Of a stretch of DNA of 51,312 nt, positions 1-51,312 are shown in pieces. The notes below the pieces were generated by a model that made no database searches, had not been told where the DNA came from, and saw only the letters and a program-made list of their open reading frames with translations. Made by a program: the position numbers and the translations under genes. Position 1 is the first letter of the stretch; the number at the start of each line of letters is the position of its first letter. Source of the DNA: Acetobacteraceae bacterium (GTDB lineage Bacteria > Pseudomonadota > Alphaproteobacteria > Acetobacterales > Acetobacteraceae); contig JAIYDD010000002.1 in the NCBI GenBank assembly GCA_027487675.1, positions 1-51,312 on the forward strand. The letters are read 5' to 3'.

Positions 1-208
1 GCGCGGCGAGGCGGCGACCGCCGGCGATCGAGTCGTATCTCCCGGTCGGCTCGCCCTCGGCGTCGTGCGCCGCCACGACGCCGAGATTGTGCAGCAGGCC
101 ATGGGCCGCGATGGAGGCGACGAGTTCTTCCAGACCCTCCTCCCGCCCGCTGCGACGGGCCTTGGCCTCGGCAAGATCGAGGCGGTTGACGGGGACATGG
201 ATCCTCTC
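1..208 (-). pseudogene. ParB/RepB-like N-terminal domain fragment, cut by window edge
   Basis: The minus strand from about 208 down to base 1 reads as the start of a ParB-type nuclease/partition domain: HVPVNRLDL, then LEELVASIAAHGLLHNLGVV, then GRYDSIAGGRRLAA, the last being the hallmark AGGRRLAA motif. ParB proteins load on centromere-like sites for plasmid or chromosome partition, and this subgroup is often plasmid- or island-borne. The frame is open upstream to a stop near 345, but it contains no ATG, GTG or TTG codon before the homology. The gene therefore looks broken at its 5' end (frameshift, deletion or remnant), unless an unusual start is used. The rest lies outside the window. Family call from motif recognition; the broken state is inference. 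Confidence 0.6.
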
Positions 209-490
209 AGCGTCGAAGAAGGCAGAGCGTCGGCTGTCGCACTGACAACGATAAGCCCGAATCTTTCGAGAGCGCAGGCCTCGAACAGGGTGTATCGAAA
301 GCGGCCGCTCCCGCCGGACTCGACCGAGAGCAGTCTTTGCCGCGGCTTGCAGTCATGCACGAGACGCCTCCGTCCGAGGCCCTCAGGCGACTGGAATGTG
401 CAACGCCGCAATGATAGGAGCAGTTGCGGCTGCATTGGCTGGCAGCGTTGGCCCTCTGCAGGCGTACCCCAGAGCGGGGAGGCCTTCCGC

Positions 491-2095
491 ATGTATCGCA
501 ATATCCTGCTCGCCAGCTTCCTCGGCCTGGTCCTGCTGGCCTTCTCGGCGGCCGGCCTGGCGATCTGGGGCGCCGACGAGGCGCGCTACCAGCTGCGCAG
601 GGTCGAGCTGGCCAGCGGCGTGCTGCACGAGCAGCTCGACCTGAAGGCCGACAGCTACGAGTTACTGCGCCGGCTCTCGGACGGCATCGTGGGAACGCCG
701 CCGATGGGCGGCAGCATCCCGGACGAGACGCAGGAGCGCGCCGCGATCCAGGCCAGCATAGATCGCATCCGCGCCATGATCGCTCGCGAGATCGCCTTCA
801 GCCGCCGCCACGAGGAGGAGGCGGAAGAGTTGGCACGACTGGCGGAGATCGAGCGTGGCCTGCTGTTCCTGCTCGCTCAGTACCGGCAGGCGAGGACGCT
901 GGCAGGCCGCGGCGATGTCGAGCAGGGCCGGGCGCTGTTCGAGGAGACCCTGCGGCGCATGACCGGCGACGGCTTCCGCGCCCTGTTCGACGCCGCCGTC
1001 GCCGAGGAGGAGGCGGAGACGCGCGATGCCCAGGCGGAAGCGCAGACCGCCCTGACGCGGGTCACCCTCGCCGGTCAGCTCGGCGGCGGCATCGCCGCGC
1101 TGCTGGCGGCGCTCTCGCTCACCGTACTGCTCCGCCGCCTGCGCAGGCCGCTGGCCGAGCTGGCCGGGGTGGCGGAAGCGGTGGCCGGCGGCGATCTCGA
1201 CCGGCGCGTGCGGCTGGAACCCGGGCGCCGGGACGAGTTCGCCCATGTCGCGTCCAGCTTCAACACCATGATTGCGGAGGTCGCGCGCAGCCGCCAGGGC
1301 GAAGCCGAGGTGCGCCGGCAGCTGGAAGGTGCCGTCGCGGCGCGCACGGCCGAGCTGGCCCGCGCGAACAAGGAGCTGCGGCGCGCGGACGACGTCCGCC
1401 GGCGCTTCCTGGCCGATGTCAGCCACGAGCTGCGCACGCCGATCACGGTGATCCGCGGGGAGGCGGAGGTCACGCTGCGCGGCGAGGCGGCGAAACCCGC
1501 CGAGGAGTACCGGGCCGCGCTGGCCCGCATCGTCGAGCAGGCCGCGCATACCGGACGGCTCGTGGACGACCTGCTCTTCGTCGCCCGCGCCGAGGCCGGG
1601 GAGCCGCGGATGGCGCTGCAGGCCGTGGCGCTGGATGCATTGCTCCGGCGCACCGTCATCGAGGCCGAAGCCCTCGCGCGCAGCGCCGGGGTCGCCCTGA
1701 CGCTGACCGAGGCGGCGCCGGAGACCCTTGTGCAGGGCGATCCCGGACGACTGCGCCAGGCGCTGATGATCCTGCTGGACAATGCGATCCGCTACTCGGC
1801 AGCGGGAACGCGCGTGGAGGCAGTGCTGCGGCACACCCCGGCCGGGGCGACGCTGCGCGTCGCGGACCGGGGCATCGGCATCGCCGAGGAAGACCTGCCG
1901 CATGTCTTCGAACGCTTCTGGCGCGGCAGCCGGGCCGCCCGCCTGCACGCCGAGGGAAGCGGCCTCGGCCTGCCGCTCGCCCGGACGATCGTGGAGGCGC
2001 ATGGCGGCGTCATCGGCATCGAGAGCCGCGTCGGCGAGGGCACGGCGGTGACGATCACGCTGCCTATCGCGGGACGGCTGAGGGCGGTCGCATGA
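491..2095 (+). CDS. HAMP-containing sensor histidine kinase
   Basis: Inner-membrane two-component sensor kinase of 534 residues. The start is the ATG preceded by GGGAGG at 8 nt; the frame is open much further upstream but without coding character. A first membrane helix lies at residues 4-27 and a helical, Glu-rich periplasmic sensor region at about 28-190 (GRALFEETLRR, four-helix-bundle-like). A second helix is at about 193-216, followed by a HAMP domain. The HisKA dimerisation box FLADVSHELRTP has the phospho-accepting His near residue 312. The HATPase domain shows an N box (LDNAIRYS), G1 (DRGIGI), an F box (FERFWRG) and G2 (GSGLGLPLA). It overlaps the response regulator by 4 bases, so the two are one operon and probably a cognate pair. 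No promoter or target operon is evident; the signal sensed is unknown. Confidence 0.93.
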   Translation: MYRNILLASFLGLVLLAFSAAGLAIWGADEARYQLRRVELASGVLHEQLDLKADSYELLRRLSDGIVGTPPMGGSIPDETQERAAIQASIDRIRAMIAREIAFSRRHEEEAEELARLAEIERGLLFLLAQYRQARTLAGRGDVEQGRALFEETLRRMTGDGFRALFDAAVAEEEAETRDAQAEAQTALTRVTLAGQLGGGIAALLAALSLTVLLRRLRRPLAELAGVAEAVAGGDLDRRVRLEPGRRDEFAHVASSFNTMIAEVARSRQGEAEVRRQLEGAVAARTAELARANKELRRADDVRRRFLADVSHELRTPITVIRGEAEVTLRGEAAKPAEEYRAALARIVEQAAHTGRLVDDLLFVARAEAGEPRMALQAVALDALLRRTVIEAEALARSAGVALTLTEAAPETLVQGDPGRLRQALMILLDNAIRYSAAGTRVEAVLRHTPAGATLRVADRGIGIAEEDLPHVFERFWRGSRAARLHAEGSGLGLPLARTIVEAHGGVIGIESRVGEGTAVTITLPIAGRLRAVA

Positions 2096-2790
2096 AGTCG
2101 GTGCTGGTGGTGGAGGACGAGCCGCGCGTGGCCGACTTCCTGCTGCGCGGCCTGCGCGGGGAAGGCTACCGCGTCAGCCTCGCGCGCGACGGGCAGCAGG
2201 CGCTGGACGCGACGGAGACGGAGCGCTTCGACGTCATCCTCCTCGACGTCATGCTGCCCGGCGGGCCGGACGGGCGGGAGGTGTGCCAGCGGCTGCGCGC
2301 CCGGCGCGACGCGACGCCGGTGCTGATGCTCACCGCGCTGGATGCGGTGGAGGACAGGGTCGAGGGGCTGCGGCTCGGCGCCGACGACTACATGGCCAAG
2401 CCCTTCTCCTTCGACGAGCTGCTGGCGCGCATCGCCGCGCTGCTGCGCCGGGCGGGCGGGGCCTCCGGCGTCGTCTCGCGCCTGGAGCTCGGCGACCTCG
2501 CCTTCGACCGGGATAGCCTGGTCGTGACGCGCCGCGGCCGGCGGGTGGAGCTGACGGCGAAGGAGCTCGCGCTGCTCGAACTGCTGCTGAGCGCGCCCGG
2601 CCGCGTCTTCACGCGCGAGCGCATCCTCAGCAATGTCTGGGGCCTCAGCGAGGACCCGCTGACCAACGTGGTCGATGTCTACATCGGCCGCCTCCGCCGC
2701 AAGCTGGATCTGGAGGGGCCGGATGGCCCCGCCATCACCACGCTGCGCGGCCGCGGCTACCGGATCGAGCTCCTCGCATCGCCGGCCTGA
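2092..2790 (+). CDS. OmpR/PhoB-family response regulator
   Basis: DNA-binding response regulator of 232 residues, partner of the preceding kinase; its ATG overlaps the kinase stop (ATGA). The receiver domain (about 1-118) has the acidic pair at E8/D9, phospho-acceptor D52 (VILLDVMLPGG), T81 and K103 (YMAKPFS). The C-terminal winged helix (about 130-228) shows the OmpR signature: ELTAKELALLELLL, RVFTRERIL, VVDVYIGRLRRKL and TLRGRGYRI. It ends 10 nt before the convergent RTX gene stop. The regulon is unknown. The adjacent RTX gene is a candidate only by proximity. Confidence 0.95.
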   Translation: MKSVLVVEDEPRVADFLLRGLRGEGYRVSLARDGQQALDATETERFDVILLDVMLPGGPDGREVCQRLRARRDATPVLMLTALDAVEDRVEGLRLGADDYMAKPFSFDELLARIAALLRRAGGASGVVSRLELGDLAFDRDSLVVTRRGRRVELTAKELALLELLLSAPGRVFTRERILSNVWGLSEDPLTNVVDVYIGRLRRKLDLEGPDGPAITTLRGRGYRIELLASPA

Positions 2791-2800
2791 CCCGCGCGAA

Positions 2801-5800
2801 TCATGCCACCGCGATGATGTCGGCCGCCGTCAGCGACGGCCGCGTGGCAAGGATCGCGATCTGCGTCGCGGAGCCGGAACCCGTGCCGTCCAGGTCCCAC
2901 GACAATGCGCCGGTCGCCGTCGCGTAGACGAACTGCGCGCCGGTGCCGCTCGCCGCGTTGAGCGAGAGAAGGGGCGCGCCGCCTGCCGCCAGCCCGCCGC
3001 CGAAGCCCGCCGCGGAGACGGCCATCAGGTCCTCGCCAGCGGCGAAATCGCCGAGGCTGTCGCGGCCTTCGGTGCGCGCGCCGAACAGGAAGACGTCCGC
3101 GCCGGCGCCGCCGAGCAGGCTGTCATTGCCGGCCCCGCCCGTCAGCGTGTCGCCGCCGGTCCCGCCGGAGAGCGAATCGGCGCCGCCGCCGCCCGAAAGC
3201 ATGTCGGCTCCGCCCGCACCGTGCAGCGTGTTCGCGCCGCCATTGCCGAGGATGCTGTTGTCCTCCTCGCCGCCGGTGCCGCGCAGGCTGCTGCTGCCGG
3301 CAAGCACCAGTATCTCGACGCCGGGCGACAGCGTGTGGTTCACCGAGGCCTCGACGACGTCGAAGCCCTCGCCCGGCAGCTCCACCACCACGTCGCCCGA
3401 CTGCGCGACCAGGTAGCGGTCGTCGCCGAGGCCGCCCAGCAGGCGATCATTGCCGCTGCCGCCATCGAGCGTGTCTTTGCCCGCGCCGCCGTGCAGCGTG
3501 TTCGCGCCGGAGTTGCCGACCAGCCGGTTGTCGTCGGCATTGCCGGTGCCGGCGAGCGCGGCGGAGCCGGTCAGGAGCAGCGCCTCCACCGCTTCGCCGA
3601 GCGTGAAGCTGACGGAGGACTGGACCGTGTCGGCGCCCTCGCCGGCCAGTTCGACGACGATATCCGCGGCGTGGTCCACCACGAGGACGTCGTTGCCCGC
3701 CCCGCCGACCAGCGTGTCGACGCCGGCGGCGCCGCCCAGCGTGTTGTGCCCCGCATTGCCTACCAGCAGGTTGGCAAGCGCGTTGCCGGTGCCGGAGAGG
3801 TTCGCCGAACCCGCCAGCACCAGCGTCTCGACCTGAGCCGCCAGCGTGTGGCTGACGCTGGCGGTCACCGTATCGGCGCCCTCGCCGGCGAGTTCCGACA
3901 CGATGTCGCCCGTCTGCTCCACGAGGTATAGGTCGTCCCCCGCGCCGCCGGCCATCGAGTCGTTGCCGTCACCGCCCTCCAGCCGGTCGTTGCCGTCGCC
4001 GCCGAGCAGCGTGTCGTTGCCGCCGAGGCCGAGCAGGCGGTCGTTGCCGCCGAAGGCTTCCAGGCGATCCGCGCCGCTGCCGCCGCTCACGGTGTCGTCC
4101 GCGTCGGAGGGCAGGCCGGCCAGCAGATCGGCGGTGGCGACGTCGCCATCGGCGAAGCGCACGACCTCGACCTCGGCCAGCCGGTCGGCGCCATCCGCGC
4201 CGGTCAGCAGCAGCAGGCCGCCCGAAAGGCCGACCGCGTAGCTGGCGCGCAGGCCGGACAGCACTGCGACGTCCACTCCCGCGCTACCTTCCAGCAGGTC
4301 ATTGCCGGCGCCGCCCAGCAGCAGGTCGTCGCCCTCGCCGCCGCGCAGCGTGTCGGCGCCGCCAGCCCCGTCCAGCGTATCCGCCCCGTCTAGCACGGCG
4401 AGCAGGTTCGCGCCGCCATTGCCCGTCAGCCGGTTGGCCTCCGCATTGCCGGTGCCGCCGATGGAGGCCGTGCCGGTCAGCAGAAGCGCCTCCAGGAAGG
4501 CGCCCAGTGTCGTCGTCGCGGCGCTGCGCACCGTGTCGAAGCCGCCATCCGCCGTCTCGACGACGAGGTCGGAGGCGTCGACGAGGTAGGTGTCGTTCCC
4601 CGCGCCGCCGGTCAGCGTGTCCGCGCCCTCGGCGCCGTCGAGCGTGTTCGCGCCTGCATTGCCGACCAGCAGGTTGGCGCGGAAGCCGCCGGTCAGGGCG
4701 AAGTTCCCGCTGCCGGCCAGTTCCACCCCCTCCACCCATTCCCAGATCAGGGTGTGGCTCGTGGCGACGCGGATCGTGTCGAAGCCTTCGTTCTCGGTCT
4801 CGATGACGACGTCCTCGGCATGATCGAGGATATAGAGATCGTTGCCGAGGCCGCCGGCCAGCTCGTCCTTGTCCGTGCCGCCATCCAGCGTGTCGGCGCC
4901 GGCTGCGCCCTGAAGCTTGTCCTCGCCACTGCCGCCACGCAGCAGATCGCTGCCGTCGCCGCCGTCGAGAAGGTCCTTGCCGTCCAGCCCCTCGGCCGTG
5001 TCGTCCCCGGCGAGTGCCGCGATCTGGTCGTCGGCGGCGGAGCCGACGAGCCAGTCGGCGAAGGCGGAGGGCAGCTTCGAGGCGATCTCGAACGTGGTGC
5101 GGTCGCCATCGGCGAAGCGGAACACCTCGATGCCCGAAGCGTGGTCGGTGCCGTCGGCGCCGGAGATCGTGAAGCGCCCGGCGGCATGGGTGATGGCGTA
5201 GCCGGCGAAGCTGCCCGAGAAGACGGCGACGTCCGTGCCGGCGCCGCCTTCAAGGCTGTCGGCGCCTGCGCCGCCGGTGAGCGTATCGTCGCCCTCCGCG
5301 CCATCGAGCCGGTTCGCCCCGGCATTGCCCCGGATCGCGTTGGCAAGCGCGTTGCCGGTGCCGGACAGGCCCGCCGTGCCGGCCAGCGCCAGCCGTTCGA
5401 CACGCGCCCCGAGCGTGACGGAGATGGCGGCCTGCACCAGGTCGTTGCCGCCCCCTTCCGCCTCGACCACCAGGTCGCCGGCGGCGTCGACCAGGTAGGT
5501 GTCGTCGCCTGCTCCGCCTTCCAGCGTGTCCGCACCCGCGCCGCCATCGAGGATGTTCGCCGCATCCGTGCCCGCCAGGCGGTTCGCCGCGGCATTGCCC
5601 GTGCCGGCGGTCGCCGCGCCGGCCAGCAGCAGCGTCTCCGCGCCGGCAGCGAGCGTGTAGGACACGGTGGCGATGACCGTGTCCTCACCCGCGCCGAGCC
5701 CTTCCGTCACCAGGTCGCCGGCATGGTCCACCAGGTGGAGATCGTCGCCCGCGCCGCCGACGAGGCTGTCGGCGCCGGTGCCGCCATCCAGCGTGTCCGC

Positions 5801-7879
5801 CCCGTCTCCGCCCTCCAGCGTGTCGGACTCGGTGCCGCCGGCCAGGCTGTCGTCGCCCGCATCGCCGCCCAGCCGGTCCGCGCCGCCGAGCCCCAAGATG
5901 CTGTCCGCGCCGCCGAGCCCGCGCAGCGCATCCGCCGCCGCGGTGCCGGTGATCAGGTCGTCGCTGTCGAGCGAGAGCGCGGCGGCAAGCTCGGCGGCGC
6001 CCAGATCGCCATCGGCGAAGCGGAAGACCTCGATGTCGGTCGCGACGAAGCTGCCCTCCGCGCCCGCCAGGGTGAAGACGCCATCCGCCACGCTGCCCAG
6101 GTAGTCGGCGCGCGCGCCGGCGAAGCGGGCGACATCGCCCGCGCCGTCGCCACCCTCCAGGATGTTGTCGCCCGCGCCGCCATCCAGCGTGTCGTCGCCG
6201 GCGCCGCCGCGCAGCGTGTCGTTCCCGCCGAGCCCGACGAGCAGGTTTGCGCCCGCATTGCCCACCAGCAGATTGGCCGAGGCGTTGCCGGTGCCGGCCA
6301 GGTCCGCAGCGCCGGCCAACAGCAGCGCCTCGACCTCGGGCGCGAGCGTCGTGGAGGCTGCGGCCTCCAGGGTATCCGCACCGCCGCCGACCAGTTCGAC
6401 GACCAGATCCGCCGCGTCGCCGGGGCGGTAGATGTCGCCGCCCGCGCCGCCGCGCAGCGTGTCCTCGCCCGCGCCGCCATCCAGCGTGTCCTGGCCGTCC
6501 TCGCCCTCCAGCAGGTCATCGCCGTCGCGCCCGAGCAGCAGGTCTGCGCCCGCATCGCCGGCCAGGCTGTTGGAACCGGCATCGCCCGCGATGCTGTCCG
6601 CGGCGCCGGTGCCGCGCGCATGTTCGATGCCCGTCAGCAGCACCAGGCCGCCCTGGCCGAGCAGCGTGCCCTGGGCAAGGTCCAGCGTGCCGCCGATGCC
6701 GACCATGTCGACAAGGTCCTCGCCCTCGCCGCCATCGAGGCTGTCGCCCGCGTCGTAGCCGATCAGCGTGTCCGCGCCGGCGCCGCCGGACAGCATGTCC
6801 AGGCCGGTCTCGCCGTAGAGGGAATCGTTGCCGCCCCCGCCCAGCAGCGTGTCGTTGCCGCCGAGCCCGAGGATCGTGTTGTCGGCGTCGCTCCCCTGGA
6901 TGAGGTTCGAGAGGCCGTTGCCCCAGCCGACCCGCGCGCCGCCGATCAGGATCAGGTCCTCGATCGCGTCGGACAGGAGATGGTCGGCGCCGGCGATGAC
7001 GGTGTCGTGGCCGTCATGCTCGCCCGGCGGGATCCAGGCGCTGCCCTCGTCGCCGCCCGCCCAGTAGCCGCCGGTGTACTCCAGCGCGCGGTCGCCGATG
7101 TCATCGACCAGGTACAGGTCGTCGCCGCGCATGCCGTACATCGTGTCGCGGCCCGCCCCGCCTTCCAACGTGTCGTCGCCCGCACGGCCTTCGAGGTAAT
7201 CGTCGCCCGCGAGGCCGCGCAGGTGATTGGCGGCGGCGCTCCCGACCAGGCGGTTGCTGGCGGCGTTGCCGGTGCCGTCGGCGGCGTCGCCTGCCAGGAA
7301 CAGCGTGTTGATGCCGGCCTGCAGCGTCCAGGAGACGGAGGCGAAGACGACCTCGCCTATGGAGGGCGCCGTCTCCACGATGACGTCGCCGGCATCGTCC
7401 ACGTGGTAGATGTCGAAGCCCGCGCCGCCGTCCAGCGTGTCCGCGCCCGCGCCGCCATCCAGCGTGTCGTTGCCGCTATGGCCCCAGAGGAAGTTGGCAT
7501 CGGCGTTGCCGGTCAGCTGGTCGTTGAACCCGCTGCCCCAGACATTCTCGACGCCTGTCGCGGCTGGCCCGGCGAGGTTCAGCGTCACGCCGGCGGTGGC
7601 GCTGTCCAGGAATGCGGTGTCGATGCCGGCGCCGCCATCCAGGCGCAGCGCGGCGGCGGCGTTCATCATCCGGTCGTTGCCGTCGCCGCCGAGCAGCGTA
7701 TCCGCGCCGCCCCCACCATCCAGCGTGTCGTCCCCGGCATCGCCTTCGAGCAGGTCGGCGCCGGCGCCGCCGTCCAGGCTGTCCGCGCCCGCAAGCCCGC
7801 GGATCCAATCGGCGTCCGCCGTGCCGGTGTCCACGTCGTCGAGATCGGTGAGGAGGCGCGGCGCCAGCGGCAGAGACAT
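2801..7879 (-). CDS. giant RTX (hemolysin-type calcium-binding repeat) secreted protein
   Basis: A 1692-residue acidic repeat protein. The start chosen is MSLPLAPR, whose ATG has AGGAG 8 nt upstream; an in-frame ATG 54 nt earlier lacks this. The body is almost wholly GGxGxDxLx calcium-binding nonapeptides organised in about ten larger modules of 80-90 residues. Each module runs LLVGNxGANxLxG, then GGAGDDTYLVD, then VVExxGxDTVxAxxSxTL, then VExLxLxGxAxxxGTGNA. Three copies of another module (IEVFRFADGD type) interrupt them. The C-terminus (SLGDFAAGEDLMAV, TGALSWDLDGTG, SLTAADIIAVA) resembles type I secretion tails, and there is no N-terminal signal peptide. Such proteins leave through an ABC/HlyD/TolC channel and fold on binding extracellular calcium, acting as adhesins, S-layer or matrix proteins. 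No enzymatic domain and no adjacent type I exporter is seen. A long antisense open frame is a GC artefact. Confidence 0.93.
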   Translation of the reverse strand: MSLPLAPRLLTDLDDVDTGTADADWIRGLAGADSLDGGAGADLLEGDAGDDTLDGGGGADTLLGGDGNDRMMNAAAALRLDGGAGIDTAFLDSATAGVTLNLAGPAATGVENVWGSGFNDQLTGNADANFLWGHSGNDTLDGGAGADTLDGGAGFDIYHVDDAGDVIVETAPSIGEVVFASVSWTLQAGINTLFLAGDAADGTGNAASNRLVGSAAANHLRGLAGDDYLEGRAGDDTLEGGAGRDTMYGMRGDDLYLVDDIGDRALEYTGGYWAGGDEGSAWIPPGEHDGHDTVIAGADHLLSDAIEDLILIGGARVGWGNGLSNLIQGSDADNTILGLGGNDTLLGGGGNDSLYGETGLDMLSGGAGADTLIGYDAGDSLDGGEGEDLVDMVGIGGTLDLAQGTLLGQGGLVLLTGIEHARGTGAADSIAGDAGSNSLAGDAGADLLLGRDGDDLLEGEDGQDTLDGGAGEDTLRGGAGGDIYRPGDAADLVVELVGGGADTLEAAASTTLAPEVEALLLAGAADLAGTGNASANLLVGNAGANLLVGLGGNDTLRGGAGDDTLDGGAGDNILEGGDGAGDVARFAGARADYLGSVADGVFTLAGAEGSFVATDIEVFRFADGDLGAAELAAALSLDSDDLITGTAAADALRGLGGADSILGLGGADRLGGDAGDDSLAGGTESDTLEGGDGADTLDGGTGADSLVGGAGDDLHLVDHAGDLVTEGLGAGEDTVIATVSYTLAAGAETLLLAGAATAGTGNAAANRLAGTDAANILDGGAGADTLEGGAGDDTYLVDAAGDLVVEAEGGGNDLVQAAISVTLGARVERLALAGTAGLSGTGNALANAIRGNAGANRLDGAEGDDTLTGGAGADSLEGGAGTDVAVFSGSFAGYAITHAAGRFTISGADGTDHASGIEVFRFADGDRTTFEIASKLPSAFADWLVGSAADDQIAALAGDDTAEGLDGKDLLDGGDGSDLLRGGSGEDKLQGAAGADTLDGGTDKDELAGGLGNDLYILDHAEDVVIETENEGFDTIRVATSHTLIWEWVEGVELAGSGNFALTGGFRANLLVGNAGANTLDGAEGADTLTGGAGNDTYLVDASDLVVETADGGFDTVRSAATTTLGAFLEALLLTGTASIGGTGNAEANRLTGNGGANLLAVLDGADTLDGAGGADTLRGGEGDDLLLGGAGNDLLEGSAGVDVAVLSGLRASYAVGLSGGLLLLTGADGADRLAEVEVVRFADGDVATADLLAGLPSDADDTVSGGSGADRLEAFGGNDRLLGLGGNDTLLGGDGNDRLEGGDGNDSMAGGAGDDLYLVEQTGDIVSELAGEGADTVTASVSHTLAAQVETLVLAGSANLSGTGNALANLLVGNAGHNTLGGAAGVDTLVGGAGNDVLVVDHAADIVVELAGEGADTVQSSVSFTLGEAVEALLLTGSAALAGTGNADDNRLVGNSGANTLHGGAGKDTLDGGSGNDRLLGGLGDDRYLVAQSGDVVVELPGEGFDVVEASVNHTLSPGVEILVLAGSSSLRGTGGEEDNSILGNGGANTLHGAGGADMLSGGGGADSLSGGTGGDTLTGGAGNDSLLGGAGADVFLFGARTEGRDSLGDFAAGEDLMAVSAAGFGGGLAAGGAPLLSLNAASGTGAQFVYATATGALSWDLDGTGSGSATQIAILATRPSLTAADIIAVA

Positions 7880-8105
7880 CAGCAATACTCCTGGGTCCGC
7901 GCCGCGACCAAACGAGCCGCACGTCGCCCGCATGCAACTTGGGCCGGCCGAGGATTTAGGGCAGATTAACTGACTCGAAGCTGAACGTTGGATGAATGGC
8001 AGATGAACGCAAGTAGCATCAAGGTCAGTCGAGGCATTGGCGGCGCTCGACCAGCGTGAGATGCTCCGCGACCAACGGAGGCTGGTTGTCGCCGCTTTGC
8101 GACCG

Positions 8106-8714
8106 TCATGCTGTGATGTGACAGGTTCCGGCGCGGCGCAGCTCGCGGTAGTCGGTCGATCGCCCGAGGCCGACTTGGCGGGCGGCCGCGGTGGGCGACA
8201 GGCCGGCGGCGACGAGCTTCAGCGCCGCCGCTGCCCTCTCCCGGTCCAACGGCTGCCGGCCCGGGTGCTTGCCTCTGGCCCGCGCCGCAACGATGCCGTC
8301 GCGGGTGCGCTCGGCGATCAGCCGCCGCTTGAAGTGCGCGATGGCGTCGAACACGTGGAACACCAACTCGCCGGCGGCCGACGCGGTGTCGAGCTTCGCC
8401 TCGAGGCTGAGCAGCGCGACGCCGCGCTCCTTCAGCATGGCAACCGTGGCCAGCCGCTCGGCGAGCAAGCGACCGAGCCGGTCCAGCCGCACCACAGCCA
8501 GCGTGTCGCCGCGTCGCGCGTAGTCGAGCAGCGTGACAAGGCCGGGCCGGTCCATCGAGCGGCGGGAGCGAACGTCGGTGAACACCCGGATGGCGACGGC
8601 TTGGCGCAGCCGCAACTCCTGCCCAGCGACATCCTGGTCGCCAGTGGAAACCCGCGCATAGCCCAGGACATAGCCCGTGGTGTCCCCGAACCGTCCGGTT
8701 CCTGGACGGCCCAA
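8106..8714 (-). CDS. serine recombinase / resolvase (Tn3 resolvase-invertase family)
   Basis: Site-specific recombinase that would cut and rejoin DNA at res sites. Visible are the catalytic-serine motif YARVSTGDQ, an active-site region VRSRRSMDRPGLVTLLDYARRGDTL, the conserved VRLDRLGR with further arginines, the ELVFHVFDAIAHFKRRLIAERT helix E region, and a C-terminal helix-turn-helix (GLSPTAAARQVGLGRSTDYREL). The catalytic domain appears intact. The start is uncertain: no ATG or GTG lies in frame near the expected N-terminus. The TTG at 8714 gives a normal-length 202-residue protein but lacks a clear ribosome site; a CTG at 8666 is the other option. The open frame extends to 9017, but that extension is not resolvase-like. 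The start may have been damaged by rearrangement. Confidence 0.8.
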   Translation of the reverse strand: MGRPGTGRFGDTTGYVLGYARVSTGDQDVAGQELRLRQAVAIRVFTDVRSRRSMDRPGLVTLLDYARRGDTLAVVRLDRLGRLLAERLATVAMLKERGVALLSLEAKLDTASAAGELVFHVFDAIAHFKRRLIAERTRDGIVAARARGKHPGRQPLDRERAAAALKLVAAGLSPTAAARQVGLGRSTDYRELRRAGTCHITA

Positions 8715-8814
8715 GAGCCACCGCGCGACGCCGGCCGAACCCGTCCACAGACTGCGTCTCCCAAATTGGTCGCGTCCACGATCATCATGTGTGTCCCCGG
8801 GACGGGGACGGGCC

Positions 8815-8940
8815 GTGGCGCGACAAGATCTGCTGACCGACGAGGAGCGCCAGGCGCTGTTCGGCATCCCGCCGACCCGGATGGCCTGGCCCGGCGCTTC
8901 ACCCTCTCCCTCGGCGAATGGAAGCTGCATCAACGCCTGA
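8815..8940 (+). pseudogene. tnpA: truncated, frameshifted Tn3-family transposase 5' fragment
   Basis: From the GTG at 8815 the reading is VARQDLLTDEERQALFGIPP, which matches the N-terminus of Tn3-family transposases (DUF4158 region). After the proline-coding CCGs the homology jumps one frame, continuing as DPDGLARRFTLS. It then loses resemblance after about 8925, while the original frame stops at 8940. So the copy has a single-base-type frameshift followed by truncation and cannot encode transposase. It diverges from the recombinase gene. Confidence 0.65.
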
Positions 8941-9020
8941 CCAGCACGGGGAGTGCCGCCAAGCCCGTATCCGGCGCCGATCCGGGGTCCCGGTTCCGCG
9001 CCGATCGACACCTTCAACCC

Positions 9021-9362
9021 TCAGTCCCGGTCGAAGCGGTTCCATTCGGCCGCGCGCAGCAGCCGCTCGCAACCGCGCCGGTCGAGATCCCGGCCCAGGA
9101 ACTGGCCGCTCGCCTGGACGCGGTCGCGCGCGCGGATCGCGCGTCGCTTTTCAGACGGGCGCATGGCATCGACCTCCTGCGCGGCGTGGAGCCGGGCGCG
9201 CGGAAAGCGATGCCGCTGGCCTGGTGCGGCGTCGGCGCAGTAGCGCATGGCACCCGCGAAGGCGCCGAGGCGCTCGGGCGAAGATCCGGCTCGGGCGGGC
9301 CCGCCCGCCATCGCCAGCGGCAGGACGAGCAGGGCGAGAAGGAGACAACGCGTGATGTTCAT
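9021..9362 (-). CDS. small secreted hypothetical protein
   Basis: A 113-residue protein of unrecognised family. It starts MNITRCLLLALLVLPLAMAG, a clear signal peptide with likely cleavage after GGPARA. The mature part is Arg/Ala-rich with two cysteines (MRYCADAAPG near the N-terminus and RRGCERLLRAAEWNRF near the C-terminus) that could form a disulphide in the periplasm. The internal ATG at 9362 was chosen over one 27 nt upstream because the signal peptide then begins with MN. It sits between the transposon remnant and the hydrolase operon, in the same orientation as the operon, with about 100 bp upstream. No function can be assigned. Confidence 0.6.
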   Translation of the reverse strand: MNITRCLLLALLVLPLAMAGGPARAGSSPERLGAFAGAMRYCADAAPGQRHRFPRARLHAAQEVDAMRPSEKRRAIRARDRVQASGQFLGRDLDRRGCERLLRAAEWNRFDRD

Positions 9363-9464
9363 GTGCGCCAGCACATCACCGGCCCACACGACAGGCCAGA
9401 CATCACCTGCATCGCGCGCCGCCTGGAACTGCCCGATCCGGGCAGGGCGCGGCTCGCGGCGGTG

Positions 9465-9569
9465 TCACGCCGCATCGGCCAGCACGGAGCGGACCGGCCG
9501 CGCGACGACTGCTTCCTCCTCGGTCGGGATGACCAGGATCTCGGCGCGGATGAGGCCGCCCGCGCTCAT
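9465..9569 (-). CDS. possible 34-residue coupled small ORF
   Basis: The ATG at 9569-9567 overlaps the DUF3141 stop in an ATGA junction, the same coupling used throughout this operon. The product would be MSAGGLIRAEILVIPTEEEA followed by VVARPVRSVLADAA. It is a short beta/turn-rich peptide with no recognisable motif. Support is only positional (perfect start-stop overlap, same strand, sensible composition). It could be the truncated head of a longer lost gene. Confidence 0.35.
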   Translation of the reverse strand: MSAGGLIRAEILVIPTEEEAVVARPVRSVLADAA

Positions 9570-11767
9570 GCGCCGGGTGCCGGCAGGCCATGCGCCGCGC
9601 GGCCGAACAGTTCGCCCATGTGCCGCAGGCGTCGCTGGCCCTCGGCCGATGGCGCGCCGGTGACGGTGGACACCGCCTCCACCAGCGCGAAGGCCTTCGC
9701 CGCCGCGGCCTCGTCCCGCGCGAGCATGGAAGGGATGGCGGCGAGCGCGGCCGGCTCGTCCAGCATCAGCATGAAGAGCTGGTCGCGGATCATCGCCTTG
9801 AAGGCGCCGAGCGGCATGGCCTTCGCGCCCGTCCTCTCCCGGATGCGGCGCAGCAGCGCGAAGCTGCGCTCGTCCGTCGTGCGGTCAGCCATGCCGACAT
9901 GGATCAGCGCGCGGATGGCGGCCTCGGTCGGCCCGCCCTCGGCGATGCGGGCGCGAAGGTCCGCGATGGCGCGGTCCACCAGCGCGCGGTGCTCGAGGCT
10001 CATGCCCGGCCGCACACGCGGCGGCGGGCCGTCCTTGTCGATGCCGAGGATCGCCTGCAGCACGGCCGAGCCGTAGACGGCCTGGAACAGCTTCTCGCTC
10101 GCGGCGTCGCGCGCGTCGCGCACACCGTCCAGCGCGCGCTCCACGACGGTGGAGACCTGCCGCTCCAGCTGCCGGCCCGGGTTGTCCTCCGGCACCGGCT
10201 GGCGCGCGGCGCGGACCTGCTCGGCCAGCGGGCCGACCCAGGCCATGAAGGGGTTGCGGTCGGCGAAGGCGGTGTAGCCCAGCCGCGCCGGATGCGCCTG
10301 CCGCAGCCATTCCGCCTGCACCGGCAGCAGGGACCCGCGGATCAGCGGCTGCACGAACTGGCAGTAGAGCGCAAGGTTCGCCTCCGACACGCGGCGGACG
10401 GCCGCGAAGCGGCGCTCGTCCTCCGGGCTGGTGCCGCCATGCGTGGCGAGGTCGGCGACCTGGCGCGGCTCGAAGCGCAGCACGTGGTCGCCAGTCGCCA
10501 GCTCCTCGCCCGGCTCGCCCGCCTTCGGCCGCAGCACCGCCTCGAATAGGCCGGGCGGCAGCACGTCGATCAGGTCCATGTTGGAGGCGAACTCCCGGTG
10601 CTCCTTCCGCGCCACCTGGGCGGAGACGAAGATGCCGAGATGACCGATGCTGTCGTGCACGGCATAGACCACGGTCTGACCATGCGCGCGCATGTCGCGC
10701 GGATCGGCGTAGAGGTCCGAGACCCAGGACAGCGCCTGCGCCGGTGGCGTGATGTCGTCGCCGCGCGAGCAGAAGACGACGATGGGCGAGCGGATCGCGC
10801 GCAGGTCCACCGGCGTGCCGTCCGACAGCCGGATCTCCCCCGTCGCAAGACGGTTGCCGACGAAGAGCTGGTCCACGATGAACTGCATCTCGCCGGCGTT
10901 GAGCATGACGTGCCCGCCCCACCAGCGCTCGAAACCGAGATAGCGCTTCTCCTCCCGGTCCACGCCGGCCCAGAGGTTGAACTGCTTGGACCAGAGCGTG
11001 TTGGCGGGGTTCAGCGCCTCGAAGTTGGCGACGAGGTACGCGCCGTCGAACTTGCCGCCGCCCAGGTCGCCGGCCAGCGCCGCCATCCAGGAGCCGCCGA
11101 GCAGCCCGCCCAGGTAGCGCATCGGCGCGCCATGCTCCTGCCCCGCCCAATAGGAAAGCGGGGAGCCCGCGACCATGATCGGCCCGAAGCTGCCGGGCGA
11201 GACGGCGGCCGCCATCATCACCGCCCAGCCGGCCTGGCAGTTGCCGATGGTGCAGGGCAGGCCCTGTGCGTCCGGGTGTCGGCGCGCCGCCGCCTCGACG
11301 AAGGCGACACGGGCGCGGAGGATGTCCTCGATGGTCTGGCCCGGCTCCGGCTCCGGCCGGAAGCCGACGAAGTAGCAGGGCTGACCGGCGGCCATCGCCA
11401 CGCCGATCTCGCTGTCCGCCTTGAAGCCGCCGATGCCGGGCCCGTGGCCGGCGCGCGGGTCGACAATCATGAAGGGGCGCTTCTGCGGATCGGGCGTGCG
11501 GCCCTGAGGGTCCCGCACACGCGCGAGCCAGTAGTTCACGGGCCGCGGCAGGGTGCGGCCGTCCAGCACGACGTCGAAGGCGAAGGACAGCACATGCGGG
11601 TCCGCGGCGTCGGCGTGCGCGAGGAAGGCGTTGCCGCGGCGGCGCAGCACGTCCAGGAACAGGACGCCGCGCTGCCAGGCATCCAACGCATAGGCCGGCC
11701 AGGCGGCGAGCGTGTCGGCGCCCGGCATCGCCGACGGCGGGCCTGGAAGGACAGGAGGCCGGGCCAT
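9566..11767 (-). CDS. DUF3141 alpha/beta-hydrolase-like protein
   Basis: A 733-residue cytoplasmic protein of the DUF3141 family, which occurs near short-chain acyl and polyhydroxyalkanoate genes. Landmarks are DPRAGHGPGIGGFKADSEIG, the nucleophile elbow IGNCQAGWAVMM with Cys at about residue 177, AGSPLSYWAG, FERWWGGHVMLNAEE-like text, an acid loop CSRGDDITPP, and VHDSIGHLGIF carrying a likely catalytic His. A Cys in the G-x-C-x-x-G elbow is the PHA-synthase arrangement and not the usual hydrolase Ser. The C-terminal third is helical with no recognised domain. Its ATG shares one base with the stop of the preceding hydrolase gene (TGATG). The substrate is unknown; a thioester or polyester acyl-transfer role is inference from the Cys elbow. 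Confidence 0.88.
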   Translation of the reverse strand: MARPPVLPGPPSAMPGADTLAAWPAYALDAWQRGVLFLDVLRRRGNAFLAHADAADPHVLSFAFDVVLDGRTLPRPVNYWLARVRDPQGRTPDPQKRPFMIVDPRAGHGPGIGGFKADSEIGVAMAAGQPCYFVGFRPEPEPGQTIEDILRARVAFVEAAARRHPDAQGLPCTIGNCQAGWAVMMAAAVSPGSFGPIMVAGSPLSYWAGQEHGAPMRYLGGLLGGSWMAALAGDLGGGKFDGAYLVANFEALNPANTLWSKQFNLWAGVDREEKRYLGFERWWGGHVMLNAGEMQFIVDQLFVGNRLATGEIRLSDGTPVDLRAIRSPIVVFCSRGDDITPPAQALSWVSDLYADPRDMRAHGQTVVYAVHDSIGHLGIFVSAQVARKEHREFASNMDLIDVLPPGLFEAVLRPKAGEPGEELATGDHVLRFEPRQVADLATHGGTSPEDERRFAAVRRVSEANLALYCQFVQPLIRGSLLPVQAEWLRQAHPARLGYTAFADRNPFMAWVGPLAEQVRAARQPVPEDNPGRQLERQVSTVVERALDGVRDARDAASEKLFQAVYGSAVLQAILGIDKDGPPPRVRPGMSLEHRALVDRAIADLRARIAEGGPTEAAIRALIHVGMADRTTDERSFALLRRIRERTGAKAMPLGAFKAMIRDQLFMLMLDEPAALAAIPSMLARDEAAAAKAFALVEAVSTVTGAPSAEGQRRLRHMGELFGRAAHGLPAPGA

Positions 11768-12630
11768 CACGCAAGTCCCCCGAAGAAGGCGCCGACATAG
11801 CCGGCGTAGAGCGCCGGGTTCTCGAGGTTCATCGAATGTCCCACCCCCGGCACGGTGACCAGCCGGCAGTTCGGCATGGTCGCCGCCATCGCCTTCACGT
11901 CGGCGGCCGGGATCCAGCCATCCTGCTCGCCCCAGAGCACGAGGTGCTCGTGCGGAATGTCGCGCATGCGGGCGGCCAGCCTGCCGGATCGGTGCTCCTC
12001 CGTCAGGTGGCGCGGCGTGCCGAGCCAGATGCCCTCGGCCACCGTGAAGGTCTGGTCCAGGATGCGCTCGAACAGCGCCGCGGTGGGCGCCATTCCGTCG
12101 CGGAACTCCGGCATGCTTCCCTGCGCGAGGCTGCGCGGGACGAAGAGGCTCGCCGCGGCGGTGGCCATCACGGCGCGCGTCACGGCGCGGCTGCGGCGCA
12201 TCTGGTCGAACAGCGCGATGCCGGCCTCGTCGAAGGCGATGCCGAGCGGCGAGACGGGGTCCAGCGCCAGCACCTTGCCGAATCGCTCCGGCTGGCGGAC
12301 GAGCATGTGGGTGGCGATGACGGCGCCGGTCGAATGCGTGGCCAGATGGCAGGTGCCGATGCCGAGCGCATCCAGCGCCGCCAGCATGTCGTCCGCATGG
12401 ACCTCCATCGCGTAGTTGGCGTAGCCCGGCGCCGGCGGCGGACGGTCGCTGTCGCCGCAGCCGCGCCAGTCGAGGCCGATCACCCGGAGATCGGCGGGGA
12501 ACATCGGCGCGGCAAGCTCGATCCAGTCCTTGCTGGCGAGGTTGCCGTGGATGAAGACCACCGTCGTCGGCCCCGTGCCCCAGATCCGGCAGCCGAGTTC
12601 CACCGCGCAGGCGCGGATCCGCTGCGTCAC
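11767..12630 (-). CDS. alpha/beta-fold hydrolase
   Basis: A 287-residue single-domain alpha/beta hydrolase, probably cytoplasmic. It has the oxyanion HG motif (VVFIHGNLAS), DWRGCGDSDRP, the nucleophile elbow ATHSTGAV, an acid loop in LWGEQDGWIP, and the catalytic His in VPGVGHSMNLENP. The start is a GTG at 12630 whose bases overlap the stop of the upstream double-hydrolase gene (GTGA), so translation is coupled. It lies second in a four-cistron operon of hydrolase-fold proteins. Substrate unknown; esterase, thioesterase or haloalkane-type activities are all possible. Confidence 0.9.
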   Translation of the reverse strand: MTQRIRACAVELGCRIWGTGPTTVVFIHGNLASKDWIELAAPMFPADLRVIGLDWRGCGDSDRPPPAPGYANYAMEVHADDMLAALDALGIGTCHLATHSTGAVIATHMLVRQPERFGKVLALDPVSPLGIAFDEAGIALFDQMRRSRAVTRAVMATAAASLFVPRSLAQGSMPEFRDGMAPTAALFERILDQTFTVAEGIWLGTPRHLTEEHRSGRLAARMRDIPHEHLVLWGEQDGWIPAADVKAMAATMPNCRLVTVPGVGHSMNLENPALYAGYVGAFFGGLA

Positions 12631-15164
12631 TTGTTGAGCACCCCGCCGGCCGCCGCCGCGGGTGGGCCGCTGCCGCCGGCAACCGCCGCCGCGGGCGCGC
12701 CGTTCACCAGCCGGTCCACCGCCTGCGGCGAGTAGGTGGAGATCCGCCCGCGCAGCACGAAGTCCACGACGTCGGCCGCGAACTGCACGGGCTCGTCGGT
12801 GTGGATGAAGTGCGCCGCATCCGGGTAGATCTTCACCAGCGGCTCGTTGCCGGCTGCCGCCATGCGGGCCACGAAGGGATTGATCACCTGGTTCGCCATG
12901 TCAGTCAGGCCGTTCAGCGGCGTGGAGGGGATGAAGGGCTCGCGCGCGCCGAAGGCGAGGAAGATCGGCGCGCGGATGCGCGTCAGGCGGCGGTAGAGGT
13001 TGTCCGGGTCGCCCAGCAGCAGCTCCGACGCGATGGAATGGACGTCGAAGATGAAGGCGGTCGCCCATTGCTCCAGCTCGGCGCGGTTGCCGCGGACCAT
13101 GCCGGTGCGCTGGTCGGTGTGCAGCCGCGCGAAGGGGCTCTCCCGCAGGAAATAGCCGGAGGACGCCGGCTGGACGTTGCCGGCGGCGTCGCGGCGGCGG
13201 AAGTTGAAGAAGTCGCGCGCCGACTGCTCGGTGCTGTCGATCTCGCCCTGCAGAAGCCCGGTCTGGTCCCAAAGCTGGCGCCAGCGCGGGAAATCATTGG
13301 CCAGCGCCGGATCGAACAGCGCGACGCGGCGCCCGCCGCCGAGGTCGATCTCGCGCGGGAACTCCTCGAGGCCCGCAGGGCCTTCCAGCGTGAGGCTCTG
13401 CACCGTCGCCGGCCAGGTCAGCGCGACGCCGAGGACGAACTGGCCGCCGAGGCTGTGACCCATCCAGTGCGCCCGGCCTGCGCCAAGCCGGTTCACGACC
13501 AGGTCGTGGATCGCCTCCCGCATGTCCTGCATCGACCGCGCGGCCTGCCGCCCCAGGTTCGGCGGGCCGGACATGCCGTAGTGGGGCAGGTCGGGCACGA
13601 TCACGCGCAGGCCGCGCGCCAGCGCGTGGCGCATGACGTTGCCGTAGTGCCCGCCGAAGGCGCCCTTGCCGTGGATGATGACGAGCACCGGCGGGTTCGG
13701 CTCGTTACCGGCGTATTCGTCCATGTAGCCGATGGTCCAGGTGCGGCCGCGGCGGTCGCGCACCTCGGCGTAGTTCACCGGGAAGGGATAGGTGACGTGG
13801 TCGCGCCAGAAGGAACGGCCCGGATCGATGTGCGCCGCGACCTCCGGCCAGCGGAAGTTGCGCACGGGGAAGCGGTCCGGCTGGGACAGCGTCTGCACGT
13901 CCCGCATGAATTGCTGGAATACCGGGTCGCTGCGCAGCGCGTTGGGCAGGCCGAAGATGCCGTAATGCGCCATCGGGTGCGGCCGGCCGATGATCCGCGC
14001 GCCCTGGATGCGGGACGTCGCGCGCTCGGCCAGGGCATAGGGCAGCCACTGGTCGGTGGTGACGTGCAGCACCAGCGTGTGCGCGCGCGAGCGGTCCAGC
14101 CGGTCGTTGATGTTGTAGGCGAGGCCCGTGCGGTTCCGGTAGATCAGGTCCACCGCGTCGAAGCTCTGCGCGAGCGCGCGCATGTTCGCGCCGTCCTCGG
14201 GCGTCGGCGGGGTCCAGTGGAAGACGTCGCGCCGCACCGTGCTCCAGGGCTGGGTCACGCGATACTCGAAGGTGAAGCCGGTGTGCGACAGCACGGACCA
14301 GGAGAAGGCGACGCCCTGGTGCGGATGCTGCTCGCGCGGCAGGTGGTAGTAGTTGCCGCCCGTCGCGCGCCAGACCGGATCGGATTCGATCGCCGAGGTC
14401 GCCAGCTGGAACACCCAGGCGCGGACCGGGTCCTCGCCATCCTCCTGCGTCGTGCCGCCGATCGGCATCACCGCCTGCACGAAGCCGGAGCGCGAATGCA
14501 TGACGCCCCAGAGATGCGTCTGCGACCCGCCCATCGAGACGCCCGTGACCAGCGCCACGCGGCCGACATTCAGGTGGTCGCGCAGCACGCGGTACTGCGC
14601 CTGCACCATGTCGAAGTAGGAGTATTGCGGGAAGCGCATCCCGAGCCCGTCGGAGGGCTTCGACGCCCCCCAGAGCCCGATCGCGTCCATCATCACCACG
14701 TAGAAGTGGTCGGTGTCGATGACGCAGCCGGAGCAGATGGCCGGCCCGCCCGACAGGCCCGTCCCGACCACCCATTGCGCGTACATGTTCGTCGCATCGC
14801 CCGAGTAGTAGGAGGGGATGACGACGGCGTTGACGATGCGTCCTTCCGCATCGCGCTTCGGCGTGCCGAGCGCGATGTAGGACATGCGGAGCGGCCCTGC
14901 GCCGAGGCTCTCGAGCGTCGTGCCGCCCGCGCCGCCGCGCTCGAAGCCCGCGGGATCGTCGAGGTCGTGGCGGCCGCCGAGGCGGAAGCCGGGGATCTCC
15001 ACCGTCACCTTCAGCGCGTCATGCGCCGGCACGGCGGAACGCCGCGTGAGCGGCTGCGCCTGCTGCGCCGCCGCGGCGGGCGCATTCTGCGCGCCCGCGT
15101 CGGGCGCGACGACGAACGCCGCGGCGAGTGCCGCGAGCGCCATCCCGAAAGCGCGGATGCGCAA
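12627..15164 (-). CDS. exported fusion of two alpha/beta-hydrolase domains (MetX-like + hydrolase)
   Basis: An 845-residue exported protein. The start is a TTG at 15164 with AGGAGG 6-7 nt upstream; it yields the signal peptide MRIRAFGMALAALAAAFVVA, cleaved near DAGAQ. The N-terminal domain (about 60-430) resembles homoserine O-acetyltransferase-type proteins: IPSYYSGDATNMYAQWVVG, nucleophile elbow GVSMGGSQTH, Asp in TTDQWLP and His in HYGIFG. The C-terminal domain (about 460-800) is a second complete hydrolase: VLVIIHGKGAFGGHYG, elbow GHSLGGQFVLG, FGAREPFIPS and His in DAAHFIHTDEP. A low-complexity Ala/Gly tail ends it. It heads the coupled operon and diverges from another hydrolase gene across about 65 bp. 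A biosynthetic MetX role is unlikely for an exported protein. Substrate unknown. Confidence 0.88.
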   Translation of the reverse strand: MRIRAFGMALAALAAAFVVAPDAGAQNAPAAAAQQAQPLTRRSAVPAHDALKVTVEIPGFRLGGRHDLDDPAGFERGGAGGTTLESLGAGPLRMSYIALGTPKRDAEGRIVNAVVIPSYYSGDATNMYAQWVVGTGLSGGPAICSGCVIDTDHFYVVMMDAIGLWGASKPSDGLGMRFPQYSYFDMVQAQYRVLRDHLNVGRVALVTGVSMGGSQTHLWGVMHSRSGFVQAVMPIGGTTQEDGEDPVRAWVFQLATSAIESDPVWRATGGNYYHLPREQHPHQGVAFSWSVLSHTGFTFEYRVTQPWSTVRRDVFHWTPPTPEDGANMRALAQSFDAVDLIYRNRTGLAYNINDRLDRSRAHTLVLHVTTDQWLPYALAERATSRIQGARIIGRPHPMAHYGIFGLPNALRSDPVFQQFMRDVQTLSQPDRFPVRNFRWPEVAAHIDPGRSFWRDHVTYPFPVNYAEVRDRRGRTWTIGYMDEYAGNEPNPPVLVIIHGKGAFGGHYGNVMRHALARGLRVIVPDLPHYGMSGPPNLGRQAARSMQDMREAIHDLVVNRLGAGRAHWMGHSLGGQFVLGVALTWPATVQSLTLEGPAGLEEFPREIDLGGGRRVALFDPALANDFPRWRQLWDQTGLLQGEIDSTEQSARDFFNFRRRDAAGNVQPASSGYFLRESPFARLHTDQRTGMVRGNRAELEQWATAFIFDVHSIASELLLGDPDNLYRRLTRIRAPIFLAFGAREPFIPSTPLNGLTDMANQVINPFVARMAAAGNEPLVKIYPDAAHFIHTDEPVQFAADVVDFVLRGRISTYSPQAVDRLVNGAPAAAVAGGSGPPAAAAGGVLNK

Positions 15165-15229
15165 GGCTTCCCTCCTGGGTGCGTCGTTTTCTAGTGTCCG
15201 CATCCTGCGGCAACGGGGTGCAGGCGCAC

Positions 15230-16201
15230 ATGATCCGAGGGACGAGTTCGGTGCCCGATCCGGGCAGCCCCGCGCCGCCGCTCGAGGTCGGCGGAAGGCG
15301 GCTGAGCTGGCGCCTTGACGGGCCCGCCGACGCGCCCGTCCTCGTGCTGGTGAACGGGCTGACGCAATACGCCGAGCTCTGGACCGCGCACCGGGAGGCG
15401 CTGGTGGAGCAGGGCTTCCGCGTCGCCACCTGCGACCTCTTCGGCCAGGGCCGCTCCGACAAGCCGGCGCTGTTCATCGACCAGGACGACCAGGTCGCGG
15501 CGCTGCAGGCGATCGTGGAGGCGACCGGCGCGCCGCGCGTCTTCGTCGCCGGCATCTCCTTCGGCGGGCTGATCGCGCTGCGCCACGCCATCGCCCATGC
15601 CGACCGGTTGCACGGGCTGGTCGCGATGAGCACCTTCGCGACGCTGTCGCCGCAGTTGCTGCTGCTGGGCTCCGCGCTGCTGAAGGGACTGGCGCTCGGC
15701 GGGATCTCCTACCTGCAGGACCTGCTGCTGCCGATGAACCTTTCGGATGACTGGCTCGGCCCGCGGCTCGGGCAGCTGGAGGCGGTGAAGCGAGCGGGCC
15801 TCGTCGGCAACGACGTCTTCGCCCTGCAGAACCTGATGGAGAGCTTCGTCGGGTTCCGCACGCTGTCGCCTGACCTGGGCCGGATCGGCTGCCCGACGCT
15901 GATCCTGAACGGGGAGCACGACTTCCTCACGCCGCGCCACCTGCACGACGAGTTGCGGCGGGGGATCCCCGACAGCGAGCTGGTCATCGTGCCGCGCGCC
16001 TACCACGCCTTCACGCTGGAGCAGCCAGCGCTGACGGCCTCGCTGCTCGGCGACTTCGCGCGGGACGTGCTGGCCGGGCGCTGGCGCGCGACGGGCCGCG
16101 GCGGCGGCCGCGTGGCGGTGGCGCCTGAGACGCCAGAGGACACGCTCCTGCCCTTCCCCGCCGGCTTCGACCACCTGCGCGCGATCCCGGTGCCGGCATG
16201 A
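15230..16201 (+). CDS. alpha/beta-fold hydrolase
   Basis: A hydrolase of about 320 residues with the complete triad pattern: LVLVNGLTQYAELW oxyanion region, DLFGQGRSDKP, elbow AGISFGGLIA (Ser), acid LNGEHDFLTP (Asp) and His in RAYHAFTLEQP. The C-terminus has a Gly/Arg-rich linker and an Asp/Leu tail. The ATG at 15230 is given as start. The in-frame GTG at 15251 has a better ribosome site (GAGGGA, 8 nt) and may be the true one. It diverges from the double-hydrolase gene and overlaps the next gene by 4 bases. Substrate unknown; it resembles acyl or ester hydrolases. Confidence 0.87.
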   Translation: MIRGTSSVPDPGSPAPPLEVGGRRLSWRLDGPADAPVLVLVNGLTQYAELWTAHREALVEQGFRVATCDLFGQGRSDKPALFIDQDDQVAALQAIVEATGAPRVFVAGISFGGLIALRHAIAHADRLHGLVAMSTFATLSPQLLLLGSALLKGLALGGISYLQDLLLPMNLSDDWLGPRLGQLEAVKRAGLVGNDVFALQNLMESFVGFRTLSPDLGRIGCPTLILNGEHDFLTPRHLHDELRRGIPDSELVIVPRAYHAFTLEQPALTASLLGDFARDVLAGRWRATGRGGGRVAVAPETPEDTLLPFPAGFDHLRAIPVPA

Positions 16202-16746
16202 CGATGCTCAACCTCGTCGCCTCGGGCCGCGTCCTGCCCTGGCAGCAGGCCAGGCTCGGCGCCTTCCTCGTCTCCGCCTATGGCGCGCTGGCGCGGCTCG
16301 GCGCGGGGCAGGCCGCCTGGCTGGGCGGGCCGGCCGGCGTCGCGCTGCAGGCGCAGGGCTTCGCGGCGGCGGGGCTTGTCGCCGCGCTGCTGCGCGCCAC
16401 CGCGTGGCGGCCGGATCCGTGGGTGGCGATGCGGCTGCCGATCTGCGAGGCGACGTGGCTGCCGCGTCCCGGCGGCGCGGATGCGCTGGCGCTCGGCCTC
16501 GCCATCGGGACGGTGGTGCGCCCCATGCCCCTGCTCCCGCACGAGGCGCGACAGGACGATGCCTTCGCCGCCGCGCTGCTGCTGGCGGAAGCCGAGGCCG
16601 GGCGCCTGCTGCAGCCGAACCTGCGCTTGCTGAAGGCGATGGCGGCGTCGACGCCGCGCGCCGAGCTGGAAGGCGCCGCCGAGCGTCGCCGCGACGCCGT
16701 GGCGGCGCTGTGGGCGGAGCGGCTGGCGGCGCTGGACGACGCCTAG
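16198..16746 (+). CDS. hypothetical protein coupled to hydrolase
   Basis: A 182-residue Ala/Leu-rich protein with no family I recognise. The middle (QAQGFAAAGLVAALLRATAW, then WVAMRLPICEATWLPRPGG) is hydrophobic enough for membrane association. The C-terminal third is amphipathic helical (LLQPNLRLLKAMAAS, ERRRDAVAALWAERLAALD), somewhat like small granule- or membrane-associated proteins. Its ATG overlaps the hydrolase stop (ATGA). Its own TAG lies in a CTAG that also serves as the stop of the convergent lipoprotein gene. Confidence 0.65.
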   Translation: MTMLNLVASGRVLPWQQARLGAFLVSAYGALARLGAGQAAWLGGPAGVALQAQGFAAAGLVAALLRATAWRPDPWVAMRLPICEATWLPRPGGADALALGLAIGTVVRPMPLLPHEARQDDAFAAALLLAEAEAGRLLQPNLRLLKAMAASTPRAELEGAAERRRDAVAALWAERLAALDDA

Positions 16747-17432
16747 ACGGCGCGGCACCCCTCGCGCTGCTGCAGGCGGCAGAGCCGGAAGGCCGTCAGC
16801 CGCGCCCAGTGCTCCGCAACGAAGATCACGTCGTCGAGGCTCGAGGCCCGGGCGCGGATCCCGGCGGTCGCGTCGCGCGAGTCAATGGCGGCGGCCAGCA
16901 GGCGCCCGGTCTCGGCGTCGGTCAGCTTCATCTCGCCGGCGGCGCCGCCGACCAGCGGGTCGCTGCCCGCCACCAGCGCCACGCCCTCGCGCGCCAGGCG
17001 CGTCAGCGGCATGAAGTTGGACGCCGTCGTCAGCGCGGGATTGCCGCCCTCACGCACCTCGCTGATGGCCGCGCTGACGAGGATGGTGGCGGGTCCCGGG
17101 GTGCTGGCGATCTCGAAGTCGCGGCCGAGTTCGGCACGCAGCGCCGCCTCCACCGCCTCCGCAACGAAGCGCCGCTGCTCCGCCGTCAGCGGCGTGCCGC
17201 CGGGCGGGACAAGGACCTGCACCGGCGCGATCATCACGCGGCGATAGCGTCGGAACTCCGCCGTCGCGTCGCTGTAGGCCAGCACGCCATCCTCGGTGGG
17301 CTGCAGCCGCGCCACCACCTCGGGCCCGAGGAAGGCGGTCGGCGCCACGGGATCGGCGCGCCGCGTCTCGGCGCAGCCGGCCGCCAGCATCCCGGCGCAG
17401 ACCAGGGCGGCAAGCCCGGACAGTCGTGTCAT
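16743..17432 (-). CDS. DUF3313-like lipoprotein
   Basis: A 229-residue lipoprotein. The signal MTRLSGLAALVCAGMLAAGC ends in the lipobox LAAGC. The start at 17432 has GGGGA about 6 nt upstream; the frame is open further but non-coding in character. The mature part (LAYSDATAEFRRYRRVMIAP, AEAVEAALRAELGRDFEIA, TILVSAAISEVREGG) resembles DUF3313-type outer-membrane-associated lipoproteins. A Cys pair near the C-terminus (FRLCRLQQREGC) may form a disulphide. It overlaps the convergent gene by 4 bases. Family call moderate; function unknown. Confidence 0.78.
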   Translation of the reverse strand: MTRLSGLAALVCAGMLAAGCAETRRADPVAPTAFLGPEVVARLQPTEDGVLAYSDATAEFRRYRRVMIAPVQVLVPPGGTPLTAEQRRFVAEAVEAALRAELGRDFEIASTPGPATILVSAAISEVREGGNPALTTASNFMPLTRLAREGVALVAGSDPLVGGAAGEMKLTDAETGRLLAAAIDSRDATAGIRARASSLDDVIFVAEHWARLTAFRLCRLQQREGCRAV

Positions 17433-17532
17433 CGCGTTCCCCGCTCCATCCCGGTGCTGGCCGACCGCATCACGCCGCCGCGCGGGGCGCCAGCGCGACC
17501 GGCGCGCCTCGCTGCCCGGAACGGGCGGCCGG

Positions 17533-18885
17533 TCAGTCGGCGAGCGCGGCGCCCAGTTGCATCTCCGGCACGCCATCCGGCACCAGCAGCGGCGCAGCCG
17601 TGGCGGCGAGCACGTCCCGCACGGCGACGCCCGGCGCACGTTCCCGCAGCACCAGCCCGTTCGGCGTCGGCTCGAGCACCGCGAGGTCTGTCACGACCAG
17701 GCTCACCGGCCGGACCGAGGTGGGCGGCAGGGTCAGCTCCGGCACGATCTTGCTCTCGCCCTTGGCGCTGTGCTGCATCGCCACGATCACCCGGCGCGCG
17801 CCGGAGACGAGGTCCATCGCCCCGCCCATCCCCGGCACCAGCTTGCCCGGCACCATCCAGTTGGCGAGCCGCCCGCGCGCATCCACCTGCAGCCCGCCGA
17901 GCACGGTCATGTCCAGGTGCCCGCCGCGGATCAGCGCGAAGTTCAGCGCGCTGTCGAAGGAGACGGCGCCGGGCAGCGCGCTGATGAAGCCGCCGCCGGC
18001 ATCGGTCAGGTTCGGGTCCTCCATGCCGTGCGGCGGCGGCGCGCCGAAGCCGATGATGCCGTTCTCGCTCTGGAAGGCGACGGAGAGGCCAGCGGGGACG
18101 TAGCGCGCGACCAGCGTCGGCAGCCCGATGCCGAGGTTCACCAGGCTGCGGTCGCGCAGTTCCAGCGCCACGCGGCGGGCGATGAGTTCCTTGGCGTCCA
18201 TTGGGGGCGCGTCCATGCGGGTCGCGTCCATCAGCGCGGCCTCTCGACCAGGTGGGTGCACCAGGATGCCGGGCGTGCGGACATGGTCCGGCGGGATGAC
18301 GCCGACGGGCACGATCTCGTCCGGCTCGGCGATCACGCAGCCGGCGGCCAGCGCCATCACCGGATTGAAGTTGGTCGCGGTGAGCCGGTAGGTGAGGTTG
18401 AAGTTGTAGGCGGCCTCATGCGCCTTCAGCAGCGCGACGTCGGCGCGGATCGGCCGCTCCAGCAGGAAGGCGCGGCCGTCCAGCTTGATGACCTGCTTGC
18501 CCTCGGCCACCACCGTGCCGACACCGGTCGGCGTCAGCACGCCGCCCAGGCCCGCGCCGCCGGCGCGGATGCGCTCCGCCAGCGTGCCCTGCGGCACCAG
18601 CTCCACCTCGATCTCGCCGGCGATCATCTTCCGCTGGGTGACGGGGTTGGTGCCGATGTGGCTGACGATGGCCTTCGTCACGCAGCCTGCGTCGATCAGC
18701 CGGCCGATCCCCACGCCCGGCCGCGCCGTGTCGTTGCCGATCACCGTCAGGCCGCGCGCGCCGCGCTCCACCAGCGCGTCCACCACGCGCTGCGGCGTGC
18801 CCACGCCCATGAAACCGCCGAACAGCAGGCTGGCGCCGTCCGGTACCAGCGCGGCCGCCGCCGCCGCCGAGATCGCCCTGCGCAT
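17533..18885 (-). CDS. fused 3-oxoacid (acetoacetate-type) CoA-transferase, A and B subunits
   Basis: A 450-residue family I CoA-transferase moving CoA between acyl-CoA and a free acid, usually succinyl-CoA and acetoacetate. The N-terminal part (1-215) is the A subunit: [36 protein letters not shown] and [22 protein letters not shown] short linker with repeated MDA leads to the B subunit (about 230-450): [25 protein letters not shown] with catalytic Glu near residue 274, [12 protein letters not shown] and [10 protein letters not shown]. Bacterial enzymes are commonly two polypeptides; here they are fused, as in mitochondrial SCOT. It lies 22 nt downstream of the FabI-like gene in the same orientation, suggesting one transcript. 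Confidence 0.92.
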
Positions 18886-18907
18886 GGTCCCTCCGTCGCG
18901 ACGCGGT

Positions 18908-19732
18908 TCATGACGCCATGTTGTGCAGGCCGCCGTCGACGTAGATCGTGTCGCCCGTCATGCCGGAGGCGGCGCCGCTGACCAGGAAGGCCACCACGCG
19001 CCCGACCTCCGCGATGTCGACCAGCCGCCCCGCCGGCGCGCGGGAGACGGCCATCTCGATCAGCTCGTCGAAATGCGCGATGCCGCTGGCCGCGCGCGTG
19101 CGCAGCGGGCCGGGCGAGACGGCATAGGCGCGGATGCCCTTCGGCCCAAGCTCGGCGGCGGCGTAGCGCACGCAGGCTTCCAGCGCCGCCTTCACCGGCC
19201 CCATCAGGTTGTAGTGGTCCACCACCTTGTCGGCGCCGTAGTAGCTCATCGTCACGAGCGCGCCGCCCTGCGTCATCAGCGGCTCCGCCAGCTTCGCCAT
19301 GCGCAGGAAGGACCAGGCGGAGACGCGCATCGCCTGCGCGAAGCCCTCCGCCGAGCAGTCCACCACACGGCCATGCAGGTCCTCCCGCGGCGCGAACGCG
19401 ATGGAATGGATGACGAAGTCGAGCCGGCCCCACTCGGCGCCGATCCGCTCGAAGGCCGCCTCCAGCTGTCCGGGCTGCTCGACGTCGAGCGGCATGGCGA
19501 TGGCGGCGCCGAGGCCCTCGGCCAGCGGCCGGACGAAGCGCTCCGCCTTCTCGTTCAGCCAGGTCACGGCGAGCTCGGCGCCGAAGGCACGCAGCTTGGC
19601 CGCGCAGCCATAGGCAATGGAGTTCTCGTTCGCGATGCCGACGACGAGCCCGCGGCGGCCCTTCAGCATCCCGCCGACCGGGCTCGCGGGGTCCCAGATG
19701 GCGGGCAGGGGATCGGCGAAGGTGGCGGGCAT
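18908..19732 (-). CDS. FabI-like enoyl-ACP reductase
   Basis: A 274-residue SDR-fold NAD(P)H enoyl-[acyl-carrier-protein] reductase. Marks are [20 protein letters not shown] (FabI nucleotide-binding variant), [43 protein letters not shown] holding the Tyr-x6-Lys catalytic pair, and [12 protein letters not shown]. The start at 19732 has GGAGG 8 nt upstream; an in-frame ATG at 19768 lies inside the structured repeat element. It probably forms an operon with the CoA-transferase. The operon partner suggests a specialised copy acting on short-chain acyl substrates and not the housekeeping FabI; that is inference. Confidence 0.87.
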
Positions 19733-19765
19733 CGGGGCGGCCTCCGGGCGCGGTGCGAGGGGCGT

Positions 19766-19915
19766 CATACCGGGCTCATGAAGTCCCGACCTGCGGCCGC
19801 CGGAGGCGGCCGAGGCCGCGAATGCGGCCCGCCGCACGTGCGGCGAGCCAAGCCGCCGAATGGCGGCGCCGGCGCTTGAGGATGAAATGCGTCAGCATTT
19901 CATGAGCCCGGTATG
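19766..19915. repeat. multi-hairpin intergenic element, copy 1
   Basis: A 150-bp element bounded by a perfect 17-bp inverted repeat (19766-19782 with 19899-19915). Internal hairpins: 19794-19801/19805-19812 (8 bp); 19814-19819/19824-19829 with GAAT loop; 19830-19835/19840-19845 with ACGT loop; 19852-19857/19862-19867 with GAAT loop; 19882-19890/19895-19903 (9 bp, GTCA loop). The last shares bases with the outer repeat, so the two foldings exclude each other. It abuts the stop of the OmpA-domain gene and precedes the FabI-like gene. A related copy is at 47563-47690. Confidence 0.85.
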
Positions 19916-20284
19916 TCAGGGCAGCAGCCGCAGCTCGATGCGGCGGCTTTCCTGGTCGTCGAGGATCGCGGCGACCGAGCCGCAGGCGCTGACGCGCACC
20001 CGCTCCGCCGGCACGCCCATCTCGCGCAGCACATGGGCGGCGTGCTCGGCGCGCGCGAGCGACAGGGCGCGGTTGTAGGGGATGCCGCCGTCGGGGTCGG
20101 CGAAGCCACGGACCTCCACGACGCCGCCCTGCCGCGCCTGGTCGGATAGGACGCGCAGGATCTCCGTCGCCGCCGGGCCGAGCGCGGCGCTGTGCGGCTC
20201 GAAGAAGATGAGAGCGGGCGCCTGGGCGCGCGCCGGCGCGGCGGCGAACATCGCCAGGCAGCAGAGCAGCAGGCGCGCTGTCAT
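19916..20284 (-). CDS. small periplasmic OmpA-domain protein
   Basis: A 122-residue protein: signal peptide MTARLLLCCLAMFAAAPARA, then one OmpA C-terminal peptidoglycan-binding domain. Visible are LIFFEPHSAALGPAA, VEVRGFADPDGG, YNRALSLARAEHAAHVL and VRVSACGS. The Asp and Arg positions that bind diaminopimelate in the family seem present (ADPDGG and the ALSLARAEH helix). Start at 20284 has GGAGGG 6 nt upstream. There is no barrel and no lipobox, so it is a soluble cell-wall-associated periplasmic protein. It diverges across 137 bp from the acyltransferase fusion gene. Its stop codon touches the structured repeat element. Confidence 0.82.
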   Translation of the reverse strand: MTARLLLCCLAMFAAAPARAQAPALIFFEPHSAALGPAATEILRVLSDQARQGGVVEVRGFADPDGGIPYNRALSLARAEHAAHVLREMGVPAERVRVSACGSVAAILDDQESRRIELRLLP

Positions 20285-20421
20285 CTCGGTCCCTCCACCG
20301 CCTTGCCTATCGCAACCCACCCTCACGACCCAGGCAACCGGCGCGGCCGGACTGCCCGTTCCGGGCGGTGGCGCAATCATCGGACGCATGCCGCGGGCCG
20401 CATGCCTGCTATGTTGCGGGC

Positions 20422-22401
20422 ATGGACGACGCCCGCCGCCCCAAGGCCGCCCGGAAGGGCATCCCAATCTCACTGCCGACGCGTGACGCGGTGCTGGAGG
20501 GCTATCACCGCCGCTTCGTGGAGGCGCAGTACGTCTGGACCTCCTTCCTGCTCGTCCACCTGATCGAGTGCCGCCGCCGGATCGGCGACCTCGACGCGAT
20601 GGTCGTGCTGATCGTCATCGGGCTCGCCGCGCTGCGCCAGGTGCAGAAGGTGCGCGAACTGGAAGGGGAGCACATCTCGCTCGGCTACATGACGGCCGAC
20701 GTGCCGGACAAGGGCGAGGCGGTGAACGCCTACAGCATCGCCAACATCACGGGCATTCCCCGCGAGAACGTCCGCCGCCGCCTTGCCGACCTCGCCGAGA
20801 AGGGCTGGATCGAGCAGGCGGAGGATGGCGGCTGGCGCATCCGCAAGGCGGAGAGCGGGCCGGCCCGCGCAGCGACCGACCTCGCCGACCTCACGGCGAG
20901 CACGGTCGCGCGCATCGCGGATTTTGTCGGCCGGCTGGCCACCGTCTCGGCCGCCGCCGCGGCCGATGCGGCGGCGGAGGGGCCGGCGCCCCCCGCCACC
21001 GATCCCGATGCGATGGCCCGCGCCTGGTCCGGCGAGGTCGAGGCGCCCGCCACCCGAACCGGGCACACGCTCGGCAGCCTGCAGCCCGGGCTGCGCGCCG
21101 AGCACCGGCGGCGGATCGGGCCGCGCGCCTTCGACCTTGCCGCCGCGCTGGTCGGCGTGCCGGCGGCGCCCGCCGCAGGCGGCCTCCCCGGCGGCGACGC
21201 CGCCCTGCTGCTGCAGGGCATGCTGGCCGAGGTCGCAGCGCAGGACCTTCCCGGCCCCGGCGGCGCGGTGCTCGGCGTCGATCTCGACCTGCACGCGACC
21301 CCGGCGCCGGAGGAGGAGGTGACGGCGGCGCTCGAGGTGACCTCGGTGAACCGCGCCTCCGGCGTGGCGCGGCTGGCGGGGCGCGTCACCGGCCAGGGCG
21401 GGCGGCTGCTGGCGGAGGGACAGCTCCGCGTCCGGCCGGCAGCCTCGCCCGTGCAGGCGGCGCGCCAGCAGCGGGCCGGGCTCCTGCTGCAGATGCACCC
21501 CCACATCGAGCGCATCGAGGCGCGCGCCGCCGCGGAGCCGCCGATGCCCGTCGCCGTCGCCTGGCCGACCGACCGCGACAGCCTGCTCGGCCCGCTGGAA
21601 GCGGCCCGGCGCGGACTGATCCGCCCGGTGCTGGTGGGCGACGCCGAACGCATCGCTCTCGCCGCGCAGGAAGCCGGCGCCAGCCTGGAGGGGCTGGAGA
21701 TCGCGCCCGCCGCCGACCCGCACGCCGCCGCCGCGCTCGCCGTGGCGATGGCCCGCGACGGGCGGGTGAAGGCGCTGATGAAGGGCAGCCTGCACACCGA
21801 CGAACTGCTGGGCGCGGTGTTGGCCCGTGACGCCGGGCTGCGCGGGACGCGGCGGCTGAGCCACGTCTTCCTGCTCGACGTGCCGGCCTATCACAAGCCG
21901 CTGCTGGTCACCGACGCGGCGGTGAACATCGCGCCCGACCTGGCGACCAAGGCGGACATCCTGCAGAACGCGGTGGACCTCGCCATCGCGATCGGCATCT
22001 CGCGGCCGAAGGTCGCCGTGCTGGCGGCGGTCGAGACAGTGAACCCGAAGATGCCGGCGACGCTCGACGCCGCGCTGTTGTGCAAGATGGCCGACCGCGA
22101 CCAGCTGCGCGGCGCCGTGGTGGACGGGCCGCTCGCCTTCGACAACGCGATGAGCGCGGCGGCGGCGCGGGTGAAAGGCATCCGGAGCGACGTGGCGGGC
22201 GACCCCGACATCCTGCTCTGCCCCGACCTCGAGGCCGGGAACATGGTCGCCAAGCAGCTGGCCTACCTGGCGGGGGCCGAGGCCGCGGGCATCGTGCTCG
22301 GCGCCCGCGTGCCGGTGATCCTGACCAGCCGGGCGGACAGCGTCGCCGCCCGAGTCGCCTCTGCGGCCATGGCCCGGCTGGTGGTGGCGGCCGGGGGCTA
22401 G
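20422..22401 (+). CDS. three-part fusion: winged-helix regulator + hotdog (MaoC-like) + phosphate acetyl/butyryltransferase
   Basis: A 659-residue protein. Residues 1-175 form a helical DNA-binding-type module with a winged-helix region: AYSIANITGIPRENVRRRLA, then DLAEKGWIEQ. Residues about 200-350 resemble the hotdog half of bifunctional enoyl-CoA hydratase/phosphotransacetylases (LQGMLAEVAAQDLPGPGGAV, VTAALEVTSVNRASGVARL), but the segment that should carry the hydratase Asp/His (D-x-NP-x-H type) is absent or unrecognisable. Residues about 365-655 are a phosphotransacylase: ARRGLIRPVLVGD, KALMKGSLHTDELLGAVL, RLSHVFLLD, VTDAAVNIAP, VNPKMPATLDA and DILLCPDLEAGNMVAKQLAY. No stop interrupts the frame. 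The ATG has only a weak ribosome site. It may couple acyl-phosphate metabolism to regulation. Confidence 0.85.
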   Translation: MDDARRPKAARKGIPISLPTRDAVLEGYHRRFVEAQYVWTSFLLVHLIECRRRIGDLDAMVVLIVIGLAALRQVQKVRELEGEHISLGYMTADVPDKGEAVNAYSIANITGIPRENVRRRLADLAEKGWIEQAEDGGWRIRKAESGPARAATDLADLTASTVARIADFVGRLATVSAAAAADAAAEGPAPPATDPDAMARAWSGEVEAPATRTGHTLGSLQPGLRAEHRRRIGPRAFDLAAALVGVPAAPAAGGLPGGDAALLLQGMLAEVAAQDLPGPGGAVLGVDLDLHATPAPEEEVTAALEVTSVNRASGVARLAGRVTGQGGRLLAEGQLRVRPAASPVQAARQQRAGLLLQMHPHIERIEARAAAEPPMPVAVAWPTDRDSLLGPLEAARRGLIRPVLVGDAERIALAAQEAGASLEGLEIAPAADPHAAAALAVAMARDGRVKALMKGSLHTDELLGAVLARDAGLRGTRRLSHVFLLDVPAYHKPLLVTDAAVNIAPDLATKADILQNAVDLAIAIGISRPKVAVLAAVETVNPKMPATLDAALLCKMADRDQLRGAVVDGPLAFDNAMSAAAARVKGIRSDVAGDPDILLCPDLEAGNMVAKQLAYLAGAEAAGIVLGARVPVILTSRADSVAARVASAAMARLVVAAGG

Positions 22402-23576
22402 GCCTCGGCCGGCGGCGTCGTCACCCAGGCCGTGCCGGCGCGCAGCCGCGCCGCGCCGTAGTCGAACAGCGCGCGCATGTAGGCGGGGTCGAAGGCGGTC
22501 TCGTAGGGCGCCTCGAAATCCTCGCCGACATAGGCCAGGCTGAAGCCGATGCCCGCCCGCTGCGCGCGCAGCCAGATGCGCGTCACGTCGTAGCCGCCGC
22601 TCGCCTGCGTCATGGTGGACACCGCGGCGGCGAGGATGGAGACGGTGCGCCGCGCCGTCTGCTCCCGCCGTGCGCGGAGCCGGCCGTTGCGGATCACCCA
22701 GATGCGCGTCGGCGCCTGCGTCACCTCGCGCGCACGCTGGGCGAAGGCGACGCGCTCGGGGAAGAGGAAGAGCTGCGCGACGGCGCCGCCATCCACGTGC
22801 ATCTCCTGGAACCGGCGGCCCTCGGCCTCGACGTCGAACATCACCGGCGGGAAGGCGCCGGGGATGCTGGCGGAGGCCAGCAGCACGCGCCGCGCCAGGT
22901 CCAGCGCGCCGGGCACGCCGCTGCGCGCGATGGCGCCCATGTTCCACACCACGCCGCGCCGGGCGTCGAGGTCAGTCGTGCCGATCAGCAGCACGCGCCC
23001 CGCATCGTAGGCGGCGGCGATCTCGGCGAGCATCTCCGCGTCCAGGAAGCGGGCGATGGTGGCGGCGAGCGGCGCGCTGTCGCCCACCGCGTCGTCGAGC
23101 AGCGCCGCCGTCCATTGCCGCCAGGCGAGCACGCGCGTGATGTCGATGGTGGTGTAGACCTCGCGCAGCTGCGCGTCGCGCTGCGGGCCGAGGAAGGCGA
23201 AGGGCGCGGTCAGCGCGCCGGTGGAGACGCCGGTGACGACGCGGAACTGCGGCCGCGTGCCCTGCCGCGTCCACTCCGTCAGCATGCCGGCGCCGAAGGC
23301 CCCGTCCTCCCCGCCGCCCGACAGCACCAGGATGTCGGCCGGCGCGTCCGGGCGGCCGGCTGCGCGCGCCGCCGCGGCGCGCGCCTGCTGCTCGCCGAGC
23401 CAGCGCAACAGCTCCTCGTTCTCCTCGTCGGCGTAGAAGCGGGCGCCCGGGATGCCGGGGATGCCGGCCCGGGTCGCCAGCGCCTCCGGCACGGCGGGCA
23501 GGCGCGGCAGGCCCGCGCAGGCCGAGAGGCCCGCCGCGGCCCCCGCGCCGAGCAGCCCGCGTCGCGCGAGGCTCAA
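22398..23576 (-). CDS. patatin-like phospholipase lipoprotein
   Basis: A 392-residue acyl hydrolase. The start is a TTG at 23576 that overlaps the upstream stop (TTGA) and has AAGGAG 8 nt before it. It gives [19 protein letters not shown], a twin-Arg-like signal ending in a lipobox Cys. The patatin core follows: [16 protein letters not shown] (oxyanion GGG), GVSTGAL with nucleophile Ser at about residue 118, and HVDGGAVAQ with the catalytic Asp at about 262. Patatins cleave acyl chains from phospholipids. As the last gene of the RND operon it is probably membrane-anchored in the envelope, perhaps linked to lipid turnover or export. Confidence 0.88.
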
Positions 23577-26500
23577 CCCTCGAGCTCCTTCGGCCAGGAG
23601 AAGAACACGCCGATCTCGCCCGGCATGCCGTCCGGGTAGGTGATGACGCGGGCGAAGAAGCGGAAGCCGCGCGGCTGCAGGTCCTCGCGCCAGAACTCGT
23701 AGACGCGGCGGGCGGCGCCGGGCAGCGTCTCCTCCCACCCCTCCAGCGCGTTGTTCACGTGCCGGCCGCCATCGGGGCAGAGTTCCGAGGGGAAGGCGAA
23801 GAGCATCAGCTCCTTCTCCCCGTCGCCGAATGCCCTGGCGATGCGGCGCATGATGGCATGCTTGTCCTCCGGCGTCAGGCGATACGCCTCGAAGGCCTCG
23901 GCGTACTTCGCCGCGGCCGCCTTGTTGCGGCGCAGCGCCTCGGTGTCCTCCGCACGCTCCTGCGCCCGCCGCGCCTCCCGCTGCGCGATCAGGTCGTCGA
24001 GCGAGAGCCAGATCCCCTCGGTCATGCGATGCTCCTCTCCTGCGGGGCGCCGGCGCGGGCCGGCGGCGGCGCGGCCGCGCACCGCCTCGCGCAGCCGCTG
24101 GAAGACGACGTAGAGGCCGGGGATGACGAAGATGCCGACCAGCGAGGCGGCGAGCATCCCGGCGAACACCGAGGTGCCCACCGCCTGCCGCGTCGCCGCT
24201 CCCGCGCCGGAGGCGATGACGAGCGGCACGAGGCCCATGATGAAGGCGAAGGAGGTCATCATGACGGCGCGGAAGCGCAGCCGCGCCCCCTCGATCGCCG
24301 CCTCCTGGATGGTGGCGCCCTTGGCGCGCGCCTCCATCGCGAACTCCACGATCAGGATGGCGTTCTTCGCGGCCAGTGCGATCAGCACGACGATGCCGAT
24401 CTGCGCGAAGACGTCGTTCGGCAACCCGGCCAGCCAGAGCCCCGCCATGGCGCCGGCCACGCCGACCACGACCGAGACCAGCACCGCGGCCGGCATCGCC
24501 CAGCTTTCGTAGAGCCCGACCAGCACCAGGAAGGCGAAGACGACGGCGAGCGCCAGGATGAACAGCGTCTGCCCGCCCGCCTGCCTCTCCTGCAGGGCGG
24601 TGCCGGTCCAGGAATACGCGAAGCCTTCCGGCAGCGCGGCGGCCGAGACGGCCTCCATCCCGTCCAGCGCGTCGCCGGTGGAGCGGCCCGGCGCGGGCAT
24701 GCCGCTGACCGCGACGGCGCGCAGGTTGTTGTAGCGCACCACCGTGGCGGGGCCGACCACCAGTTCCACGGTGGCCAGGTTGCGCACCGGGATCAGCACG
24801 CCGTCCGGCGTGCGCACCTGCACCTCGAGGATGTCCTCGACCTGCATGCGCTGCTCGGCCTCGGCCTCCATCACGACGCGCCAGCTGCGGCCGAAGAGGC
24901 CGAAGTCGTTGACGTACTGGCTGCCGAGCGCCGCCTGCAGCGCGCGGAAGACATCCACCGGCTCGAGCCCAAGCGACTGCGCGCGGTCGCGGTCCACCTG
25001 GAGTTCCAGCAGCGGCGCGGCGGCGGACCATGTAGTGTAGGCGAACCCGATGCGCGGGTCGCCGTTGGCCGCCACCACCATCCCGCGCGCCGCGGCGGCG
25101 AGGTCGGCGGGCGCGGCGCCGCCCAGGCTCTGCAGCATGTACTCGAACCCGGCCGCGTTCCCGAGGCCCGAGATCGGCGGCAGGTTGAAGGGCGTGACCA
25201 CCGCCTCCGGCAGCGCCGCGAAGTCCCGTCGCAGCCGGGCGAGCACGCCCCAGATGCTGTCGTCCGGCGACGTGCGCTCCGCATAGGGCTTGAGGCCGAC
25301 GACGAAGAGCGCGCGGTTGGGCTGCGCCACCGCGTCCAGCACCGAGAAGCCGACGACGCTGGTGACCGAGGCGACGGCGGGCACGCCGCGCACGATGCGC
25401 TCCACCTCCTCTGCGACCGCCGCGGTGCGGTTGACCGAGGCGCCGTCGGGCAGCTGCGCCTCGATCATGAAGGCGCCCTGGTCCTCCTCCGGCAGGAAGC
25501 CGGCCGGCACGGCGCCGGTCAGGTAGGCCGTGCCGACCGCCGCGCCGCCGACCAGGAAAAGCGTGGCCAGCATCCGCGGGGCCAGACGGCGCACGACGGA
25601 CCCATAGCCGTCCCGCGCCGCGTCGATGCCGCCCTGCATCGCCCGGATCACCCGCCCGGGCGTGCCGCCGCGCTTCATCAGGATGGCGCAGAGCGCGGGC
25701 GAGAGGGTCAGCGCGCAGAGCGCCGAGATCAGCATCGAGACGGAGACCGCCATCGCGAATTGCTGGTAGAGCCGCCCGACGATCCCTGGGATGAAGGCGG
25801 TCGGCACGAAGACCGACAGCAGCACGAGCGTGATGGCGATGATCGGCGCCGTGATCTCCCGCATCGCGAGCTTGGTCGCCTCGGCCGGGGAGAGCTCCGG
25901 CCGCTCGTGCATCACGCGCTCGACGTTCTCCACCACCACGATCGCGTCGTCCACGACGATGCCGATGGCGAGCACCAGGGCGAGCAGCGAGATCGTGTTG
26001 GCCGAGAAGCCGAAGGCGAGCATCACGGCGAAGGTGCCGATCAGCGCGACCGGTGCGGCGATGATGGGGATCAGCGTCGCGCGCAACTGTCCGAGGAAGA
26101 CGAAGACGACGATGCCGACGAGCAGGAAGGCCTCGAACAGGGTGTGGACCACCTGCTCGATGGTGGCGGTGACGAAGACGGTGGTGTCGAACATCACCTC
26201 GTGGCGGATGCCGTCCGGGAAGCGGGCCGAGAGCCGCCCCATCGCCTCCCGCACCGCCGTGCTGACCTGCACGGCATTCGCCCCGGGCGCCTGGTAGATC
26301 GCGATGGCGGCGGCCGGGCGGCCGTTGAAGCGGGCGAAGGCGTCGGCCGTCCTGGCACCGAGCTCCACCCGCGCCACGTCGCCGAGCCGCACCACGCCGC
26401 CATCGGCGTCGGCGCGCAGCACGATGGCGGTGAACTCCTCCGGGCTGCGGAGCCGGCCCTGCGCGGTCAGCGTCAGCTGCTGCTGCTGGCTCTCCACCAC

Positions 26501-27175
26501 CGGCGCGCCGCCGATGCGCCCCACGGCCGCCTGCACGTTCTGCGACCGCACCGCCTTCGCCACGTCGTCGGCCGAGATGCCGAGGGAGGCCATGCGCCTC
26601 AGGTCGAGCCAGATGCGGAGCGCATAGTCCTGCGCGCCGAACAGCGATGCCTCGCCCACGCCGGGCACGCGCGCCAGCTCGTCCAGCAGGTTGATGGTCG
26701 CGTAGTTCGACAGGAACAGCGCGTCGTAGCCGCCGCCCGGTGCGTGCAGCGCGACTACCTGCAGGATGGCGGAGGACTTCTTCTTCACCGTCACGCCCGC
26801 CTGCTGCACTTCCTGCGGCAGGCGGGAGAGGGCGCGGCCAACCCGGTTCTGCACGTTGACCGCGTTCGCCTCGGGGTTCGAGCCGACCTCGAAGCTGATC
26901 GAGAGCCGGTAGCTGCCGTCGTTGCCGGCCGTCGAGCGCATGTAGATCATGCGCTCCACGCCGTTCACCTCGCTCTCGATGATCTGGCCGACGCTCTCCT
27001 CCACCAACTGCGCGTTGGCGCCGGCGTAGAAGGCGGTGACGTCCACCTGCGGCGGGACGATGTCGGGGAACTGCGCGACGGGCAGCGCGCGGATGGCGAT
27101 CAGCCCGGCGAGGGTGATAAGCACGGAGAGGACGATCGCCAGCCGCGGCCGGTCGACGAAGGGGGCGGAGATCAT
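23573..27175 (-). CDS. HAE1-type RND efflux permease fused to an unknown C-terminal domain
   Basis: A 1200-residue inner-membrane proton-driven efflux pump subunit of the AcrB class. It shows [20 protein letters not shown], proton-relay D409/D410 in [14 protein letters not shown]937 in LAAKNAIL, and 12 membrane helices ending in [15 protein letters not shown] near residue 1030. Family members end there (1030-1060 residues). Here no stop occurs, and the frame runs on through [20 protein letters not shown] into a 150-residue charged, soluble domain ([33 protein letters not shown]). An ATG at 24025, preceded by a strong GGAGAGGAG site, could also make that domain separately. Its start overlaps the adaptor stop and its end overlaps the patatin start. 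No TolC-type channel is in the window. Confidence 0.92.
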
Positions 27176-28281
27176 GAGCCCGCGCCGGAGAGCGGGCGCG
27201 GCGCGACCAGCGCACCGGGTCGGACGCGGGCCTGGCCCTGGGCGATCACCGTGTCGCCGGCCGAGAGGCCTTCCAGCACCACCGCCGTGCCGTCGCGCCG
27301 CGCCTCGGTCCGTACGCGGCGGATGGCGGCGCGGTTGCCCGCCTCCACCACGAAGACGTAGCTGCCCTGCTGGTCGGCCAGCAGCGCCGATTGCGGGATG
27401 ACCAGCGCCTGCTGCGGCTGGGCGAGTTCGAGCACGACGCGCACGCCCATGCCGTCCAGCAGCACGCGGCGGGGGTTGGAGAACACGGCTCGCAGCGGCA
27501 CGCTGTCGGTGCGCGCATCGGCCTGCACGCCGCCGAAGTCGATCCGCCCCGTCTCGGGATAGGTGGAGCCGTCGGGCAACACCAGCCGGACGCGGATGCC
27601 GCCCACGCCGCGCTCGGCGCCGGCCGTCCGCGCCTCAACGAACTGGCGCTGGCCGATCGAGAAGGCGACGTGCATCGGGTCCTGCCGCACCAGCACGGCG
27701 AGCGCCCCGCTTTCCGGCCCGACCAGGTTGCCGGGGGAGACGGCGGCGGGGCCGATCTGGCCGGCGATGGGCGCCCTGATCTCCGTGTAGGAGAGGTTCA
27801 GCTCCGCCTCGCGCAGCGCGGCGCGGGCGATGGAGAGGTCCGCACGCGCGCGCAGCTGGTCGCCGCGGCGCTGGTCGAGCGTGGCCTCGGGGATGGAGCG
27901 CGTGCGCCACAGCTGCCGCGCCCGCTCGTACTGGGCCGAGGCGACCTCGAGGGTCGCCTCCGCCGCCTCGATCGCGGCGCGCCGCTGCTCCACCACAGCC
28001 TCGTACGGGGCGGGGTCGAGGGTGAAGAGCACGGCGCCCTCGGCGACGTCCTGGCCGTCCGTCACCCGCCGCGCGCCGAGCGTGCCGCCGACGCGGGCGC
28101 GGAGCTCCACCCGGTCCACGGCGCGGACGCGGCCGGTGAACTCCGCCTGGCGGGCGATGTCGCGCAGCGTGGCCTCGACGACCAGCACGGGCGCCGCGGG
28201 CGGCGTCCCCTGCGCCAGCGCGGTGCCGGCCGACGCCACGAGCAGCAGCGCCGCGAGGAGGCTGCGCCTAGCGCCGGCCAC
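27172..28281 (-). CDS. RND periplasmic adaptor (membrane fusion protein)
   Basis: Periplasmic adaptor of about 369 residues linking the RND permease to an outer-membrane channel. Signal peptide ([18 protein letters not shown]), then [19 protein letters not shown] and [20 protein letters not shown] (lipoyl half), an alpha-hairpin ([20 protein letters not shown] onward), [21 protein letters not shown] (second lipoyl half), a beta-barrel region, and [19 protein letters not shown]. The GTG at 28281 is chosen because GGAGG lies 9 nt upstream; the ATG at 28290 directly follows that GGAGG, which is too close. It overlaps both neighbours, so expression is coupled to the pump. Confidence 0.9.
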
Positions 28282-28576
28282 GGCGGCCATCCTCCATCCC
28301 GCGGCGATAGGCGTCCTCCTCCCGCCGCTTGTTCCGGTCGTGCAGGTAGCCGCCCGCGGCGCCGACGCCGGCGCCGGCGCCGATCAGCGCGCCCCAGCCG
28401 GCATCGCCGGTGAAGGAGCCGATGAGCGCGCCGCCCGCTGCGCCGATGCCGGCACCGGTCACGGTGCGGCGCGTGGTGTCGTCCATGTCGGCGCAGCCCG
28501 CGCCGAGCAGCGCGAGGGCGAGCGCGGCCCCGGCGATCCGCGGCCGGGCGCGTCGGTCAGCGGCGAGGGCAGGCAT
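28268..28576 (-). CDS. glycine-zipper lipoprotein
   Basis: A 102-residue lipoprotein. The N-terminal signal ends in the lipobox ALLGAGC. A double glycine zipper follows (GAGIGAAGGALIGSFTGDAG, then GALIGAGAGVGAAGGYLHD) and a highly charged tail ([20 protein letters not shown]). Such proteins insert into or line the outer membrane (17 kDa surface-antigen/YmgG type) and may aid assembly or porosity. It overlaps the Rap1a-like gene by 20 bases and the adaptor start by about 14, so it is a member of the same operon. Confidence 0.8.
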   Translation of the reverse strand: MPALAADRRARPRIAGAALALALLGAGCADMDDTTRRTVTGAGIGAAGGALIGSFTGDAGWGALIGAGAGVGAAGGYLHDRNKRREEDAYRRGMEDGRRGRR

Positions 28577-28952
28577 AGGTCTCGTCCATGAACTGCGCGA
28601 AGGCGTTGGGGGGGAAGGCGCGCAACTGCTCGGGGCGCGCCTGGGCCCAGGCGACGAAGCGGTCGATCGGCTCCTGCCGGCTGGCGGGCAGGTTGCAGTG
28701 CAGCGGCGGCGCGCCGGCGGGCCGGTCGGCGAGCAGGGTCGAATAGGCGCCGGTCAGATAGCCGTGGCAGAAGGCGCGCGCCTCGAGGTAGCGCGACGTG
28801 TCCGGTCGCACGGCGCAGATCTCGACGATCTCGCGCGTCTCGCGCCCGACGAAGCCGCGTGCCTCCGTCCCCGGCTGGGCGGCAGCGGGCGACGGTGACA
28901 GGGCCGCCCCTGCCAGGAACGCCCCCGCGAGCGCAACACGCCTTGGCACCAT
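28557..28952 (-). CDS. Rap1a/Tai-family periplasmic protein
   Basis: A 131-residue exported protein with signal peptide (VALAGAFLAGAALSPSPAAA). The mature domain fits the Rap1a/Tai immunity-protein pattern: EICAV, ARAFCHGYLTGAYSTLL, HCNLPASRQEPIDRFVAWAQ, PEQLRAFPPNAFAQFMDETY and a final CPRR, with four conserved cysteines. Known members (Rap1a, Tai4) neutralise type VI amidase effectors in the periplasm, but many homologues sit apart from any type VI locus. Here it heads an RND/patatin operon with no effector nearby, so an immunity role is unproven. GGAGG lies 3 nt before the ATG (6 nt before the next codon, a GTG). Confidence 0.72.
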   Translation of the reverse strand: MVPRRVALAGAFLAGAALSPSPAAAQPGTEARGFVGRETREIVEICAVRPDTSRYLEARAFCHGYLTGAYSTLLADRPAGAPPLHCNLPASRQEPIDRFVAWAQARPEQLRAFPPNAFAQFMDETYACPRR

Positions 28953-29475
28953 GCACCTCCGGTCCGTCCGCGCGACCGGCGCCGCGCCTGGCTGCGGCGC
29001 CGCCCTTCCGGCTGCGGGCGCGCCGAGGGCACCACGCGTGTGCGGCAGGGGCTAGCGGCAGCGGCCGGGATCGCTGCCCGGAACGGGCAGTGCGGCAAGC
29101 GGGGGACATCGGATGCGGCCCGGTGCAGGGGCGGTGCGCGACGGCGGGCGCAGCGGGAGAGGCCGCTTCGAGCGGGGGCGGTCTCGGCGGGCCACGCGTT
29201 CGCTAGCCCCCGGCCCGTCGCGCCGCGCGTGGACGCGCGCTAAGCCGCCACGGGCGGCCTGTCCGTGCGCCTCGAGCCGCTCGGCGACGGCAGGCGACAA
29301 CGACGGCACCCGAAGGCGGCCGGCACACCCGGCCGTCGTCGCCGCCTTCCGCGGCGGAAGGCGGCGGCCGGCGCCGATGTCCGCCGCGACATGCGTCACC
29401 ATAACCGCGGCGAGGGCCGCGCGAGATCCGCGACCGCGCGCCCCCGCGCAACGGTGGCGCCTTCGGAGTGCCAGG
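28953..29475. other. 523-bp intergenic region
   Basis: No credible gene seen. Open frames on both strands are Arg-rich and lack coding character. It holds the hairpin at 29341-29365 and, nearer 28953, the presumed promoter of the Rap1a-RND-patatin operon; no clear -35/-10 pair stands out. No homology recognised. Confidence 0.5.
29341..29365 (-). terminator. GC-rich hairpin downstream of IclR gene, possible terminator
   Basis: Perfect 10-bp stem: GCCGCCTTCC (29341-29350) pairs with GGAAGGCGGC (29356-29365) around a GCGGC loop. It lies about 110-135 nt beyond the IclR stop on the minus strand. There is no U-tract, so termination is only a possibility. Confidence 0.35.
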
Positions 29476-30210
29476 CTACGCGGCCGCAGCGCGCGGCAGC
29501 GCCGGCCTTTCGCCGCCGATTCGGCGGGTCAGCGTTCCGGCCGCTTCCAGAACGGTCGGCCGGGCGGCGGCCAGGGCTTCCGGCGTCCAGCGGATCACCG
29601 GGGCCGAGAGCGCGAGGGCCCCGGCGAGCTTGTCGCCCGGGCCGAACACAGGCGCGGCCATCGAACCGGCATGCGGATCCGTCGCGCCCATGGTCACGAT
29701 CGGCAGGTCGAGGGCCGCGACACAGGCGGGCAGCGGCCGCGGCGTGAAGGCGCGCAGCACCTGCGCGATCGCCGAACTGTCGAGCGGCAGCCAATCGCTG
29801 ACCCGCACATGCATCCGAAGCAGATGCGGGCTGTCCACGCGGAACAGGCAGAGCCGCTGCTCGCCGCGCCGGACGTCGAAGGCCGCCGTCTCGCCGGTGC
29901 GGGCGACGAGTTCCTCCAGCATCGGCATCACATGCGCCTCGAGCCGGAAGGACTGGGTGTAGATCGTGCCGAGGCGCAGGACCTCCGCGTCCAGCCGGTA
30001 GGACCCGTCATCCTCGCGCGCGAGGCAGCCATGCTCCTCGGGCGAGATGGCCAGCCGCATGATCGTGCTCTTCACCAGCCCCGTGCGGTCGGCGAGCTCC
30101 GCCAGGGACAGGGAGCGGTCGCCCTTGCGGAAGGCGGAGAGCACCGCCAGCGCGCGGTCCGCCGAGGCCACGCCTTCCAGCGCCGGTCGCCGCTTCGCCT
30201 TCTCCGCCAT
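29476..30210 (-). CDS. IclR-family transcriptional regulator
   Basis: A 244-residue regulator. The N-terminal winged helix (about 12-75) shows SADRALAVLSAFRKGDRSLS, LAELADRTGLVKSTIMRL and DDGSYRLDAEVLRLG. The C-terminal IclR effector domain shows MLEELVARTGETAAFDVRRG, RVDSPHLLRMHVRVSDW, LPLDSSAIAQVLRAF and AAPVFGPGDKLAGALALSAP. Start at 30210; the frame is open upstream only in shadow. It follows the ABC-transporter genes on the same strand and its 5' part is overlapped by the open frame of the chimeric gene. It may regulate the ABC cluster or the divergent catabolic genes; effector unknown. Confidence 0.9.
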   Translation of the reverse strand: MAEKAKRRPALEGVASADRALAVLSAFRKGDRSLSLAELADRTGLVKSTIMRLAISPEEHGCLAREDDGSYRLDAEVLRLGTIYTQSFRLEAHVMPMLEELVARTGETAAFDVRRGEQRLCLFRVDSPHLLRMHVRVSDWLPLDSSAIAQVLRAFTPRPLPACVAALDLPIVTMGATDPHAGSMAAPVFGPGDKLAGALALSAPVIRWTPEALAAARPTVLEAAGTLTRRIGGERPALPRAAAA

Positions 30211-30701
30211 GCCTGCCCCCGGTCGCCTGGGCTTCTCCAGCCCGGATCCAGCCGGGCGCGCAGGATGCTGCCCGTCTCGCCCTCCGTGACGAACAGGTCG
30301 CGCGCATCGGCTCCGCCCAGGCAGAGATCGGTGGTGGACGCCCCGGCGCAGGAGAGGACGGCGAGCGTCGGCTCGCCCCGCGCGTTGACGCGCCACACGG
30401 TCCCGACGCCGGTATGCGCGACCAGCAGCTGGCCGTCCGGCGCGAAGGCCAGCCCGTCCGGCCCGCCGGGGCCGCCATGCAGATGCAGGAAGATCCCGGT
30501 GTCGCGCAGCAGGTCGTCCAGCGGATAGCGCTCGGCCTCGCGATCCCAGAGGTGATGGTGCGGGTCCACGATGGGCAGGTCCGGCAGGAGGATGGAGCTC
30601 GACGGGGAGGTGGCAGGGCACGCAAGCTGGCTGGCCGGAACCAGCCGCGACGCGACGTTCGCCGGGTTCGCTGCCGCGCCGTCGGGGCATGTCCGGGCCA
30701 T
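30072..30701 (-). pseudogene. chimeric gene: amidohydrolase N-terminus joined to gluconolactonase (SMP-30) C-terminus
   Basis: The ATG at 30701 overlaps the ABC ATPase stop (TGATG). Residues about 35-68 (LLPDLPIVDPHHHLWDREAE, RYPLDDLLRDTG) are the start of a metal-dependent amidohydrolase of the pyrone-dicarboxylate-lactonase type. From IFLHLHGGPGGPDGLAFAPD onward the sequence is the last part of an SMP-30/gluconolactonase protein (LLVAHTGVGTVWRVNARGEP, TDLCLGGADARDLFVTEGE, TGSILRARL). Neither domain is complete: the amidohydrolase barrel and the first blades of the propeller are missing. The native stop is also lost, so the frame runs on into the IclR gene. Best read as two adjacent genes joined by an in-frame deletion. 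Confidence 0.72.
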
Positions 30702-32308
30702 CAGTTCCCCACCAGCGGCGCGAGCCGCGGCGGCCTGGGCGCCGCGGCCAGCAGCGCGCGCGTGTAGTCGTGGCGCGGCCGGTCGAGCACGGCATCGCGC
30801 TCGCCTTCCTCCACCATGCGACCCTGATGCATGACCAGGACGCGGTCCGCGATCTCCTCGACCACGCCGAGGTCATGCGTGATGAAGAGGCAGGCGAAGC
30901 CGCGCCGCCGCTGCAGATCGGCCAGCAGCGCGAGCACCTGCTTGCGCACCGTCGCATCGAGCGCGCTCACCGCCTCGTCCGCGACCACCAGGGCCGGGTC
31001 GCGGACCAGTGCGCGCGCGATCGCGACGCGCTGCCGCTGGCCGCCGGACAGCGCGTGCGGGAAGCGATCGCCGATCCCGCCGAGCCCGACCTCCTCCAGC
31101 ATCGCCTCGGCGCGTGCAATCCGCTGCCGCGGCGGCAGGCCGGCGGGCAAGCGCAGCGGCTCGGCGACGATGTCGCGGACGCGCATCCGCGGATCAAGCG
31201 AGCCATAGGGGTCCTGGAAGACGACCTGGCAGGCCAGCCGGAACGGCAGCAGCGCGGAGCCGGAAAGGCGCGTCACCTCCGCGCCGCGGAACCGCAGCGT
31301 GCCGCCGGCGATCGGCGCGAGGCGCAGCAGCGCCCGCCCGAAGGTCGTCTTGCCGGAGCCGGACCCCCCGACGAGGGCCACGACCTCGCCGGGCTGGATG
31401 GCGAGTGACACGCCGCGCACCGCCTCCACCGGCGGTGCGCGGCGCAGCCAGGCGCCGCGCCCGGGGAATGTCACGAGGAGGTCCCGCGCCTCGATCAGCG
31501 GCGGCGCCGGAGGGCGCGGCGGCCGCGCCGGCCCGCGGCGCGGCAGCGCGGCGACCAGGGCGCGGGTGTAGTCCGCGCTCGGGCGGGCCAGCAGCTGCGC
31601 GGCGGGACCTTCCTCCACAGTGCGTCCCGCCTGCATGACCAGCGCGCGGTCGGCGTAGCGCGCGACCAGGCCGAGATCGTGCGTGATCAGCAGCAGCGCG
31701 CTGCCCTGCTCGCGCGCCAGCGCCTTCATCAGATCGAGGACCTCGGCCTGCGTGAGCGTGTCGAGCGCGGTGGTCGGCTCGTCGGCGATCAGCAGGCGCG
31801 GCCGCAGCAGCATGACGGACGCCAGCATGATGCGCTGCCGCATCCCGCCGGAGAATTCATGCGGGAAGGCGGCCAGCCGCGTGGCCGCGCCAGCGATGCC
31901 GACGCGTTCCAGCATCGCGACGCAGGCGTCGCGCCGCTGCGCGCGCGTCAGGCGCGTGTGCAGTGCCAGTCCTTCCTCGATCTGCGCGCCGACCGTGTGC
32001 GCGGGATTGAGCGAGGTCATCGGCTCCTGGAAGACCATCCCGATGCCGGGGCCCCGCAGCTGGCGGAGCCTGCGCGCGGAGGCCGCGGCGAGATCCTCCT
32101 CCCCGAGGAGAATGCGCCCCGCAACCTGGCGCAGGCCGGGCGGCAGCAGGCGGATGACCGCGCGCGCGGAGGCGGACTTGCCCGAGCCGCTCTCGCCCAC
32201 CAGCGCCAGCGCCTCGCCGGGCGCCAGCGCGAAGGAGAGGCCGTTCACCACGCGCTGGGCCCCGGCCGCGACGGACAGGGCCTCGACCCGCAGCACCGCC
32301 GCGCTCAT
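30701..32308 (-). CDS. dipeptide/oligopeptide-type ABC transporter, fused double ATPase
   Basis: A 535-residue protein with two complete ATP-binding cassettes of the DppD/DppF type in one chain. First half: Walker A GESGSGKSASAR, Q loop FQEPMTSLNP, signature FSGGMRQRIMLA, Walker B LLIADEPTTALD, switch ITHDLGLV. Second half (from about 265): GGSGSGKTTFGR, VVFQDPYGSLDPRMRV, LSGGQRQRVAIA, LVVADEAVSALD and ITHDLGVVEEIADRV. In the second Walker B the usual ADEP/SEP reads ADEA. It energises the two permeases encoded immediately upstream, with a 4-base overlap to the second permease gene. Confidence 0.93.
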   Translation of the reverse strand: MSAAVLRVEALSVAAGAQRVVNGLSFALAPGEALALVGESGSGKSASARAVIRLLPPGLRQVAGRILLGEEDLAAASARRLRQLRGPGIGMVFQEPMTSLNPAHTVGAQIEEGLALHTRLTRAQRRDACVAMLERVGIAGAATRLAAFPHEFSGGMRQRIMLASVMLLRPRLLIADEPTTALDTLTQAEVLDLMKALAREQGSALLLITHDLGLVARYADRALVMQAGRTVEEGPAAQLLARPSADYTRALVAALPRRGPARPPRPPAPPLIEARDLLVTFPGRGAWLRRAPPVEAVRGVSLAIQPGEVVALVGGSGSGKTTFGRALLRLAPIAGGTLRFRGAEVTRLSGSALLPFRLACQVVFQDPYGSLDPRMRVRDIVAEPLRLPAGLPPRQRIARAEAMLEEVGLGGIGDRFPHALSGGQRQRVAIARALVRDPALVVADEAVSALDATVRKQVLALLADLQRRRGFACLFITHDLGVVEEIADRVLVMHQGRMVEEGERDAVLDRPRHDYTRALLAAAPRPPRLAPLVGN

Positions 32309-33114
32309 GCGCCGTCCCGCGGGTCGAGGATGTCGCGCAGCGCGTCGCCCAGCAGGTTGGCGCCGAGCAGGCACGCCGCGATCATCGCGCCCGGCGCGAT
32401 CGAGAGCATCGGCGCCTCCAGCATGAAGGGCCGGGCGGAGGCGAGCATGTTGCCCCAGGTGGCAGCCGGCGGCGGCACGCCGAGGCCGAGGAAGTTCAGC
32501 GCGCTCTCGGACAGGATCACCCAGCCGAACAGCGAGGTGGCGAGCACCGTGACCGGCGCGACGGTATGCGGCACGACGTGCCGCAGCAGCGTGTAGGCCT
32601 CGGAATTCCCGAGCGCGCGGGAGGCTTCGACGAATTCGCGTTCGCGGATCGACAGCACCGTGCCGCGCACGACGCGCGCGACGGTCGGGGCATAGGCGAG
32701 GCCGAGCGCCAGCACGATGCCCCAGCGCGACGGCCCCATCACCGCGAGCAGCCCGAGCGCCAGCAGGATGCCGGGAAACGCCAGCAGCGTGTCGTTCAGC
32801 GCGCCGAGCACGCGGTCCACCCAGCCGCGCAGGTACCCGCCCGCGAGCCCGATGGCCAGGCCGAGGAGCAGCGCGACCACGACGGTCGCCGCCGCCACCG
32901 TCACGCTGGTGACGGCGCCCGTCATCAGGCGCGAGAGCACGTCGCGGCCGAACTCGTCCGTGCCCAGCCAGTATTCGGCCGAAGGCGGCCGCAGGCGGCG
33001 GCGGAGGTTCGTCCGCACCGGATCGTGGGGCGTCCAGACCAGCGCGGCCGCCGCCACCGCCAGCACGAAGCCGAGCAGCGTGCCGCCGATGACGAGGTTG
33101 GGACGAAGCCGCAT
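32305..33114 (-). CDS. ABC transporter permease, DppC type
   Basis: A 269-residue inner-membrane permease of the peptide/nickel class. The N-terminal helix (LVIGGTLLGFVLAVAAAALV) is followed by HDPVRTNLRRRLRPPSAEYW and WLGTDEFGRDVLSRL, the DppC-type conserved block. The cytoplasmic EAA loop is EFVEASRALGNSEAYTLLRH. Further helices precede a DALRDILDPR C-terminus typical of the family. It lies 6 nt after the first permease and overlaps the ATPase start by ATGA. Confidence 0.93.
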   Translation of the reverse strand: MRLRPNLVIGGTLLGFVLAVAAAALVWTPHDPVRTNLRRRLRPPSAEYWLGTDEFGRDVLSRLMTGAVTSVTVAAATVVVALLLGLAIGLAGGYLRGWVDRVLGALNDTLLAFPGILLALGLLAVMGPSRWGIVLALGLAYAPTVARVVRGTVLSIREREFVEASRALGNSEAYTLLRHVVPHTVAPVTVLATSLFGWVILSESALNFLGLGVPPPAATWGNMLASARPFMLEAPMLSIAPGAMIAACLLGANLLGDALRDILDPRDGA

Positions 33115-33120
33115 GCGCCG

Positions 33121-34065
33121 TCAGTCCGCCGTGACGCGCGGGTCGAACACGGGATAGAGCAGGTCGACGGCGAGGTTCACCAGCACGTAGATCGCCGCGA
33201 TGAACAGCATCACGCCCTGGATCACCGGATAGTCGCGCGCGAAGATCGCATCCACCAGCAGCCGGCCGAGGCCGGGAAGCGTGAAGACCGTCTCCATCAC
33301 CGCGATCCCGCCGAGCAGGTTGCCGAGCACGAGGCCGATCAGCGTCAGCGTCGGCGCGAAGGCGTTCGGGAAGACGTGCCGCGCCAGCACGCGCCCTTCC
33401 GGCACGCCCTTCGCGCGCGCATGGGCCACGTAGTCGAGCCGCAGCACCTCGACCGTGGAGGCGCGCGCCATGCGGATCAGCACGCCCGCCTCCACCAGCG
33501 CGAGCGTCACGACCGGCAGCAGGATGGCGTGCAGGGCGCGCCAGGGATCCTCCGCGAAGGGAACCCAGCCCACCACCGGCACCCAGCCCAGCCACAGCCC
33601 GAAGACCAGCAGCAGGATCAGTCCCAGCCAGAAGGAGGGCATGGAGAGCAGCAAGGTCGCGACCGTCACGGTCGCGACGTCCGCGAGCGAATCCTGCTTC
33701 CACGCCGCCAGCATGCCGAATGGAACGGCCAGCAGCGCCGCGGCGCCGACGGCGGCCAGCACGACCGGCGCGGTGACGGCGAAGCGGTCCAGCAGCAGCG
33801 GCCCGACCGCCTCGCCATTCGTGATGGAGCGGCCGAAATCGCCGGCCGCCACGCGCTCCAGCCACAGCAGGAACTGCACCGGCAGCGGGCGATCGAGGCC
33901 GAGCGCGGCGCGGAGGTCCGCCACCGCCTCCGGCGTCGCGGCGTCGCCCAGGATCAGCAGCGCCGGGTCGCCCGGCACCAGCCGCATCAGGAAGAAGACG
34001 CTCGCAGCCGCCAGCAGCAGGGTCGGCAGCGCGACGAGCAGCCGCCGCAGGACGTAGCCAGCCAC
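33121..34065 (-). CDS. ABC transporter permease, DppB type
   Basis: A 314-residue inner-membrane permease. MAGYVLRRLLVALPTLLLAA is the DppB-type first helix; VPGDPALLILGDAATPEAV follows. The EAA loop is LDYVAHARAKGVPEGRVLAR, and the C-terminus DLLYPVFDPRVTAD is diagnostic of this permease type. Start is a GTG at 34065. The gene lies 33 nt downstream of the binding-protein gene and pairs with the DppC-type subunit. Confidence 0.93.
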   Translation of the reverse strand: MAGYVLRRLLVALPTLLLAAASVFFLMRLVPGDPALLILGDAATPEAVADLRAALGLDRPLPVQFLLWLERVAAGDFGRSITNGEAVGPLLLDRFAVTAPVVLAAVGAAALLAVPFGMLAAWKQDSLADVATVTVATLLLSMPSFWLGLILLLVFGLWLGWVPVVGWVPFAEDPWRALHAILLPVVTLALVEAGVLIRMARASTVEVLRLDYVAHARAKGVPEGRVLARHVFPNAFAPTLTLIGLVLGNLLGGIAVMETVFTLPGLGRLLVDAIFARDYPVIQGVMLFIAAIYVLVNLAVDLLYPVFDPRVTAD

Positions 34066-34098
34066 CCGATCAGCGTCCCGCGGCCTCGTCCCGCCCCG

Positions 34099-35652
34099 TC
34101 ACCGCTGGATCCGGACGCCCCAGGCGCGCGGCGCGTCCACGGCCCAGCTGCCATAGCCCTGCACGTGGCGCGGCGTGACGCCATGCGTGACGGAGGAGTA
34201 GAGCGCGACCATCGGCACCTCCTCCAGCAGGCGGCGGTGCATCGCCTCGAAGGTCGCGCGGCGGCGGATCGCGTCGGTCTCGCGCATCGTCTGCTCGAGC
34301 ATCGCCTGGACCTCCGGGTTGTCCCAGGCCTTGCGCGGCTGCGTTGCCTTGGGGCCGGTGAACATCTCGTAGGAGAGCGAGGGATCGAGCCGGGCGGAGA
34401 AGCCGAAGGCCATCATCTGGTAGTCGCCGCGGGTGTAGCGGTCGAGCTGCGTCGCCCATTCCAGCACCTCGAGGTCGCTCTCGATGCCGGCGTCGCGCAG
34501 CATGTCCTGCACCAGCACGGCGATCTCGTAGAAGGCCTCGTAGCGGCGGGTGGTCACGATCCGCAGGCGCTGGCCGCGATAGCCGGCCTCCGCGGCCAGG
34601 CGCCGCGCCTGCGCGACGTCGCGCGGCGGCACCTCCGCCATCGCCGGCGTGAAGAAGGTTGAGCCGACCGGGATCGGTGCGCGCGAGGGGCGCGACGTGC
34701 CTTCGCTGACCGCGCGCACCAGCTCCGGCACGTCGAGCGCGAGCGCGATGGCGCGGCGCATCCGCACATCCTGCAGCAGCGGGTCGCGAGTCTGCATCAG
34801 CAGCACCTGAAGGTCCATCGACGCGGCGGAGTGGATGGAGATCCCCGGCCGCTGCCGCAGCTCCGGCAGGTCGCGGGACCGCGCGTCGGGCAGGATGTCG
34901 ATGTTGCCCGCGAGCAGCGCGGCGCGCGCCGCGGCGTCGTCGGGGATGATGGTGAAGCGCACGCGCTCGACCATCGGCGTCTTGTTGCCGGCCAGTCCGT
35001 CCGGCGCGCCGGGCAGGGCGGCATAGTTCTCGAAGCGCGTCAGCTCCACGAACTGTCCGCGCCGCCACTCGCCGAGCCGGAAGGGCCCCGTGCCGACCGG
35101 CGCACGCCAGGAGCCATCGGGGTTCAGGCTGTCCCGGTGCCAGATGCCCGCCTGCCCGCAATCGGGCCGCGCCAGCATCGTCAGGAACAGGGCGGAGGGC
35201 TGTTCCAGCCGGATCACCACGGTGCGCTCGTCCGGCGTTTCGACCGCGGTGATGCGCGTGACGGACGAATCCAGGTCGCCGCGGCAGCGCCAGTTGGTCT
35301 CGCGCCGCATGTAGCGCTGCATCGCGAAGGCGACATCGGCCGAGGTCAGGGGCTGGCCGTTGTGGAAGCGCACGCCGGGCCGCAGCGCGAAGGTGTAGGC
35401 GCGCCCGTCCTCCGAGACCTCCACGCGCTCGGCCAGCATCGGCCCGACGGAGGCATCGGCGCGCAGCGCGACCAGGCCCTCGACGACATGCCAGACGATG
35501 CCGTCCGTGTTGGCGTCACGGTTCACGCCCGGGTCGGTCGAGCGGATGTCGGCGTTCAGCCGGATCCGCAGCGTATCCTGCGCCGCGGCCGGGACCGCGA
35601 GCGCGACCGAGGAGGCGGCGGCGAACGCCGCGAGCAGCGCGCGGAAGCGCAT
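34099..35652 (-). CDS. periplasmic peptide/solute-binding protein (SBP family 5)
   Basis: A 517-residue periplasmic binding protein. Signal peptide MRFRALLAAFAAASSVALAV with cleavage after AAAQ. Family 5 marks are ADIRSTDPGVNRDANTD, VEGLVALRADASVGPMLAER, GVRFHNGQPLTSADVAFAMQ, VGTGPFRLGEWRRGQFVEL, MDLQVLLMQTRDPLLQDVRM and the C-terminal EEVPMVALYSSVTHGV. Start at 35652 is chosen because the signal peptide begins there. It is the first gene of the ABC operon and diverges from the GntR regulator across about 100 bp. The ligand is unknown; the neighbouring amine-oxidase, aminotransferase and acyltransferase genes suggest an amine- or amide-containing compound. Confidence 0.92.
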   Translation of the reverse strand: MRFRALLAAFAAASSVALAVPAAAQDTLRIRLNADIRSTDPGVNRDANTDGIVWHVVEGLVALRADASVGPMLAERVEVSEDGRAYTFALRPGVRFHNGQPLTSADVAFAMQRYMRRETNWRCRGDLDSSVTRITAVETPDERTVVIRLEQPSALFLTMLARPDCGQAGIWHRDSLNPDGSWRAPVGTGPFRLGEWRRGQFVELTRFENYAALPGAPDGLAGNKTPMVERVRFTIIPDDAAARAALLAGNIDILPDARSRDLPELRQRPGISIHSAASMDLQVLLMQTRDPLLQDVRMRRAIALALDVPELVRAVSEGTSRPSRAPIPVGSTFFTPAMAEVPPRDVAQARRLAAEAGYRGQRLRIVTTRRYEAFYEIAVLVQDMLRDAGIESDLEVLEWATQLDRYTRGDYQMMAFGFSARLDPSLSYEMFTGPKATQPRKAWDNPEVQAMLEQTMRETDAIRRRATFEAMHRRLLEEVPMVALYSSVTHGVTPRHVQGYGSWAVDAPRAWGVRIQR

Positions 35653-35755
35653 GGTCCCGAACCCTCTCCCGTCATCACCGGGTGGCTGCGACGTGCTGCA
35701 TCCCGGTTCTTCATTTGCACAGAATACCAAACGAGCGCTACACACAAGGGACACC

Positions 35756-36610
35756 ATGCCAGCGCCCGTCACCAGCCTCCATCACGACCTGGCCCGCGCC
35801 GCGCGCGCGCTGTTCGTGGCGGACGGCTTGGGGCCGGGCACGAAGGTGGCGGAAGCAGCGCTCGCCGCGCGGCTGTCCGTCTCCCGCACGCCGGTGCGGG
35901 CGGCGCTGCGCCTGCTGGAGGAGGCCGGCATCACGCGGCGCGACGGCCGCGCGATGGTGGTTGCCGATCCGCAGCGCGACCTGCCCGAGCCCGCCGGCGC
36001 CGATCCGGCGGAGGAACTCGCCGTCGCCATCGCGCGCGCGCGCGCGGAAGGCGGGCTTCCCGATGCCGTTCGGGACGCGGACCTGATGCGCGCCTTCGGC
36101 CAGCCGCGCGGCGTCGTCGCCCGGGCCCTCGCGCGCCTGGCGGGCCTCGGCGTGGTGGCGCGCAACCCGGCGCAGGGCTGGCATTTCGTGCCCGGCCTCG
36201 CGGGCGAGGAGGATCGCGCCGGGGCGCTTCGCTTCCGCCTGGCGGTCGAGCCAGCCGCGCTGCTGGAGCCTGGCTACCGCCTCGATCCCGCCTTCGCGCG
36301 GGAGATGCGCGCGGCGCATCGCGCCGTGCTGGCGCGGCGCTGGCGCGACCGCGACGCCGTCGCCTTCTTCGAGATGAACGCGGCCTTCCATGCCGGCCTC
36401 GCGGCGGGCAGCGGCAACCGTTTCTTCGCGGATGCGGTCGCCGCGCAGAACCGGCTGCGGGCCCTGCTGAACGCCGACTGGCGCTTCGGCGCGGGGCGTG
36501 TGCAGGAAAGTTGCCGGGAGCATCTGGCGGTGCTGGACGCGCTGGAAGCCAGCGCGAACCGCCGTGCCGCCGCGTTGCTGGCGGAGCACCTGCGGAGCGC
36601 GGGACCGTGA
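35756..36610 (+). CDS. GntR-family regulator with two winged-helix modules
   Basis: A 284-residue regulator. The first winged helix (about 5-70) is GntR-type: KVAEAALAARLSVSRTPVRA, ALRLLEEAGITRRDGRAMVV. A second module (about 95-140) again looks like a winged helix: ADLMRAFGQPRGVVARALAR, LAGLGVVARNPAQGWHF. A helical FCD-like effector domain follows (VEPAALLEPGYRL, FFEMNAAFHAGLAAGSGNRF, CREHLAVLDALE). Start has AAGGGA 4-5 nt upstream. It overlaps the oxidase gene by GTGA and diverges from the ABC operon, so it likely controls both. The upstream gap is AT-richer and contains TTTG (35714) and CAAA (35728) as a possible loose palindrome. Confidence 0.85.
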   Translation: MPAPVTSLHHDLARAARALFVADGLGPGTKVAEAALAARLSVSRTPVRAALRLLEEAGITRRDGRAMVVADPQRDLPEPAGADPAEELAVAIARARAEGGLPDAVRDADLMRAFGQPRGVVARALARLAGLGVVARNPAQGWHFVPGLAGEEDRAGALRFRLAVEPAALLEPGYRLDPAFAREMRAAHRAVLARRWRDRDAVAFFEMNAAFHAGLAAGSGNRFFADAVAAQNRLRALLNADWRFGAGRVQESCREHLAVLDALEASANRRAAALLAEHLRSAGP

Positions 36611-37896
36611 TCCCGCGCGAAAGCTCGCTCTGGCGCGCCACGGCGGAACCCGCGCCCGGACTCGTCCCGCTTGAGGGCGCGCAGGAGGCGGAGGTGGCGA
36701 TCGTCGGCGCCGGCTACACCGGCCTCGCGACCGCCCTGGCGCTGGCGGAGCGCGGCGTGGCGGTGACCGTGCTGGAGGCGACAGAGCCCGGCGCCGGCGC
36801 CTCCGGCGCGAATGGCGGGCAGGTGATCCCGGGGCTGCGCCACCTGGCTTCCGATCTCGTCGCCGCCTATGGCGAGACGCTGGGGCGAAGTCTGCATGCG
36901 CATGGCGCGGGCGATGCGGACCGGCTGTTCGCGCTGGTCGCGCGGCACGGCATCGCCTGCGAAGCGACCCGCAGCGGCTACATCCAGCTGGCCGACACGC
37001 CGGTCGCGCTGGCCGAGGCACGGCGGCGCCACGCGGCCTGGGCGGGGCTGGGCGCGCCGGTGCGCTGGCTGGACGCCGAGGAGGCGCGCGCGCTGACCGG
37101 GGCGGAGGGCTACCTCGGCGGCTGGATGGATGCGCGCGGCGGCACGGTGCAGCCGCTGTCGCTGGCCCGCGGCCTGGCGCGCGCGGCGATCGCCTGCGGC
37201 GCCCGGCTGCATGCGCCGGCGCGGGTGACCTCGATCCGGCCGGAAGGGCGCGACTGGCGGCTGGCGACCGCCGCCGGCTCGCTCCGCGCGCGCCGCGTGC
37301 TGCTGGCGACCAACGCCATGTCCGCGGGACTGTGGCCCGGACTCGCCGAATGCTCCATGGCGGTATGGTCCTTCCAGACCGCGACGGCGCCGCTGCCGGC
37401 GGACACGCCGGTGCTGCCGGGGCGACAGGCCGTGTCGGACACGCGCCGCGTCCTGCGCTACTGGCGGCGCGACGCGGCGGGGCGGCTCGTCGTCGGCGGC
37501 AAGGGCACGCTCCGCGCCCCGCACGGCCCGCGCAGCTTCGCCGTGCCGGAGCGGATGCGCGCGCGGCTCTATCCGGCGCTGGCGGATGCGCCGCCCGAGT
37601 TCTTCTGGGGCGGGCGCGTCTGCATCTCGCTCGATCGCCTGCCGCGCCTCTTCGCGCTGGCGGAGGGCGTCTTCGCGGTGATGCAGGACAACGGCAAGGG
37701 GGTGGCCTGGTGCACCGGCCAGGGCACGACGCTGGCCGACCTGCTGGCCGGCGCCGATCCGCGCGACCTGCCGCTGCCGCCGGCGACGCCGCTGCGCCCG
37801 ATCCCGCTGCATCCGCTCCGCACGCTCTACGCCGCCGCCGGATCGCTCTGGCTGCGCGCGCAGGATGCGCTCGACCGCGCGAGGCCCGCCGCATGA
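36607..37896 (+). CDS. FAD-dependent amine/amino-acid oxidoreductase (DadA/PuuB type)
   Basis: A 429-residue flavoprotein of the DAO family. The FAD-binding beta-alpha-beta is VAIVGAGYTGLATALALAER with Glu in VTVLEATEPG; the family block GASGANGGQVIPGL follows, typical of gamma-glutamylputrescine oxidase and related enzymes. Later marks are GGWMDARGGTVQPLSLARGL, RVLLATNAMS and MQDNGKGVAWCTGQG. Start is the GTG at 36607, overlapping the GntR stop. It is followed by a coupled aminotransferase gene, giving an oxidise-and-transaminate pair for an amine substrate. Exact substrate unknown. Confidence 0.9.
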   Translation: MIPRESSLWRATAEPAPGLVPLEGAQEAEVAIVGAGYTGLATALALAERGVAVTVLEATEPGAGASGANGGQVIPGLRHLASDLVAAYGETLGRSLHAHGAGDADRLFALVARHGIACEATRSGYIQLADTPVALAEARRRHAAWAGLGAPVRWLDAEEARALTGAEGYLGGWMDARGGTVQPLSLARGLARAAIACGARLHAPARVTSIRPEGRDWRLATAAGSLRARRVLLATNAMSAGLWPGLAECSMAVWSFQTATAPLPADTPVLPGRQAVSDTRRVLRYWRRDAAGRLVVGGKGTLRAPHGPRSFAVPERMRARLYPALADAPPEFFWGGRVCISLDRLPRLFALAEGVFAVMQDNGKGVAWCTGQGTTLADLLAGADPRDLPLPPATPLRPIPLHPLRTLYAAAGSLWLRAQDALDRARPAA

Positions 37897-39212
37897 ACCT
37901 GCTCCGCAACGCGCCCGGGCCGGAGGAAGGCTTCTGGCTGCCCTTCACCGCGATGCGCGTCTTCGCCGAGGCGCCGGTGATCTTCGAGCGCGCCGAGGGC
38001 ATGCACTACGTCACGCCCGACGGCCGCCGCGTGCTGGACATGATGGCCGGGCTCTGGTGCGTGAATGCGGGCCATGCCCATCCGCGCGTCGTCGCGGCGA
38101 TCCGCGAGGCGGCGGGGCGGCTCGACTTCGTCTCCTCCTTCCGCATGTCGCATCCCGGCGCCTTCGCCTTCGCGCGGCGCCTGCTGGATGCGGTGCCGGC
38201 GATGCACCGCGCCTTCTTCTCGAACTCGGGCTCGGAGGCGGTGGACACCGCGCTGAAGATCGCGCGCGCCTATCACCGCGCGCGCGGCGAGGCCGGGCGC
38301 GTGAAGTTCATTGGCCGCGCCAAGGCCTATCACGGCGTCGGCTTCGGCGGCCTCTCGGTCGGCGGCATCGCGCGGCACAGGCGCGACTTCGGCCCGCTGC
38401 TCGGCGACGTCTTCCACCTGCCGCTGCCGCACGACCCCGCGCGGCGCTTCCTGCGCGGCCGGCCGCCCGCGGATCCGCGCTGGTCGCAGGCGCTGGAGGA
38501 GATCCTGGCCGTGCAGGATCCCTCGACCGTCGCGGCGGTGATCGTCGAGCCGGTGACCGGCTCCGGCGGCGTCTATCCGCCGCCCCTCGGCCACCTCGAG
38601 GCGCTGCGCGCCATCTGCGACCGGCACGGCATCCTGCTGATCTTCGACGAGGTCATCACGGGCTTCGGGCGCCTCGGCGCCTGCACCGCGGCCGAGGCGC
38701 TGGGCGTCGCCCCCGACATCATGGCCCTGGCGAAGGGCCTGACCAACGGCGCCGTGCCCATGGGCGCGACCCTGGTGAACGAACGCGTGTTCGACGCGTT
38801 CATGGCCGCGCCGCGCAGCGCGCCGGAGTTGATGCACGGCTACACCTACTCCGCGCATCCCCTGGCCTGCGCCGCAGGCCTCGCGACGCTCGATGCCTAC
38901 GCGCAGGAGGGCATGTTCGCCGCCGCGTCGCGCATCTCGCTTCCCTTCGCGGCGGCGCTGCTGGCGCTGGAAGGCGGGCCGCATGTCGCCGATGTGCGCT
39001 GCTGCGGCCTGCTCGGCGCGGTGGACCTCGCGCCGCGCGAAGGCGCCGCCGGCGCGCGAGGCGCGGAGGCCGCGGAGCGCTGCCTTGCGGACGGGGTGCT
39101 GATCCGCGCCGCCGGCGACACGCTGGTGCTGTCGCCGCCGCTGGTCGTCAACGAGGCGCAGGTCGAGGAGACCGTCGCGGCGATCCGCCGCGCGCTGGCG
39201 ACCCTCGCCTGA
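37893..39212 (+). CDS. class III PLP aminotransferase (omega-amino acid:pyruvate type)
   Basis: A 439-residue pyridoxal-phosphate enzyme moving an omega-amino group to an oxo acid such as pyruvate. Visible are FWLPFTAMRVF (omega-transaminase N-terminus), MMAGLWCVNAGHAHPRVVAA, FFSNSGSEAVDTALKIARAY, AKAYHGVGFGGLSVGG, IVEPVTGSGGVYPPP, IFDEVITGFGRLG, and the Schiff-base Lys in LAKGLTNGAVPMG (about K281). HGYTYSAHPLACAAGLAT and a C-terminal LSPPLVVNEAQV are also family features. Its ATG overlaps the oxidase stop. It ends one base short of the convergent acyltransferase stop. Confidence 0.93.
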   Translation: MNLLRNAPGPEEGFWLPFTAMRVFAEAPVIFERAEGMHYVTPDGRRVLDMMAGLWCVNAGHAHPRVVAAIREAAGRLDFVSSFRMSHPGAFAFARRLLDAVPAMHRAFFSNSGSEAVDTALKIARAYHRARGEAGRVKFIGRAKAYHGVGFGGLSVGGIARHRRDFGPLLGDVFHLPLPHDPARRFLRGRPPADPRWSQALEEILAVQDPSTVAAVIVEPVTGSGGVYPPPLGHLEALRAICDRHGILLIFDEVITGFGRLGACTAAEALGVAPDIMALAKGLTNGAVPMGATLVNERVFDAFMAAPRSAPELMHGYTYSAHPLACAAGLATLDAYAQEGMFAAASRISLPFAAALLALEGGPHVADVRCCGLLGAVDLAPREGAAGARGAEAAERCLADGVLIRAAGDTLVLSPPLVVNEAQVEETVAAIRRALATLA

Positions 39213-39213
39213 G

Positions 39214-40341
39214 CTATTCCGCCGCCCGAGACGTCGTCCCGGCGTGCAGGCTGTAGGTCGTGAAGCGGCGGTTCAGCGCCGGCAGGGGTGCAATCTCCAT
39301 GTGGCCGTCGGCCGGGCGCATCAGGATCATCGCGACGGTGGCGGAGAGGTTGCCGCCCATGTTCATGCGCGGCGGGCGGCAGACCGACCAGGGCGACTGC
39401 CAGTCGTCGAGGAAGGCCGCGCGCAGGTCGTCCAGCGTCAGCCACCCGCGCTTCGGCCGCAGCGCGTCCAGCACGCGCCGGTCGCGGTAGACGCTGTCGG
39501 GCGTGTTGGCGATGCCCGTGTCCTTCAGCTTCGCCAGCGCCACCGGCGACCGCCAGTGGTTCGCATGCACCAGGATCCCGTCTTGGGGCTCGAGAAGGAA
39601 GGATTCGTCCGGGGCGCATTCGATGTCGATGGCGAAGCCGGAGGCATGGGAGACCATAATGTTGTTCGATGCCGATTTCGGCGTGGCGTAGAAGGTCCGG
39701 ATCGCCAGCGCCAGCTGGGCCTGTTCCAGCGCCTTGCGCCGCAGCAGCGCCAGCGGCACGCCCTCCTGCCGGTAGTCGCGGTCGGATTCGAGGTAGTTGG
39801 CCGTCACCGCGATGCCCGCCGCGTTCAGCCCCGCGCGCGCCAGGCCGCCGGCCTCGACGAAGGTCAGGATGTCCGGCCCGTCGTCGCGCCGGATGCGCAG
39901 CACGACGCCGGTCTCGGCGCATTCGCTCTTCCAGTCCCAGTTCTGCCCGTGCAGCAGCGTGCCGTCGGCCGTCGCCTCGGGCAGCAGGATCGCGCCGGTG
40001 CAGCCATCCGGATCGTCCTCCGCCGGCATGCCGCGCCGCGCGAGTTGCAGGATCTCGGTCCGGCAGTTCAGCAGCATCACGTCCTCGAACGCGACGTCGG
40101 CGCCGCGGGCGATGCCGCGCATCTCCGCGACATAGGCCGGGTCGAAGGCCTCCACGCGCGGGACGAAGGCACGCGCCAGGGCATGCACGCGCCCGGTATC
40201 CAGCCCGGCCCCACCGAGCTGCGAGTGATAGTGGCCGAGACTGCGACGGACGCGGCCGGCCGCCTGCCGGCCGTAGGATTCGCCGCGCGTATCCGGCGCG
40301 CCGGACAGATCGATCAGCGGGAAGGGCGGCACGGCGTCCAC
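39214..40341 (-). CDS. C45 peptidase / acyl-CoA:6-APA acyltransferase-family Ntn hydrolase
   Basis: A 375-residue autocatalytic Ntn hydrolase precursor. The family cuts itself at a Gly-Cys bond to free the N-terminal nucleophile; here DDPDGCTGAILLPEATADG places that Cys at about residue 114. Other family text: YGRQAAGRVRRSLGHY, DPAYVAEMRGIARGADVAFE, LNCRTEILQ, HGQNWDW, AGLNAAGIAVTANYL, SASNNIMVSHASGFAIDIEC and VHANHW. Start is a GTG at 40341 with GGAG 6 nt upstream. It is convergent with the aminotransferase. In this context it probably cleaves an N-acyl amide to release the amine that the flanking oxidase and aminotransferase use; that link is inference. Confidence 0.88.
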   Translation of the reverse strand: MDAVPPFPLIDLSGAPDTRGESYGRQAAGRVRRSLGHYHSQLGGAGLDTGRVHALARAFVPRVEAFDPAYVAEMRGIARGADVAFEDVMLLNCRTEILQLARRGMPAEDDPDGCTGAILLPEATADGTLLHGQNWDWKSECAETGVVLRIRRDDGPDILTFVEAGGLARAGLNAAGIAVTANYLESDRDYRQEGVPLALLRRKALEQAQLALAIRTFYATPKSASNNIMVSHASGFAIDIECAPDESFLLEPQDGILVHANHWRSPVALAKLKDTGIANTPDSVYRDRRVLDALRPKRGWLTLDDLRAAFLDDWQSPWSVCRPPRMNMGGNLSATVAMILMRPADGHMEIAPLPALNRRFTTYSLHAGTTSRAAE

Positions 40342-41272
40342 GGCTCACTCCGTCGTTGAGCAGCCTATGTCGCATGCTCGCGCGGCAGCGGCCAGCGGCG
40401 GTGCCGGCCCTCCGCATCGTCGCCCAGCCCGGGGGCGCCCGCGGCCGCCGCGCGGTGTCGTGCGACGTCCTGCGCTGCCAGTCCGGCTTCCCCTGGCCCC
40501 GGCTGCACCGGTCGCTCGCGCCCCGGGCCTGGTCGCGCCTGGCGAACCTCCGCCGTCGAAGCGCGCGGCGGCCTTCCAACTCGCCACGCGCAGGATGTGA
40601 CGGCAACTCGGCGTCACGCCGTCGGAGCGACTGGCTTCATCTCAGGCCTCCACCGACCGGTCTGCCAGTGACGGCAGACGCGACGCGAAGCCCGGGCGTC
40701 ATCGTCCGTGCCGGCGCCCTTTTCGCGCCGCCGACCGGGTCGGCGGTGCCGCAGCCATCCGGGCTGCCGCACCGCCGCGTCGCGCCGCGGCGGCCCTGCG
40801 CACGACGGTCGCCGGGATGACAGGCTTGATCAGCCCGTTGCCGGCAAGCGGGATCCCGATCCCCTTCGGCGTGTCGCCAGCCCGGCAAAGGCTGCCGGTA
40901 CGGGCGTTGACCAGCATCGGGTAGATCGCATCGCCCGGAGCAGGACGGTGCGACCAGGTTCACGCTGGCGGTCCCGGCCCGCGCGAGCGGGACAAAGGCG
41001 CCTCTCACCGCCGCCACCAGCGGGATGCCGGCCGCGACGCCGATCGCGAGCCGAACACCGCCCCGGCGTCCGAACCGGCTGAGCGCGGCGGGGCATGGGG
41101 TTCGGCCGGCGCGAATGGCTGCCGCCGCAGGGCGTGGAAGCTACGGCCCGACCAGGCGCAGCCCGCCGGGCAGGCGTCGGTCCCTTTGATGCATGTGGAA
41201 ATGGAGGCCGATGTCGGCTCATGTCCGGCCGGCCGGCTTCGGTTGTCATCGAAATTTAGCACGCCGGCGTAA
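40342..41272. other. 930-bp region without a confident gene; possible eroded coding sequence
   Basis: No intact gene recognised. On the minus strand two stretches look protein-like but lie in different frames. One (about 41060-40950) reads GVRLAIGVAAGIPLVAAVRG then AFVPLARAGTASVNLVAPSC. The other (about 40945-40800) reads PGDAIYPMLVNARTGSLCRA then GDTPKGIGIPLAGNGLIKPV. Joining them needs a frameshift near 40945, and no start codon with a ribosome site precedes the first. This suggests a decayed gene of unknown family. The last 60 bases become AT-rich as the ars promoter begins. Confidence 0.35.
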
Positions 41273-41295
41273 GATTATTCGATTATCATTCAATC
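41273..41295 (+). promoter_or_regulatory. palindromic ArsR-type operator abutting the arsRC start codon
   Basis: An AT-rich inverted repeat of form GATT-n4-GAT-n-ATC-n4-AATC, with half-sites 41273-41276 and 41281-41283 mirrored by 41285-41287 and 41292-41295. It ends at the base before the ATG (41296), leaving no room for a ribosome site. ArsR proteins bind such imperfect palindromes over their own promoter and leave when arsenite binds. TATCAT at 41284-41289 could act as the -10 of a leaderless transcript. Confidence 0.65.
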
Positions 41296-42150
41296 ATGGA
41301 AACGCGTGATGCCGCCGCCGCCTTCACCGCCCTCGGCCAGCCGACGCGGCTCGAACTGGTGCGTGAACTCCTGGCTGCCGGTCCTTCCGGGCTGCCGGCC
41401 GGTGAGATCGCAAGCCGGCTCGGCGTGCCGGGCTCGACGCTGTCCTTCCACCTGCGCTCGCTCGAGGTGACCGGGCTGGTCGCCTGCACGCGGCACGGAA
41501 GGAGCCTGGTCTACGCGGCGCAGGTCGCGCGGCTGCGGGCGCTGATCGCTTTCCTGACCGAGGCCTGCTGCGGCGGCGATCCCGCACGCTGCGGCGACCT
41601 GCACCGGCTGTTCAACATCGATGGGGAAACCGCCAGCATGGAAAGACCGACCTTCAACGTGCTGTTCCTGTGCACGCGCAATTCGGCCCGATCGATCATG
41701 GGCGAGGCCATCCTGAACCGCATCGGCGAGGGGCGGTTCCGCGCCTTCTCAGCCGGCTCCGCGCCGAGCGAAACCGGGCCGCTGCCCGAAGTGCTGGCGC
41801 AGCTGAAGGCGCTCGGCCATGACGTCTCGGCGCTGCGCTCGAAGTCGTGGGACGCGTTCACCGGCCCCGATGCGCCGCGCATCGATTTCGTCATCGCGCT
41901 CTGCGACACGCTGGCCGGCCAGCTATGCCCCGATTTCGGCGCGACGACGATCACCGCGGCGTGGCCGCTGCCCGATCCCGCGAAGTTCAGCGGCAATGCG
42001 ACCGAGCGCGCGACGCTGCTGAACGAGCTCTACGCCGCGCTGCACCGCCGGCTCGGCATCTTCACCGCGCTGCCTTTCGACGCGCTGGACCGCATGGCGC
42101 TGAAGGCGCGGATCGACGAGCTTGCCGACCCGCACGCGATGGCGCGCTAG
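41296..42150 (+). CDS. arsRC: ArsR repressor fused to LMW-phosphatase-type arsenate reductase (ArsC)
   Basis: A 284-residue fusion. Residues 1-105 are an ArsR/SmtB winged helix (ALGQPTRLELVRELLA, GEIASRLGVPGSTLSFHLRS, LEVTGLVACTRHGRSLVYAA) with arsenite-binding candidates C91, C92 and C99 in EACCGGDPARCG. Residues about 118-284 are a thioredoxin-type arsenate reductase related to low-molecular-weight tyrosine phosphatases: P-loop VLFLCTRNSARSIMGEA with nucleophile C126, then FSAGSAPSETGPLPEVLAQL, SKSWDAFTGPDAPRIDFVIA and the resolving-Cys region LCDTLAGQLCPDFG. It therefore both senses arsenite and makes it from arsenate. First gene of the ars operon; no ribosome site is visible upstream. Confidence 0.92.
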   Translation: METRDAAAAFTALGQPTRLELVRELLAAGPSGLPAGEIASRLGVPGSTLSFHLRSLEVTGLVACTRHGRSLVYAAQVARLRALIAFLTEACCGGDPARCGDLHRLFNIDGETASMERPTFNVLFLCTRNSARSIMGEAILNRIGEGRFRAFSAGSAPSETGPLPEVLAQLKALGHDVSALRSKSWDAFTGPDAPRIDFVIALCDTLAGQLCPDFGATTITAAWPLPDPAKFSGNATERATLLNELYAALHRRLGIFTALPFDALDRMALKARIDELADPHAMAR

Positions 42151-42159
42151 TGCCCTGCC

Positions 42160-42194
42160 CCTTCCGTCCGTCGGCCCCGCCGACGGATGGAAGG
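42160..42194 (+). terminator. strong 16-bp hairpin between arsRC and gapdh, possible attenuator/terminator
   Basis: Bases 42160-42175 pair with 42179-42194 around a CCC loop over 16 positions, with one G-T wobble and no gap, starting 10 nt after the arsRC stop. No U-run follows. It could be an inefficient terminator or an mRNA-processing barrier that lowers gapdh-arsJ expression relative to arsRC. The rest of the 42151-42366 gap shows no credible gene. Confidence 0.5.
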
Positions 42195-42366
42195 GATCGC
42201 GAGGGCACGTACAACAGACGCTGGCGGCACGGCCGCGAAAGCCGAAGGACTTCGCGATGGGGACACTGGGCGCTGTTCTCTTTGGCTTGCCTCTCCGCGG
42301 CATTCGCGCGACGGGCGGCGAACTTCGCGGGCGGTACATCAGGCTGGCAGGCCGGGAGACGAGCGG

Positions 42367-43410
42367 ATGAGGGTCGGCATCAGCGGCATGGGCCGCATCG
42401 GGCGTCTGGCGCTGCGCGCGGCCATGGGCGCGGCGGAGCGGCCGGAGGACGACCCGCGGCGGGGCAACCGGCTGGAGGTGGTCCATCTCAACGAGACCAA
42501 GGGCGGTGCCGCGGCCTGCGCGCATCTGCTCGAATTCGACAGCGTGCAGGGCCGCTGGCGCGCATCGATCGCGGCGGAAGGGAAGGACACGCTCCGCATC
42601 GGCGACCGGCGCCTGTCCTTCTCGGAACACCCGCACCCGGCCGAGATCGCCTGGGGGGATGCCGGCGTAGACGTCGTGCTGGAATGCACCGGCAAGTTCC
42701 TGTCGCCGGAGACGCTGGAGGGTCACCTCAAGCGCGGCGCGAAGCGCGTGATCGTCGCGGCACCGGTGAAGTTCGACAGCGTGCTGAACGTGGTGGTGGG
42801 CGTGAACCACCACCTCTACGACCCGGCGCGGTACCCGATCGTCACCGCCGCCTCCTGCACCACCAACTGCCTCGCCCCGGTGGTCAAGGTCGTGCATGAG
42901 GCGATCGGCATCCGGCACGGCCAGATCACCACCATCCACGACCCGACCAACACCAATGTCGTCGTGGACGCGCCGCACAGGGACCTGCGGCGCGCGCGGA
43001 GCGCGATGCTCTCTCTGCAGCCGACCACCACCGGCAGCGCGACGGCCATCGCGCTGATCTACCCGGAGCTCAAGGGCAAGCTGAACGGCCATGCCGTGCG
43101 CGCGCCGGTGCTCAACGCCTCCCTGACCGATTGCGTCTTCGAGATGGCGCGCGAGACCAGCGCGGAGGAGGTGAACGCGCTGTTCGCCGCCGCCGCGGCC
43201 GGTCCGCTCGCGGGCATCCTGGGCTACGAGGAGCGGCCCCTGGTCAGCGCCGACTACGCCCGCGACACCCGCAGCTCCATCGTGGACGCGCCGAGCACGA
43301 TGGTCACCGACGGCACGCTGCTGAAGGTCTACGCCTGGTACGACAACGAGATGGGCTACGCCTGCCGCATGGTCGATCTCGCCTGCCACATGGCCGACGC
43401 CGGGATCTGA
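42367..43410 (+). CDS. ArsJ-associated glyceraldehyde-3-phosphate dehydrogenase
   Basis: A 347-residue GAPDH homologue. The NAD-binding start is [20 protein letters not shown]; the catalytic motif [10 protein letters not shown] carries Cys at about residue 164; [34 protein letters not shown] and [14 protein letters not shown] follow. In arsenic operons this paralogue adds arsenate to glyceraldehyde-3-phosphate, giving 1-arseno-3-phosphoglycerate for export by ArsJ. GGGAGA lies about 7 nt before the ATG. It is followed by arsJ after 4 nt, which strongly supports the arsenic role over a glycolytic one. Confidence 0.92.
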
Positions 43411-43414
43411 CGCG

Positions 43415-44725
43415 ATGGGCAGCAGCGCCGCCGTGCCGGCGGGTTCGGGCACGCGCAACTACGCCATCGTCACCGCGGCCTATTGGGGCTTCACGCTGAC
43501 CGATGGCGCGCTGCGGATGCTTGTGCTGCTCCACTTCTTCCAGCTCGGCTACTCGCCCTTCACGCTGGCCTTCCTGTTCCTGCTGTATGAGGCCGCCGGG
43601 ATCGGCGCCAACCTGATCGGTGGATGGCTGGCGACGCGCTTCGGCATCACGCGCATGCTGGCCATCGGGCTCACGACGCAGATCGCCGGCTTCCTGATGC
43701 TGTCTGCCCTCTCGCCGGGCTGGGCGGCGGCGCTGTCGGTCGCGTGGGTGGTCGCGGCGCAGGGCGTCTGCGGCGTGGCCAAGGACCTGACCAAGACGGC
43801 GAGCAAGAGCGCGATCAAGCTGACCGCCGGCGAGGCATCGGGACGGCTTTTCCGGCTCGTCGCCTTCTTCACCGGCAGCAAGAACGCGATGAAGGGCGTG
43901 GGCTTCTTCCTCGGCGGCCTGTTGCTGGAGGTGCTCGGCTTCCGCGGCGCACTCTGGGCGATGGCGGCGGCGCTGGCCCTGATCCTCGCCGGCGTGGTGC
44001 TCTCGCTGCCGCCGCTGATGGGCAAGGCAAAGGCCTCGAAATCGGCGAAGGAGCTGTTCGCGAAGAACCGCGGCGTCAACCTGCTGGCCGCCGCGCGGAT
44101 CTTCCTGTTCGGCGCGCGCGACGTGTGGTTCGTGGTCGGCCTGCCGGTCTTCCTCTACGCGAGCGGCTGGACCTTCACGATGGTCGGCGGGTTCCTGGCA
44201 CTCTGGACCATCGGCTACGGCGTCGTGCAGGCCGCGGCACCGGCGCTGGTGCGACGCAGCGCGGACGGAATGTCGGCCGAGGTGCCGGCGGCGCGGCTCT
44301 GGTCGCTGCTGCTCGCGCTCGTCCCCGCCCTGCTTGCGGGCGCGTTGCTCGTGGAGGTCGCGCAGCAAGACATGGTCATCGTGGCCGGCCTTGCCCTGTT
44401 CGGCGTCCTCTTCGCGGTCAACTCCTCGGTGCACTCGTACCTGATCCTCGCCTATGCGGGATCGGAAAAGGCGGCCGAGGATGTCGGCTTCTACTACGCG
44501 GCAAATGCGACCGGGCGGTTCGGCGGCATCCTCGCCTCCGGCCTGCTGTTCGGCATGGGCGGCCTGGCGGCCTGCCTCCTCGGATCGGCAGTGATGCTGG
44601 CCGCGTGCTGGGCGCTCACGCTGCTGCTGCCCGATCAGGGGACCTTCCCCGAGCGGGCCGGGATCCCGCCATCTCCTGCCGCGAAGGACCAGCCTGCCCG
44701 TCCCGCATCGCCGGGCGCGGATTGA
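43415..44725 (+). CDS. arsJ: ArsJ organoarsenical efflux permease (MFS)
   Basis: A 436-residue major-facilitator protein with about 12 membrane helices. NYAIVTAAYWGFTLTDGALR is the ArsJ-typical start; QGVCGVAKDLTKTASKSAIK, LVAFFTGSKNAMKGVGFFLG and AAEDVGFYYAANATGRFGG are other conserved stretches. ArsJ exports 1-arseno-3-phosphoglycerate, which breaks down outside to arsenate. The gene directly follows the GAPDH partner. The C-terminal tail is Pro/Ala-rich. Confidence 0.92.
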   Translation: MGSSAAVPAGSGTRNYAIVTAAYWGFTLTDGALRMLVLLHFFQLGYSPFTLAFLFLLYEAAGIGANLIGGWLATRFGITRMLAIGLTTQIAGFLMLSALSPGWAAALSVAWVVAAQGVCGVAKDLTKTASKSAIKLTAGEASGRLFRLVAFFTGSKNAMKGVGFFLGGLLLEVLGFRGALWAMAAALALILAGVVLSLPPLMGKAKASKSAKELFAKNRGVNLLAAARIFLFGARDVWFVVGLPVFLYASGWTFTMVGGFLALWTIGYGVVQAAAPALVRRSADGMSAEVPAARLWSLLLALVPALLAGALLVEVAQQDMVIVAGLALFGVLFAVNSSVHSYLILAYAGSEKAAEDVGFYYAANATGRFGGILASGLLFGMGGLAACLLGSAVMLAACWALTLLLPDQGTFPERAGIPPSPAAKDQPARPASPGAD

Positions 44726-45333
44726 CGCAGCGGCAGCGATCCAGCGGAGCGGCCGGCGCGCCCGGGCAACACCGGCGGGGCGGTGACCGCGAAGGCTGCG
44801 ATCTGCCCGGCCCGCAGGACGACCCGCTGCGCCGGGGCCGGCCGTCCGCCGGGGTGGCGCTCGCCACCCCCGGGCGCTGGCTGGCAGCGCCGTCACCCTC
44901 GGCCCGACGCCGCTGCCCCTCGATTGCGCCATCGCCGGCGTGCGCCAGATCGAGGGCGGCATGTCCCGGCTGTCTCGACAGCGCACTGCAGACGCCAGTC
45001 GGCCTGCGCTTCGCATGGCCATCGCGACGCACGGCCATCATCAACTGCGGCCCGGCACGTGACCGACGCTGCCGGGTGGCGCGAGACCCTCGCCGCGCAC
45101 CGATGGGCAGCGGCCAGGGTGAGGGCGATGCGGTCATGCGACGTGTTCATGCACGCCGAGCTGCATCGAGAGATCGCCTTCGATGCAGCAAGTGCTCGCG
45201 GCGACAGCCTGGCCTTCCGGTCGCGCGCAATGCACTTGCGACGGAAGGCCGCCGCAGCGGGCGGATCCTCGATTCGGCCATGAAGGATCGCGTCGGTGTG
45301 TCCACGGCATCTCGGCCTTATCGGCCGCTGCCC
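44726..45333. other. 608-bp intergenic region between convergent genes
   Basis: No gene recognised; open frames are Arg/Pro-rich and lack start signals. Near the right side a perfect 9-bp inverted repeat (45161-45169 with 45180-45188, 10-nt loop) sits about 145 nt past the stop of the minus-strand FAD gene and could serve as its terminator, though no U-tract follows. No arsenite pump gene is present here. Confidence 0.5.
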
Positions 45334-46497
45334 TCACCCCAGCCGCCGATCCGCATAGGGCTCGTTCCGCGCCAGCCGCGCGAAGCCCAGCCGCGACAGG
45401 TCGATGCTGCGGAACCCGCCATGCCGGATCAGTTCCGCCACCGCCCTGCCTGCCGCCGGCGCGTGCATGAAGCCATGGCCGGAAAACCCCGTGAGCAGGT
45501 AAAGGTTGTCCAGGACGCCGGTCGCGGGCCCGATGAAGGCGTTCTGGTCGAAGGCGTTGAAGTCGAACAGCCCGGCGGTCGCGCCCAGCAGCCGCACCCG
45601 CTCGAAGCCCCGGATCCGCTCGGCCAGCGCAGGGCGCATCACCGTGTCGAAGAAGGCAGGGTCGATGGCCAGGTCGAAATGGCGCGGCATGGTGGTGGAT
45701 TGCACGCCGCCGCGCCAGTTCTCGCCGAAGGGGCGGAAGGCGATGCGGGCCCAGTCCTTCAGGAAGGGCTGCGGGCGCGATGGTTCGTCGCCCGCGAAGT
45801 CGAAATCGTAGCGCAGCAGCGGGCCCACCGGCAGGCGCAGCCCGGCGCGTTCGGCCAGCACGCCGCTCCACGGACCGGCCGCCAGCACGAAGGCCGGCGC
45901 GACGAGCCGTTCGCCGGAAGCCAGGCGCACCGCCTCCACGCGACGGCCGGCGGTCTCGAACCCCGCGACCTCCCCGGCCAGGAAGCGCACGCCGCGCGCC
46001 GCTGATGCACGGCGCAGCCCGTGCAGCACGCGCATCGGGTCGGCCCAGCCATCGCGCGGGGAATGCACGGCGGCGCCGATGCCCTCCGGCCGCACCATCG
46101 GGAAGCGGGCGGCCACCTCTTCGGGCTCCAGCCAATGCGCCTCGACACCCTGGGCGAGTTGCAGTTCCAGGTTGGCGGCCAGGTTGGCGATGCCGCCGGG
46201 GCTCGCGGTCACCAGGTAGCCGGCCTCGACGAAAGCGGCGTCCGTGCCGGTGCCGTCCACCTCCGTGTGGCGCGCGAAGTCGCGGTAGAAGGCGATCGAG
46301 GCGTCCGACAGCGCGATGTTCTCGGGCAGCGCGTGCAGGCGCCGCACGCCGCCGGTCTTCGCCCAGCCGGTCTGGGCGTTGGCGTAGCTCTCGTCGCGCT
46401 CGATCACGGCGACGCGCGCGCCATGCGGCGGCGCGGCCAGATGGAAGGCGGCGCTGCAGCCCATGGCGCCGCCCCCGATGACGATGACGTCGTGCAT
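45334..46497 (-). CDS. FAD-dependent oxidoreductase (DAO / sarcosine-oxidase-like)
   Basis: A 387-residue flavoprotein. FAD-binding MHDVIVIGGGAMGCSAAFHL with VAVIERDESYANAQT; VRRLHALPENIALSDASIAF, HSPRDGWADPMRVLHGLRRA, FVLAAGPWSGVLAERAG and YLLTGFSGHGFMHAPAAGRA match DAO-family enzymes that oxidise N-methyl or amino acids (sarcosine oxidase, dimethylglycine dehydrogenase type). GGGAGGG lies 6 nt before the ATG. It is 27 nt downstream of a TctC-type binding-protein gene, so likely the last gene of that operon. Substrate unknown. Confidence 0.88.
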   Translation of the reverse strand: MHDVIVIGGGAMGCSAAFHLAAPPHGARVAVIERDESYANAQTGWAKTGGVRRLHALPENIALSDASIAFYRDFARHTEVDGTGTDAAFVEAGYLVTASPGGIANLAANLELQLAQGVEAHWLEPEEVAARFPMVRPEGIGAAVHSPRDGWADPMRVLHGLRRASAARGVRFLAGEVAGFETAGRRVEAVRLASGERLVAPAFVLAAGPWSGVLAERAGLRLPVGPLLRYDFDFAGDEPSRPQPFLKDWARIAFRPFGENWRGGVQSTTMPRHFDLAIDPAFFDTVMRPALAERIRGFERVRLLGATAGLFDFNAFDQNAFIGPATGVLDNLYLLTGFSGHGFMHAPAAGRAVAELIRHGGFRSIDLSRLGFARLARNEPYADRRLG

Positions 46498-46524
46498 CCG
46501 CGCCCTCCCGGCCCCGTGCGGCCG

Positions 46525-47496
46525 CTACTGGATGGTGATGTTCGCCTCGCGGATCACGCGGCCCCAGCGCTCGGATTCCGACCGCACGCGCGCGGCGAAT
46601 TCGTCGACGGTGGAGCCGAGCGGCTCGATCCCCGCCGCCCCCAGCGTCCGCTGCACCTCGGGTGCGGCCAGCGCTTCCCGCATCGCGGCGTTGAGCTGCT
46701 CGACCACCGGGCGCGGCGTGCCGGCCGGCGCCCAGATGCCGAGCCAGACATCGACGACATAGCCGGGCAGCCCGGCCTCGGCCGCCGTCGGCACCTCCGG
46801 CAGGCCGGCGTAGCGGCGCTCCCCGCCGATCGCCAGCGCGCGGAGGCGGCCGCTGCGCACATGCTCGAGCACCGTCCCGGCGGAGAGGCCGAGCAGCTGC
46901 ACCTCCCCCGCGATCGCCGCCGTCGCCGCCGGCGCGCCGCCACGATAGGGCACATGCGTCATGCGGATGTCGGCCAGGCGTTCCAGGAAGGCGATGGCGA
47001 GGTGGTCGGAGGCGCCGATGCCGGAGGAGCCGAAGTTGATCTCGCCCGGCCGGCGCTTCGCGAGCGCCAGGAACTCAGCCAGCGTCTGCGCCGGCACGTC
47101 GCGGTTGACGGAGAGGATGGTCGGCGTGGTGCCCGCCAGCCCCACCGGCTCGAAGTCGCGCAGGTGGTCGTAGGACAGCCGCGCGAGATGCGCCGTCGTC
47201 ACGAACCCCACGTTCCAGAACAGCAGAGTCGTCCCGGTGGCGGGCGCGCGGGCCACCACCTCCGCGCCCAGCGCGCCGCCGGCGCCGGGGCGGTTCTCGA
47301 TCAGGATGCGCTGGCGCAGCACTTCCGACATGCGCGCGGCGAGGATGCGCGCGGTGACGTCGGACGCGCCGCCGGGCGCGAAGGGCACGACCAGCGTGAT
47401 CGGGCGGCCGGGCGCGTCCTGTGCCCGCGCCGCCGGGGCGGCGAGACCGGCGGCCAGGCCCGCCAGCAAGCCGGAACGTCGTGTCAGCATGGCCAT
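46525..47496 (-). CDS. Bug/TctC-family periplasmic solute-binding protein
   Basis: A 323-residue binding protein. Signal peptide: LTRRSGLLAGLAAGLAAPAA, cleaved near RAQ (twin-Arg-like). Family blocks are ITLVVPFAPGGASDVTARIL, ENRPGAGGALGAEVVARA, VNRDVPAQTLAEFLALAKRR, INFGSSGIGASDHLAIAFLE, HVPYRGGAPAATAAIAGEV and PEVPTAAEAGLPGYVVDVW. Bug proteins capture carboxylates or amides for tripartite tricarboxylate transporters, but most are orphans; no TctA/TctB is nearby. Start at 47496, with an ATG two codons later as alternative. The structured repeat copy 2 lies 67 nt upstream. Confidence 0.93.
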   Translation of the reverse strand: MAMLTRRSGLLAGLAAGLAAPAARAQDAPGRPITLVVPFAPGGASDVTARILAARMSEVLRQRILIENRPGAGGALGAEVVARAPATGTTLLFWNVGFVTTAHLARLSYDHLRDFEPVGLAGTTPTILSVNRDVPAQTLAEFLALAKRRPGEINFGSSGIGASDHLAIAFLERLADIRMTHVPYRGGAPAATAAIAGEVQLLGLSAGTVLEHVRSGRLRALAIGGERRYAGLPEVPTAAEAGLPGYVVDVWLGIWAPAGTPRPVVEQLNAAMREALAAPEVQRTLGAAGIEPLGSTVDEFAARVRSESERWGRVIREANITIQ

Positions 47497-47562
47497 GTTC
47501 TTTCTCTCTCCGTGGTCGGTGTCGGGTCCGGCCGTGCCGGCGCGGGGACATGCCGGCCGGCG

Positions 47563-47690
47563 CCAGACCTTGCTTGCAGCCGCCGACGGCGGCTGAGGCG
47601 CCGAATGGCGCCCGCGGCAAGTGCCGCGAAGCCAAGCCGAGCGCCGGCGTCTGAGGAGAAATGCGCCAGCATTTCCGCCGACCGGTCTCA
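47563..47690. repeat. multi-hairpin intergenic element, copy 2
   Basis: Related to the element at 19766-19915. Hairpins: 47577-47584/47588-47595 (8 bp); 47597-47602/47607-47612 with GAAT loop; 47613-47618/47623-47628 (AAGT loop); 47658-47664/47669-47675 (GCCA loop). A short outer stem AGACC/GGTCT (47565-47569, 47684-47688) closes it. Stem sequences differ from copy 1 by paired changes that keep base pairing, while AGCCAAGCC and GAAATGC..CAGCATTTC are kept. It runs into the stop codon (47688-47690) of the aspartate-dehydrogenase-like gene. Confidence 0.82.
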
Positions 47691-48494
47691 GGCGTCGATC
47701 TCCCCGGCGATGCGCGCCAGCCGGGCCGCCGGCAGGCGCAGCCCGCCGCCCTCGATCGCGGCGAGCAGGCTGCCCACGACCAGGCCGGAGGAGCGCGCGC
47801 CGGGCGCCACCGGCTCCGCCGCGATGGCGACCTCCAGCGTGCCGAAGGCGCCGCGGGCCGCGATCGCATGGCGGGTGCGGGTCGCGGCGGGGTCGCAGAA
47901 CAGCTCGACCTCGGTGCGGTCGAAGCCGGCGCCGGCGATGGCGATGGCGGCCGTGACGTTGGCGTTCTTCGGGAAGACGGTCGCGGCCGCGCGCGCGCTG
48001 CCGGAGAACAGCAGCTGCGGCGGGCCATCCTGCGGCAGCGCGCCGGCCAGGGGATGCCCGCGCCAGGAGGATGGCGGCGCGTATTGGCGGTAGGTCACGC
48101 GGTCGAGCCCGATGCCGCGCGCCGCCGCCAGCCCATCGAGCCCCGCCACCGCGCCCGATGCCACCACCAGCGCCGCGCCGCTGCGCTCCGCAGCGCGCGC
48201 CAGCGAGGCCGCGCAGCCCGGCCGCGCCAGCGCGCCGATCGAGACGGCGAGGAGATCGCGGCCGGCCGACAGCACGGCCGGCCCCAGCTTCTCCAGCGCA
48301 TCCTGGCCCGCGCATTCCACGACGCTGTCGGGCCCGGCGGCGAGCAGCGCCTCGATCGTCGCGACCGCCTCGCCCAGGCCCGGCACCGGCCGCGCGCCGC
48401 GCGCCATCGCGGCGCAGAGCCGGCCGCTTGCGGCCAGCGCCCGGGCGGTCGGCAGGCCCAGCGCGCCGAGCCCGATCAGGCCGATGCGCGCCAT
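47688..48494 (-). CDS. aspartate-dehydrogenase-like (NadX family) oxidoreductase
   Basis: A 268-residue NAD(P)-dependent dehydrogenase of the L-aspartate dehydrogenase family. Rossmann start MARIGLIGLGALGLPTARAL; SVVECAGQDALEKLGPAVLS, VVASGAVAGLDGLAAARG, FPKNANVTAAIAIAGAGFDR and VELFCDPAATRTRHAIAARG follow. The KNANVTAA block and a downstream His are family hallmarks. Next to binding proteins and a VOC protein it more likely serves catabolism of an imported amino or dicarboxylic acid than NAD synthesis; no nadA or nadC is seen. It lies 7 nt after the next binding-protein gene. Its stop merges with repeat copy 2. Confidence 0.82.
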   Translation of the reverse strand: MARIGLIGLGALGLPTARALAASGRLCAAMARGARPVPGLGEAVATIEALLAAGPDSVVECAGQDALEKLGPAVLSAGRDLLAVSIGALARPGCAASLARAAERSGAALVVASGAVAGLDGLAAARGIGLDRVTYRQYAPPSSWRGHPLAGALPQDGPPQLLFSGSARAAATVFPKNANVTAAIAIAGAGFDRTEVELFCDPAATRTRHAIAARGAFGTLEVAIAAEPVAPGARSSGLVVGSLLAAIEGGGLRLPAARLARIAGEIDA

Positions 48495-48501
48495 CGCGGG
48501 A

Positions 48502-49506
48502 TCAGTCCGGCCGGAAATTGCCGGCGCGCACCACGCGGCCCCAGCGTTCGGTGTCGGCCACCATCAGCGCCGCCATCTCGGCCGGGGTGTTCGGCGTGGG
48601 CTCCGCGCCCATCTCGCGCAGGCGCTCGGCCAGCGCCGGCTCGCGCAGGATGGCGGCGATCTCCGTGTTCAGCCGCGCCACCGCGGCGGCGGGCGTGCGG
48701 GCGGGGGCGACGAAGCCGGCCCAGAAGGTGCCGGTCACCTCCGGCATCCCGGCCTCCGCCGCGGTCGGCACATCGGGGATCGCGGAGACGCGCTGCGGCG
48801 AGGTGACGCAGAGCCCGCGCACCCGCCCCGCGCGGATATGCGGGGCGGAGGCGGGGATGTTGTCGAACAGCATGTTGACATTGCCCGCGATGACATCCAG
48901 CAGCGCCGGCCCGTTGCTGCGATAGACCACCTGGTTCAGCTCGATGCCCGCCGTCTGGCGCAGCAGCTCGGCGAAGATGTGGCTGGAACTGCCGCTGCCG
49001 CCGGAGGCGTAGCTGACCTGCCCCGGCCGGCGCCGCGCATACTCCGCCAGCTCCCGCAGGTTGGTCACCGGCAGGGAGGGATGCACGACCAGCACGTTGC
49101 CGCTGTCATAGGCGCGGATCACCGGCGCGAAGTCGCGCGCCACGTCGAAGGGCAGGTTCGGGTAGAAGGACGGGTTGACGGTCAGCGCGCCGGCCGTGGT
49201 CAGCAGCAGCACATGGCCGTCGGGCTCGGCGCGCGCCACGAATTCGCTCGCGATGTTGCCGTTGGCGCCGGAGCGGTTCTCCACCAGCACCGGCACGCCG
49301 AGCCGGGGGGAAAGCCGCTCGGCCAGCAGGCGCCCGATCATGTCGGTGGCGCCGCCCGGGGCGAAGGCGACGATCACGCGGATGGGCTTCGAGGGGAAGG
49401 CCTGCGCGCGCGCCGCCGGCACCAATGCCGGCACCAGCGCCGGCGCCGCCAGCGCGACGAACAGGCTCCGCCGGCGCATCCCCTGGTCCTTGGCGGGCTC
49501 GGTCAT
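48502..49506 (-). CDS. Bug/TctC-family periplasmic solute-binding protein
   Basis: A 334-residue binding protein; the ATG at 49506 has AAGGAG 7-8 nt upstream. Signal peptide MRRRSLFVALAAPALVPALV after a short charged lead, cleaved near AARAQ. Family blocks: IRVIVAFAPGGATDMIGRLL, ENRSGANGNIASEFVARAEP, FDVARDFAPVIRAYDSGNVL, SYASGGSGSSSHIFAELLRQ, VYRSNGPALLDVIAGNVNML and IPDVPTAAEAGMPEVTGTFW. Only moderately similar to the other TctC-type protein in this cluster, so the two likely bind different ligands. Again no transporter membrane genes adjoin. Confidence 0.93.
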   Translation of the reverse strand: MTEPAKDQGMRRRSLFVALAAPALVPALVPAARAQAFPSKPIRVIVAFAPGGATDMIGRLLAERLSPRLGVPVLVENRSGANGNIASEFVARAEPDGHVLLLTTAGALTVNPSFYPNLPFDVARDFAPVIRAYDSGNVLVVHPSLPVTNLRELAEYARRRPGQVSYASGGSGSSSHIFAELLRQTAGIELNQVVYRSNGPALLDVIAGNVNMLFDNIPASAPHIRAGRVRGLCVTSPQRVSAIPDVPTAAEAGMPEVTGTFWAGFVAPARTPAAAVARLNTEIAAILREPALAERLREMGAEPTPNTPAEMAALMVADTERWGRVVRAGNFRPD

Positions 49507-49548
49507 GGTCGTCGCTCCTTTCGCTGCGCGGCGGCGCGGCCGCCCTGG

Positions 49549-50394
49549 TCAGTCCGTGACGAAGCGCAGCACCGTGCCGCAGGCTTCCGCCGCGGGAACG
49601 ACCAGCCCGGCCGCGCCGCGCGCGAAGGGAATGTCGCCCGCCGCCAGCGCCGCCGCCGCCGCCGGCAGGCTTTCCACCACGATGTCGAGCGCGGCCATGG
49701 CGGGCGCCTCGACGCCCGGCAGGCCGAGCCCCTCCGCCTCCGCCGCCGCCGGCGTCAGGAAGACCAGCCGCCCGGTGCCGCCATCGGCCACCGCGATGCC
49801 GCCCGGAATGCGCGCCACCGCCGCCGCGCCGAACAGCCGCGCATAGGGCTGCGCCAGCGCCTCCGGGTCGGGCACGATGCTCGTCATCGCCGCGCAGCGC
49901 CGCGCGGTGTTGGCGTGGCGCAGCCAGTCCGGCCGGCGCAGCAGCTCGGGCGTCAGGTGCTGGATCATCAGGATGCCGGCCAGGCCGGGCGTGTCCGCCT
50001 CGTCCAGGAAGACCAGGCGGAAGGAGGGCCGCGTCTCGCCCTCGGGCAGTTCGAAGCGGCGGGTCAGCACGCGCGGCTCGCGCGGGGCGAGGCCGGCGGC
50101 GCGCGCGGCGGCGAAGGCGCCATCGCCGTCGGCGACGGCGAAGGCGCAGCCCATCAGCCCCTCGCGCCGGGCCAGGAAGGTGTCGAGGTGATGCAGGTAG
50201 CGCGAGGCATCCACCACGCCGCGCAGTTCCAGGTAGTCGGCCCCGAACATGATGCACCAATTGCCGGTGCCCCATTCCAGGTGGCTGCCGCGCGGCGGGA
50301 TGGTGAAGCCCAGCCGCACGAAGCGGCCATGCGCCTCGGCCATGTTGCGCACGGCGATGACGGGATGGTCGATGCCACGGATGCCGACGGCCAT
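49549..50394 (-). CDS. VOC-superfamily (glyoxalase-like) protein
   Basis: A 281-residue protein starting MAVGIRGIDHPVIAVRNMAE; AAGGGA-like AAGGGA lies 5 nt before the ATG. The first half is a glyoxalase-like fold: IDHPVIAVRNM, GSHLEWGTGNWCIMFGADYL, ELRGVVDASRY and RPSFRLVFLDEADTPG. The second half is a second betaalphabetabetabeta unit (IVPDPEALAQPYARLFGAAA, AALDIVVESLPAAAAAL). VOC enzymes bind a divalent metal and carry out dioxygenation, isomerisation or lyase chemistry; candidate ligands are His in GIDHPV and Glu in YLELRG. First gene of the minus-strand catabolic operon, divergent from the GntR regulator. Confidence 0.83.
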   Translation of the reverse strand: MAVGIRGIDHPVIAVRNMAEAHGRFVRLGFTIPPRGSHLEWGTGNWCIMFGADYLELRGVVDASRYLHHLDTFLARREGLMGCAFAVADGDGAFAAARAAGLAPREPRVLTRRFELPEGETRPSFRLVFLDEADTPGLAGILMIQHLTPELLRRPDWLRHANTARRCAAMTSIVPDPEALAQPYARLFGAAAVARIPGGIAVADGGTGRLVFLTPAAAEAEGLGLPGVEAPAMAALDIVVESLPAAAAALAAGDIPFARGAAGLVVPAAEACGTVLRFVTD

Positions 50395-50496
50395 GCGGGT
50401 CCCTTGCAGCCTGCGTGGCCGGAAGGGCGGCCCGCTACGGGCTAGGATACGCAGTGCCTCGGATGTTATGCAATCGCTACTGAACCGGATACGCCG

Positions 50497-51159
50497 ATGC
50501 CCACACCGCCCGCCCCCAGCCCCGGTCTTGCCGCCCTGTCGGTCGCCGACCTGCTGCGCGCCGAGATCACCGCCGGGCGCCTCCTGCCCGGGGAGGCGCT
50601 GCGCCAGGACGAGGTCGCCGGCCGCTTCGGCGTGAGCCGCATCCCGGTGCGGGAGGCGCTGCGCGCGCTGCAGGCGGAAGGGCTGGTGGACTACGCGCCC
50701 AACCGCGGCGCCGCCGTGGCGCGCATCTCCACCGAGGAGATGCTGGAGATGCTGGAGGTGCGAATCGCGCTCGAATGCCACGCGCTGCGTCTGGCCGTGC
50801 CGCGCATGGCCGATGCCGATGCCGAGGCGGCGGCGCGGATCCTTGCCGAATACGAGGCCGCGCCCGGCCCGGATGCCTGGGCCGACATGAACTGGCGCTT
50901 CCACTGGGCGCTCTACGCGCCCTGCGATTGCCGCCGGCTGCTGAAGGCGATCGAGGAGAATTACGGCCGCTTCAGCGTCTTCGCGCGCCGGCACGTCTCC
51001 GCCGTGGCGGGCAAGGAACGCCCGCAGCGGGAACACCACCGCCTGCTGGAACTGGCCCGGGACGGCCAGGCGGAGCCGGCGGCGACGCTGCTGGCCGCGC
51101 ATATCCGCGACACGCAGCGATCGCTGCGCGCCGCGGCGCGGGCGGAGGCGGCGCGATGA
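50497..51159 (+). CDS. GntR-family (FCD) transcriptional regulator
   Basis: A 220-residue regulator. Winged helix at about 15-80 (LLPGEALRQDEVAGRFGVSR, IPVREALRALQAEGLVDYAP, NRGAAVARIS), then the FCD effector domain (EEMLEMLEVRIALECHALRL, WADMNWRFHWALYAPCDCRR, FARRHVSAVAGKERPQREHH) whose Asp/His residues usually bind metal and ligand. It diverges from the VOC operon and probably represses it. The 102-bp gap has a direct repeat GGATACGC (50445 and 50487) as a possible operator part. Its stop lies in an ATGA that is the first unit of the 29-bp tandem array. Confidence 0.92.
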   Translation: MPTPPAPSPGLAALSVADLLRAEITAGRLLPGEALRQDEVAGRFGVSRIPVREALRALQAEGLVDYAPNRGAAVARISTEEMLEMLEVRIALECHALRLAVPRMADADAEAAARILAEYEAAPGPDAWADMNWRFHWALYAPCDCRRLLKAIEENYGRFSVFARRHVSAVAGKERPQREHHRLLELARDGQAEPAATLLAAHIRDTQRSLRAAARAEAAR

Positions 51160-51312
51160 GCCCGTCGCGGGTGGAGCCCGCGCGATGACCCCGGTACGGG
51201 CGGAGCCCGCGCGATGACCCCGGTGCGGGCGGAGCCCGCGCGATGACCCCGGTGCGGGCGGAGCCCGCGCGATGACCCCGGTGCGGGCGGAGCCCGCGCG
51301 ATGACCCCGGTA
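51151..51312. repeat. 29-bp tandem array with hairpin and overlapping ATGA in each unit
   Basis: Five full units (51151, 51180, 51209, 51238, 51267) and a partial sixth (51296 to the edge). Units 3-5 are identical; unit 2 differs by one base and unit 1 by several. Each has GCGCGATGA, then a GCGGGC-GGA-GCCCGC hairpin (imperfect in units 1 and 2). On the plus strand each ATG opens a 10-codon frame (MSPSRVEPAR, then MTPVRAEPAR) whose TGA overlaps the next unit's ATG. The array begins inside the last codons of the GntR gene. Confidence 0.9.

Follow-up and report, generated by a model that had tools for sequence, protein, structure and literature searches.

The closest described counterparts of the repeats reported here are the mycobacterial MIRU repeats, which have a similar layout but another size and origin. 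According to the available parts of the sources, a MIRU repeat holds a short frame coupled to the next gene by a 4-nt overlap (PMC12548453), its unit is 40-100 bp long (PMC2734929), and its copy number varies between isolates at 12 of 41 loci (PMC12548453, PMC2734929). Another related system is termination-reinitiation at ATGA or TGATG overlaps. As described in the accessible text, coupling in reporter assays was almost lost when stop and start lay about 20 nt apart, and no more than the final 15 nt of the upstream gene was needed to sustain it (PMC10666635); the dependence on a Shine-Dalgarno (SD) sequence varies by gene pair (PMC6728339). Short ORFs, including engineered bicistronic designs, are also presented in the available part of PMC12548453 as delivering the ribosome to a downstream gene.

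The arrays described below resemble MIRU in that every unit holds a short frame whose stop and start overlap those of the adjoining frames. They differ in that MIRU form one dispersed sequence family, whereas the units here are locus-specific and appear to be copied from the local junction, and in unit length, 26 or 29 bp (the periods searched for) against the 40-100 bp given in the available MIRU text. With the termination-reinitiation pairs treated in the accessible parts of PMC6728339 and PMC10666635 they share a stop/start overlap at each step and, in many units, an SD-like site, but those pairs have one step, and here at least five steps through 10-codon frames follow one another. Like the ribosome-delivering short ORFs (PMC12548453, available part), they place a short frame without evident protein role before a gene, with the difference that these frames are in tandem and lie between two co-directed genes. 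No report of such arrays in Acetobacteraceae was among the papers listed by searches of open-licence literature, and the accessible part of PMC3711429 contains no description of them.

Results

Tandem array downstream of the GntR gene

The analysed stretch (the window; 51,312 nt) is the whole of contig C218 from an Acetobacteraceae draft genome of 288 contigs and 5.18 Mb. Near its right-hand end, a gene encoding a GntR/FCD-family transcription regulator of 220 aa (50497-51159, plus strand; Pfam FCD 9e-21, GntR 1.9e-17) terminates at a TGA (51157-51159) located within an ATGA (51156-51159). Five 10-codon frames on the same strand follow from ATGs at 51156, 51185, 51214, 51243 and 51272, at 29-bp spacing, and the TGA of each shares a 4-nt overlap with the following ATG. 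The first (51156-51188) reads MSPSRVEPAR and belongs to the unit diverging most, and the four others (51185-51217, in the unit with GGTA; 51214-51246; 51243-51275; 51272-51304) all read MTPVRAEPAR. A sixth ATG (51301-51312, plus strand) is truncated by the contig edge. As 29 is 2 mod 3 and the units contain no in-frame stop, each copy forms a complete 10-codon frame. These junctions fall within the -4 or -1 nt overlap that characterises termination-reinitiation coupled pairs.

TRF reported the array at 51134-51311 (period 29, 6.1 copies, 93% matches, score 300). ORF reading and TRF thus confirmed the preliminary description of ATGA-linked 10-codon frames every 29 bp, at least five times up to the window edge, and the stop-start array is real. 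In 20 first-order Markov windows read on both strands, 256 one-link, 22 two-link and 2 three-link chains were obtained, and no five-link chain. Elsewhere in the window, a gene on the minus strand (2801-7933) encodes a 1710-aa protein with 26 RTX calcium-binding nonapeptide stretches (Pfam HemolysinCabind), which probably accounts for the 27-bp repeats at 3128-7469.

Right-hand gene and origin of the repeat unit

Bases 1-93 of contig C234, from the same draft, are identical to window positions 51220-51312. On C234 no further units follow this overlap, and the last ATG of the array opens a distinct gene, encoding a FAD-dependent oxidoreductase of 458 aa (C234:82-1458; Pfam DAO 4.7e-28). The question raised beforehand, whether the last ATG starts a real gene, is therefore answered positively through the 93-bp overlap: the truncated ATG at 51301 is the oxidoreductase start, unless further units intervene. 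Six other contig-end pairs of the draft overlap by exactly 119 bases, against 93 for C218/C234; sequence identity in the overlap and gene content are thus what supports the join, and further units may be missing between the two contigs. Other contig-end overlaps measured 93 bases (C261/C166) and 86 bases (C61/C183). A 28-bp GC-rich array was also observed at the ends of C225 (L141) and C240 (L155), which overlap by 87 bases.

Within the window, the last 22 nt of the GntR gene before the first ATG (51134-51155, plus strand) resemble the 3' part of the unit, and 16 nt of the consensus unit match the start of the oxidoreductase gene, mismatches being allowed in both cases; together these flank matches exceed the 29 nt of the unit itself. 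Duplication of the local junction is the simplest account of a unit matching both flanks. Moreover, within its own genome the 29-bp unit was present, with up to 3 mismatches, solely on C218 and C234. At the sequence level, these matches show a local origin of the array, as a tandem amplification of a GntR/oxidoreductase junction with a 4-nt overlap, in support of the initial claim that an ATGA gene junction had been amplified.

Eighty related loci, each with an oxidoreductase relative, were fetched and checked. In 28 of them the fetched stretch contained a GntR match somewhere (E 1e-6 or better), and in one (L067, a Burkholderiales MAG) the GntR gene overlapped the oxidoreductase start by 8 nt, indicating that the two are a natural neighbour pair. 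TRF detected no array at the oxidoreductase start in any of the 80 loci, and the window array is accordingly not conserved. None of 14 other genomes of the genus had an oxidoreductase match at E 1e-100.

Related arrays in the genome and the family

A second array was found in the same genome, with 26-bp units following an RpiR/SIS regulator gene on C261 and continuing on C166, where its last ATG opens the gene for a DctQ transporter subunit. Its units have drifted (MNRQRRTEA, MNRQRRTEP, MNSQGRTEP, MNRQGRTEQ, MTRRRRTGA) with the relay of overlapping stops and starts kept. A tandem scan of the genome (periods 11-60, 1.19 Mb; C61 and C172 included only through an earlier pattern match) returned, among arrays with at least three starts, four relay arrays (GntR/oxidoreductase, RpiR/DctQ, ABC permease/ATPase and CoA-transferase alpha/beta), as well as L172 and L215. 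L215 has a 40-bp period and short frames. L172 (C257, 13628-13707) is an intergenic 26-bp array with three ATGA whose start, as far as read, does not lie at a gene stop. More tandem arrays of 23-35 bp were observed in the genome at L178 (C263, 13216-13355), L203 (C2, 2505-2813), L137 (C221, 11283-11409) and L224 (C23, 12580-12696).

Acetobacteraceae genomes were further searched with a sequence-free pattern of four ATGA at a fixed period; the family was assigned from hits in two genomes whose coordinates coincide with those in records of Plastoroseomonas hellenica and an Acetobacteraceae MAG. Matches were obtained in 11 of 397 genomes for period 26 and in 3 of 279 for period 29, and the control patterns matched 11 of 279 (period 28) and 4 of 279 (period 25). 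True 28-bp arrays occurred in three of the 11 period-28 genomes (G296, G021 and G028 C232), the others having sub-periods of 7 or 14 or non-tandem matches. The reversed-pattern control gave no matches among those listed in the period-26 scan; for periods 29, 28 and 25, none were listed in two scans and the third gave 14 in G027 and 2 in G029.

In total, 19 distinct arrays were retained, 16 with period 26 (from 397 genomes) and three with period 29 (from 279 genomes). Fourteen of them had Pfam-matched genes on both sides, the upstream gene ending and the downstream gene starting on the relay. Besides the four pairs of the window's own genome, the bridged pairs were AI-2E transporter/UPF0102, GtrA/PMT_2, SPOR protein/thymidylate kinase, CoA ligase beta/alpha, MscS/esterase, response regulator/HAMP sensor kinase, GST/DAO, MreD/PBP (L250, with a MreD match of 21.6 bits, under the Pfam cut-off of 24 bits), DHBP synthase-GTP cyclohydrolase/DMRL synthase, and PS decarboxylase/CDP-alcohol transferase. 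Two arrays (L245, L272) had a known gene on one side only, and the three remaining ones had none on either side and bridged no recognisable gene pair (L270, L251 and G029 C31/C63, the genes around the last appearing convergent on visual inspection). In the 16 arrays formed by the 14 and by L245 and L272, the relay was open in every unit counted, with GTGA or TGATG at the first, last or every step in L244, L274, L252, C61 and C172. As read from the annotated flanks, these arrays show that the layout recurs at unrelated gene pairs in Acetobacteraceae.

Repeat period and gene bridging

A duplication at an overlap junction spares both genes whatever its length, and only a length of 2 mod 3 keeps the relay. 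Since any tandem duplication across an ATGA makes a relay if its length is 2 mod 3 and it holds no in-frame stop, the relay alone is no evidence of design; roughly one junction duplication in three would produce it unaided. Periods of 2 mod 3 (26/29) were compared with periods of 1 mod 3 (25/28) in matched sets of 279 genomes. Two genes were bridged by 11 of 13 arrays with period 26 or 29 and by none of the seven with period 25 or 28 (one-sided Fisher test, 4.6e-4), the latter being a small control set that was re-examined under a wider rule. The 11 include L250, with its sub-cut-off MreD match, and the C61 and C172 pairs, which were read through GTGA by eye; without C61 and C172 the counts were 9/13 and 0/7 (P about 0.004), and with all arrays they were 14/19 and 0/7 (Fisher 1.2e-3). 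Relay-keeping periods are thus in excess among the 25-29 bp arrays that bridge two genes, a comparison from which the proposed relay gains support.

Among the controls, the last ATG of L278, L299 and L300 opened a frame with a Pfam match, and no known gene ended at these arrays, and at L298 a Fer4/CCG gene begins a few nt behind the array. The L285 array (G021, 1487-1600) starts where a GHMP kinase gene stops in GTGA; its 28-bp unit, with GTGA and ATGA 14 nt apart, forms a double 14+14 relay, which disqualifies it as a clean control. The Pfam annotation of the control flanks omitted the upstream frames of L297, L300 and L301, which end at least 69 nt before the array.

Arrays of 14 bp, also 2 mod 3, had known genes on both sides in none of six cases and on one side at most, with some flanks left unscanned, namely frames of at most 40 aa. 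No in-frame stop was found among 88 between-unit substitutions, few being expected (2.2; P = 0.10), which makes this a weak test. In phage and virus contigs, counted on both strands with overlapping readings taken separately, frames of at least 80 aa on both sides accompanied one of the 125 tandem ATGA arrays found at periods 23, 26 and 29 and none of the at least 100 arrays listed for periods 22, 25 and 28 (at least 80 loci for period 22), so placement between genes is no general property of ATGA repeats. In a phylum sample of 146 genomes, period-26 arrays were present in four, the window's own included, and none of the three others was placed at a gene junction; the reversed-pattern control matched 3 times in G464 and once in G500. 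Another ATGA-rich repeat, in G173 (L279, 1305-1585, reverse strand), consists of 41 ATGA in a 7-bp repeat, ATGAGCT.

Shine-Dalgarno-like sites and hairpin

In 10 of the 16 arrays, against 4.56 expected by chance (P = 0.004), the part of the unit that best matches the anti-SD lies just ahead of the junction. In the window, the end of the GntR gene (51134-51155) carries GGAGG 7 nt ahead of the first ATG, and the 29-bp unit an SD-like GGAG 8 nt before the start. The anti-SD duplex was strongest at the GntR end (-9.5 kcal/mol) and weaker in the later units (-5.8 to -5.9 kcal/mol).

The GCGGGC/GCCCGC inverted repeat initially ascribed to every unit is complete in the units at 51214, 51243 and 51272, and altered in those at 51156 (GCGGGT) and 51185 (ACGGGC). 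As a functional part, the hairpin was not upheld: the window array folds no better than shuffled sequences (z = 0.59), and for tandem repeats of the 16 consensus units, compared with repeats of shuffled units, z ranged from -2.1 to 1.3. REP or other palindromic repeats were likewise rejected, as neither the window array nor the 16 consensus units form a stable palindrome beyond base composition.

Discussion

The arrays are, with moderate confidence, the outcome of amplification of translationally coupled junctions, which would persist, favoured or at least tolerated, since any copy is able to hand a terminating ribosome to the next. A ribosome finishing GntR would terminate, re-initiate in one unit after another and arrive at the oxidoreductase start, with some ribosomes lost at each step and some entering anew at the SD-like sites, and selection would remove amplifications that break the relay. 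Judged by the reporter results, in which a spacing of some 20 nt already removed most coupling, a 145-nt insert without relay should uncouple the two genes, and as the last 15 upstream nt suffice, 10-codon frames should be long enough for hand-on. We infer that ribosomes do walk the relay and that relay-breaking amplifications are selected against; less firmly, hand-on may be partial at each step, with copy number setting the ratio of downstream to upstream output. Tuning of expression by copy number, as initially suggested, is a plausible possibility, and the preliminary interpretation as a whole is partly supported.

Under neutrality, slippage would have amplified a GC-rich junction, the relay would be an idle by-product, and ribosomes would initiate the oxidoreductase de novo from the SD-like site nearest to it. 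Several observations are compatible with this: the genome has other short GC-rich tandem arrays that do not lie at coupled junctions; chance alone would give a relay in roughly one of three junction duplications; unit 1 of the window has drifted; units with an SD-like site of their own make de novo initiation possible; and the 80 related loci have no array. The bias towards relay-keeping periods where two genes are bridged (11/13 vs 0/7) and the placement of the SD-like sites before the junction nevertheless argue against it, and neutrality is considered rather unlikely. Transcription attenuation, termination or mRNA stabilisation by an array of hairpins is a much weaker candidate; three of the five full units have the whole inverted repeat, but the array folds no better than shuffles and the consensus units gave z = -2.1 to 1.3, which makes such a role very improbable.

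A mobile element inserting at overlapping stop/start sites, as proposed for mycobacterial MIRU, would share the layout of a short frame coupled at -4 nt to the next gene (PMC12548453, available part), and three of 120 unit pairs scored 11-12, above the limit of 10 set by 99.5% of shuffled pairs. On average, the similarity between units from different loci nevertheless barely exceeds that of shuffled units (mean local score 6.1, shuffled 5.3, sd 1.4); the units resemble their own flanking genes, and the 29-bp unit is confined to C218 and C234 in its genome, so that such an element is highly unlikely. An assembly artefact would be suggested by the contig ending inside the array, for which reason the copy number is not trustworthy. 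The units, however, differ from each other, the array ends in a distinct gene on C234, and similar arrays lie inside long contigs of other genomes (e.g. on G324 C1 and on G266 C6, in both beyond position 2 Mb); an artefact therefore appears extremely unlikely.

The arrays illustrate that a tandem repeat may expand between two genes of the same direction with neither gene cut. If ribosomes do pass five or more successive 10-codon frames by coupled re-initiation, the arrays would be natural test pieces for the efficiency and repeatability of termination-reinitiation, which the reporter studies cited, in their accessible parts, measured at single junctions (PMC6728339, PMC10666635). It is tentatively proposed that the arrays represent a class of relay minisatellites in Acetobacteraceae, in which slippage-driven copy number would act as a heritable, reversible translational dial for operon neighbours; as part of the same tentative proposal, a change in copy number by slippage would break neither gene and might set the ratio between them. 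If so, these arrays would offer ready-made variable elements for the control of gene ratios.
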